DNA from: Sulfobacillus sp. | GTDB taxonomy: Bacteria; Bacillota; Sulfobacillia; Sulfobacillales; Sulfobacillaceae | NCBI GenBank assembly: GCA_027309085.1 | Contig: DAIDDL010000035.1 | Span: 1 to 42,106 of the forward strand | Reading direction: 5' to 3' | DNA: 42,106 bases | Shown: one piece after another, positions 1 to 42,106 of the stretch | Position numbering within the stretch: the stretch's first letter is position 1 | Layout of the letters: each line of letters begins with the position of its first letter | The notes under the pieces: generated by a model | Told to the model about the DNA's origin: nothing | The model's input: the letters and a program-made list of their open reading frames with translations, nothing else | The model's database searches: none | Made by a program: the position numbers and the translations under genes

Positions 1-825
1 CACCCGCTGGCTCTATGCTGGCGGCTTCGGGGCAGGAAGAATCATGAGATCACCAAAGATCACATGATTTATAGCAGTGCTGCACCTGGTCAACCAGGTG
101 ATGGTGTTTCCCTTGGATTTGCTTCTCAGAAGCCAAGACGCGCCATATCTTGAAGCGGTCACATCGGTGGGCAGGGTGCTGGCTTAGGAATTAGAGACAT
201 GCATCCAGTTAGTAGTCCCGAAGAATGAAGTGAATTGCGCTATGGCGACAATTCCTTACGCCCGGCCAGCCGGAGCCCCGCCCGCCTCTAGTTAATCGGG
301 ACAACGGCCTCATATTAAAACGACCAACACCCCCGGATCAGCTATTCCGGGGATGTTTTTTGCGCAGAGAATGGCCCGTCTTATAGCTCGTCAAGCGGAC
401 GCCAATAGGACGCCTTGAGTGCCCCGAATGTACACGGATTATGCTGTTGAGGGTAAATCGAACCCAACGTGCTTCATGGCGAACAAGTTTTTTGGGGATG
501 TGTTGGATGGCTCTATGTGCTTGATGGCCTGAGGGGTTTTCGGGCTCGTAATGTCAAGGACAAAAGTACTGGAAAATTCAACGGCCCGAACGGACCGCCC
601 CGGTCTATGAATGTGCCCCGTGTACAGTCACGATCTCCAGGCCGCGCATGTGTACCGGTGGATCAATATCCCCATCAGCAATGTGAAAGTCATGGTGGAT
701 GGTACATTTCACGGGCGGCGCGCCCGACGGCGACGAGTTCCCGTACCGACTCAATCGTACGTATGGCACCGGGATCGCGGACCGTCTCCTGATGGCGGCC
801 TCACGACCATCAGGACGGCTGCTGA
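1..825. other. Gene-poor stretch with inverted repeats
   Basis: I find no convincing coding region here: open frames are short, lack good ribosome binding sites and have low-complexity translations. Visible structures are an imperfect inverted repeat (41-51 with 58-68, one mismatch), a compact hairpin (83-89 with 94-100, loop TCAA), a rho-independent terminator listed separately (331-361), and a 9-bp inverted repeat (787-795 with 807-815) just beyond the stop of the minus-strand lipoprotein gene, without a T tract. The terminator suggests that a gene left of the window, or a short untranslated RNA, ends near 360. Confidence 0.5.
331..361 (+). terminator. Rho-independent terminator
   Basis: CCCCGGA (331-337) pairs perfectly with TCCGGGG (346-352) around an 8-nt loop, followed by ATG and then T6 (356-361). 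It points to transcription entering from the left of the window, although no coding region is visible just upstream. Confidence 0.75.
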
Positions 826-1395
826 TCAATGCGGGGTGACGGTGATAGTGCCCTGCATATAGCCGGGGGTGACCATGGGCCCAGCCATTCCCATCGGCCC
901 CGTGCCGCAAGGTGCTATGCATTGCCAGCTATAGGAGCCAGCCGCCGGCATGCGGACCTGCGCCACCACCGTGACCGTTTGGCCAGCGGGGGCGACGGGA
1001 ATGGGCAGATTCAGACCCGTGGCCGGTATGGTGAAAGTGTGCGCCACGTTCTGGTTGTCCACCGCGCTTTGGGCCTTGCCGTCAATCCTTTCCACACCGC
1101 CTATGGTACCGCTGACTTTGTCATCTTGCGTCATCATGAGGGGTGCTGCCCCGCTATCGTGCGAGACAATGGTCAGGGTGACTGTAGAATTCTGAGGCGC
1201 TGACCAAAATGCCGGATCATACTTCGGCCATCCTGGCCTGTGGATTTCTTTGCCGGTATAGATGACCATTTTTCTCTGTATAGTGGCGGCCACCACTTTT
1301 GTGGGTGGCGGGCATGATGTTTGTGCCCCGCATCCCGCCAATCCCAATACCGCCAAGGCTCCTGCCAGTCCGACTATCGTGTGCCGAGAAGTCAT
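826..1395 (-). CDS. CuA-like cupredoxin lipoprotein with altered metal site
   Basis: Predicted extracytoplasmic lipoprotein of 189 aa. Residues 1-22 form a lipoprotein signal ending in the lipobox LAGC, with Cys22 as the expected lipidation site. The C-terminal part resembles the CuA domain of cytochrome c oxidase subunit II: His119 in VAHTF sits where the first CuA histidine lies, and Cys159-x3-Cys163-x3-Pro167-x2-Met170 matches the CuA loop spacing C-x3-C-x3-H-x2-M, but the second histidine is replaced by proline. A conventional binuclear CuA site is therefore doubtful; a mononuclear or altered copper site, or a structural role, is possible. The gene is monocistronic and divergent from the Fur-family gene at 1580. 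The cupredoxin fold is fairly sure; the exact function is unknown. Confidence 0.75.
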   Translation of the reverse strand: MTSRHTIVGLAGALAVLGLAGCGAQTSCPPPTKVVAATIQRKMVIYTGKEIHRPGWPKYDPAFWSAPQNSTVTLTIVSHDSGAAPLMMTQDDKVSGTIGGVERIDGKAQSAVDNQNVAHTFTIPATGLNLPIPVAPAGQTVTVVAQVRMPAAGSYSWQCIAPCGTGPMGMAGPMVTPGYMQGTITVTPH

Positions 1396-1511
1396 CCGTG
1401 GTCCTCCTCTATGTTTTCCTGCTGCTTCTTAGGATACCCTTTTGCTGGGAAGGGCTGCCAGGGCCCTTCGGACTATCTTTGGACGGACCTTGCTATGGGA
1501 AATTCCGGCCG

Positions 1512-1540
1512 TTTGTGTTTTCCTGATGAGACCGTATAAT
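1512..1540 (+). promoter_or_regulatory. Possible promoter of the Fur-family gene
   Basis: A perfect TATAAT (1535-1540) lies 39 bp before the start codon. The -35 candidate TTTGTG (1512-1517), 17 bp upstream, matches TTGACA poorly. The -10 is convincing, the -35 is not. Confidence 0.45.
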
Positions 1541-1579
1541 AGATAAGAGGAAGACCTAAACACAGCAAGGAGAGAGAGT

Positions 1580-2041
1580 ATGGAGCAGCATCCTGGGTCA
1601 GCTGAAGCGCTTCTGCGGGACAAGGGATTGCGCGTTACCGCGCAGCGGCGTATGGTCCTGCAGTATTTGCTGGATCATGAAGGAGGGCATTTCACAGCCG
1701 ACCAGATCCGTGACGAATTGCTGCAGATGCTCCCGGAGCTTGCCAAGGGTACGATGTACAAAACGTTGCAGGATCTAGCGGCGGTGAATATTGTTGAATT
1801 GCTGCCGACTCCTCAGGGATACGCGCTGTATGGGTTGCGCCTGAGGCCGCACCAGCATTTTTACTGCACGGCGTGCCACCACTGGTTTGACGTGCTTCCC
1901 AAGAATATTGAGGCGTTGCGCTTTGATGCGCCGGGATTTGTGATTGAAGGGGTCGATGTCACGCTGCGGGGACTGTGTCCTCAATGCGCGCACAAAGAAG
2001 CATCTCCCGCGGAAGTGGCATCTGGAATCCACAAGGACTGA
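1580..2041 (+). CDS. Fur/PerR-family metalloregulator
   Basis: Fur superfamily repressor of 153 aa, the usual length. Residues 8-75 are the winged helix (GLRVTAQRRMVLQYL, with the recognition region around GTMYKTLQDLA). The dimerisation domain carries the regulatory metal residues (PHQHFYC) and two CxxC pairs, CTAC and CPQC, expected to hold a structural zinc. These regulators bind DNA when metal-loaded and control iron, zinc or peroxide genes. The start ATG at 1580 follows AAGGAGAGAG. The subfamily (Fur, Zur or PerR) cannot be fixed by eye. The Fur-like box in front of the VIT-family transporter at 8664 is a candidate target inside this window. Confidence 0.88.
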   Translation: MEQHPGSAEALLRDKGLRVTAQRRMVLQYLLDHEGGHFTADQIRDELLQMLPELAKGTMYKTLQDLAAVNIVELLPTPQGYALYGLRLRPHQHFYCTACHHWFDVLPKNIEALRFDAPGFVIEGVDVTLRGLCPQCAHKEASPAEVASGIHKD

Positions 2042-2085
2042 AGGTCGGGGCATGGGCCGGACAAGGAAGATTCCAAGAGAGGCGC

Positions 2086-2112
2086 CCGCAGTATCTGCGG
2101 CGGCACTTTTTT
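2086..2112 (+). terminator. Probable terminator of the Fur-family gene
   Basis: CCGCAG (2086-2091) and CTGCGG (2095-2100) form a short hairpin with loop TAT. T6 (2107-2112) follows after a 6-nt GC-rich gap. The gap makes it less than ideal, but the position just after the stop at 2041 fits. Confidence 0.5.
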
Positions 2113-2357
2113 GCATGTGACAGTGATGCCCACGATCAAAACGGCAGCATTCACCACTGTAAAACCGGCAAGAGGGCTTTTCGACACGGCCGGTGTCCCC
2201 GGAATCTTCCCCGCCGGGGCGCCTTGTGGCGGGAAAGTACTGGCCATTGAGAGCTAGCGCTAAAGATCAAGGTAAAATGAGGCAGGCCGAATACGTTGAT
2301 TTCCTACGCCAAATGGGATACGGTTAAAAATGTTTTAATTAAGGACGGTGATTGTGA
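2113..2357 (+). other. Intergenic leader, possible 16-codon upstream ORF
   Basis: There is no standard gene. A 16-codon frame (ATG at 2277, stop TAA at 2325-2327) is preceded by AAGG four bases upstream and encodes MRQAEYVDFLRQMGYG. It could be a leader peptide for the membrane-protein pair at 2358, or chance. Confidence 0.2.
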
Positions 2358-2654
2358 ATGCATCTTGTCATGTGGGCGTACATCACGTATGTGATCACGT
2401 TCGTTCTCGGCATTATTTTCTTCTTGCGGTATGATTTGCGGCGCCGGAAGCTTCCGCCCCGATTTTTGGCGGTGCACCTGTTTTTAACGGTGATGACGTT
2501 CATTCTGTTTTCGTCGGCTCTGGCTCCTAGTTTACGCCAGCATTACTCGCATCCTGCGGTCCAGTCGGGCGCGAACAGTTCTTTATGGCTGACTTTGCAC
2601 CGGCATGGTGAATTGCTGCATCATGCGGCGCCTGGCAAGGGGGCGGCACAGTGA
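2358..2654 (+). CDS. Small membrane protein, two TM helices (paralogue A)
   Basis: 98-aa protein of unknown function. Two hydrophobic helices (about residues 6-24 and 38-56) are joined by a very basic loop (DLRRRKLPP). The second helix begins with PRFLAVHLFL, placing a histidine at the membrane face, and the C-terminal tail is His-rich (about residues 80-90). The start ATG follows AAGGACGGTGA. It overlaps the next gene by four bases (GTGA), so the two are probably translationally coupled. The next product repeats the same two-helix pattern with PMGLILTHLGL, suggesting a duplicated module that could form a four-helix bundle. A haem-binding or respiratory accessory role is only speculation. Confidence 0.7.
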   Translation: MHLVMWAYITYVITFVLGIIFFLRYDLRRRKLPPRFLAVHLFLTVMTFILFSSALAPSLRQHYSHPAVQSGANSSLWLTLHRHGELLHHAAPGKGAAQ

Positions 2655-2824
2655 CCTTGTTGGAATGGACATACATTCTGTTTCTGTTTACAGTCGTGGG
2701 AGGCGGTACCCTCTTTTTTGCCTATCTCCTACCCAAACGGAATTTTCCTATGGGCCTTATTTTGACTCACCTAGGATTGGCGGCGCTAACTCTGGTGTTT
2801 TTCACGGTGGCGGTATTCCACTAA
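2651..2824 (+). CDS. Small membrane protein, two TM helices (paralogue B)
   Basis: 57-aa protein starting at GTG 2651, which overlaps the upstream stop codon (GTGA). AAGGGGGCGG lies just upstream as ribosome binding site. Two predicted helices (about residues 6-25 and 33-54) flank a short basic loop (LLPKRNFP). The second helix starts PMGLILTHLGL, paralleling PPRFLAVHLFL in the preceding protein. A strong terminator follows 25 bp after the stop. The function is unknown; the pair is likely to act together. Confidence 0.7.
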   Translation: MTLLEWTYILFLFTVVGGGTLFFAYLLPKRNFPMGLILTHLGLAALTLVFFTVAVFH

Positions 2825-2848
2825 GAAACCGCAGTGCAGAAATTGTTG

Positions 2849-2871
2849 AGGCCGGCGCCGCCGGCCTTTTT
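2849..2871 (+). terminator. Rho-independent terminator
   Basis: AGGCCGGC (2849-2856) pairs with GCCGGCCT (2860-2867) around a GCC loop, followed by a T tract to 2871. It ends the two-gene membrane-protein operon. Confidence 0.85.
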
Positions 2872-3063
2872 GCGGTGCGCCCCGGACGGCTGGGGTGATG
2901 GCGTTTTGCGGGTCTTCGTCTGTGGCGCGCCAGGCCATCTCAATGAAGGCATCTTGACCCTCTGGAGGTCATTAGCCAAGCGGCGATGCTTCTGGCAGGA
3001 ACCCGTATCTCCGGACTTTCTGGCATAATGTAGAGGAAGGCAGCAGAAGAAAGGGATGGTCAG

Positions 3064-3543
3064 ATGCTTGAGGCGGTGGCTGTAGCTGTAGACGGGTCGG
3101 ACGCGGGGTACCGGGCGCTAGATGAGGCCCTGGACATGGTCGGGGGGCGTGGCCGGGTGCTGATGATCGACGTGAAGGATGTCGTCGCCTTCGTGCAGCC
3201 GGTGGCCCCGAGTACGTACGGGGGGTCCACGATGGCGAGCCTGGAGACTTTGCTCGAGCAATGGGACGAAAATGCGGCGCAGGTCAGTGCAACCGCGTTG
3301 AAGAGGGTCGCAGAGACTCAGGCAACAGCGCAGTGGAAAGTGGTGACGGTGCAGGACGGGGAAGTTCACGCTGCCCAGGCATTTTTGGATGCCGCCCTGG
3401 AGGGGAAAGTGCAGGCCTTGGTAGTTGGCCGCCACCAGGGATCTTCAGTGATTGAAGGGCTGTTTGGCAGCTTCCCCCGCTGGCTGGTGACGCATGCCTC
3501 TCTCCCGGTCGTCATCGTGCCCCCGCCGCTGACGGGGAAGTAA
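3064..3543 (+). CDS. Universal stress protein (UspA family)
   Basis: Cytoplasmic 159-aa protein with the single-domain Usp fold: an N-terminal strand with the nucleotide-contacting Asp (VAVAVDGSDAG) and a C-terminal glycine-rich loop (VVGRHQGSSVIEGLFGS) followed by the family-typical HASLPVVIV. The loop resembles the ATP-binding G-x2-G-x9-G-S pattern with slightly shifted spacing, so ATP binding is likely but not certain. Such proteins are induced by starvation and stress and have no single reaction. The ATG at 3064 has AAAGGG eight bases upstream. It sits close to the Hsp20 pair, making this a stress-response neighbourhood. Confidence 0.85.
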   Translation: MLEAVAVAVDGSDAGYRALDEALDMVGGRGRVLMIDVKDVVAFVQPVAPSTYGGSTMASLETLLEQWDENAAQVSATALKRVAETQATAQWKVVTVQDGEVHAAQAFLDAALEGKVQALVVGRHQGSSVIEGLFGSFPRWLVTHASLPVVIVPPPLTGK

Positions 3544-3602
3544 GCTGTCCCGTGTGGGGCGCCAGGCATGCTGTCCTGCAGGAAAATGCGGAGAAGAGGT
3601 GA

Positions 3603-3848
3603 ATGGCTATGCATTCGATTTTCGATGCGCACATTGTGGAATCGAGGAATGTCTGGAAACAGCAGGCGCCCTTGGCGCTGATGATTTCCCAGAGGATCCG
3701 CAAAACACCGGACACGGCTTCCGGCCATGTCCGGCTACCCGCTTTGCCCGCGTCGCCAAGCCCGGCACTATTCCGGCTGCCACCGTGGATTGTGCCCGAT
3801 GACAGGGAAGTGCTGAAGAAAATTGAGCAGGACAGCGCTCAGGACTAA
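3603..3848 (+). CDS. Small hypothetical protein, 81 aa
   Basis: The frame starts at ATG 3603 behind a good ribosome binding site (GAGAAGAGGTGA) and ends at 3848, 60 bp downstream of the Usp gene on the same strand. The product is soluble, proline-rich in the middle (LPALPASPSPALFRLPPW) and ends in a charged segment (VPDDREVLKKIEQD). I recognise no domain. The ribosome binding site and position argue for a real gene; the unremarkable composition argues for caution. Confidence 0.4.
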   Translation: MAMHSIFDAHIVESRNVWKQQAPLALMISQRIRKTPDTASGHVRLPALPASPSPALFRLPPWIVPDDREVLKKIEQDSAQD

Positions 3849-4019
3849 GATGGGCCGACCGTGCCGTGGGAGCCATAGGGGCAAGACACGGGCATTGTGC
3901 TACTCCCGACTATTGGATCATTATGGGATTTACCATTTTGCTGGGGACGCGCGGTGAATCCACCGAGGCAGTGCCCCTCACGCCTCTTGCTTAGAACACA
4001 ATCTCCCAAAAAATTCTCA

Positions 4020-4035
4020 CCCCCCCCCCAAAAAA
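4020..4035 (+). repeat. C10A6 homopolymer tract upstream of a promoter
   Basis: Ten C (4020-4029) are followed at once by six A (4030-4035), ending four bases before the -35 hexamer of the first Hsp20 gene. Such tracts slip easily and can tune promoter strength. It may also be a sequencing-error hotspot. Confidence 0.7.
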
Positions 4036-4039
4036 GGCG

Positions 4040-4068
4040 TTGACATCCATTGTTTCCCGATATATCAT
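4040..4068 (+). promoter_or_regulatory. SigA-type promoter of hsp20 gene 1
   Basis: A perfect TTGACA (4040-4045) is followed after 17 bp by TATCAT (4063-4068), five of six matches to TATAAT. It lies 42 bp before the first Hsp20 start. A CtsR-like operator begins two bases after the -10. Confidence 0.8.
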
Positions 4069-4070
4069 AA

Positions 4071-4087
4071 GGGCAAGGAAAGACAAA
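4071..4087 (+). promoter_or_regulatory. CtsR-like operator 1
   Basis: The 17-mer GGGCAAGGAAAGACAAA matches the known CtsR heptad direct repeat RGTCAAANANRGTCAAA at 12 of 15 specified positions. It overlaps the expected transcription start, where a repressor would block initiation. The same motif occupies the same place in the second promoter. Confidence 0.5.
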
Positions 4088-4110
4088 GTCATAAAGCAGG
4101 GGTGAGTATG

Positions 4111-4515
4111 ATGAGGATGAATGAATTGTACCGGGTGAGTGAGCAAGCAGGATTCGTGCCTTTGACGAATATCGTGAAGAAAGACGGGGCTTTTGAGGTG
4201 GCGCTGGCAGTGCCAGGGTACCGGGAAGACCAGTTGAATCTTACGGTGGAGAACGGGTTGCTGGAAATCCAGGGAGCTATTAAGGAAGAGGATAATCACC
4301 AGCAGTACCTTCGCCGGGAAATTCGCCAGCAGTCTTTCCGCTACCGGGTGGAATTGCCGGAGGGTGCCGAGACGGAGCATATCGAAGCGCAACTGAGCAA
4401 TGGGGTACTGGCAGTGCGGATTCCCTTGCAGGCGAAGAGAAAAATTGCTGTTGCGATTCAGCAGCCGCCCGCAGAAAACGTACTGGCAGCTGGAGAGTCA
4501 GGAAGTCACGCCTAA
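4111..4515 (+). CDS. Small heat-shock protein Hsp20 (copy 1)
   Basis: Cytoplasmic ATP-independent holdase chaperone that binds unfolding proteins. The alpha-crystallin domain spans most of the chain: it opens with PLTNIVKKDGAFEVALAVPG, contains RREIRQQSFRYRVELPEG and ends with the family signature NGVLAVRIPL; the C-terminus has an IxV-type tail motif (KIAVAIQ). Of several nearby starts (GTG 4102, ATG 4108, 4111, 4117) I prefer ATG 4111, eight bases from GGGG in AGGGGTGAG, matching the spacing in copy 2. It is a tandem paralogue of the next gene, including the promoter and leader. The promoter and CtsR-like box predict heat induction. Confidence 0.9.
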   Translation: MRMNELYRVSEQAGFVPLTNIVKKDGAFEVALAVPGYREDQLNLTVENGLLEIQGAIKEEDNHQQYLRREIRQQSFRYRVELPEGAETEHIEAQLSNGVLAVRIPLQAKRKIAVAIQQPPAENVLAAGESGSHA

Positions 4516-4556
4516 TTATTGAGAGAAAAGTTTTTGAGCAACTGTTGCAGCAACGC

Positions 4557-4585
4557 TTGACAAAGCAGGGAAAAAACCGTAAACT
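4557..4585 (+). promoter_or_regulatory. SigA-type promoter of hsp20 gene 2
   Basis: A perfect TTGACA (4557-4562) is followed after 17 bp by TAAACT (4580-4585), four of six matches to TATAAT. The spacing and layout are identical to the first Hsp20 promoter. Confidence 0.75.
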
Positions 4586-4587
4586 AA

Positions 4588-4604
4588 AGTCAACGAAAGA
4601 CAAA
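4588..4604 (+). promoter_or_regulatory. CtsR-like operator 2
   Basis: AGTCAACGAAAGACAAA matches the CtsR consensus RGTCAAANANRGTCAAA at 13 of 15 specified positions. It begins three bases after the -10 hexamer and covers the likely transcription start. Confidence 0.6.
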
Positions 4605-4626
4605 GTTAAACATAGGGGTGATTGAA

Positions 4627-5010
4627 ATGATGTTCGATGAATTGTTTCGCCCGCTCGAGCGGGTAGCCTATGCGCCTCTGACCAATATTGTGAAGAAGGA
4701 CGGTCAGTTCGAGGTGGTATTGGCGGTGCCGGGTTACACGGAAGACCAGATGAGCCTGTCGATTGAAAATGGTGTGCTGGAGATCAAAGCGGACGCGAAA
4801 GAAGGTCAGGACACCGACATGTACCTGCGCCGGGAAATTCGCCAGCTACCTTTCCGGTACCGGGTAGAGTTGCCAGATGGCGCACAGGCCGATCAAATTG
4901 GCGCTGAACTGAACAGCGGGCTCTTGACGGTGAGAATTCCCCTCCAGCCCAAAACAGTGATTCCTGTCAAAATCCAGACGGTGCCTATCAACAAGAGTCT
5001 TGAGGCGTAA
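4627..5010 (+). CDS. Small heat-shock protein Hsp20 (copy 2)
   Basis: 127-aa alpha-crystallin-domain chaperone. It opens with PLTNIVKKDGQFEVVLAVPG, contains RREIRQLPFRYRVELPDG, and ends with NSGLLTVRIPL and a VIPVKIQ tail. It is strongly similar to copy 1 throughout, so a tandem duplication is likely, and differing C-termini suggest mixed or specialised oligomers. ATG 4627 lies eight bases after GGGG of AGGGGTGA and is preferred over GTG 4618. A strong terminator follows. Confidence 0.9.
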   Translation: MMFDELFRPLERVAYAPLTNIVKKDGQFEVVLAVPGYTEDQMSLSIENGVLEIKADAKEGQDTDMYLRREIRQLPFRYRVELPDGAQADQIGAELNSGLLTVRIPLQPKTVIPVKIQTVPINKSLEA

Positions 5011-5023
5011 AATTTGAGTGAGT

Positions 5024-5065
5024 ATGCGGCTCCCCGCTGCGGTGAACAGTGGGGAGCCGCATTTT
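5024..5065 (+). terminator. Rho-independent terminator after hsp20 gene 2
   Basis: A 12-bp perfect stem (5024-5035 with 5051-5062) around a 15-nt loop is followed by TTTT (5062-5065). It closes the Hsp20 block. Confidence 0.85.
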
Positions 5066-5179
5066 CGTTGCGCAGGGACCTCCGGATGGGCGCTGGTGCC
5101 AAATCCGTTGACGCTGTTATACTTTATGCGGGTCTAAAGATCGATTGTTTTTCGGCAAGCCTTGATGGGGAGGCAGTAT

Positions 5180-6472
5180 ATGTCCACAAACCCGGATGTC
5201 GAGCGAATCACCTACTGGATCCGTCTGCTGCACCAGCGAAACGCCGAGGCGGTGGCCCGGGATTTTTCTCCTGACCTTAGAGCGGCCATGCCGGCCCCGC
5301 TCCTCCAACTCTCCTGGGATGCCCTGACCAAAAAGGCCGGAGCATTTGAACGGGTGCTTAGCAGCACCACGGATGCCTCTGGCACGGATCATCTAGTGCG
5401 TGTCCGCTGCGCCTTCGCCCAAAGTGTGCGCGAGGTGATGCTGGAAGTGGCTCTTGACCACGTTGGCCGCATTCGCGGGTTCTTTGGGCACATTCTCACA
5501 CGCAATACCGCTCTAACGCAGGCACGCGTTCCGTCTTATGCCAACCCCGGCTACTTCACCGAACGCGATGTGGTCATCGGCCATGAGCCCTGGCTAGTCG
5601 GCGGGACGCTCACCTGTCCAGTGTGGGACGGCCCCTTTTCCGGAGCGGTACTGGTCAATACGCACCGCGACCGCAACGGCACGGGCAACATCTTCCGTGA
5701 CTTGGCATGGGGACTCGCGGCCAATGGCGTCATGGTTCTCCGCTACGACCAGAATACCGTGGGCCACAGAGATAGGGACGCGTACATGGGCAGTATAGAC
5801 GGTCCTGGTTCCGCCACGGCGCCCCCGTTAACCGTTCAAGATGAAATTTTGGATGATGCCGTCTCCGCGTTGCAGCGCCTCCGTGCCGATCCCGCCAGCA
5901 ATGGCCATGTGTTTGCCGTGGGACACGGCCTCGGAGCCTATCTTCTGCCCCGACTGGCCCAGCAGTGCGCGGGTCCGCTCGGCTTCGTCAGCCTGTTCGG
6001 CCACACCCGCCCGGCCTGGGAGATATCTTTAGAAAGCGTTGCCCATATCATTACCGACAACCCGTCCCAGCTTCGGGCCATACAGAGGATTCAGGACGAC
6101 CTTGACCGCGTTGGACAAGGCCAATATCAAGACAGTGAACGCCTGGCCGGCCAGTCGGGACGGTACTGGTCAGATCTGCGGGATCACCACGGTCAGCACC
6201 GCTTCGCCCCTGACTCACCGATTTTGGCGGTCCACGGCAGCGGCGACGATACGGGCGGAGGAATAGCAGAATTCGAACGCCTGAAAGCGGACCTGATAAG
6301 CTGTCCCCGGGCAACGTTTGTTCTATATCCTGACCTGAGTTACTGGCTCAAGGCCATTGAGCGCGGCTATGACCCTCACCGCGATCAGCGGCGCATCTTG
6401 CAAGGCCCCGTGGACGAACGTCTCATCTATGATCTGGCCCGGTGGATCCGGACCACTCCCGTGACGGTCTGA
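5180..6472 (+). CDS. Alpha/beta-hydrolase-fold protein lacking catalytic residues
   Basis: 430-aa protein combining an N-terminal DUF3887-like domain (about residues 5-105) with an alpha/beta hydrolase domain of the family usually marked by PFKDLAWGLA, VLRYDKR and GHSLGG. Here FRDLAWGLA and VLRYDQ are kept, but the nucleophile elbow reads GHGLGA: the Ser is Gly250 (codon at 5927). The usual oxyanion HGSGP is replaced by NTHRD, and the catalytic His region (normally LNH) reads LSYWL. The protein is probably not a normal serine hydrolase; binding or regulatory roles are possible. ATG 5180 follows GGGGAGG by six bases and is preferred over TTG 5162. No signal peptide is visible. Confidence 0.8.
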   Translation: MSTNPDVERITYWIRLLHQRNAEAVARDFSPDLRAAMPAPLLQLSWDALTKKAGAFERVLSSTTDASGTDHLVRVRCAFAQSVREVMLEVALDHVGRIRGFFGHILTRNTALTQARVPSYANPGYFTERDVVIGHEPWLVGGTLTCPVWDGPFSGAVLVNTHRDRNGTGNIFRDLAWGLAANGVMVLRYDQNTVGHRDRDAYMGSIDGPGSATAPPLTVQDEILDDAVSALQRLRADPASNGHVFAVGHGLGAYLLPRLAQQCAGPLGFVSLFGHTRPAWEISLESVAHIITDNPSQLRAIQRIQDDLDRVGQGQYQDSERLAGQSGRYWSDLRDHHGQHRFAPDSPILAVHGSGDDTGGGIAEFERLKADLISCPRATFVLYPDLSYWLKAIERGYDPHRDQRRILQGPVDERLIYDLARWIRTTPVTV

Positions 6473-6650
6473 CCGGTCCGCCGGTTTAACACCTTGGCAA
6501 GGATTCCCAAAGCGGGTACAGACCAGTGAGGGAACCGTAGTCGGTGTTCGGCTGTACCGCAAATTCATAGGACAGGGGGCAGCCGTCCTTCCCTTCCCGC
6601 CGCGGACCCGCTACCATAGAGGCAGGGCATGGCAAAGAGGAGTGTGTAGA

Positions 6651-7457
6651 GTGAAACTGGAAACAGGATGGATCGAGTTGGAAGACAAGGGGCAACCTAT
6701 GTCCGCTTACCGTGCGGTAGGCGAGCGCGAGCCGGAATCAGCGCCTTGCATTCTCATTGTGCAGGAAATTTGGGGGCCGGACGACCATATCCAGGATATG
6801 GCCAACCGGTTTGCGGAATCGGGATATCTGGCCGTGGCTCCCGATTTGTATTCCAAGGGCGGCAGGGCGCCAGCTTTGGCCTTTGACCGGATTGAAGCGG
6901 TCAAGCGCTTTTTTGACACCCTGCCGCAACAGGCATGGATGGACGAAAAACTGCGCGAACAGTATCTCAACCAATATCCCCACGCAGAAGCCCATGATTT
7001 GAAGGAGACTTACACGACCCTTTTCGGCCGCCGGGACCCGGACCAAATGGCGCGCGATCTGGCGCTGTGGGCCCAATATTTCCGCGGTCAGGGCCACGAT
7101 GTGGCGAGCGTGGGATACTGCATGGGCGGGGCACTCGCCTTTCAGCTGGCCAGTTTGGTGCCTGATCTCAAAGGAGCCGTCTGCAATTACGGCGTGGCGC
7201 CCAAGGAAGAGGACATGGCCCGCATCGCCTGTCCGGTCAGAGCATTCTATGGCGGCGAGGACCACCGGATTACATCGCAAGTGCCGGAGGTAGCCAAGAC
7301 GATGGCTGATTTGGGCAAGGCTTACGAGTACACCGTCTATCCCGGGGCTGGGCACGCCTTCTTCAATGACACCCGCGCGTCATTCGCGCCGGCAGCGGCG
7401 CGTGATGCCTGGGCTAAAACTCTGCTGTTTTTTGACGAGGTGTTTACGGAAAAATGA
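6651..7457 (+). CDS. Dienelactone hydrolase family protein
   Basis: Cytoplasmic 268-aa alpha/beta hydrolase of the carboxymethylenebutenolidase type. The catalytic triad is visible: the nucleophile Cys in VGYCMGGALAF, Asp in GGEDHRI and His in GAGHAFFND. The N-terminal QEIWGPDDHIQD is typical. Family members cleave dienelactones in chlorocatechol breakdown, but many serve other ester substrates, and no aromatic-degradation genes lie nearby. GTG 6651 lies eight bases after AAAGAGGAG and is preferred over GTG 6642. It is convergent with the lipoate ligase gene, sharing a long hairpin. Confidence 0.88.
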   Translation: MKLETGWIELEDKGQPMSAYRAVGEREPESAPCILIVQEIWGPDDHIQDMANRFAESGYLAVAPDLYSKGGRAPALAFDRIEAVKRFFDTLPQQAWMDEKLREQYLNQYPHAEAHDLKETYTTLFGRRDPDQMARDLALWAQYFRGQGHDVASVGYCMGGALAFQLASLVPDLKGAVCNYGVAPKEEDMARIACPVRAFYGGEDHRITSQVPEVAKTMADLGKAYEYTVYPGAGHAFFNDTRASFAPAAARDAWAKTLLFFDEVFTEK

Positions 7458-7497
7458 ATATCTGTACAGGGGCCACATAGGCCCCTGTACAGATATT
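7457..7497. terminator. Bidirectional terminator overlapping both stop codons
   Basis: An 18-bp perfect stem (7457-7474 with 7480-7497) encloses a 5-nt loop. It sits exactly between two convergent genes: the stop of the dienelactone hydrolase ends at 7457 and the lipoate ligase stop begins at 7497. A/T runs flank both sides, so it can act in both directions. Confidence 0.9.
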
Positions 7498-8504
7498 TAG
7501 ATGGAAGGGCTCGTATCGAACAGAACCTGCAGCACTTCCTGTTCGGAAATCGCGCCAAAGTATTCCCCCGTGGGCAGGGTGTGCAGCACCGGTGCGACCT
7601 CGGAGATTTGGTAACGCTTGCCGACCAGCGCTCCTTCAAATTCGTGAATGTCCCGCTGTCCCAAAAAGTCGCCGTAAATGCGGCAGGATCGGATCATGCC
7701 TTCTTCCACGAGCAGGCGCACATCAATGCTGCCCCCTGGGAATTTCTCATGGGCGGTCAAATTGAAGGCGGGGGACTTGCCCCAGTTCCAATCCCACGTC
7801 GCGTAACGGGTCTCGACTAAATTTTGCACCGCCGCCTGGTCTTCTGCACCCCAGGGATAGGGGGGTTCCAGACCCTGGTTATGGTCGCCGATAATGGCGG
7901 CCAATGTGCCGCTGAACTGAGCGAGAGTGACATCGGGGGGCAGATAGGGCTTGATGTTGGTCACCCGGCTGCGCACGGATTTGATGCCCTTGCTGGCAAT
8001 TTTGTCCTGACGCACGTTGAGGACCTGCGCCACGGCATCCAGTTCGGAATCAAAGAGAATCGTGCCGTGGTGCAACAGATGGGTGCTGGTCCGGTACTGG
8101 GCGTTTCCCGAGAACTTCTGGCCGTCGATGGTGATGTCGTTGCGGCTCGACAGTTCTGCCTTCACCCCGTAGTGGGCCAGTGTTTCAATGACGGGGAGAG
8201 TAAAAGATCGGAAATCATTGAAGCCCTGGCCTTTGGTGGAGACGACCAGGCTGAAATTCAGATTTCCTAAGTCGTGATAGACGGCTCCCCCGCCTGACAG
8301 CCTGCGGACGACGGCAATGCCGTGATCTTCAATATAAAGCTGATGGACCTCTTCCGCGGTATTCTGATACCGGCCGATGATCACGGCGGGAGAGTTCTGC
8401 CATAAAATCAGGTAATTGTGCGACGGGTCAAGGTGGCGGACGACGTACTCTTCGAGAGCGAGATTGAAGTAGGGGTCGTGCGACAGATTGGAAATGGGGA
8501 TCAT
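7497..8504 (-). CDS. lplA: Lipoate-protein ligase A
   Basis: 335-aa enzyme that activates free lipoate with ATP and attaches it to lysine of E2 and GcvH domains in 2-oxoacid dehydrogenases and the glycine cleavage system. Signatures are NLALEEYVVRH at the N-terminus, the lipoyl-binding loop VVRRLSGGGAVYHD, and GQKFSGNAQ with the conserved lysine. The C-terminal accessory domain (about residues 250-335) contains a KFPGGSIDVR segment, as in full-length bacterial LplA. The minus-strand start ATG 8504 is preceded by AAAGGAAGG with somewhat long spacing. It is monocistronic and ends in the shared terminator. Confidence 0.92.
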   Translation of the reverse strand: MIPISNLSHDPYFNLALEEYVVRHLDPSHNYLILWQNSPAVIIGRYQNTAEEVHQLYIEDHGIAVVRRLSGGGAVYHDLGNLNFSLVVSTKGQGFNDFRSFTLPVIETLAHYGVKAELSSRNDITIDGQKFSGNAQYRTSTHLLHHGTILFDSELDAVAQVLNVRQDKIASKGIKSVRSRVTNIKPYLPPDVTLAQFSGTLAAIIGDHNQGLEPPYPWGAEDQAAVQNLVETRYATWDWNWGKSPAFNLTAHEKFPGGSIDVRLLVEEGMIRSCRIYGDFLGQRDIHEFEGALVGKRYQISEVAPVLHTLPTGEYFGAISEQEVLQVLFDTSPSI

Positions 8505-8589
8505 GCGCTATAGCCTTCCTTTCTTCATTTTGCAGTGAGCGCTAGGTTGCAGATACTGCCCTCTATCATACCGCATTTCCCTGGAGGGC

Positions 8590-8640
8590 AATGATTCTCA
8601 TTCGCTTTAAGAGGATTCTCAATAAGATGCTACGTATAAT
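8590..8640 (+). promoter_or_regulatory. Fur-like box and -10 upstream of the VIT-family gene
   Basis: AATGATTCTCATT (8590-8602) matches 11 of 13 core positions of the classical Fur box GATAATGATAATCATTATC. A second half-like copy, GGATTCTCAAT (8613-8623), follows. A perfect TATAAT lies at 8635-8640, 24 bp before the start codon. The second copy overlaps the expected -35 region, where a metal-loaded Fur protein would repress. Confidence 0.6.
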
Positions 8641-8663
8641 GGCGCTGAAGGGAGGGGGAAACA

Positions 8664-9389
8664 ATGAGCAGCAGCGCAGTGCCACACGTCAATTCTGAAG
8701 TGGTCCGCCATTCTCCGGCGGCGCGGTCGATCCGCGAAGTGGTGTTCGGAGTGAATGATGGCCTCGTATCGATTACCGGCCTGGTAGTGGGAGTGACGGT
8801 ATCCAACATGTCTTCCCACCAAATTCTCATCGCGGCGATTGCCGCGGTGGTGGCGGCTACGGTGGCCATGGCGCTGGGGCAGTATCTGGCCACCACTGCC
8901 CAAAATGAATACTTTTTGGCAGAGCGCTCCCGCGAGATGCAAGAAGTGCATGAGGTCCCCCATGAAGAAATCGCCGAAGTGGAAGGGATTTACCGGGCGC
9001 AGGGCTTTAGCAAGGAACAGGTAGAGATGCTGACTAAACATATTACCGCGGACAAAGACAGGTGGGTCGACTTTATGATGAAAGAAGAACTGGGGATCAT
9101 GCTGGAGAATCTGGACCATCCCTGGCGTTCAGCCTTCATCATGGGGGGGGCTGTCATTCTCGGGTCGCTGCCCCCGGTGCTGCCGTACCTGCTCATTGCG
9201 CAAACCCATGCCGCCCTCGTCTGGGCCATCGTGCTGGCCGTGCTGGCCTCTTTCGGATTAGGGGTCTTAAAGGCCAAAGTCGGCAAGACCTCATGGGTCA
9301 AAGGCGGTGCGCAGTTTCTGCTGGTGACCGCTGTGGCCATTGCGGTGGGCATTTTTGCCGGCCATGGTCTGGCGGCCCTGCTGGCATGA
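8664..9389 (+). CDS. VIT1/CCC1-family Fe2+/Mn2+ transporter
   Basis: 241-aa integral membrane protein of the vacuolar-iron-transporter family, which exports or sequesters Fe2+/Mn2+ by proton antiport. The N-terminus REVVFGVNDGLVSITGLVVG is the family signature, followed by helices near 50-75, 160-180, 185-205 and 218-240. The cytosolic metal-binding segment (about 95-150) is rich in Glu, with EEIAEVEGIYRAQGFS and an MMKEELGI motif. ATG 8664 is preceded by GGGAGGGGG. Fur-like boxes upstream suggest iron control. A small ORF is coupled at its 3' end. Confidence 0.9.
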   Translation: MSSSAVPHVNSEVVRHSPAARSIREVVFGVNDGLVSITGLVVGVTVSNMSSHQILIAAIAAVVAATVAMALGQYLATTAQNEYFLAERSREMQEVHEVPHEEIAEVEGIYRAQGFSKEQVEMLTKHITADKDRWVDFMMKEELGIMLENLDHPWRSAFIMGGAVILGSLPPVLPYLLIAQTHAALVWAIVLAVLASFGLGVLKAKVGKTSWVKGGAQFLLVTAVAIAVGIFAGHGLAALLA

Positions 9390-9595
9390 CCCCGTCAGGT
9401 ATTTACCAGCGGGCGCTGGCGGATTTGATGGACGAAGAGTGGGAAACTGGCGCCCAGTGGTTTGATCCGGAAATCGCGGGCGCAGCGGCTCTCGTCTACT
9501 GGCACCTGCTCGCCGTGGGCCAGAACACGAAAGCCGCGAACGCCCCCTACCCGCACCTGCTGTTCCTCCTCGCCCTGTCTAGCCGTGGGCAGTGA
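9386..9595 (+). CDS. Small hypothetical protein coupled to the VIT-family gene
   Basis: 69-aa frame starting at ATG 9386, overlapping the transporter stop in the classic ATGA arrangement, which implies translational coupling. The sequence begins MTPSGIYQRALADLMDEEWE and continues with an alpha-helical, Ala/Leu-rich stretch (GAAALVYWHLLAVG). I recognise no family. It might assist or regulate the metal transporter, purely on position. Confidence 0.55.
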   Translation: MTPSGIYQRALADLMDEEWETGAQWFDPEIAGAAALVYWHLLAVGQNTKAANAPYPHLLFLLALSSRGQ

Positions 9596-10033
9596 GCTTC
9601 GGGCTTTGATCCAGGATTCGGCAGGACACTCTTGCGGTGCAGGTAGCGGAGACTTCCGTCTCCCCTCAGCCGGGGTCCACCCTCATTCCCGCCACAACAG
9701 TCCGGGGATCCATACAGGCCGGGGCTCATGGCAGACGGTCTGCTGAGCGCGGGGAAATTAGGCCGGAGCCGCGGACCCGGACAGCGGGCTTGGTGGCGCA
9801 CCCGCCCGAGCGGGGCAGGCGAGGGCTCCCCATTCTCCTGCCGCCGGCTTTACCTCCGCCCCTTCAACATCCTGACAAGTGAAAATGTTTCAAGATGGCT
9901 CGTCAGATCTCCCGCAATGCTTTACGATGGGAGGACTGCAGCGGATTTCCAACCTGAAGCGCGCGAACGTCCGGTGATAATAAATGCAATCAATGAGTAC
10001 TGGCCAAGTCAAAACAATAATGAGGAGATTAGG
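9596..10033. other. Gene-free GC-rich stretch
   Basis: No supported gene. The frame of the downstream PhzF-family gene stays open back to 9728, but its translation there is low-complexity and unlike the family. A small hairpin GGAGAC-TTCC-GTCTCC (9648-9663) is present without a T tract. I see no clear riboswitch or promoter. Confidence 0.5.
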
Positions 10034-10918
10034 GTGCCACAAGAAGAGTGGTCTTTTATGCAAGTGGATGTGTTTGCGGATCAGGCATTGCAAGGCCACC
10101 CCGTGGCCGTATTTTATGATGTGCCGGCCTCATCCGGGAATGACGTCATGCAGGCGGTTGCCAGGGAAATGCACCTGCCGGAAACGGTGTTTGTCACGGC
10201 ATGCGCTGAAGACGCCGATCTATGCCTGGTGAAGATCTTTACCCCGACAAGCGAGGTGCCATTTGCGGGCCATGCGGCCATGGGCGCATATTTTGTTTTG
10301 CGGGATCAGGGGCTGGTCGGGGACGGGACGGTTCACCTGGCGGCCTCCGGGGAGACGCTGGCCTGCCATGCAGAAGGCCAGCAGTGGATTTGGATGACGG
10401 CGGCGCCGGCCAGCGTCCGCAGCACGAAGATAGGTCCCCGCGAGTTGGCGGCGCGTTGCGGGATGGATGCGGAGCTCATCAGTCCCATGATGCCTCCGGC
10501 TGTGGCCCGGACCAACCCAGAGCAGATGCTGCTGTTCGTGGAGAGCGCGCAGGCTTTGGCCGATCTGAACTTCAGCTTGGCCCACCTGGCAGCGCTGGAA
10601 GAAGAATGCGGGGTGCAGGGGGTTTATGTGCTGGCCCTCACCGGAGCGGGAAGCTATGCGGCCCGGTATTTCAGCAACGCGCTATCCGGGCCGCAATACA
10701 CCCTGGCGGCTGGGTCATCGGCCCTGGCGCTTGGCAGCTACCTGCTGTGCTGCGCGGGCGAGACGCAGCCACGGCGGTTTATCATATCCCAGGGAGAAGA
10801 CCACTTGCGCCCGTCTGAGGTTCACGTGCGTCTCAACGCGCAGACGCGGGGATCTTTGGAGGTCGGGGGGCAGGTGGTGGAAACACTCCGCGGAGTTGTG
10901 ACACCGTCACGGGCTTAG
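10034..10918 (+). CDS. PhzF-family isomerase/epimerase-like protein
   Basis: 294-aa cytoplasmic protein of the PhzF/diaminopimelate-epimerase fold. The N-terminus QVDVFADQALQGHPVAVFYD matches the family start, including the GNPxAV-like turn (here GHPVAV). FTPTSEVPFAGHAAMGAYFV is the central PhzF signature (usually P..E..FCGHAT). GTG 10034 lies six bases after GAGGAG and fits the family N-terminus; the frame is open further upstream but not PhzF-like. Physiological substrates are unknown for most members, and there is no phenazine cluster here. It overlaps tail-to-tail with the penicillin-binding protein gene by 12 bases. Confidence 0.85.
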   Translation: MPQEEWSFMQVDVFADQALQGHPVAVFYDVPASSGNDVMQAVAREMHLPETVFVTACAEDADLCLVKIFTPTSEVPFAGHAAMGAYFVLRDQGLVGDGTVHLAASGETLACHAEGQQWIWMTAAPASVRSTKIGPRELAARCGMDAELISPMMPPAVARTNPEQMLLFVESAQALADLNFSLAHLAALEEECGVQGVYVLALTGAGSYAARYFSNALSGPQYTLAAGSSALALGSYLLCCAGETQPRRFIISQGEDHLRPSEVHVRLNAQTRGSLEVGGQVVETLRGVVTPSRA

Positions 10919-13000
10919 AGATTTCAAAATCGCTTTAAGCAGGCTTTCGGCAGAGGGAGCGGCGGGACCGGACGCCGACCCCGATGACCCCGATGATCCG
11001 GAACCGCAGCCGGGGCTGACTTTGGTGGGGGCATGCCCTTTGATGAAGACCTCGCGGTACGCCGAGCAGCACCCGTTGGCCAGCAGACCCGTCTTGGAGC
11101 AGACGGATTTCCAGACCAGACCGGGTGGCTGCCGGAAGTTGCGTTTGGGCTGGCCGGCCAGCGCCATTTTCATAAAGTGGGCCCAAATGGGGCCTGCTCC
11201 CCGGTCGCCGGTGAGACCCAGCGGGCTGTCATTGTCATTGCCGACCCATACCGCCGCCGCCAGCTGGGGAGTGAATCCTACCAGCCAGGCATCACGCTGT
11301 GCGGAGGAGGTGCCGGTTTTTGCAGCAGCCGGGCGGTTGATCACGGACTCGAGGTCGTGAGCGGTGCCCACCGGGTTCAACAAAGGCGCTGTGAACAGGT
11401 TGGTAACCACGTAGGCGACCTGCGGGCTCAGCACCCGTGTCTTGTGGGGGTGATCTTGAAACACCGTGCGCCCGTTCTGGTCGACCACCTTCAGCACGCC
11501 GAATGGCCTGACCCGGTAGCCGCCGTTGGCCAGAGTCGACACCCCTCGCGCCATTTGGTAGGGGGTGACATCGGACGAGCCCAGGGCGGTGGTCAGATTG
11601 TCCGCCAGAGGACTGGTGATGCCCATCTGATGGGCCATGTGAATCATAGCCGGGGGTCCCACGGTGTCCATCCACTTGACCGCAATGATGTTGTCAGATT
11701 CGGCAATGGCGCGCCTGATGGTGAGGGGGCCATTATAGACATGGCCGTAGTTGTGCGGCACGTACCATTTTCCATTCCCGGCAGGGAACCGCACGGGGGC
11801 CGAGTCCTTGACACTGGATGTCGGATAGCCGTCATGAATGACGGTGGTGTACAAGTAATATTTCATGCTGGATCCTGGCTGGCGTGAAGCCTTTGTAGCC
11901 CGGTCCAACTGGGTCTTGGCATAGTCATCCCCCCCGACCAGCGCCTCAATATAGCCATTCACAGGGTTGATGGCCACGAGACCCGTTTCCGGTTCGGGCA
12001 CCCCATGCACGTCGGTTGTGCTGGGGAGATACCAGGCTACAGCGTTCTCGGCGGCTTTTTGCATGGTCCAGTTCATGGTGGTGGTGACGGTGTAGCCGCC
12101 ATCATAGAGATTTTTGCCGATCGCCGGGTCCAGGCCGACCAACTCGTCAGCAATGAATTTGGTGAAGTAAGGCGCGCGGTCGCCCAGGGGCGGGTTGGTG
12201 GCCAGATTGAGCGGGGCGCTTTGCGCGTCAAGCTCTTGGCCCCGGGTGATATAATGCAGACTTTCCATGCGCACGAGCACGACATTGCGCCGGGCCAGCG
12301 CGATCTGGGGGTGGATGTAGGGGTCATCATAGGTCGGGGCATTGACGACTCCGGCCAGCAGCGCCGCTTCAGGCAGTGTCAGAGTGTGGGCAGAGTGGCC
12401 GAAATAGGTTTCGGCTGCCGCCTGCACCCCATAAGCCCCTTCCCCGAAATACACATCGTTGAGGTACATGGATAAGATCTGGCGCTTGTCAAACATAGTG
12501 GACAGTTTCAGGGTAATCAGGAGCTCTTTGAACTTTCTTGAAAAAGTCCGGCGGTCGCTCAAGTAAAGATTTTTGGCCAGCTGCTGGGTGATTGTGCTCC
12601 CCCCCTGTAAAATCTTGCCGCTGGTGAGGTCGACGAGAGCGGCCCGCGTAATCCCCAGGGGATCGATTCCGGGTTCAATCCAATAGGTGTCATCCTCAAT
12701 GGCCACCAGAGCATTTTGCATTGAGGGGGGGACCTCGGCGTAGCTCACGGGCATCCGGTTTTGGGTTCCCGTGAGCACACTGACCAAATGTCCGCTCTGG
12801 TCATAGATCGTCGTGTCGGCAGGCAACTGGGGCACGGGCAGGGCCAGCCAGGCGGTCGGCAGCAGCAGCGCCGTGGCGCCGACGACCACCGCAGGCAGGC
12901 TGATGGCGGCGGCGGTGCTGCCGATATGGTCTGTGATGCGCCGGAGCCAGGAAGTCCTGTTTCGGCTGGTGTTCTTTGCACGCTGGCGGCGGCTGTCCAT
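10907..13000 (-). CDS. Class A penicillin-binding protein (PBP1A-like)
   Basis: 697-aa bifunctional peptidoglycan synthase anchored by one N-terminal helix (about residues 27-57), with extracytoplasmic catalysis. The GT51 transglycosylase part shows VAIEDDTYW (glutamate in the ED motif), GGSTITQQLAKNLYL and the RKFKELLI and NDVYFGEGAYG motifs. The transpeptidase part shows SxxK as SSMK, SxN as SDN (AESDNIIAVKW) and KTGTSS. The C-terminus has a Cys-containing segment and a Gly/Ser-rich tail. ATG at 13000 with GGAAGGAG eleven bases upstream is preferred; a TTG start at 13060 would add 20 residues. It is monocistronic. Confidence 0.9.
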   Translation of the reverse strand: MDSRRQRAKNTSRNRTSWLRRITDHIGSTAAAISLPAVVVGATALLLPTAWLALPVPQLPADTTIYDQSGHLVSVLTGTQNRMPVSYAEVPPSMQNALVAIEDDTYWIEPGIDPLGITRAALVDLTSGKILQGGSTITQQLAKNLYLSDRRTFSRKFKELLITLKLSTMFDKRQILSMYLNDVYFGEGAYGVQAAAETYFGHSAHTLTLPEAALLAGVVNAPTYDDPYIHPQIALARRNVVLVRMESLHYITRGQELDAQSAPLNLATNPPLGDRAPYFTKFIADELVGLDPAIGKNLYDGGYTVTTTMNWTMQKAAENAVAWYLPSTTDVHGVPEPETGLVAINPVNGYIEALVGGDDYAKTQLDRATKASRQPGSSMKYYLYTTVIHDGYPTSSVKDSAPVRFPAGNGKWYVPHNYGHVYNGPLTIRRAIAESDNIIAVKWMDTVGPPAMIHMAHQMGITSPLADNLTTALGSSDVTPYQMARGVSTLANGGYRVRPFGVLKVVDQNGRTVFQDHPHKTRVLSPQVAYVVTNLFTAPLLNPVGTAHDLESVINRPAAAKTGTSSAQRDAWLVGFTPQLAAAVWVGNDNDSPLGLTGDRGAGPIWAHFMKMALAGQPKRNFRQPPGLVWKSVCSKTGLLANGCCSAYREVFIKGHAPTKVSPGCGSGSSGSSGSASGPAAPSAESLLKAILKSLSP

Positions 13001-13188
13001 CGTGTGGAGTGCTCCTTCCCAAAGGATTCTTTTCACCGTAGTATGACCCAATACCGCCAAGCCTACCGCGCCATCGGGTGGAAGCCATTCCGGAATCTGC
13101 CAGGCATGGGAGCGGGGCGGGTATTAAGAGAGCGGGCAATGGTGACAATGCCCCTGTCGGATGATGGCGATATTTGTGGGAATAAAGA

Positions 13189-13216
13189 TTGTATTCCTGG
13201 GGACTTTTGTTATAAT
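13189..13216 (+). promoter_or_regulatory. Promoter of the polyamine-argS operon
   Basis: A perfect TATAAT (13211-13216) has TTGTAT (13189-13194) 16 bp upstream as a weak -35. It lies 37 bp before the pdaD start; no terminator is visible between the following four genes. Confidence 0.6.
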
Positions 13217-13252
13217 TTGCAAGGAAATTTGTCCGTATAAGGAGGCGCATTG

Positions 13253-13714
13253 GTGCTCGAAACCCCTAAGAAATTTACCCTGGTCGCTGGGTCAGCAGAA
13301 GGCCCCAGCCGCCTCAACGCGTTTGACAATGCACTGCTGGCGGCAGGCATTGGCAATGTCAACCTGCTGCGTGTCAGCTCTATTCTCCCACCCGGGGCAG
13401 TGTTGATGCCCCGTCTGGAAATCGTGCCGGGACAGCTTTTGCCTACCGCCTACGGCACTATTACATCGGATTTAGAGGGCGAGCTTTTGGCAGCGGCTGT
13501 TGCCGTGGGAATTGGCGAGGACGGGGAATATGGTGTGATTATGGAATTTTCCGGCCGCTGCGGGCGGGCGCAGGCGGAAGAGTCAGTGGCGGAGATGGCG
13601 AGAGCGGCATTTCGCCAGCGGCAGCGTGAGCTGAAAAACATTTTGGTCCAGTCCGCGGAACACCGCGTGCAGTCGATTGGGTGCGCGTTTGCGGCGGTCG
13701 CTCTGTGGTATTAG
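13253..13714 (+). CDS. pdaD: Pyruvoyl-dependent arginine decarboxylase
   Basis: Converts L-arginine to agmatine and CO2, using a pyruvoyl group made by self-cleavage. The 153-aa proenzyme is typical in length. FDNALLAAGIGNVNLLRVSS leads into the cleavage site Ser42-Ser43 (VSSILPPG), equivalent to the Ser-Ser site of the archaeal enzyme; later motifs include GTITSDLEGELLAAAVAVGI. GTG 13253 lies seven bases after GGAGG; TTG 13250 is possible. It is the first gene of an operon whose next members use agmatine and putrescine, which fixes its role well. Confidence 0.92.
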   Translation: MLETPKKFTLVAGSAEGPSRLNAFDNALLAAGIGNVNLLRVSSILPPGAVLMPRLEIVPGQLLPTAYGTITSDLEGELLAAAVAVGIGEDGEYGVIMEFSGRCGRAQAEESVAEMARAAFRQRQRELKNILVQSAEHRVQSIGCAFAAVALWY

Positions 13715-13762
13715 GACGGGGACAACACGCGGCAGGGATGGGAAAGGCAGGGACCAACAGCG

Positions 13763-14575
13763 ATGAATACCTGGTTTAGTGAATTGCAGACCCCAGAAGT
13801 GAGCCTCGGGCTGAAAGTGAAGAGTGTCCTGTGGCAGGAAAAGACCCCGTATCAAGAGCTGGCGGTGCTGGAGACGCTGTCCTACGGGCGGATGCTGGTG
13901 CTGGACGGCGCGGTTCAGACGACCATTCGCGATGAATTTGTCTATCATGAAATGATCACCCACGTCCCCCTGACCCTCCACCCCCATCCTCGCAAAGTGG
14001 CAGTGATTGGCGGGGGCGACGGGGGCGCCATCCGCGAGATTCTGAAGCACCCGAGCGTGGAGGAGGCGCACTTGATCGAGATCGATGAAAGGGTGGTCGA
14101 GGCCAGCAAGCGGTTTCTGCCGGAGATTTCCGAGGCGCTGGAAGACGGGCGGGCGCATGTGCACCTGACTGACGGCATCCGCTGGGTTAAAGAGGCACGC
14201 GATTTCGACCTGATCATTATCGACTCTACGGATCCGGTGGGGCCGGCGGAAGGGCTGTTTATGCCGGAATTTTACCGCAGCATCTACGAAGCGCTCAGTG
14301 AGGACGGGATGATGGTGGCCCAATCGGAGTCGCCATTTCTGGAGCCGGACATCATCCAGCGTGTGATGGCCGGTGTGTCCCAGTCATTTCCAGTGGCGCG
14401 GCTGTACCTGGCCTCGGTGCCAACGTACCCTTCAGGGCTGTGGAGCTTCACTCTGGGTTCCAAAGAGACCCTGGCTGAACCGCGGGCGGTATCATTTCCC
14501 ACCCGTTACTGGACTCCGGAGATCCAGCACAGCTGCTTTGTGCTTCCCCGCTTTGTGGAGGAGTTGATCCGGTGA
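13763..14575 (+). CDS. speE: Spermidine synthase
   Basis: 270-aa aminopropyltransferase that moves the aminopropyl group of decarboxylated S-adenosylmethionine to putrescine. Motifs are GGGDGGAIREILKHPSV for the nucleotide-binding loop, EIDERVVEAS, and IIDSTDPVGPAEGLF carrying the catalytic Asp. The length matches the bacterial enzyme. The start ATG 13763 follows AAAGGCAGGGA. The speB start GTG overlaps its stop (GTGA), so the genes are coupled. No S-adenosylmethionine decarboxylase gene lies in this window, so the aminopropyl donor must be made elsewhere. Confidence 0.93.
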   Translation: MNTWFSELQTPEVSLGLKVKSVLWQEKTPYQELAVLETLSYGRMLVLDGAVQTTIRDEFVYHEMITHVPLTLHPHPRKVAVIGGGDGGAIREILKHPSVEEAHLIEIDERVVEASKRFLPEISEALEDGRAHVHLTDGIRWVKEARDFDLIIIDSTDPVGPAEGLFMPEFYRSIYEALSEDGMMVAQSESPFLEPDIIQRVMAGVSQSFPVARLYLASVPTYPSGLWSFTLGSKETLAEPRAVSFPTRYWTPEIQHSCFVLPRFVEELIR

Positions 14576-15429
14576 CCACACCATTTTTCCGAACTGACCG
14601 ATTTTTAGGGATGGATGCAGATTTCGCTCGCGCAGCTTGGGTCTATTTTGGGATTCCCATGGATTTCACCGTATCTTTCCAGCCTGGGTCGCGCTTTGGC
14701 CCAGCCCGGGTGCGGGAAGCCTCCTATGCCATCGAGACATACTCCATGGCCCAGGACCGGGACTTGGAAGAGCTTGCAGTGCACGACGCGGGCGAAGTGG
14801 AGCTGCCTTTCGGCAATGTGGCGGAAAGCCTCCTGCGAATCAACCAGGCGGCGGAAACCGTGCTGGGAGCCGACAAGAAGTTTTTTGCCCTAGGCGGGGA
14901 ACATCTGGTCACTTTGCCTCTGATTCAGGCCGTTGTGAAGCGCTATCCGGACCTGGTGGTGGTCCATTTCGACGCCCACGCAGATTTGCGTGACGACTAC
15001 ATGGGGGAATCTCTGTCTCATGCCACGGTCCTTCGCCGGGTCTGTGAGTGGATTCAGCCCGGGCACTTGTACCAGTTCGGGATCCGCTCCGCTACCCGGG
15101 AGGAAGTGCGCTTTGCCCGGGAGTTTGGCCATTTTTACCCCCAGGAGGTGGTGCGGCCGCTGAAACAGGTGCTAGGAGAGTTGCAGGGGAAGCCGGTGTA
15201 TGTCACGATGGATATAGATGTGATTGATCCGGCGTTTATGCCCGGCACGGGAACGCCCGAACCCGGGGGAATTTCCTCGCGTGAGGCTTTGGAAGCGGTT
15301 GCCCTGCTCAAGGGGCTGAATGTGGTCAGCATGGACCTGGTGGAGACCATGCCTGCCCATGACTTGTCCCAGCGGTCCGCGGTGCTCGCGGCCAAGCTGG
15401 TCCGGGAAGCCCTAGTGGCGATAGGCTGA
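14572..15429 (+). CDS. speB: Agmatinase (ureohydrolase family)
   Basis: 285-aa Mn-dependent hydrolase expected to split agmatine into putrescine and urea. All metal-binding motifs are present: GGEH, FDAHADLRDDY and MDIDVIDPAFMPGTGTPEPG. It starts at GTG 14572 inside the speE stop region. Placement directly after arginine decarboxylase and spermidine synthase supports agmatinase rather than arginase. It completes the arginine-agmatine-putrescine route. Confidence 0.93.
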   Translation: MTTPFFRTDRFLGMDADFARAAWVYFGIPMDFTVSFQPGSRFGPARVREASYAIETYSMAQDRDLEELAVHDAGEVELPFGNVAESLLRINQAAETVLGADKKFFALGGEHLVTLPLIQAVVKRYPDLVVVHFDAHADLRDDYMGESLSHATVLRRVCEWIQPGHLYQFGIRSATREEVRFAREFGHFYPQEVVRPLKQVLGELQGKPVYVTMDIDVIDPAFMPGTGTPEPGGISSREALEAVALLKGLNVVSMDLVETMPAHDLSQRSAVLAAKLVREALVAIG

Positions 15430-15451
15430 GAGATGGCAGGGGGGATTTGGG

Positions 15452-17113
15452 TTGGCCCGATTGGATGATGCGCGCAGCGCGATACGAGACAGCATCGCGC
15501 AGTGGTTGGAGGACAAGGGCCATGGCGGGCTCGCGGCTGAAGCCTCGGTGGATATTCCCACCGAGGGTGGTCACGGCGACCTGACATCGAGCGTGTGCCT
15601 GCGTGCGGCCAAGTCTCTGAAGACTGCGCCGCAGGCTCTGGCGCGGGAGCTGGCCGAATTTTTGGGCAGCCACGTGCCGATGGTGGCTGCGGCGGAAGCT
15701 GCTGGCCCGGGATTTCTGAATTTTACGCTGCAGACTCCGTGGCTGGCGCAGGTGGTCAATGATATCCGTGTCCAGGGTCCGGCCTATGGACGCAGTGACA
15801 CCGGCCAGGGTCAGCGCGTGCTGATTGAATTTGTCTCCGCCAACCCCACAGGGCCTTTGGTGATTGTGAGCGGGCGCGCAGCCGCGGTGGGAGATTCCCT
15901 GGCCCGAATCATGAATGCCAGCGGCTACCGGGCAGACCGGGAATTTTATGTGAATAATGCGGGCAATCAGGTGATGAAGCTGGGGCAGGCCATGTTCCTG
16001 CGCATTTTGGAATTGCGCGGGCAGGCCATAGGGGACTGGCCCGAGGGAGTATATCCCGGAGAGTATGTGGTGGACGTGGCTCGCCAGTATCTCCAGGCCC
16101 ATCCGGAGTTTGCGGCCGAGGCCGGCGGCGAAGCGCTTTTCTGGGAGCTTGGCCAGTTTGGGGCGGAATCCTTCCGCAAGGTGCATGAAGCGGTGCTGGC
16201 GGCATTTGGCGTGACATTTGAACACTGGACGTATGAAAAGGATCTCCGGGATCAACAGGCTCCAGAGCAGGTGGTGGCGCGTCTCGAGGCGCTGGGATTC
16301 GTCCGCGAGGCGGACGGGGCGAAATGGTTTTTGTCCGAGCAGTTGGGAGACGACAAGGACCGGGTATTGGTCAAATCGGACGGCGCCTATACCTATTTTG
16401 TTCCGGACGCGGCTTATCATGCCCAGAAATTTGAACGCGGCTACGACTGGGTGATTGACTTGCTGGGACCGGACCATCACGGCTATATTGGCCGCATGCG
16501 CGCTCTGGTCACGGCGCTTGGATTTCCGGCAGACCATCTGGAAATTATGATTATCCAGCTGGTGCGTCTGGTCCGGGACGGTCAGGTGGTCCGCATGTCC
16601 AAGCGCGGCGGCCAGTTTGTCACTCTGGAACAGCTTATTGATGAGGTCGGTGTGGATCCGGCGCGGTTCTTTTTCCTGGAACGCGCGCCCAACACCCCCA
16701 TGGATTTTGATTTGGGGTTGGCCGAATTGAAGAGCAGTGACAACCCGGTATTTTACATTCAGTACGCCACTGCCCGGATTCACAGTGTCCTAAGGCAATG
16801 GCGGGAGGGCGTCCATGCGGATTTGGTCTGGGAGCCGGCGCTTTTATCCCAGCCTCTGGAGCGGCGGGTATTATTCGCGCTGGCCCGCTACCCCGACATT
16901 GTCAGGCGGGCGGCTATGGACCGGGCTCCGCAGTATCTGCCCAAATATCTGACGGAGCTGGCACAGGCATTTCACGCCTTTTACCGCCAGCACCGAATTC
17001 TGGATGAGGCTCCGGCCATTACAATGGCCCGCATCGCCCTGTGCGAAGCGACCCTGTCGGTGTTGAGTCTAGGGCTGGGCCTGCTAGGCATCTCGGTTCC
17101 CGAACAGATGTGA
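15452..17113 (+). CDS. argS: Arginyl-tRNA synthetase with altered HIGH motif
   Basis: 553-aa class I synthetase, normal length. It has the N-terminal additional domain, the Rossmann core beginning EFVSANPTGPL, the tail EFYVNNAGNQV, the anticodon-binding C-terminal domain (about 430-553) and a KMSKS-type loop at Met382 (RMSKRGGQFVTL). The HIGH signature is replaced by Val137-Ile-Val-Ser140 (codons 15860-15871), where most ArgRS read HVGHGR. The TTG start at 15452 lies seven bases after GGGGGG. As last gene of the operon it competes with pdaD for arginine. Full-length conservation argues for a working enzyme of a divergent subclass. Confidence 0.92.
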   Translation: MARLDDARSAIRDSIAQWLEDKGHGGLAAEASVDIPTEGGHGDLTSSVCLRAAKSLKTAPQALARELAEFLGSHVPMVAAAEAAGPGFLNFTLQTPWLAQVVNDIRVQGPAYGRSDTGQGQRVLIEFVSANPTGPLVIVSGRAAAVGDSLARIMNASGYRADREFYVNNAGNQVMKLGQAMFLRILELRGQAIGDWPEGVYPGEYVVDVARQYLQAHPEFAAEAGGEALFWELGQFGAESFRKVHEAVLAAFGVTFEHWTYEKDLRDQQAPEQVVARLEALGFVREADGAKWFLSEQLGDDKDRVLVKSDGAYTYFVPDAAYHAQKFERGYDWVIDLLGPDHHGYIGRMRALVTALGFPADHLEIMIIQLVRLVRDGQVVRMSKRGGQFVTLEQLIDEVGVDPARFFFLERAPNTPMDFDLGLAELKSSDNPVFYIQYATARIHSVLRQWREGVHADLVWEPALLSQPLERRVLFALARYPDIVRRAAMDRAPQYLPKYLTELAQAFHAFYRQHRILDEAPAITMARIALCEATLSVLSLGLGLLGISVPEQM

Positions 17114-17119
17114 CGTGGT

Positions 17120-17308
17120 ATGGGTCGGGCAGGGAGTGTGGCTGTGCACCACCCCAAGCGGATAAGCCTGCTTGCCGCCGGCGCATGTATTGTGGCTGTC
17201 GGGGTTCGGGCAGCGCCCATTATCCGGTATGGGAACGGCAACCTTCATCATGAGCTGCACTGGATGGTTTATGGCTATGACCGGGTATGGTACCGACACC
17301 GGGACTAG
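17120..17308 (+). CDS. Possible small secreted peptide, 62 aa
   Basis: The frame begins at ATG 17120, six bases after the argS stop. Residues 13-31 look like a signal peptide (KRISLLAAGACIVAVGVRAA), followed by a polar, aromatic-rich mature part (HHELHWMVYGYDRVWYRHRD). There is no good ribosome binding site, so it might be coupled to argS or be chance. No family recognised. Confidence 0.4.
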   Translation: MGRAGSVAVHHPKRISLLAAGACIVAVGVRAAPIIRYGNGNLHHELHWMVYGYDRVWYRHRD

Positions 17309-17786
17309 ACGGGGCCCCGGACGGAACCGGTTAAAGGCGTGGCGGGCGAAATAGGTCCTTTGCATGCCACAGGCCAAACGGTCATTGGACTGCCTGTGCT
17401 CTCATCCAAATCGGCGGGGCGTTCGCCCTATCCCCCTACTCTGCTCGTTTTGCAAACGTCGCGAACAGAATGTCTTGTCTATGGGCTAAGCGGGGGCCCC
17501 TAACAAACGGCGCGGAATGATTTCTGCAGATCGAAGGCCATTCTATCCAACCCACATTGTTTTTGGAGCCAGCGGGCAGATTGCTGGCTCCATGCGTTGC
17601 GGGATGTGTCCTGAGATAGGCGCCGGGCCCTGATCTTGGCAGCTTGCGCCCAGCAGTGGAGCAGCGTTAAAAATGGCCTGCTGGCGCCAGCGGCCTGCCG
17701 CTATGGCATAATAGGAGGCGTAATTAGCAGGGTTGCCAGGGTCACATGGTCCGCAGACATGTCCAGGGGAAACAGGGGGAAACATT
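17309..17786. other. Intergenic stretch with one hairpin
   Basis: No supported gene. A perfect 9-bp inverted repeat GGAGCCAGC / GCTGGCTCC (17565-17573 with 17583-17591) has a T5 run on its left side only, so it is not a standard terminator in either direction. The frame of the next gene is open upstream to 17733 but lacks a start with a good ribosome binding site. Confidence 0.45.
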
Positions 17787-18266
17787 TTGGCCGATCAGGA
17801 TGTGCTGGAGGAACTGGTCATGGAAGTGGAGCGCTTTGTCCGGCTGGGCTGGAGGTGGCGGGCGAAGGCCGAGAATGCTCCCTTGAATGGCGCAGAAATT
17901 CGCGCCCTGGTGATTGTCTACCGCCATAGCCCCATTAGCGCGTCGGCGCTCGCGGAGAAGATGGGGGTCGGGCGTCCGGCAACCTCGTCTGTTCTCAAAC
18001 GCCTAAAGGACCTAAGATATGTTGGACAGGAAAATGATCCGGCCGATCACCGCCGCCACCTGTTGACCGTCACGCTGGAGGGTCAGATGATGGTTGACCA
18101 GGTGCGTGCCACCCGGCGCGCGATTTGGGAGCAGCATCTGAAAGCGCTGTCAGAATCCGACCAGCAGCAGATGCTGAAGTTGCTGCAGAAAGTCAGCAAC
18201 AGTGCGGGGGCCGAGCCATCAAAAATATCCCCGGCAGGCTCCCGCCGACAGGGGCCGTCTTGCTGA
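17787..18266 (+). CDS. MarR-family transcriptional regulator
   Basis: 159-aa winged-helix regulator. The DNA-binding region reads ISASALAEKMGVGRPATSSV as recognition helix, followed by the wing ENDPADHRRHLLTVTLEG with the family D-x-R-x4-L pattern. Helices at both ends form the dimer interface. Such proteins repress neighbouring export or stress genes and respond to small phenolic ligands. TTG 17787 lies six bases after AGGGGGA and gives a normal N-terminus. No obvious partner gene is adjacent; the membrane protein downstream is on the other strand. Confidence 0.85.
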   Translation: MADQDVLEELVMEVERFVRLGWRWRAKAENAPLNGAEIRALVIVYRHSPISASALAEKMGVGRPATSSVLKRLKDLRYVGQENDPADHRRHLLTVTLEGQMMVDQVRATRRAIWEQHLKALSESDQQQMLKLLQKVSNSAGAEPSKISPAGSRRQGPSC

Positions 18267-18443
18267 CGTGAAATTGCGAGGCCCAAGAGGGCCGGTTAGA
18301 GGTCGGGCGCATTATGTCACGTAATTGCGGTGACAGTAATCCGCGGGTCCAACTTGACTCTCGCGTGCCGTGTCCCCAACCAATGCAAAGATCACTAGCC
18401 ACTGTGGCAGGGACTGACACTCAGAGGGAATGGGCTGCGACAA

Positions 18444-18644
18444 GTGTCCAAGATCGCGCACGAATTGTATGAAGAAGGCTGGCAAAAGGGCTGGCAAGAG
18501 GTCCGAGATGAAGGAGCAGCGAGGAAAGCGGTCGCAATTGCCGCAGCGATGCTCGCGAAGGGGTTGGACATTGGCCTGACAGCCGAGGTCACCGGGCTGT
18601 CGAGGGACGCCGTCGAGCGGCTGCGCGGACAGGCACCTAGCTAA
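18444..18644 (+). pseudogene. C-terminal remnant of an Rpn/PD-(D/E)XK nuclease-type gene
   Basis: 66-aa frame starting at GTG 18444. It shows the typical tail of Rpn (recombination-promoting nuclease, YhgA-like) proteins: a charged coiled-coil YEEGWQKGWQEVRDEG, then AAAMLAKGLDIGLTAEVTGL and SRDAVERLRG. The nuclease domain is absent; the same frame upstream hits a stop at 18396-18398. It is best read as a decayed mobile-element-like gene, alternatively a domesticated short ORF. Confidence 0.55.
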
Positions 18645-18669
18645 ATGAGAGCGCGGATTGAGGCATAAT

Positions 18670-18705
18670 GATATCCTGCGCCTGAAGTCTTGGCGGCAGG
18701 ATATC
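18670..18705. terminator. Hairpin between convergent genes
   Basis: GATATCCTGC (18670-18679) pairs perfectly with GCAGGATATC (18696-18705); an inner GCC/GGC pairing extends the stem. It lies between the plus-strand remnant ending at 18644 and the minus-strand gene ending at 18731. No clear T tract follows, so termination activity is uncertain. Confidence 0.45.
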
Positions 18706-18730
18706 TATAACAGCAGCGCAGTCCTCTAGT

Positions 18731-19450
18731 TTAAGGGACGGTTCTGCCCGCAAGGGTTTGTTCGGCTTGGTACAAAGCCAGCATCCAAACCACATTAGCA
18801 ACGGCTAAGCCAATTTCCGCAGCCATCAAAAGTACTATCCCCAGTCCTGCACTGAAATGGATAATCAGTGCAATCACTATGAAAAGCAGGGCGGCCACCA
18901 CGCTCACGAGCACCACTCCACCCAGCAGGCCCCAGTAGGCGCCGCCGTGAAAACTGCCGGCAAAGCTCGTACCCCATGACTTCTTGGCAACAAACAGCCC
19001 GCCAATCATGCGAATCATCCACGGCACAGTAAAGATTGTCCCCACAATCGCGAGAAGCACTCCCGCTTGGTGTATCAATAAGGTCAGGATGAATGTGGCC
19101 ATTGCCCAGGCAATGCCGAACAACGCGGAATACAGCAGCATCCCCCAACCGCGGCCATAGTCACGGGCCCCCTGGGCCCAAAACGACGACCAGGTGACGG
19201 GCTGTTCTGTGACTGCGGTGCCGATGAGTCCATAGATGCCTGCCATCCAGAAAGGTCCTGCCAGAACGAACAGGACCATCATCCCGAGCATCCCGCTCAA
19301 AATTCTTCCGGCATCCTGCAGAGGTTCCGGGCGTCCAGGATGCATCAGCATCGGCAGCAAGGGACCGGCTCCCAAGACTGCGGCAGCCACGATGAGTGCG
19401 AGATAGAAAACGACTGTCCAGATCACAGTGCTCCATACGGCCGGAACCAT
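18731..19450 (-). CDS. Polytopic membrane protein, start uncertain
   Basis: At least 239 aa with about six hydrophobic helices and no enzyme motifs. It resembles the protein at 26966: both have a membrane pattern with a middle soluble-facing segment (FWMAGIYGLIG / FVVGALYGGIS followed by an aromatic FW or FF motif). The ATG at 19450 is internal by that comparison: the frame continues upstream without a stop to 19591 and contains IIRQAW (19489-19472), matching ILRQAW near the start of the paralogue. No ATG, GTG or TTG occurs in that extension, so a rare start or a frameshift is implied. Function unknown. Confidence 0.75.
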   Translation of the reverse strand: MVPAVWSTVIWTVVFYLALIVAAAVLGAGPLLPMLMHPGRPEPLQDAGRILSGMLGMMVLFVLAGPFWMAGIYGLIGTAVTEQPVTWSSFWAQGARDYGRGWGMLLYSALFGIAWAMATFILTLLIHQAGVLLAIVGTIFTVPWMIRMIGGLFVAKKSWGTSFAGSFHGGAYWGLLGGVVLVSVVAALLFIVIALIIHFSAGLGIVLLMAAEIGLAVANVVWMLALYQAEQTLAGRTVP

Positions 19451-20067
19451 TAAAGTGCGGCGCGTAATCGCCCAAGCTTGACGGATGATTCCTATCAGTC
19501 CCTTCTTGCGGTGAATGATTTGCGCTCCACAATATTTTGCTATCGCCGTGAAAAACCCTCTCCCATATGTCAGCGGCGCAGGACGCGGAACTTACGGGCC
19601 AAGGCTCTCCGTGCGGCCAATGGCCGGAATCTTAGGCTAAGGGTTCGATGTGCGGAGAAAAAATCCTTCAAGTTTTGACAGGCCGCGACAATTTTTTTCA
19701 GGAAATGGGAAGACGAATTCGGTTCTGTGATTTAGCGAAACAGGAATAACGCCAGGCGAAAGAATGGTGCCGCTAATATTCATATGCCGACCATCCCTGA
19801 CAGATGCTGGAGGATATCGTTTGACGCCCTCGTTTCCAAAGTGGACCGGACGTCCCCTGTCTCTTGGCGTGGGCAGTGCCTGCAGCCGTTTAAAAATTCT
19901 GGCAGGGCGCGCAGGATAGAGCCATGAGTCCCTGGTCCGGTTCCGCCGATTACAGGACACGGCCGTGCTTCCATCAGGGAGTAGGGCATGTTCAACGGCA
20001 CCGTGGAGACGGGCAGCGGGACCAAAAGAAGCCCCCAACGCTTGGTGCTGCGTGCTATGATAGCAGT
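19451..20067. other. Region without a clear gene
   Basis: The right strand reading from 19591 down to 19451 is probably the true N-terminus of the preceding minus-strand membrane protein. From about 19595 to 20067 I see no convincing gene: minus-strand open frames are Arg/Pro-rich and lack ribosome binding sites, and the plus-strand frame running into 20068 lacks coding character before that ATG. Confidence 0.45.
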
Positions 20068-20484
20068 ATGAAAACAGTCACTTGGATATCGGGCGCAGCG
20101 GCTATTGCGGCTCTCATTGTCGGGAGTGTCTGGATGGGCTCTCAGAGCGGGCAGTGGCACGTCATCCATGAACACCATGAAAGCCTGACCATTCCCCCCA
20201 CATGGCATAAAGCGGACCACGGCCTGGCTTACAAGGCACCGGGGCGGAGCCGGGAAGGGATCTGGTTTCGGGCGCAATTTGTGGGAGAGGAAGTGCCGCG
20301 CGCGGCAAAGATGCTGACAAAAGTTTCCCCACATATTCGCGAGTGGGAGTTGGTGACAAAACAGCAGGTGACATACTATGCTGTGTGGATGGGAAACGGC
20401 GCCAAACGGGCGATCCGGATTCGTGTGCCCATATCCCAGCAAACCCTGGGGCAAACCGTGCTTGGCAGTTGGCAGCCTGGTTGA
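20068..20484 (+). CDS. Hypothetical membrane-anchored protein
   Basis: 138-aa protein with an N-terminal hydrophobic segment (WISGAAAIAALIVGSVWMG) that is either an anchor or a signal peptide, followed by a soluble, basic, aromatic-rich domain (residues about 25-138). I recognise no family. The ATG at 20068 lacks a strong ribosome binding site. Its stop abuts the stop of the convergent HNH gene: the two form TGATCA at 20482-20487, with no space for a terminator between them. Confidence 0.55.
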   Translation: MKTVTWISGAAAIAALIVGSVWMGSQSGQWHVIHEHHESLTIPPTWHKADHGLAYKAPGRSREGIWFRAQFVGEEVPRAAKMLTKVSPHIREWELVTKQQVTYYAVWMGNGAKRAIRIRVPISQQTLGQTVLGSWQPG

Positions 20485-21078
20485 TCACGGCACGAAAAAC
20501 TGCAAAAACGGCCGGGAATCGGGACGAAATCGGCTGATGGGCTGTTCCGGAGGCTGGGGGCGGGACGCGTCAAAGTCGCCCTGGTGGAAAGACACCCAAA
20601 TTTGCGCTTCCTCTTTGCTGGCGCAAGACTGAATGGGCCGGTTGCGCAAGGATTTCTTAGCGCGGCGCAACGCTGCTGGCTCATCATGCAAAATGCGCAA
20701 AATTACTGGGTGTGTTGGCTTGAATCCTGTCCAGGCAAGGAACTGGGAAGGGAGCGCATTGTTGCGCGAGTGGTTGCAGGCGCGGCAGGCAATCACGCAA
20801 TTGTCCATGGTGGTGCGCCCTCCCCAGGAAATGGGAAGCACGTGCTCGAGGGTTGAGCCGGGGCCATGGCACCAGGCACAGACGTATCCGTCACGTCGGC
20901 GCACCATGCGGTAAACCTTCCGGTAGGCGAGGGGCAAGTAGTTCAGGTGGAGGACGCCATCAACTAGTCGTGCCAGGCCATTCTGGAGGTTTTGCTCGGC
21001 TTTCGCGATGGAACAGGGCGTCAGCACGCGTCCTTTCAGGTCTACCACCGGAACTTTTTCCAGAGCCGGGTCGTTCAT
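20485..21078 (-). CDS. HNH endonuclease with PLMP-like N-terminus (IshB-like)
   Basis: 197-aa stand-alone nuclease. The N-terminus VVDLKGRVLTPCSIAKAEQN (residues 11-30) followed by LQNGLARLV resembles the PLMP segment of the IscB/IshB group (D-x-x-x-x-PLMP, A-x-A, GKA). An HNH zinc-finger nuclease follows: Cys67-x2-Cys70, catalytic LEHVLP with His79, WGG, then Asn93, Cys98-x2-Cys101-Asn102. No RuvC segments are present, matching the PLMP+HNH architecture described as IshB. A conventional chromosomal HNH protein is the alternative. The start at 21078 is preceded by AGGAGG. Its upstream region carries a promoter and DnaA-box-like motifs. Confidence 0.8.
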   Translation of the reverse strand: MNDPALEKVPVVDLKGRVLTPCSIAKAEQNLQNGLARLVDGVLHLNYLPLAYRKVYRMVRRRDGYVCAWCHGPGSTLEHVLPISWGGRTTMDNCVIACRACNHSRNNALPSQFLAWTGFKPTHPVILRILHDEPAALRRAKKSLRNRPIQSCASKEEAQIWVSFHQGDFDASRPQPPEQPISRFRPDSRPFLQFFVP

Positions 21079-21099
21079 TCTTTTGCCTCCTGTCGCCTT

Positions 21100-21128
21100 A
21101 TTATAACAAAATGGAGGCGGTTGCCCAA
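21100..21128 (-). promoter_or_regulatory. Promoter of the HNH gene
   Basis: On the minus strand a perfect TATAAT (21105-21100) preceded by TG at the extended -10 position has TTGGGC 17 bp upstream (21128-21123). It lies about 22 bp before the start codon. Confidence 0.65.
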
Positions 21129-21133
21129 TGCGG

Positions 21134-21179
21134 CTGTCCACAGGCGCTGTGGAAAAATGTGCATAACCCGGTGGACAAC
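21134..21179. promoter_or_regulatory. Cluster of DnaA-box-like 9-mers
   Basis: Four motifs lie within 46 bp: CTGTCCACA (21134-21142, two mismatches to TTATCCACA), TGTGGAAAA (21148-21156, complement TTTTCCACA, one mismatch), TGTGCATAA (21158-21166, complement TTATGCACA, matching the relaxed TTATNCACA) and GTGGACAAC (21171-21179, weaker). They sit immediately upstream of the HNH promoter. No dnaA, dnaN or AT-rich unwinding region is visible, so an origin is not claimed. Confidence 0.4.
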
Positions 21180-21203
21180 TTGCAAAAAAAGGTGGCCCGG
21201 CCG

Positions 21204-22697
21204 CTATCCCGGTCGCCGGACCACGCTGAACTTTCCATTCTTGCGGCTGTCCTGCGCGTCGAAGAAAAGGCTGCGGGCGGTTTGCCCGGAAATATCGGTC
21301 CACTCTGCTGCCGACAAGAGCGGTTTGAGGGACTCCAACTTCTGCCACTCCTCCATAAAGCGGCTTTCAGCCCCGCCGCTGCCGAATACCAGCCGGGATG
21401 GGCCGATTTGGCGCACGGCGTCCTGAAGAAGGTCTAGGGGCACCAGGGAGGTTTCCAGATAGCACCGTGGATGTCTGCGTGCCAGCATGAGCACCTCGTC
21501 CCAAAAAGGCGGGATGATTCCCGAATGCACCATAATGACTGGGCTTTGAGGGACTGCGGAGAGAAATTCATCCCACAAGAGGGGCGATTCGTAGCGCAAG
21601 GGCATGGGACCCGGACCAGTGTGAATGACGAGGGGGCGGCGGGAGCGGGCGATAACGCCCGCCAGTTCCATCACCGACTGGTCATAGGGCATCAGCCCGT
21701 CCAGAGCGGGATAGAGATAGCACCCGCCGGCGCCTCTTTCGAGGAGTTCTGCCAATGCATCCGCCCCGTGCGCCCGGGCTGGCGCCAGGGCGAGCCAGCG
21801 GGGATTGTCCTGGGCCATAGCCAGCAGCTGCTGGCCGGCTTCGAGCAAGTCATCGGCTAGAAGCGCGCCCCAGTCGCACAGCACTTTTTTCTCAGCTTCC
21901 GGTTCAATAGCCTTCCGGGCGTGGGTGACCATGCGCGCCGGGGGTGGGCTTGCCGGCACGTAACAGGAGACATCGGTCACGCCCAGCTGGATTAGGGGAG
22001 CTTGGGGGTCATCCGCCATGAGCAAAACGGGTTCTTCTCCTGCCATGCTCAGAAGCCTCCCCTGGTGGGCGATGAGTGCGCCCCCGAGATAGTTTTGACC
22101 GGAAAAACGCCCGATCAGGGGGGCCACGACCACTGTGGCCTCGATTTCCAGACTGTGGCTGACCGCCACCTCCTGCATCTTGTTGCGCTCCGCGATGCTG
22201 CGGGGGCTCGCGGCCATCACCACCAGTTCTGGCTGCAAGTTCCGCGCTTCTTGCCAGAGTCCCTCATCGAAAGCGTCGAGCCCCAACAGAATGACAATTC
22301 TTCCCCAGCGAGTGTGAATCGCTGTGATGCCTGATCCCGGCTCAAACCAGGGCCTCTCGGTCGGCTGGAAATTGACTTTCGCCTGGGTGCCGACGATGGT
22401 GCCGTCCCTTTCGACGACGAGGCCGCGCTGCTGTTTTTTGATCGTGGCTCCGTCCAGCACACGCACTGACCCCGTCACCACGATAAGCCCCAGCTCGCTG
22501 GCCGCGTGACTCAGGGCCTGTGTAAAGCGGTTGGGGATCACCTCCACGGGATTGAGGCCCAAAAACCATTCGGGAAAGACGGCAATATCCGCACCGCGGC
22601 TGGCCGCCTGGCGTATGGATTCCACGGCGCGGGCCAGAGCCTTGTCCAGGTCCCGCTGGTAGGCCAGCTGGCAAACGGCAATGCGGGGTATAGACAT
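21204..22697 (-). CDS. Nitrilase-like / amidohydrolase-like fusion, catalytic Cys lost
   Basis: 497-aa fusion. Residues 1-260 have the nitrilase fold: Glu43 (VFPEWF) and Lys107 (QAKVNF) of the Glu-Lys-Cys triad are present, but the position normally held by Cys (ICYD) reads LLGLD, with Gly139 (codon at 22283-22281). Residues about 270-480 resemble the second half of amidohydrolase-2 TIM-barrel proteins (VIHTG, IMVHSG, LVFGSGG), where the usual GSD aspartate is also changed and the N-terminal HxH is absent. Both halves look catalytically impaired; a binding role is possible. The start follows AAGGGAGGG. It lies 61 bp after a second nitrilase gene on the same strand. Confidence 0.75.
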   Translation of the reverse strand: MSIPRIAVCQLAYQRDLDKALARAVESIRQAASRGADIAVFPEWFLGLNPVEVIPNRFTQALSHAASELGLIVVTGSVRVLDGATIKKQQRGLVVERDGTIVGTQAKVNFQPTERPWFEPGSGITAIHTRWGRIVILLGLDAFDEGLWQEARNLQPELVVMAASPRSIAERNKMQEVAVSHSLEIEATVVVAPLIGRFSGQNYLGGALIAHQGRLLSMAGEEPVLLMADDPQAPLIQLGVTDVSCYVPASPPPARMVTHARKAIEPEAEKKVLCDWGALLADDLLEAGQQLLAMAQDNPRWLALAPARAHGADALAELLERGAGGCYLYPALDGLMPYDQSVMELAGVIARSRRPLVIHTGPGPMPLRYESPLLWDEFLSAVPQSPVIMVHSGIIPPFWDEVLMLARRHPRCYLETSLVPLDLLQDAVRQIGPSRLVFGSGGAESRFMEEWQKLESLKPLLSAAEWTDISGQTARSLFFDAQDSRKNGKFSVVRRPG

Positions 22698-22758
22698 CCG
22701 GTATCCCTCCCTTGCAGATAGGGCAAGTTTACCTTAAATAACAATATTTGGCAACTCC

Positions 22759-23775
22759 TCAGGACCAGGACACATGGACAACATCTTCAGACTCAGGCAC
22801 GGCCGCGTGGAAGGCACTTTGGGCGAGAATCACCGCTTGGTCCCCCGAGCGGCCGTAAATGGTGCTCGGGCCGTCAAAATGAATATCCAGCGCGGCCAAG
22901 AGCAGCTGCGGATTCACCACAGCGGAGATGTGGCGGAATGTGTCCAGCAGGCTGAATGCTCCTTCCTGCAGCCACTGGTCGCGGCGCAGAATCCCGGGCT
23001 GAAACGGGAAGGGCTCATTCCAGTGCCAGGGATTGGCGGACGGCTGGGCCACAATTTGCACTCCTTGGGCATCGAGCAGAGGCAGGAGCGGCACAAAATG
23101 CGGCTCATCAGGGGTGTGGGGCACCCGGAACCCATCGTAGCAGATAGCTGTGGCGCAGCGGATACCGGCGATGTCGAAAGATCCAAGAGAAGCGTCCAGG
23201 CTGCCGGGACTTAAATCCAGCACATCTTCCTGAGTCGGAACGAGATTAACCTTGCGCGTGACATGCACGACTTGCCCAGCCGGATTCACAGTGAAGCTCG
23301 TGTTGTACACCCTATTGGAACGGGGACGCATTGCGGCTGTCTGGAAGTCAAAGAGGTCTTCGGGCAAAAGAGCGCTGCCTGCGACGATAAATACGTGATG
23401 CTGTTGGGCCAGCCGTGCCATGGCGCTATGCCATATGCGCCAGACTTTGGGAGCAGCCAGCAGGAAAAAGGCCCGCCGCAGCGATGCTGTGCGGTAGCGC
23501 GCCATGGTGGCCAGCAGCGGGACAGCCAGGCGCCGCCCAATTCTGGTAAAAGCTTCGTCCATCGTGGCCGCTCCCCGAATGGCATCCATGTTGTCCGCCA
23601 GGACAAGAAATGTCGCCAGATCCTCAGGAAAAACGACCAGAGCGGGGACCGCAGGCCGGGTCTTTTTATCGACCGCCGCCATCAGGATATCCAATTTATG
23701 GTAAAATGAAGAGGCATTGGAGTAGTCGTTTAAAGTCATATAGGGTTGTGCCGCAAACAAATCCACAGGAGTCAT
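22759..23775 (-). CDS. Nitrilase-superfamily hydrolase, triad intact
   Basis: 338-aa carbon-nitrogen hydrolase. The triad is visible: Glu51 in VVFPED, Lys in RKVNLVPTQED and Cys in ATAICYDGFR. Superfamily members hydrolyse amides, nitriles or N-carbamoyl compounds; the substrate is unknown. The start ATG 23775 follows GAGGAG by seven bases; the frame is open far upstream but that part is not nitrilase-like and is antisense to the kinase gene at 23878. It is followed by the degenerate nitrilase fusion, so the two may form an active/inactive partner pair. Divergent from the kinase gene. Confidence 0.85.
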   Translation of the reverse strand: MTPVDLFAAQPYMTLNDYSNASSFYHKLDILMAAVDKKTRPAVPALVVFPEDLATFLVLADNMDAIRGAATMDEAFTRIGRRLAVPLLATMARYRTASLRRAFFLLAAPKVWRIWHSAMARLAQQHHVFIVAGSALLPEDLFDFQTAAMRPRSNRVYNTSFTVNPAGQVVHVTRKVNLVPTQEDVLDLSPGSLDASLGSFDIAGIRCATAICYDGFRVPHTPDEPHFVPLLPLLDAQGVQIVAQPSANPWHWNEPFPFQPGILRRDQWLQEGAFSLLDTFRHISAVVNPQLLLAALDIHFDGPSTIYGRSGDQAVILAQSAFHAAVPESEDVVHVSWS

Positions 23776-23877
23776 GGCGATGCTCCTCACCGGTGCCAAT
23801 AATGTCATTGATGCCATTATCTCTCCCCAATCTCCAACGTCAAGAGGTGCGGGAGACGGCGGAATGAGGGTGATGTC

Positions 23878-24726
23878 ATGGAAGACGCGATCGTTGGCTT
23901 TTGGAACGAGTGCCGCCGGCTGAACACCGGCCTGGAATTTCTGCATTGGGAAGACCGTGAATACGGCACGGACGGGCAGTTGCTGTCCCGGTACTATGTT
24001 GCGACAGAAGTGGGTCTCGTGACGATGGGATTTGCCGAGCCGGTCCCGCCCCTGTGGGTGGACATGCTCGGCGCGAATTTTGCCCAGCGCGTAAAATTTC
24101 ATTCGGCCAGTGTGATGGCGGCAACGGGCATTCACGAACTCAGAAATCCGCTGGCAGTGCTGGCGGGGTACATGGAGATTCTCGCGTCCGAAAATTCCAG
24201 CCCGCTTGTCGCCAAGATGGACGACTTGGTGCAGCGCATCGCGGACGGCCTGGAAGATTTGATGGCGGGATTCGTGTCGGGCTACCCTTATGAGGATTTT
24301 GACATGACACTGCTGGCGCGCGAGGTGGCTGACGAGTATCAAACTGTTCTGGCCCGGCATGAAATCACGGTGCAGGTGACGGGAGAGTCTGCACCCTACC
24401 GCGGGGACAAGCGCCAACTGCGGCAGGTCCTGCGCAATTTGGTGCATAACGCCGCGGATGCCATTGGGGAACAGGGAACTATTGGGATCGATATTACCAG
24501 TAGAGACCATGCGGTAGTGATTGATGTCGCCGATGACGGTGCGGGAATTCGCAGTGATATCCGCCATTTTTTGTTCCGGCCGTATTATACTTCTAAAATA
24601 GAGGGACATGGCTTGGGTCTGGCCTTCTGCAAGCGGGTCATAGACAGCCACCACGGTTCGATCCTCGTGAAAGATCTCAGCCCGGGCACCGAGTTTGTCA
24701 TCACGCTGCCTGCGCAGGAGGCCTGA
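23878..24726 (+). CDS. Soluble sensor histidine kinase (short)
   Basis: 282-aa cytoplasmic kinase without transmembrane segments. Residues 1-75 form a short unrecognised sensory part; the H-box is GIHELRNPLAVLAGYMEIL; the ATPase domain has RNLVHNAADAI, DVADDGAGI and HGLGLAFCKRVID. The layout resembles sporulation-type or orphan kinases. ATG 23878 follows GAGGGTGATGTC. It lies 103 bp from the divergent nitrilase gene and upstream of a second kinase; no response regulator is coupled in the same direction. Confidence 0.88.
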   Translation: MEDAIVGFWNECRRLNTGLEFLHWEDREYGTDGQLLSRYYVATEVGLVTMGFAEPVPPLWVDMLGANFAQRVKFHSASVMAATGIHELRNPLAVLAGYMEILASENSSPLVAKMDDLVQRIADGLEDLMAGFVSGYPYEDFDMTLLAREVADEYQTVLARHEITVQVTGESAPYRGDKRQLRQVLRNLVHNAADAIGEQGTIGIDITSRDHAVVIDVADDGAGIRSDIRHFLFRPYYTSKIEGHGLGLAFCKRVIDSHHGSILVKDLSPGTEFVITLPAQEA

Positions 24727-24859
24727 ACCGGAGGTCAACACTCTTCTGTAGAAGAAAATTGCTGGCAAAGGAGAGAATCCCCAATCAGAGGAGGGCACGT
24801 GACGGTGGCGCGCCGTGCAGAGCATGGGGTGCCACCGTCGGGTTTGGGGACAAGGATTT

Positions 24860-26458
24860 ATGGAGCCGTTCCGTTCCCGCGCATCGCTGGCCGATGACGC
24901 TTTTAATTTTATGGCTGAGTTCCAGAGATACCTGGAGAGCCAGCCCGAGAATATGCATATGAAAGAGACAAGCGCACAGTGGATATTGGAGCAGGTGGCA
25001 GCGTCTTATGGGGTGCCAGCGCTCTCGCTGTGGCTGTCCGCGCCGTGGGGCCGCTGGACTTTGGCGGCATCCACCGGGCTGGATCCCCAGGCTCACCAAC
25101 GTTTATTTGCGGCCCGCGGATCCTTCCGGCATTTGCATGCCGTGCGGGAATCGGGTCAGCCGCTCATAGTGGAAGATTTGTGCGCCCACCCTTCGCTGGC
25201 TTTCCGGGCGTGGTCCCGCGTTTCGGGGATCCGGACAACGGCCAGCCTCCCACTGTTTGGGCCCGGTGTGGCGGTCATGGGGGTGCTGACGGTCATGTGG
25301 CGCGACCCCCCCGTGCAGGACCGCGCTTTTGGACCGCGCTGGGAAAATGTGGCGAGGACGCTCAGCCTGGGATGGCAGTGGATGAACTTGTGGGAGAGCA
25401 AAACCCAAGATGAGGTCGTAAGCCGTGCCGTGACGGGCATGACCGGGGCGGCGGCTGTCCATGTTTTTGGGGGCCGTGTCGAATATTTCAACCAGCAGTT
25501 TGCCGAGCTGTTCGGAATGGCTCGCGCCCTGCTCCATCAGGAGTTGGCGGTGGTGGTGAAGGCCATGCGCAAGATGTTTCAAGACCCGGAGAAATTTGAG
25601 CAAATTGTGAGCCGGATTGCCGCGAACCGGGAAGAATGGGTGGATCAGGTGCTGGAACTGAAGGGGATTCCCACCCGCTATCTGCGCTGGGCTTCCCGGC
25701 CAGCATATGCCAACGGCCACTATCAGGGCCGGGTTGCCGTCTTTACCGACGTCACTGTGCAGGTGATGGCGGAGCGCCACCATGAATCGTTCCTGTCCCT
25801 GGCATCGCATGAGTTCCGCACCCCCGTCACCATCATCCAAGGTGTTTCGGAGCTGCTGCAGGTCTTGCCCGGGGCGGACGCTCCCGAAGTGTCGGAGTCC
25901 GCCCTCATTATCTGGAGAGAATCCATGCGGTTAGGACGCACGATCCGAGAAATTTGGGGGGCGGCTGAAGCGGCCCGCGACCCCAGTCTTGAAGGCGGGG
26001 AGGCTCTGGATTTTGCTGCCATGGCGCGCTCGGAAGTCGACATTGCGCAGCGCATGTGGCCCGAGAGGATATGGCGCTACCGGGGCCCTGAGACATTGCG
26101 CGCGCATCTCAATTACGAGATGCTGCTGACAGTCATGCAAGCGCTTTTGGGCAACGCTGGCCGGTTCAGCCCAGGGACGGAAGCCGTGGAAGTGGAAGTG
26201 GAAGCCGCTAGGGATACGGTCGCTCTGCGGGTGATGGACCGGGGACCGGGCATCGACCACAAGCTGCGCCAGGACATTTTTGCCCGCGTTCCCGATCCAG
26301 CGCGCCGCCCGGCGACCGGTGGGATGGGACTGGGACTGTACCTCACGGGGATGTTTGTCGCCAAGATGGGGGGAGACGTCTCTTACCGGCCCCGTCCGGG
26401 AGGCGGGTCGGTTTTCACAGTAACGCTGCCCTGGGCAGGAGTTGACAGCACGCCTTGA
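24860..26458 (+). CDS. GAF-PAS sensor histidine kinase
   Basis: 532-aa soluble kinase. Residues about 30-190 form a GAF-like domain, followed by a PAS-like domain (about 205-300, ending GRVAVFTDVT), a HisKA H-box (LASHEFRTPVTIIQGVSELL) and an HATPase region with LLGNAGRFSP, DRGPGI and GGMGLGLYLTGMFV. No membrane helix is seen, so it senses a cytoplasmic signal. ATG 24860 is preceded by AAGGA with short spacing; GTG 24815 is the alternative start. Its 3' end overlaps the 3' end of the convergent receiver gene by 76 bases. Confidence 0.87.
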   Translation: MEPFRSRASLADDAFNFMAEFQRYLESQPENMHMKETSAQWILEQVAASYGVPALSLWLSAPWGRWTLAASTGLDPQAHQRLFAARGSFRHLHAVRESGQPLIVEDLCAHPSLAFRAWSRVSGIRTTASLPLFGPGVAVMGVLTVMWRDPPVQDRAFGPRWENVARTLSLGWQWMNLWESKTQDEVVSRAVTGMTGAAAVHVFGGRVEYFNQQFAELFGMARALLHQELAVVVKAMRKMFQDPEKFEQIVSRIAANREEWVDQVLELKGIPTRYLRWASRPAYANGHYQGRVAVFTDVTVQVMAERHHESFLSLASHEFRTPVTIIQGVSELLQVLPGADAPEVSESALIIWRESMRLGRTIREIWGAAEAARDPSLEGGEALDFAAMARSEVDIAQRMWPERIWRYRGPETLRAHLNYEMLLTVMQALLGNAGRFSPGTEAVEVEVEAARDTVALRVMDRGPGIDHKLRQDIFARVPDPARRPATGGMGLGLYLTGMFVAKMGGDVSYRPRPGGGSVFTVTLPWAGVDSTP

Positions 26459-26787
26459 ACCGTCTCCCAGAGCTTTTCGAGCCGGAATGGTTTGGCCAGC
26501 GCAGCGGCGACTCTAGGATGATGGGATAATGTGGCCAGCTCGGAGGACGCGGAGACGAGCACTACAGGGCTTTGAGAAATTTTTTTCGCGGCGCAGAGCC
26601 AGTCGCTGCCGAGCATGTCCGGCAGGCGGTAATCCAGCAAAATGATGTCGGGATGATGCACCGCAAGCATTTGCAGCCCCTGTTCGCCATTTTCCGCTTC
26701 GATCACAGCCCACTGGTGCTGGCCGAAAACCATGCGGCCGATATAGCGTATTCCAGCTTCATCGTCGATAATGAGGATCGTGGGCAT
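26383..26787 (-). CDS. Single-domain response regulator (receiver only)
   Basis: 134-aa CheY/Spo0F-like receiver: acidic pocket IIDDE, phospho-acceptor Asp in IILLDYRLPD, Ser/Thr in VLVSAS and Lys in ALAKPF. There is no output domain, so it likely relays phosphate or acts by protein contact, plausibly with one of the two kinases upstream. The last 25 codons overlap the kinase gene on the other strand. ATG 26787 follows GAAAGG by about eight bases. Its proline- and glycine-rich tail lies in the overlapped part. Confidence 0.88.
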   Translation of the reverse strand: MPTILIIDDEAGIRYIGRMVFGQHQWAVIEAENGEQGLQMLAVHHPDIILLDYRLPDMLGSDWLCAAKKISQSPVVLVSASSELATLSHHPRVAAALAKPFRLEKLWETVQGVLSTPAQGSVTVKTDPPPGRGR

Positions 26788-26965
26788 TCCATTGACCTTT
26801 CTTCATCCGTCTGGTGCTGCGCATTCATTATCGCAGAGCGCGCATAGATTACAAGACTTGACGAAAGCTGAATGGACTTCGTACGGGGCCGCCAAGGAGC
26901 CGCAGGGGAAGTCTGAAGACGGCACAAGCGACCGCCGTTACTTAAACACAGGAAGAGGGAACGTC

Positions 26966-27808
26966 TTGTCAGCCACGAATATTCTACGACAGGCATGGCA
27001 GCAAATCTGGCGGAAACCCGGAAGCCTCGTGATGGCTTTCTGGTATCTGTTCATTATTTTTTTATTTCAGTTGCTGGTGTTGAAAGGACTGGGCAGTGGA
27101 TTTGAAACATGGCTCAGGGCATTGAATCCGGAGAAGATCGGATCACTGTCCCACTTCCCTCCCCTCCCGCATGGGTTGCTGCCCAAACTGATTTTGGTCT
27201 ACCTCACAATGTTCCTCATTATTTTTCCGTTTGTGGTCGGAGCCCTGTACGGCGGCATCTCTGATGGACTGAAGGCTCAGGAAACGCTGTCCGGGCTATT
27301 CACGTTTTTCCGCTACGGCATCCGCAACTTTTGGGAGAGCCTTGGGGCTGTCGTAGGCATTCTTGTCGGGTCGGGCGTAGCTGTCGCGATCATGCTGCTG
27401 GTGAACATTCTCTTTTCGGCCATCACCCACAATGGCGGAATTTTGGGGCTGGTGGGAAACGTCATCGCCACGATTATCACACTGGTGATTATTTTTTTCT
27501 GGATGTCCGTAGTGCTGTACTGGCTGGGAGCGATCTATTTTGGCAAGGAGAACGTGCTCGCAGGGTTCGGCGGGGCGGTGGCCTGGGTTGCGCGGCACCT
27601 GGGGGACAGCATCCGCCTCATGCTGCTTAATGCGCTGCTGGTGATTGTCGCGACCCTGTTCTTCGGGCTGTTCAGCCTGGTGCCGATTATCGGAGAGTTT
27701 TTTGCCCTGGTGCTGTATGCGTTTGTCATCGGCCTGATTGCGGCGGAATCCGCCATTTTCTACCGCGACGGTTCTCAGGGCGGCTCCCCGCCAGTCTTCC
27801 GCGCCTGA
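26966..27808 (+). CDS. Polytopic membrane protein, YIP1/DUF4013-like
   Basis: 280-aa protein with about five or six hydrophobic helices (roughly 25-45, 75-105, 125-160, 165-200, 235-260). It starts at TTG 26966, five bases after GGAAGAGGGA, and opens with ATNILRQAWQQIWRKPGSL. The pattern of an amphipathic RQAW start and a mid-protein FF..GIRNFWESL segment is shared with the minus-strand protein at 18731, making the two paralogues. No enzymatic motif is seen; it is likely an integral membrane protein of unknown role. The family name is tentative. Confidence 0.75.
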   Translation: MSATNILRQAWQQIWRKPGSLVMAFWYLFIIFLFQLLVLKGLGSGFETWLRALNPEKIGSLSHFPPLPHGLLPKLILVYLTMFLIIFPFVVGALYGGISDGLKAQETLSGLFTFFRYGIRNFWESLGAVVGILVGSGVAVAIMLLVNILFSAITHNGGILGLVGNVIATIITLVIIFFWMSVVLYWLGAIYFGKENVLAGFGGAVAWVARHLGDSIRLMLLNALLVIVATLFFGLFSLVPIIGEFFALVLYAFVIGLIAAESAIFYRDGSQGGSPPVFRA

Positions 27809-28042
27809 CTTTCTTGACCATTCAGGGCTCGCAACCTATCTTTAGCAGCTTGCGGCACGGATGCCAAGACAGGCTCCTAGCTGCTGAACTGCGGCAGCGG
27901 TGTCTATCTGAAAATGGGAGATAGGGCTCACAGCAGGTCCGGGGGAACTTGACCCCCAGGCGCCTGCCGTGCATAGCCCTCTTTTTGCCTGGGAACAGTG
28001 AGGGGGAGAGTAAGGACGGCAGGAAAGGCAGGAAGGCCGAAA

Positions 28043-28984
28043 ATGGAAGGAATCAGAACTGAAACTCCGGGAGCGTGTCTGCAGATGTCGCGGCGCGAAC
28101 TGCTGCGTCAAGCCGCCATGGCATCCGCGCTGGCGGCTGGGTGGGGGATGGTTTCAGGGCGCGCTTTTGCCCAGGGAGGACCGCGGGTGCGCCCGTTGCG
28201 CTTTGTACAGCTGTCGGACACGCACATCGGGTATCAGGGGGAGGCCAACCGGGACATTCCCGGCACTCTGCACCGCGCTCTGGACGTCATCCGGAGCTTG
28301 GACCCTGCACCCGAATTCGTGGTCGTGACGGGAGATCTGACCCAGGCCGTCGAGAGCGAGGCGGCGCGTCTTGAGCGCTTCAGGGCGTTTCGCGAGCAGA
28401 TGGATACTTTGCACCTGCCTGTTTATCCCGTGCCGGGAGAACATGATGCGCTGATGGACCAAGGCCAGCTGTATCAGAAGGCGGTGGGGCCTTTGCATTA
28501 CCGCTTCGAGCGCGCAGGGGTGCAGTTCTTCGCGCTGGACAATGTCTCGCGCGGATTTTTTGTGGGAGATGCCCAAAGGCAGTGGATCAGCCGGGAAATA
28601 GCCCGGGCGGATCCACTGGCTCCCACAGTGCTGCTGACTCACGCGCCCCTGTACGACCTCTTTGTGCCCTGGAACTGGTACACCTATGATGCAAAAGAGG
28701 TGCTGGCGCTATTTTCCCGTTTTCGGCGCCTCACGGTGCTGTTTGGCCACGTTCACCAGTTGGCGGGGCAGCGTGGGCCGTCTGTCAGCCAGTCAGCCGG
28801 TCTGTCAACGGCATGGCCGCTCCCTGAGCCGGACGCGCTGGCCAGACTGGAAAAATGGCCGCAAAGTGCATCTGATCCCGACATGGGACTGGGACTGCGG
28901 GTGATTGATGTGGCGTCTTCCGGACAGATGGCGGTATCCAACCTGCTGCTGTCGCATGAGAAGCAGGAGGAGGCGGTGTTATGA
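28043..28984 (+). CDS. Tat-exported metallophosphoesterase
   Basis: 313-aa calcineurin-like phosphoesterase with a twin-arginine signal (SRRELLRQAAMASALAAGWG, then AFAQ). Metal-site motifs are LSDTHIG, VTGDLTQ, PGEHD, LTHAPL and FGHVHQ. The third block usually reads GNHD; here it is GEHD, changing a metal ligand from Asn to Glu. ATG 28043 lies six bases after AGGAAGG; ATG 28085 just before the twin-arginine motif is possible. Its stop overlaps the cytochrome start (ATGA), so both exported proteins are co-translated. The substrate is unknown; the extracytoplasmic site fits phosphate-ester hydrolysis. Confidence 0.87.
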   Translation: MEGIRTETPGACLQMSRRELLRQAAMASALAAGWGMVSGRAFAQGGPRVRPLRFVQLSDTHIGYQGEANRDIPGTLHRALDVIRSLDPAPEFVVVTGDLTQAVESEAARLERFRAFREQMDTLHLPVYPVPGEHDALMDQGQLYQKAVGPLHYRFERAGVQFFALDNVSRGFFVGDAQRQWISREIARADPLAPTVLLTHAPLYDLFVPWNWYTYDAKEVLALFSRFRRLTVLFGHVHQLAGQRGPSVSQSAGLSTAWPLPEPDALARLEKWPQSASDPDMGLGLRVIDVASSGQMAVSNLLLSHEKQEEAVL

Positions 28985-29394
28985 GAAAGATGCTGTGGGC
29001 GGTGGGTGCGGCGGCAGTGACCTGGGGGTTTTTGGGCCCGCAGGCCCAGGCTGCATTTACCCATCCCTTCCGCTTTTTCGAGCGCCCGCATGCCGAGGCG
29101 CCCCGCACACCGCCCAGCGTGCAACCATCGGCAGCCTTGGGTGCCCGCTTGTATGTGCGGGCGTGCGAATCATGCCATGGACCGCGGGGGAATGGAGAGG
29201 GATTTTGGCCTCTGCCTGACGGGGAAAGTGCCCCGGCTCTGGACAGTCTGGGACCGTCATCTCAGGCCGCGCTCCACCAGATTATTGGGCAGGGAAAGGG
29301 CATGATGCCCGGTTGGAGCCAAGTGATGAACCCCACTGAAATTCGGAGTCTGGTGCTGTATGTGCAGTCGCTGAATCCCCCGAAAAAAGGCTGA
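28981..29394 (+). CDS. Secreted monohaem cytochrome c
   Basis: 137-aa exported c-type cytochrome. A signal peptide (about residues 1-25, ending AQAA) precedes a mature domain with haem motif Cys62-x2-Cys65-His66 (ACESCHG) and the Met axial ligand in GKGMMPGW. The length is typical for a class I cytochrome. It is translationally coupled to the metallophosphoesterase (ATGA), so they probably function together at the cell surface. A strong hairpin overlaps its stop codon. Confidence 0.9.
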   Translation: MRKMLWAVGAAAVTWGFLGPQAQAAFTHPFRFFERPHAEAPRTPPSVQPSAALGARLYVRACESCHGPRGNGEGFWPLPDGESAPALDSLGPSSQAALHQIIGQGKGMMPGWSQVMNPTEIRSLVLYVQSLNPPKKG

Positions 29395-29413
29395 GGGCGG
29401 GGCCCTCAGCCTT
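29383..29413 (-). terminator. Rho-independent terminator, stronger on the minus strand
   Basis: A 12-bp perfect stem (29387-29398 with 29402-29413, loop GGG) is followed on the minus strand by T6 (complement of A6 at 29383-29388). It terminates the small gene at 29406-29633; in the plus direction only a weak tract follows. It overlaps the stop codons of both convergent genes. Confidence 0.8.
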
Positions 29414-29633
29414 GGCTGGAGTGTGAGTGGCCCGCAGGCTGGTTTACTGTGAGCGCCAAAGAGCCGTCGTGGAGGTCATGCACGATGCAGTTGGTGATGC
29501 GTGACAGCCATTTGGCGATTTCATCCCGTTCCCGAACATCCTCTGCATAGAAGATGGGGGCCATGCTCCCGCCAATAGTCTTGCGGTTGGTGGTCACCAC
29601 CGCAAACATGACAGGTGTTGGAGCGTCAGCCAT
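29406..29633 (-). CDS. Small hypothetical protein, 75 aa
   Basis: Frame with a strong ribosome binding site (AGAAGGGGTGAC) before ATG 29633 and a terminator immediately downstream, so expression is likely. The product is soluble with a mixed alpha/beta pattern (MFAVVTTNRKTI, DEIAKWLSRITN, HDGSLALTV). No family recognised. Divergent neighbour on the left is convergent with cytochrome c. Confidence 0.65.
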   Translation of the reverse strand: MADAPTPVMFAVVTTNRKTIGGSMAPIFYAEDVRERDEIAKWLSRITNCIVHDLHDGSLALTVNQPAGHSHSSQG

Positions 29634-29892
29634 AATGTCACCCCTTCTTTATTCATATCCAGCAATTTGCTCTGTAGTGTGCCGCGTCCGGCCAGAACTA
29701 TGCGGGCAGCGCTTTTCATGCACTGCTATACAAGTCCAAGAGGCCCTTAGAGAATAGTTGTCGGTACAAAAAATATGGAGGGGACATCCTGGCATCCTCT
29801 TCCATAGACGGCAGGAACCACATGGCGTAACCTGGATGGCGCAAGCTGCGTTATCATTCGTGACGACATTTTAGAGGTGCGGGGGATGCGGG

Positions 29893-31188
29893 ATGAAAAG
29901 ACTCTGGATTCTTATCTCGGCGGTGGCGCTGGCGGGCACGGCTGGGGTGCTTGCGGCTCCCCATATTCCCCCCTTGGCCGTGATGCGAAAGGTGAGCGCG
30001 GTCCGTGACAAGGGCAAGGGAGCTGTGCCGCCTATGCCTGCCCAGCAACGCCCAGCGCGGCCTGGGAAGGCCGCCATACCCCCTGCGCCCAGGATCATTG
30101 TGCATACGACCACCGTGCCTGTGTTTTCGGGAACCGACGTCACGGCGATCAACGACCCGGCGGTTCCCAGCATCTTAGCCAGCGGCTATCCCCTCAGCAC
30201 CGACCCCCTCGCATTCTATTCTCCTGGCGCTTACACCCTGTCTTTTCAACTGCAAGGGATCCTCCGGGGCCGCGCGGTGGTGCTGCAGCTGTTTGGCGGG
30301 CCCGGAAATGTGCTGGCCGCGTCCTCATGGGGAGGGCAGGTTGAGGGCGCAGTATTGCTGCCAGGCGCGGCCACCTTGACCAATCTGAGCCAGGACAGCG
30401 CATATTTTTCGGTGCGCAGGGGGTCGTCTGTCACATGGTACGTCTATGATCTGCTGAGCGGAAGCGTTCAGCAGATGAGCGGCACTCCCGTAGGGGCCGA
30501 GGTGGCAGCGGATATTGCCGGGATTCCCGAGACTTTTCCTGATCCTGTGGTCGTGCCCGGCCCCAGCGCCGTCAGTGCCCCGCCCCCCTCCAGTCTGACT
30601 GCGGCGGGGAGTCCGGCCCAGCAGTGTTTGGCCGAGGCCAATGTTCTATTTCGCACCCACGTGCCCTTAAGCGCGGTGGCCTTGACTCAGAACGGCGTGG
30701 AGGTCGCGCTCAGCCGCCTTTCCCCAGGGCGGTGGCTGACGGTGGCATTTGTCTCGGAAAATGGCGTCTACGCCCCTCAGACGGTGACCACAGAGGTTGA
30801 CGGCATGACCCTCACCTACCAAATTCACCTGTCCCAAAGTGGCCAGGCCCAGAGCGTGGTGCTGTCCGAAGCGCAGATTGCCCGGCTGGAAAAACTCGCT
30901 GCCCAAAAGCCTTATACGGCTCAGGAGAGTCAGGCGGGCGCCCTAGGGCTCATGCCGCGGAATTTTCAAGGAGCCGCCACAATGCATCCGGGCGCTCCAA
31001 AGATCTTGATGACCCAGGGCTCCCAGACTATTTTAGGGCTGACCTATCCCGTAACGGCCGGGGGCCAGACGGCTTTCATTCCCGTGGGCTGGTATTGGTG
31101 GACACATGGTCCGCAGACTTTGCCTATTGCTCCCTCTCCTGCCCCGTCCGCTCCGCCCTCGGGGAGCAGTGCTCCGTTTTCTTCGTGA
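29893..31188 (+). CDS. Secreted hypothetical protein, Pro/Ser-rich ends
   Basis: 431-aa protein with a signal peptide (MKRLWILISAVALAGTAGVL, cleavage near AAP), a proline-rich linker (residues about 40-70), a beta-rich middle and a C-terminal tail of Ser/Pro repeats (PSPAPSAPPSGSS). No catalytic or metal motif is evident and I recognise no domain. It is probably surface-exposed or cell-wall-associated. Monocistronic, with GGGGG upstream as a weak ribosome binding site. Confidence 0.7.
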   Translation: MKRLWILISAVALAGTAGVLAAPHIPPLAVMRKVSAVRDKGKGAVPPMPAQQRPARPGKAAIPPAPRIIVHTTTVPVFSGTDVTAINDPAVPSILASGYPLSTDPLAFYSPGAYTLSFQLQGILRGRAVVLQLFGGPGNVLAASSWGGQVEGAVLLPGAATLTNLSQDSAYFSVRRGSSVTWYVYDLLSGSVQQMSGTPVGAEVAADIAGIPETFPDPVVVPGPSAVSAPPPSSLTAAGSPAQQCLAEANVLFRTHVPLSAVALTQNGVEVALSRLSPGRWLTVAFVSENGVYAPQTVTTEVDGMTLTYQIHLSQSGQAQSVVLSEAQIARLEKLAAQKPYTAQESQAGALGLMPRNFQGAATMHPGAPKILMTQGSQTILGLTYPVTAGGQTAFIPVGWYWWTHGPQTLPIAPSPAPSAPPSGSSAPFSS

Positions 31189-31238
31189 CCTGCCGCCGCG
31201 CCACAGCGACCGGTCCGCTGGCATGAACAGCGGGCAGG

Positions 31239-32273
31239 CTAGCGCAGGGACGGGGAACGTTCTGGGGAATCTGTCCACACCGCCTGGTTTTTGCCCTGCG
31301 CTTTAGCCTGGTAGAGAGCTTTGTCCGCCCGGGCAATAAGGGACATCAGCGGTTCACCGTCAAAAAGCGCCTGGGCGATGCCGGCACTGACGGTCACTGG
31401 CGTGGGGTAGTGCATGGAGAGATCCTCAAGGTGGTACTTCACCCGGGCCAGCCGCTCTTTGAGGGCGGAGCCGCTGATGCTGGCTGGAAGGAGAACAATG
31501 AATTCTTCCCCGCCGAAACGGGCGGTCAGCTCGTCCGGGCGGAACAACTGGCGGAGCAGGCGGCCAAAATCTCTGAGCACCATGTCCCCGACGATATGGC
31601 CAAAGCGGTCATTCACCTGCTTAAAATTGTCCATGTCAAATATGACGGCCCAGGAGCGTCCCATGTCCTGCGGCCATTTGCGGTAGGATTCCATGAGCTG
31701 GCGGCGGTTGGGCAGCCCGGTCAGGTAATCCGTGCCGGCGAGGGACTCGTAGATTCCCAACTGGCGGCGCAAAAGATGCAGCAGCAGGGTAAACAAGACG
31801 TAGAATGAGGTCACGAAAAGATTCGAAGCCCAGACGTTGGGCTCATGGGGCGGCCACAAGGCAGAGACCATGTAGCCCAAGCCGAGGGTCAAACTGATGG
31901 CGAAGGCCTGGATGGACGGCAGGGACCACACGGCCTCCCAGACAATCACGACGCTCAGAAGAGGCGCTGCAACCGGCAGCCACCTCCACCAGTACATATT
32001 GGCCACCATGCTCAGGGCGTCAGCCCACACCAGCACCCAGGGCGTGCGGTAGCGTCTGCGGATATAGGTGCGGGCAGGGAGGTAGAGCGCCCACATCACG
32101 GTGGAGGACAGCATATCCATGCGGACAGGGCGATCTGCGGCAATATGCCAGTACACGGCACTCAGTGCGGCGACAAATCCAAAAAACAACCAGCGCGCGT
32201 CGTCGCCAAGTTTTCTGGGGTCCCGCTCGTACCGGCGAATCCACCATGACTGCCTCTGGCTCTTTACTTTCAT
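31239..32273 (-). CDS. Membrane-bound diguanylate cyclase (GGDEF)
   Basis: 344-aa protein predicted to make cyclic di-GMP from two GTP. Five to six N-terminal helices (about 28-165) form a membrane sensor. The GGDEF domain (about 180-340) has DYLTGLPNRR, FDMDNFKQVNDRFGH and the active GGEEF. The inhibitory site nine residues upstream reads RPDE instead of RxxD, so product feedback may be weakened. It lies 57 bp downstream of the glycosyltransferase on the same strand, whose gene may be co-transcribed with it. Confidence 0.9.
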   Translation of the reverse strand: MKVKSQRQSWWIRRYERDPRKLGDDARWLFFGFVAALSAVYWHIAADRPVRMDMLSSTVMWALYLPARTYIRRRYRTPWVLVWADALSMVANMYWWRWLPVAAPLLSVVIVWEAVWSLPSIQAFAISLTLGLGYMVSALWPPHEPNVWASNLFVTSFYVLFTLLLHLLRRQLGIYESLAGTDYLTGLPNRRQLMESYRKWPQDMGRSWAVIFDMDNFKQVNDRFGHIVGDMVLRDFGRLLRQLFRPDELTARFGGEEFIVLLPASISGSALKERLARVKYHLEDLSMHYPTPVTVSAGIAQALFDGEPLMSLIARADKALYQAKAQGKNQAVWTDSPERSPSLR

Positions 32274-32330
32274 GAGAAGGTTTTCGCCATAACTCGCTGG
32301 ATTCCTCTTTTTCGGGCGGTGAAAAGCCCG

Positions 32331-33071
32331 TCAACCCGGCGCACGCCAGCGGGAAAACCAGGGATCCGTCATCATCTGCGCAAAGCTGGCCACGGGCACG
32401 GGGCCGAGACGGTGCTTTTGGCGCAGGAGTCGGAGCTGCGGGGCCATCGTCTCCGGATGCGAGGAGGTCGACAGGCTGGAATAATAGTAGTTGGCGGTGA
32501 TGGCCGGGATCCGTGCAATGGGCGTGCCGAGCCGGCTGGCCCGCAGGATCCAGTCCCAGTCGCTGTATGCGGGAATGTGCGTGTCGAAATAGCCGACTTG
32601 GTCGAACACCTGGCGGGAGACGACGAGGGTCGAGGGGATGACGGGGCTGGTTTGGGTTAGCATGCTGGGCTGGTAGGCGAACCGGAAGGGTCTGTGCCAC
32701 CCTTCCTCCAGGTGGTACAACTCGGCATCAGTGAAGACGATGCCGGCATGGCTCTGCAAAGCTGTGAGCGTGGTGAGCAGGTGATTCGGTAGCCATTCGT
32801 CGTCATCGTCTAAAAAAGCGATGAACGGGCCCTGGGCATAGTGGATTCCGACATTGCGGGCGGCGGCCGCGCCCTGGTTGGGGAGGAGCCCGATGGAATG
32901 GACCGCAAATGGATACCGGGCAAAATCCTCGCGTGCATAAGGAGTCTGGCCGTCGCGAATGACGAAGACCTCAAGCGTCCCCGCAGCGCTCTGGGCGGCG
33001 ATGGAATCCAGAGCGCGGAACACGGTGGTGCTGTGAATGGTCGGGATAATGACCGTCACTTCAGGAATCAT
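32331..33071 (-). CDS. Family 2 glycosyltransferase
   Basis: 246-aa GT-A fold transferase. EVTVIIPTIHS opens the nucleotide-sugar domain; AAAARNVGI and the DxD motif FLDDDDEW follow; SDWDWILRASR contains the family ED-like catalytic motif with D in place of E. It is a cytosolic enzyme that would add sugar to a surface polymer or lipid. ATG 33071 follows AAGGGGTGG. It shares the minus strand with the GGDEF protein downstream. Confidence 0.85.
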   Translation of the reverse strand: MIPEVTVIIPTIHSTTVFRALDSIAAQSAAGTLEVFVIRDGQTPYAREDFARYPFAVHSIGLLPNQGAAAARNVGIHYAQGPFIAFLDDDDEWLPNHLLTTLTALQSHAGIVFTDAELYHLEEGWHRPFRFAYQPSMLTQTSPVIPSTLVVSRQVFDQVGYFDTHIPAYSDWDWILRASRLGTPIARIPAITANYYYSSLSTSSHPETMAPQLRLLRQKHRLGPVPVASFAQMMTDPWFSRWRAPG

Positions 33072-33153
33072 CCAGCCACCCCTTGTCTTTCTGTCTTTGT
33101 TCCTGTCCTTACCATACCACACCACAAAGGGGGCGGGGACAAGGCGGCGAGTG

Positions 33154-33819
33154 CTAGTCGGGACCGCGCACAGAGTGCCTGTTCCACAGACTCAGCCCCT
33201 CGTACAGGCTGTAGACACCGGCCAGCACCAGGCTGTAAGGCACAAACAGCCAAGCCATGCACCCGAAGTAGTGCAAGCGCCGCAACTCCATGACTCCCAG
33301 CACCGCCAGGTATCCGAGGATAGCCCACAAGAGGGTGGGCACGGGCCAGGCAAGCACCTTGCCCGCGCCCAGGACAGATGCCAGCGCGGCCCATTCTCCC
33401 AAGGCCCGCCTCCGGGCCTTTCTGATGCGCTGGATTCTGAGATGCTCACCGCACAGGGAGAGAGTGTAGCCCCCACACCGGGAACACACCGGAGCGCCGC
33501 ATTCGCGGCAGGTCCGGGAAGCGCTCTGGCGGTGGCGCGGGCAGGTGGGGATGGGAGGCGCTGGGCGCGGCGGCGGGGGAGTGTGGTGGCCCGGGGGCTC
33601 CTTCACCGCGGGTGTCCAGGCGGCGCGGCCGGCGGTAATCTGCGCGTAAGCCCAGTTGATGGTTTTCATCCGCTCCTCTTGCAAGCGGGACCGGGCTTCA
33701 TCTTCCCGAAACAGATCAGGATGATTTTCCCGCGCTTTGCGCAAATAGGCGTGGCGGATTTTGGCCTCGTCCAAGGTCGGCTGAATCCCTAGAACTGCCC
33801 ATGGATCGTTCTCCCCCAT
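33154..33819 (-). CDS. Membrane-anchored J-domain protein
   Basis: 221-aa protein. Residues 4-65 form a J domain with the intact HPD (ARENHPDLF), needed to stimulate the ATPase of DnaK. A proline-rich linker and a Cys4-type zinc cluster (CRECGAPVCSRCGG) follow, and then two or three transmembrane segments (about 145-205). This looks like a membrane-tethered co-chaperone that recruits Hsp70 to a specific place. ATG 33819 follows AGGAGGAGATT. Function beyond this is unknown. Confidence 0.85.
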   Translation of the reverse strand: MGENDPWAVLGIQPTLDEAKIRHAYLRKARENHPDLFREDEARSRLQEERMKTINWAYAQITAGRAAWTPAVKEPPGHHTPPPPRPAPPIPTCPRHRQSASRTCRECGAPVCSRCGGYTLSLCGEHLRIQRIRKARRRALGEWAALASVLGAGKVLAWPVPTLLWAILGYLAVLGVMELRRLHYFGCMAWLFVPYSLVLAGVYSLYEGLSLWNRHSVRGPD

Positions 33820-34074
33820 AATCTCCTCCTGAAGTCAGTATGCCCGAGGGCTCAGGATATCTCTATGATAGCGGGGGCAGACATATTTCTCCTGGGAGTA
33901 CAGCGCAGGCAAGCCAAGCTCTTAGGCGCACAGCACAGAGGCAGAGCAAGGGGACGGGGACGGGACGCGCCCGCAAACTTCATGAAGCATTAAGCCCCGT
34001 TTTGGTAACAGTCTACAAGAATGCGTCATTTTGGCTTCCGCGCCGAGCCGTCTCGCTGGTGTGGCGGGTCGGCA

Positions 34075-34099
34075 GAGGGAGGCTGTTTTCGCCTCCCTC
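34075..34099. terminator. Hairpin at the end of the DUF2231-like gene
   Basis: GAGGGAGGC (34075-34083) pairs perfectly with GCCTCCCTC (34091-34099), loop TGTTTTC, touching the stop codon of the minus-strand gene. No T tract follows in that direction, so it is a possible but not ideal terminator. Confidence 0.4.
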
Positions 34100-34676
34100 A
34101 GTGTTTGAGGATATTGACATAGCTGACGTGGCGGATACCGACGCCGTAATGGTAGACCATCGTGCCGCCTAGAGAACCGGTCAATGTAATCATGACTACG
34201 GCCAAAAGGAGAAGCACCGTGGACAAAGGGGTAGAGCGCCCGCGCCCTGTGCTCCAAAATGACCAGGCCCGGCCGCTGTGCGAAACCGCCGGCGCGCTTT
34301 GGGGGTAGTGCGAGTAGAACCGCACGGCTATGGCCAGCAGGGCAAAAACTCCGGTCAGTACGGCGTCGCGCTGATGCGCTCCCAAAAGGACCGTGGTGGC
34401 GGGAGTCCAGTGGACGAACTGCTCGGAAATGACGCCCATGGCGGCTGCTATGGCTCCGGCTAAAAACCCCAGAACCGTCAGCCAGAAGCTGCTCCGGTCA
34501 AGAAAGTGGTCGGGCGTGCGCATAAAGCGGCTCACAATATCGACAGCTAAGGCCAGATACAGCAAGGCGATGGGGAAGTGCACAACCATGGGGTGAATCG
34601 TGTGCGGGAAGAGGTGGATGCCGATACGGATCCATTCGCTCAGAAATGCTTGCCAGAAGCCGGTTATAAATTGCAT
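34098..34676 (-). CDS. DUF2231-like membrane protein
   Basis: 192-aa protein with four hydrophobic helices (about 30-50, 68-88, 105-120, 155-178). The HPMVVHFPIAL signature early in the chain and further histidines (QFVHWTPA, GAHQRDAV, MVYHYGVG) at membrane edges are typical of DUF2231 proteins, which are thought to bind haem like cytochrome b561. The role is unknown, perhaps electron transfer. The start follows TAGGAGGGC. A hairpin follows its stop. Confidence 0.8.
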   Translation of the reverse strand: MQFITGFWQAFLSEWIRIGIHLFPHTIHPMVVHFPIALLYLALAVDIVSRFMRTPDHFLDRSSFWLTVLGFLAGAIAAAMGVISEQFVHWTPATTVLLGAHQRDAVLTGVFALLAIAVRFYSHYPQSAPAVSHSGRAWSFWSTGRGRSTPLSTVLLLLAVVMITLTGSLGGTMVYHYGVGIRHVSYVNILKH

Positions 34677-34868
34677 AATGCCCTCCTAATATTGGTTTGA
34701 TGATGCGTCTTATTGACATTAGTAAACCGTCCATTGATGAAAGAAGAATGAGAAGGGAGACGAGGAGTGCCGGAATGCCGGGATTCTCGCATTTTAGTGT
34801 CGGGCATTGTACACTACACACAAAGGAATATGTTCAATTGCTGGCTCAAAACATAATTGAGGTGGATG

Positions 34869-37163
34869 ATGCACAGGTCTGATGACAATGGCAGGGATGC
34901 TGCTGTGAGGCTGAGAGGGTTTCGCCGCACAGGCCAGTTATTCCGTCTCCTGGGAAAGATACGGCCGGTTTCCAAACTGCCCCAGGAGATCTTTACCGAC
35001 CAGTTGGAAACCGCTGCCGATATTGTCCGTGATGATGTGGGAGTCCCGCACGTGCAGGCCGGGAGCATGAAAGATGCAATGTTTGTGCAGGGCTTCATTC
35101 ATGGCCGCGAGCGTGCATTCCAAATGGATTTGTCCAGACGCCTGCCCATGGGGCAGCTTGCCGAGTTGTTAGGGGCGCAAGCCCTGTCCTATGACCGTTT
35201 CATGCGGCCCCTCAATGTGGCCTACTGGGCTGCCCAGGCGCCGCCTACCTGGTCCGACAATACAAGGGAGTACGTGGCGGCCTATGTGGATGGGGTGAAT
35301 TATGCGTTCCGCACCCAGCCTCTGCCTCCGGAATACCGATTTTTACAGGTGCCGCTGAGGCCTTGGACGGTGGGTGATACCAATGCCATTATCTATCAGC
35401 TGGCGTGGACCCTGAACTCCATCTGGAACAGCAAGTGGGTCTATGATCAGATTGGCGCAGACGGGGAGCTTATGGAGTGGCTCTTTGGCGCGCTGGATGT
35501 CAACACTCCGACGATTGTGCCGGGAACCGGGTCCTATGAGGCGTGGAGCGCCGCCAGCGGGGTCGGGTCCAACAACTGGGTCGTCGACGGCCAGCATTCC
35601 GGCACAGGCGGGCCGCTGCTGGCCAATGACCCCCACCTGATGCCCCAGCTCCCGTCCATCTGGTACGAAATGTTTCTGGAAGGCGGCCCGCTGCATGTAT
35701 TCGGCGCCTCATTGCCCGGAGCTCCCGGCATTATCATCGGACAGAATCAGCACATTGCCTGGGGGGTGACCAATGTCGACCCCGATGTGCAAGATCTGTA
35801 CCGCATTGCATTGGAGCCCGACGGGCTGCATTACGCCGTGGATGGAGAAATGCAGTCGCTGACAGAGCGCGCGGAAACTCTGCACGTGCGCCAGGGGGCG
35901 GATGAAACCCTTATGTGCTACGAGAGCCGCTGGGGGCCAGTTATTCGCAAGGACCCTGGCGGGCAGGCGATTGCGCTGGCGTGGACGGGATTTCAGCCCC
36001 TGCCTATGGTTCAGGCAGTGTTGCGCTTGGACCGGGCCCATGACTGGGAAACTTTTAATACAGCGCTGGCTGAATGGTGGGTCCCCGCGCAGAACTTTGT
36101 CTATGCGGACCATTCAGGCCATATCGGCTATATTGCTGCCGGACGCATCCCGACCCGCAATGGCGGCCCCTGGCGCGGCACAGTTGGCGGCAATGACACA
36201 CGCTGCCAGTGGACAGGCTGGGTGGAATGGACGGCTATGCCGCGGCTATTCGACCCGCCCGAGGGGTACATTGTGACCGCGAACAACCCGGTGACGGGGA
36301 AAGATGCGGATTTGCCTCTCTTTGGGCGCTATTCGTTAGGCGCCCGGGCGCAGCGGATTGAAGAACTGATAAAGCGGGTGCCCCGGCACACGGCGGACAG
36401 TTTCAAAGCGATTCAGCAGGACATCTACTCTGGACCGCTCTTTGATCTGGCGCAAAAACTTTTGCAAGGGGACCTTCCCGAATCATGGCGCACTGTGCTG
36501 GAGGACTTTGACGGCAATGTGGCGGCGGCCAGCCCGGCCCCGACGCTGCTCTATTTCTTTGCCATTTTCGCGGTGCCCCCGGCGGTGCGCCGCGGACTTG
36601 ACCAGCCCTTTTTCGCAGGGGCCGCTCCGGAAGCGCCGGGAACCCACCCCTTTCCTGAGACCTTGTGGGAACTGCTGGGGGAGCGTCTGGTCTCTGCGCT
36701 GCTGACCCACTGGAACCAGCTGGATCTGGCGCGCGCGGTCACCATGGCCCAAGAGGCGCTGGGGCAGAGCGTGGGGGCGCAGCCAGCCGCCTGGGCCTGG
36801 GGAAAGGTCCACCAGGCGCAGATGTACCATCCCTTCACCGCGGTGAAGATGCTGGCGCCTCTCTTTGGGCGGCAGCCATTAGCCATGCCCGGGGATTTGT
36901 ATACGCCTCTGCAGGCGGCATTTGCCTTGGATCCGCGGCTGCCTTGGCCCCGCCCTGTGTCTTTTATGCCGAGCTACCGGGAAATCATGGATGTGTCCTC
37001 CCCCATGGAATCCCTGGCCGTGCATCTGACGGGGCAATCCGGGCACCCGCTGTCTTCCCATTACGACAACCTGATAGGTCCCTACATGTCTGGCGCTTAC
37101 TATCCTCTAGGCCCCGGCATGATGACGCATCTGTGGTTCATGATGGGGCCTGAGCCCGGCTGA
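34869..37163 (+). CDS. Penicillin acylase-family (Ntn) hydrolase
   Basis: 764-aa Ntn-type amidohydrolase precursor. The family self-cleaves before a serine that becomes the N-terminal nucleophile: here GSNNWVVDG (Ser near residue 234), after an A-chain region with VRDDVGVPHVQA and FIHGRERAFQMDLSRRLPMG. Later motifs include NDPHL, APGIIIGQNQHIAWGVTN and TANNPV. Substrates may be acyl-homoserine lactones, beta-lactams or other acyl amides; unknown here. ATG 34869 lies six bases after GAGG. No signal peptide is seen, unlike many relatives. The 3' end overlaps the convergent amidase gene by 26 bases. Confidence 0.87.
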   Translation: MHRSDDNGRDAAVRLRGFRRTGQLFRLLGKIRPVSKLPQEIFTDQLETAADIVRDDVGVPHVQAGSMKDAMFVQGFIHGRERAFQMDLSRRLPMGQLAELLGAQALSYDRFMRPLNVAYWAAQAPPTWSDNTREYVAAYVDGVNYAFRTQPLPPEYRFLQVPLRPWTVGDTNAIIYQLAWTLNSIWNSKWVYDQIGADGELMEWLFGALDVNTPTIVPGTGSYEAWSAASGVGSNNWVVDGQHSGTGGPLLANDPHLMPQLPSIWYEMFLEGGPLHVFGASLPGAPGIIIGQNQHIAWGVTNVDPDVQDLYRIALEPDGLHYAVDGEMQSLTERAETLHVRQGADETLMCYESRWGPVIRKDPGGQAIALAWTGFQPLPMVQAVLRLDRAHDWETFNTALAEWWVPAQNFVYADHSGHIGYIAAGRIPTRNGGPWRGTVGGNDTRCQWTGWVEWTAMPRLFDPPEGYIVTANNPVTGKDADLPLFGRYSLGARAQRIEELIKRVPRHTADSFKAIQQDIYSGPLFDLAQKLLQGDLPESWRTVLEDFDGNVAAASPAPTLLYFFAIFAVPPAVRRGLDQPFFAGAAPEAPGTHPFPETLWELLGERLVSALLTHWNQLDLARAVTMAQEALGQSVGAQPAAWAWGKVHQAQMYHPFTAVKMLAPLFGRQPLAMPGDLYTPLQAAFALDPRLPWPRPVSFMPSYREIMDVSSPMESLAVHLTGQSGHPLSSHYDNLIGPYMSGAYYPLGPGMMTHLWFMMGPEPG

Positions 37164-38307
37164 CCCGGGTAGGGTGCGCCGGTGTGAACACCGCACCTGG
37201 TTTTGGGGCGCGGTAGTGGACTTTCCAGAAATCATAGAGAGTGTGGCGGTCCCAGCCTAAATCCCACGGCACCCGGAACCGGTCTGCGGTATGCGTGTCG
37301 ACTACCGGGTAGCCGAAGCGGTCAAATCCGACCACGATGGCGGTGTGCACGGTGCGGCCCTGCTCGTGGTAGCTGATAAGGTCGCCTGGCCGCAGAGCGC
37401 TGGCTGCTCCCTGCAAGAAGCGGGCGCTGGGACTGGTCAGCTGGGCGTAACTGCCATGGGCGAGCAGCGTGGCCCGGCCGGAATCCTCCATGAACTCCTT
37501 GAACCGCCGTGCATTGGCCCATGCTGGGCTGCCTTCGCCATGGCGCCAACTGTATTCCCAGGCCCGGGTTTGCCGGAATCCTGCTGCCGCAAGAGCCTGG
37601 GAAATGAAATTGGTGCAGTCCCCTCCTTCCCCGTTGTAATCTACATAGCGCGGATTGTAGCGGCCGCCGTTGCCGCATCCGGGAGCAGCCCCGCAGTAGT
37701 GGTTGGCGTAGGTTACTGCTGGGTTGGCCACAGCCCCGGGGCTGTCTTTATGCTGTCCGCTCGACCCTTCGGCTGCGGGTTGGACGGGACCCGGCACCCG
37801 CGTGTCCTGGTTGAGAGGGTCGGTAAAGTCATCGGACTGAATGCGCCACTGGCCATTTAAAGACTCCAGCACATAGTCATGCCGGATGCCGAGCCCGAAG
37901 GTGTCTGACTGGCGGGGGGAGCGGCGGCTTTGCATGCGGTACTGCTCACTGACCACCGCGAAGACGTGCACCCGGTGGTGGGCGGCAAAACGGATGCCGG
38001 GGGTGCGGATGCTGACCTGCACCGATTCAAAGCGCACTTGGCGCGCATTGGCCCAGGCTGAAAGGTATTTCTCACGCTTGAATGCTTCTTGCATGGCATG
38101 GTGCGCACTGGGTGCGAAGACTGCCATGAGTTGCGTCCGGTTGCAGGTGAGGACCGCCGCATCTTCTGCGGCTACCAATTTTTGCAATGCGTTCTTGACG
38201 GCCTGCTCAGGCGGTGTTAAGGGCACCGGTGAGCGCAGGGCGGTCTGGGGCGGCAGGGCCAGGGCGCTGAGCGCCATCAGCCAGGCGGCTAGGGATGTCG
38301 TGTTCAT
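37138..38307 (-). CDS. Secreted amidase (Amidase_6-type, NlpC-like fold)
   Basis: 389-aa exported protein with signal peptide (MALSALALPPQ region). Residues 30-170 form an uncharacterised domain; residues about 200-375 are the putative amidase domain, with the catalytic Cys in GGDCTNFISQAL, His in HTAIVVGF and DTHTADRFRVPWDLGW downstream. It probably acts on peptide or cell-wall amide bonds outside the cell. Convergent with the penicillin acylase gene. Confidence 0.85.
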   Translation of the reverse strand: MNTTSLAAWLMALSALALPPQTALRSPVPLTPPEQAVKNALQKLVAAEDAAVLTCNRTQLMAVFAPSAHHAMQEAFKREKYLSAWANARQVRFESVQVSIRTPGIRFAAHHRVHVFAVVSEQYRMQSRRSPRQSDTFGLGIRHDYVLESLNGQWRIQSDDFTDPLNQDTRVPGPVQPAAEGSSGQHKDSPGAVANPAVTYANHYCGAAPGCGNGGRYNPRYVDYNGEGGDCTNFISQALAAAGFRQTRAWEYSWRHGEGSPAWANARRFKEFMEDSGRATLLAHGSYAQLTSPSARFLQGAASALRPGDLISYHEQGRTVHTAIVVGFDRFGYPVVDTHTADRFRVPWDLGWDRHTLYDFWKVHYRAPKPGAVFTPAHPTRVSRAQAPS

Positions 38308-38445
38308 GGCTTAAGCGTGCCGCCGCGAACGCTGCCCTATGCATCTTCCGCCCCAGTTTCGGCTGGGAGACTATGGGAGGCAAGGCTGGGGAGGCTTTTC
38401 TTGCCGTAAGTCCCGTATTATGGAAATACGTCACACTTTGGGGAT

Positions 38446-39144
38446 GTGGGCCTGATCCGCGCTGTGCTGTTTGATTTGGACGATACCCTGTATGACCGTT
38501 TTCCAGCTATCCGCACCTATGCCGGAAGCTACTTCATCAGGGACTTTGGAAACCGGATGGAGCCTTTAGACGCTGAAACGTTGGCAGAGATGGTGGTCGG
38601 GGCGGATGGGGGGCCGCAGCGCAGCGGCAAGGAGGCTATGCGCGAATTGCAAAGGCTGCTGCCCTGGAACCCCGGGCAGGTCCCGTCATGGCGCCAACTG
38701 CTGGAACACTGGCTCGAGTTTTTTCCCTACTGCAGCCAGTGGACCCAGGAGATGGAGGATGTCCTGAGCAGCATGAAGCACCACGGCCTGAAACTTGCCG
38801 TGGTGACCAACGGGCCATCTTTGGGCCAGAACCGGAAAATTGACGCCCTGGGTATCAGGCCCTACCTGGATGCGGTGGTGATCTCGGGGAGTTTCGGGGT
38901 GAGGAAGCCTGAACCAGCCATTTTTCTGGAGGCTTTGGCACAACTTGAGGTCGCCGCCCCAGACGCATGGTTTGTGGGGGACAATCCCGTGGCGGATATT
39001 GCGGGCGCCATGGCAGTGGGCCTGGGGACGGTGTGGCTCAGGCGCTACGGCAGACCTTGGCGGGGGTCCTCGCCAGGTCCCGGGCACACGGTGACGGATA
39101 TCCGGGAGGTTGTGCCGCTGGTGTTGTCCGGACTAAACCCCTGA
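38446..39144 (+). CDS. HAD-family hydrolase (phosphatase-like)
   Basis: 232-aa haloacid dehalogenase superfamily protein, class with an alpha-helical cap. Motif I FDLDDTLYD (nucleophile Asp), motif II VVTNG, motif III lysine (VRKPEP), motif IV FVGDNPVADI are all present. Likely a phosphatase for a small metabolite, substrate unknown. GTG 38446 is preceded by GGGG only. Next gene on the same strand is uncertain. Confidence 0.87.
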   Translation: MGLIRAVLFDLDDTLYDRFPAIRTYAGSYFIRDFGNRMEPLDAETLAEMVVGADGGPQRSGKEAMRELQRLLPWNPGQVPSWRQLLEHWLEFFPYCSQWTQEMEDVLSSMKHHGLKLAVVTNGPSLGQNRKIDALGIRPYLDAVVISGSFGVRKPEPAIFLEALAQLEVAAPDAWFVGDNPVADIAGAMAVGLGTVWLRRYGRPWRGSSPGPGHTVTDIREVVPLVLSGLNP

Positions 39145-39251
39145 GACCAGCTCGCATTTAGGTGCGGCGCTCGCCTCGTAGCCTTGTGACCTCAGCCCCG
39201 CTGCTCCGCGTTATACCAGAAAAGGGAGCGTGGGGGGTGGGCCGCTTGGAA

Positions 39252-39599
39252 ATGAGCCCGGGATGTGAGACGCCCGCGGGGACTGTGCGCGGCTGCATCC
39301 GGGTACGGCCTGGAATCTGCTATCTGATAACGGACCGCACGGACGTTCTCGCGTGTCATTCGCCAACGGCGCGGGTATTTTTTCCTCAGGAAATTTACCA
39401 GATGGGGACGGTGTGGGAGGATTGGCTGATTTTTGATTCAGCGGGGATGCAGCGGATTTTTCGGCTGTGGCCGCATTGGAGAGAAGCGCTGGAAGACGAG
39501 GGGCGCGGGACCGGCACCGCTGCGGACGGCCGTGAATGTCGGCGGGTCCCAGTCCGGCCTGAGGGCGATTTTCATCGTTTTCTAAGAAAGGGAGGGTAA
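39252..39599 (+). CDS. Hypothetical protein, 115 aa
   Basis: The frame from ATG 39252 to 39599 has a protein-like middle (CYLITDRTDVLACHS, ARVFFPQEIYQMGTVWEDWL) and a charged C-terminus. No good ribosome binding site is visible and no domain recognised; GTG 39162 is an alternative start. Minus-strand frames over the same DNA are Arg/Pro-rich and less protein-like. It is kept at low confidence. Confidence 0.4.
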   Translation: MSPGCETPAGTVRGCIRVRPGICYLITDRTDVLACHSPTARVFFPQEIYQMGTVWEDWLIFDSAGMQRIFRLWPHWREALEDEGRGTGTAADGRECRRVPVRPEGDFHRFLRKGG

Positions 39600-39765
39600 A
39601 ACTAAGAGAGGCTAAACCACAAGAGGATGCGGGAAGACTTGAGACCATCGGGCTATGCGCCCCGAGGGTCAGAGTCGTGTAGAATAGGGCTGAGGTTTTC
39701 CGCAGCGTGGCCGGGCAGTTCTTTGCTGTTCCGGCACGGTTTATGCGATGGAGGAGGCCAAGAAA

Positions 39766-40983
39766 GTGGGTCAGGACATGTCGACAACCCGTGAGACATT
39801 GCAGGAGTCTCATTCTGCTCCTGTCCGCAATGTCGCTCACGGGGCGTTGCTGGCGTTTCTGGTGCTGCTTTCCCGGCTTTTTTTCGAGGAAATCGGGACG
39901 CTTGCCTATATTTACCTGCCGCACGCCTGGGTGGATTCTCCCCAAGGAGAAATACCTCCCCACGGTGGATTGTGGTTTCAGAGCCTGGTCGGAATATGGG
40001 CGCACTGGGATGGCTACTGGTATCTGTCAATCGCCCAGTACGGGTATAAAGGGCGCACCGCGTCTAGCGCCTTCTTCCCTCTGTATCCGTGGATTATGCA
40101 CCTGCTGGGATCCAGCATTTGGGCTGGCGTGTCCGTCAGCATGGTGTGCTTCGGGGCATCGGTGGGTGTGCTGTACCTCTGGGTGGCGCGCGAGTGGGGA
40201 GTCCGGGCCGCCTGGATGGCGGTGGTGGTGTACGCCTTCTTTCCCACAGGGTACTACCTTAACGCCGTCTACACCGAGTCGCTCTATATGGCACTGGCCT
40301 TTGGGACCCTCTATGCGGCCCGCCAGCGCCATTACTGGGCCGCCTTTATCCTCGCTTCCCTGGCGACCCTGACAAGCATTTACGGAATGTTGCTGGCCCT
40401 ATCCCTGTTTGTGCTGGTCTGGAAACAGGAGAGGCGGTTCTGGCGGGCGGTCGGTTTCAGCCTGGGGTCGGTGCTGGGGCTTCTGGTCTATATGGCTTTT
40501 TTGACATGGCGCTTTCACGATCCGCTGATCTTTCAGTCTGTCCAGTCGGACTGGGGCCGCCATTTTGCCTGGCCGTGGGTTACCCTCTCCACCGCCTTCC
40601 ATGATGCCTGGGTCAGCTGCCAGGGGTTATGGAACTTCCCTCTGCTATTCCAGTCCGGGCCAGCGCGGGGAGGCGCAGTCAATTTCTATAATATGATTTT
40701 CATGGCCGCCAGCCTCGTGGTGCTGGCTGTCTGGGGCTGGCGCCTGCCCTTGTACCTGTGGGCTTACCTAGCGCCAGCGCTCGCTGTCACCTTGTTCTTC
40801 CCCGCATATAACCAGCCCCTGATGTCCTTTCCCCGGCTTGTCTACGAAAACTTCCCGATACTGCTCGCGGCCGCCATGGCCCTGGATCGCCACCCGCGGT
40901 GGCGCTGGGTCTACTGGGCCGTGTCTTTGTATCTGGGCGCCCTGCTGACGGCGCTCTTTGCGACGGCCCACTGGGTGGCCTGA
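39766..40983 (+). CDS. PIG-V-like membrane glycosyltransferase
   Basis: 405-aa polytopic membrane protein with about ten helices. The luminal-type loop HWDGYWYLSIAQYGY, AFFPLYP and PTGYYLNAVYTESLY are the typical motifs of the PIG-V/mannosyltransferase group, which use lipid-linked sugars. Bacterial members decorate surface lipids or proteins; the acceptor is unknown here. GTG 39766 lies eight bases after GAGGAGG and is preferred over ATG 39748. A short terminator follows. Confidence 0.88.
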   Translation: MGQDMSTTRETLQESHSAPVRNVAHGALLAFLVLLSRLFFEEIGTLAYIYLPHAWVDSPQGEIPPHGGLWFQSLVGIWAHWDGYWYLSIAQYGYKGRTASSAFFPLYPWIMHLLGSSIWAGVSVSMVCFGASVGVLYLWVAREWGVRAAWMAVVVYAFFPTGYYLNAVYTESLYMALAFGTLYAARQRHYWAAFILASLATLTSIYGMLLALSLFVLVWKQERRFWRAVGFSLGSVLGLLVYMAFLTWRFHDPLIFQSVQSDWGRHFAWPWVTLSTAFHDAWVSCQGLWNFPLLFQSGPARGGAVNFYNMIFMAASLVVLAVWGWRLPLYLWAYLAPALAVTLFFPAYNQPLMSFPRLVYENFPILLAAAMALDRHPRWRWVYWAVSLYLGALLTALFATAHWVA

Positions 40984-41001
40984 GCTCTTTCTCCCTCCAG
41001 G

Positions 41002-41020
41002 CCCCTGTGAGGGGTTCTTT
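41002..41020 (+). terminator. Short terminator after the PIG-V-like gene
   Basis: CCCCT (41002-41006) pairs with AGGGG (41010-41014), loop GTG, followed by TTCTTT. The short stem makes it weak. Confidence 0.45.
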
Positions 41021-41131
41021 GGTGTTAGCTTGTTGAATATTTTTTATCGGGTTATAAAAATTAGTTTATTCATAGCCACCCCTTTGTGATAAGGTATATG
41101 TGTTATTTCTCACCGAAAGGAGGGGCTTGGA

Positions 41132-41650
41132 GTGACTCATGTCAAGAAATGGGCGGCTGTGGCGACTATGGGCGCATTGGCCCTGGCGCTTGCAGGCTGC
41201 GGCACGCAAAGCGTGGATGCCTCCCAATGGATGGTGGACCATCCGGGAACCCACACGGTGGATTTGAAGGTAGAGGGAATCTACAGCAGCGCGCAGCAGG
41301 TGAATACGTTCGATGGCTATACCAATGGCCAGCTCGTAATTACCATTCCGGTTGGATATCACGTGAACATGGACTTTATTAATAATGGACCTATTCCTGA
41401 ATCCGTCGGAATTTATAAGAATGATCACCTTGCCTTCCCAGGGGCCGGACAATCCTACCGTCAAGTTATGACATTCCCTTCGGCCGGCCTGGTGCCAGGA
41501 CAGTCACAGTCGTATACATTCACGGCCAGCCAGGTGGGTACCTACTCGCTGGCAGATGTGCTCAATGGTGACCCCAACCACACCCCGACAAGCGGCGTGT
41601 GGGATACCGTCAAGGTAGTACCCTCTGGCAATCCTTCAATGAGCAGCTAG
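41132..41650 (+). CDS. Sulfocyanin-like lipoprotein with lost copper ligands
   Basis: 172-aa extracytoplasmic lipoprotein: signal with lipobox LAGC (Cys23). The body follows the sulfocyanin pattern FDGYTNGQLVITIPVGYHV, FPGAGQS, and a C-terminal GTYSLAD...GVWDTVKV. In sulfocyanins the type 1 copper is held by His (PHSL), Cys (YYLVC), His and Met (GMWD). Here PHSL is PESV (Glu90), the Cys position reads Asp142 and the Met position Val156; only one possible His (150) remains. It may not bind copper in the usual way. GTG 41132 follows AAAGGAGGGG by six bases. Downstream lies a Tat-exported protein gene. Confidence 0.78.
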   Translation: MTHVKKWAAVATMGALALALAGCGTQSVDASQWMVDHPGTHTVDLKVEGIYSSAQQVNTFDGYTNGQLVITIPVGYHVNMDFINNGPIPESVGIYKNDHLAFPGAGQSYRQVMTFPSAGLVPGQSQSYTFTASQVGTYSLADVLNGDPNHTPTSGVWDTVKVVPSGNPSMSS

Positions 41651-41972
41651 TGCTTTAGAAGTGGAGCATCATGATGGCAACTTAGTGATGGGTATTACTT
41701 GACAGGATGGAATGGGTTGGATTAGTTTGTAAAGCGTACAGGCAGGAGCAGGCCTCTTAACTTAGGAATAATTTCTTGTCCCGCTCTCGCGCATTAGTGA
41801 ATCCCTGTGAGGCGGGTACTGGCGCCCGCAGCAGGAGTGTTGGGACAGGGATGGCTTTAGCCGTGTTTCCCGGAAAATCCCAGAATGTGTCCTGTCGGCA
41901 CTAACTCTGCGGGCTGCTATGTTTAAATTTTCTGAAAGCAATGCGTGGTCATATTGGGAGGAGGATCCCTGG
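41651..41972. other. Intergenic region, no clear gene
   Basis: Holds the untranslated leader of the partial gene at 41973. I see no gene here, and no clear promoter or terminator apart from GC-rich inverted segments near 41790-41840. Confidence 0.4.
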
Positions 41973-42106
41973 GTGAGCAAAGTACCGAATGAACCGCCGG
42001 TTGAGCCGGAGAAGCCGCAGGAACAAGAATGGAGCCGCCGCCAGTTCCTGGTGGGCAGCGCCGCCATTGGGGTCGCCGGGGCGGTGACCCTGTTTGGCCG
42101 GCAGAC
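41973..42106 (+). CDS. Tat-exported protein, 5' part only (possibly Rieske)
   Basis: Gene cut by the window edge. GTG 41973 lies eight bases after GGGAGGAGG. The 44 visible residues are a charged, Pro/Glu-rich start followed by a twin-arginine signal (SRRQFLVGSAAIGVAGAVT). Rieske iron-sulfur proteins and other exported redox proteins begin this way, and the sulfocyanin-like gene nearby fits a respiratory cluster, but the mature part is not visible, so the identity is open. Confidence 0.7.
   Translation, partial: MSKVPNEPPVEPEKPQEQEWSRRQFLVGSAAIGVAGAVTLFGRQ

Follow-up and report, generated by a model that had tools for sequence, protein, structure and literature searches.

A Sulfobacillus lipoprotein of sulfocyanin descent with all four copper ligand positions replaced

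The lipoprotein encoded close to the end of the Sulfobacillus contig analysed here is, by its sequence, a descendant of the blue copper protein sulfocyanin in which all four copper ligands have been lost. The best-supported statement about it is a negative one, namely that it does not act as a type 1 copper electron carrier.

A sulfocyanin-like lipoprotein gene

The window is the entire contig C101 (42,106 bases) of a Sulfobacillus-like draft genome of 4.49 Mb (G000), and the gene of interest has the following parts.

41132..41650, + strand: gene of a PF06525-homologous, copper-less sulfocyanin-like lipoprotein (172 aa, GTG start)
41132..41200, + strand: type II signal peptide with lipobox LAGC (residues 20-23), from sequence
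41198-41200, + strand: codon of Cys23, the presumed lipid anchor and sole Cys of the protein, from sequence

The product matches PF06525 (SoxE) over residues 42-160 (E 1.5e-8; 34.7 bits, with the cut-off at 21; 32.1 bits in the whole-genome search) and falls far below the cut-off of the TIGR03094 sulfocyanin equivalog (25.1 versus 168.4 bits). It starts as a bacterial lipoprotein does, with a signal peptide and a lipobox Cys that is invariant in 16 sequences, and we infer that it is lipid-anchored on the outer face of the membrane. The scaffold motifs are retained, and the sulfocyanin-like lipoprotein of the original prediction is upheld. A cupredoxin fold would follow from homology; AlphaFold2, run on a five-sequence input, returned low-confidence models (pLDDT 40 for the whole protein and 46 for the mature domain). 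The closest relative, at 84% identity, is in S. thermotolerans Kr1 (CP019454.1).

Loss of the copper ligands

To locate the ligand positions, PF06525-related proteins of the class were aligned. At the columns where the genome's canonical paralogue has His, Cys, His and Met, the window protein has the residues listed here, each assigned from this alignment and from profile-profile comparison.

41399..41401, + strand: codon of Glu90, at the N-terminal copper His position
41555..41557, + strand: codon of Asp142, at the copper Cys position
41570..41572, + strand: codon of Asp147, at the second copper His position
41597..41599, + strand: codon of Val156, at the axial Met position

The same register was obtained with hhalign when 16 members of the clade described below were compared with 12 canonical proteins (probability 99.9%, E 7.8e-34). 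Sulfocyanin Q53765 has H110, C171, H176 and M181 as type 1 ligands, and the sulfocyanin signature is C-G-I-[AL]-G-H-A-[VAQ]-[SA]-G-M-W (PMC517927); the window protein has DVLNGDPNHTPTSGVW at that place and none of the His, Cys, His and Met ligands that define a functional sulfocyanin. The replacement of His, Cys and Met by Glu90, Asp142 and Val156, claimed from the letters of the window, is thus confirmed. The claim that most ligands had gone stands as to the loss and fails as to its extent, since all four are gone, with Asp147 in place of the second His. His151 was considered as a kept ligand and rejected, since the position is variable, with Asn in S. thermotolerans.

The lipobox Cys is the only Cys in the window protein and in all 16 aligned clade members checked. 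Because a type 1 copper site needs a Cys ligand and the sole candidate is Cys23, such a site is impossible in the window protein. A complete Cys-His-His-Met site formed by other residues, which had been named beforehand as what would overturn the prediction, is excluded by the lack of a second Cys.

The window's genome encodes four PF06525 proteins above the cut-off, and only the one on contig C168 has H/C/H/M at the ligand columns, so that the canonical paralogue for which a search had been proposed does exist. This protein and a paralogue in S. thermotolerans (at 1,873 kb, outside any cox cluster) keep all four ligands (MPHSVGLV ... ELACLVPGHIGVGMY). The paralogue on C11 (G000:C11:46228-46602, L069) has N/S/H/M, without the copper Cys, and belongs to a class of sulfocyanin-like lipoproteins conserved genus-wide (six rows in the tree). 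The fourth, on C114 (L071), has 561 residues with a long hydrophobic N-terminal part and shows N/S/Q/M. In the tree (midpoint root) the C11 and C114 classes lie apart from the clade of the window protein and from one another, so at least three separate ligand losses would have occurred if the canonical form is ancestral. Of the six PF06525 proteins in G017, an S. thermosulfidooxidans-like genome, only one has the four ligands intact.

Two fusions were seen in passing. C114-type proteins of about 560 aa (L071; L094 at G017:C1:1523 kb) occur genus-wide and join an N-terminal part without a Pfam family to a PF06525 domain devoid of the Cys and His ligands. In related genera and families, a c-type cytochrome domain (CxxCH) is fused to a canonical sulfocyanin domain (L013, L015, L019, L111, L112, L113).

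Conservation and selection

Each of the seven near-complete Sulfobacillus genomes searched has relatives with Glu in place of the first His, as do six genomes of a sister genus of the same family; a search for relatives in viral contigs found none. These Glu-bearing proteins form one clade (clade D, support 99/98) with three branches. D1, the type of the window protein, has Asp at the Cys position; D2 has Asn there and Gln replacing Met; D3 comprises the sister genus, with the second His changed to Ala, Thr or Pro, and D1 is paraphyletic with respect to it. Glu occupies the first His column in 20 of 20 clade D rows, and the Cys column always holds Asp or Asn. In the 16-row clade D alignment Glu90 and Tyr95 are invariant, and His77 and His99 are absent from D3. 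The Asp147 column holds Asn, Thr, Ala or Pro in other members of the clade.

For clade D pairs unsaturated in dS, dN/dS is 0.03-0.13, and such strongly purifying selection indicates that the window gene is functional and not decaying. Together with the replaced ligands, the lack of a Cys beyond the lipobox and the presence of canonical C168, it bears out the suggestion of a non-redox paralogue.

A protein from another family of the order (L110, G124) branches beside clade D on a long branch, has Y/S/H/M at the ligand columns and is perhaps an intermediate of ligand loss. On L087 (G013; 8093-8575 on the - strand and 10213-10494 on the + strand) there is an extra divergent clade D copy near a broken AcoP remnant.

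Genomic context

Two further features of the window flank the gene.

41018..41131, + strand: conserved upstream region with a T-rich stretch, TTTGTGATAAGGTATATGTGT and a GGAGG ribosome site, from comparison by eye
41973..42106, + strand: 5′ end of an AcoP-like Tat-exported cupredoxin gene, truncated at the contig end; relatives have coxB-coxA-coxC downstream

The Tat-exported redox-type neighbour of the original prediction is real. Compared with AcoP of A. ferrooxidans (PDB 7z3b) it gives E 6e-21, and it contains C-x6-H-x4-M, the AcoP spacing; AcoP homologues in Sulfobacillus cox clusters have been reported earlier (PMC4059628). An AcoP-like gene lies directly downstream on the same strand in nine of nine D1 loci, and in the six where the contig extends further, coxB-coxA-coxC come after it each time. 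The window stops partway through its AcoP gene, so coxBAC after the window copy is inferred from relatives. The last 77 bases of the window (42030-42106) match exactly an AcoP gene of contig C33 (L134, 1505-1581) while the part upstream differs, which suggests a collapsed repeat, with the assembly broken at a duplicated AcoP-cox block. The clade D-AcoP-cox block is present twice in both G017 and G018, and two of the copies lack the PMT_2-like upstream gene, so the repeated unit begins at or near the clade D gene.

Of the eight D1 copies in which the spacing between the clade D gene and AcoP was measurable, stop codon to start codon, two have 36 and 51 bp and six about 250-560 bp (322 bp in the window). 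By eye, the upstream region is strongly conserved with S. thermotolerans and parts of it are found in seven of nine D1 copies; the two copies that lie closest to AcoP lack the T-rich stretch and TTTGTGATAAGGTATATGTGT. This upstream region is the likely site of a promoter belonging to the window gene itself; no sigma-70 consensus was found in it.

D2 and D3 genes have no cox genes adjacent to them: D2 genes lie among LCP-type, SurA-like and other lipoprotein genes (named by eye), and D3 genes, in their other genus, among unrelated metabolic genes. Within the family AcoP is found in 12 of 13 genomes with clade D and in 9 of 21 without (Fisher p 0.005, with kinship ignored), and genomes that bear clade D also contain AcoP-cox clusters that lack a clade D gene.

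Possible functions

Our preferred reading, to which we assign a probability of roughly 45%, is that the window protein is a copper-free, non-redox lipoprotein of cupredoxin fold with a filled-in metal cavity, anchored to the membrane and accessory to the AcoP-aa3-type oxidase branch. The accessory role is drawn from gene order, co-duplication and co-regulation. The protein would be a docking, positioning or assembly partner of this branch in iron oxidation, and electrons would be carried by AcoP and CuA, not by the window protein. Invariant Glu90, invariant Tyr95 and Asp/Asn142 probably plug the old copper cavity through a hydrogen-bond network. Speaking against a tie to the oxidase are the D2 and D3 genes away from cox, the AcoP-cox clusters without a clade D gene and the occurrence of AcoP in genomes without the clade; in particular, as D2 and D3 are not beside cox, the function of clade D need not be oxidase-bound. 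A more specific version, which we consider unlikely, is that a structural cupredoxin plugged by the acids Glu and Asp tethers AcoP to the oxidase at the outer surface of this Gram-positive acidophile. If true, an iron-oxidation chain would dock a live cupredoxin on a dead one.

Nearly as likely as the accessory reading, given two clade D branches away from oxidase genes, is that the protein is a general envelope lipoprotein that uses a dead cupredoxin fold for a role at the surface, in acid stress or in binding, and that its place beside AcoP-cox is inherited linkage and not a sign of shared function. The D2 surroundings, with their LCP-type, SurA-like and other lipoprotein genes, the metabolic surroundings of D3, the mostly long gaps to AcoP with an apparent own promoter and the AcoP-cox clusters that do without a clade D gene all fit such a role. 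It is harder to reconcile with an AcoP order kept in every D1 locus, duplicated blocks included, and with how strongly Sulth_0453 and its cox genes are regulated together (PMC6315122).

We see a slim chance that the metal was exchanged, the alternative offered in the original prediction, with Glu90, Asp142 and their neighbours binding Fe, Ca, Mn or Zn. The invariant Glu and the constant Asp or Asn at the Cys position would suit this, as would the alignment of Glu90 opposite a nitrosocyanin Glu, were it significant. However, Asp147 varies and Asp142 is Asn in D2, which disfavours a conserved carboxylate metal site, and His77 and His99 are lost in D3. The low external pH also argues against it, as carboxylates are poor metal ligands at a pH of about 2; at very low external pH carboxyl groups would be largely protonated, making a hydrogen-bonded plug likelier than a carboxylate metal site.

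The two remaining explanations are highly improbable. A true type 1 copper sulfocyanin with misaligned ligands, as the PF06525 match and the routine annotation of relatives as SoxE might suggest, is rejected on sequence grounds as far as an ordinary type 1 site is concerned, given the lone lipobox Cys in the window protein and 16 sequences and the unambiguous hhalign register. A decaying pseudogene, suggested by the loss of all ligands, is rejected by intact conservation in the searched genomes of both genera, by dN/dS far below 1 and by the abundant transcripts of what appears to be the S. thermosulfidooxidans copy (PMC6315122).

Relation to published Sulfobacillus data

Published models of Sulfobacillus have SoxE/sulfocyanin as a likely carrier in iron oxidation (PMC4062416, PMC6315122, PMC6803676), and a sulfocyanin gene has been measured by RT-PCR in strain ST (PMC4062416). 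In S. thermosulfidooxidans a run of genes comprises Sulth_0449 (oxidase subunit 3), 0450 (coxI), 0451 (coxII) and 0453 (SoxE); Sulth_0453, reported to respond to iron, has high transcript counts and is up by a log2FC of 3.63 (~12-fold) without the competing iron oxidiser Leptospirillum, with 1.7-2.7 for its cox genes (PMC6315122). The order and position of Sulth_0449-0453 fit the D1 block at 421-426 kb of G017, and from gene order and spacing we take Sulth_0453 to be a copper-less member of clade D. A second regulated SoxE, Sulth_2749, is most likely the D2 gene at 2.830 Mb of G017 and would then probably be unable to bind type 1 copper. Counting tags back from hdrC/hdrB gives 2749 or 2750 for the D2 gene and 2746-2748 for the adjacent canonical gene; a forward count from the cytochrome b genes falls short by two or three tags for D2 and by more for the canonical gene. 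Both mappings presume that G017 is DSM 9293 or a close relative.

The annotation of this protein type as a sulfocyanin electron carrier is therefore wrong as it stands, and its published role probably is too. This matters for the electron path from Fe(II) to oxygen in Sulfobacillus, where 'sulfocyanin' was placed for the presence of PF06525 and the response to iron; a PF06525 match alone misleads as evidence of sulfocyanin function in this genus. The AcoP-like proteins are more likely to be the live electron carriers in these clusters.

Comparison with known systems

The nearest known relatives are sulfocyanin/SoxE proteins (PF06525, TIGR03094), to which the window protein is homologous along the whole domain, with shared scaffold motifs, and whose canonical bacterial members are also lipoproteins; they differ in holding the four copper ligands that are all replaced here. 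The same is true of the canonical paralogues of C168 and S. thermotolerans, which share the fold family and the lipoprotein-type start but keep the ligands. The likeness to A. ferrooxidans AcoP, in C-x6-H-x4-M and in the place before coxB, belongs to the neighbour and not to the window protein, and the neighbour has a Tat signal where A. ferrooxidans AcoP has an N-terminal TM helix.

Searching solved structures with the clade D profile gave no significant match, whereas the canonical PF06525 profile matches rusticyanin at 2e-10. The clade D profile does align Glu90 with a Glu of nitrosocyanin (PDB 1iby) at a non-significant E of 0.15, a residue which we take to be a copper ligand. The red copper site of nitrosocyanin consists of Glu plus Cys, His and His; nitrosocyanin keeps the Cys and two His, while the window protein has the Glu only and lacks a site of this type.

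Our literature search found no usable account of copper-less cupredoxins or of the nitrosocyanin Glu ligand. Ephrins, early nodulin-like phytocyanins and subunit II of quinol oxidases have copper-free cupredoxin folds with structural or binding roles. These belong to other families, whereas the window protein is of the sulfocyanin lineage, comes from an acidophile and is encoded beside an oxidase of the iron-oxidation type. Copper-free cupredoxin folds are thus already known elsewhere, and it is the sulfocyanin-derived variant that is new.
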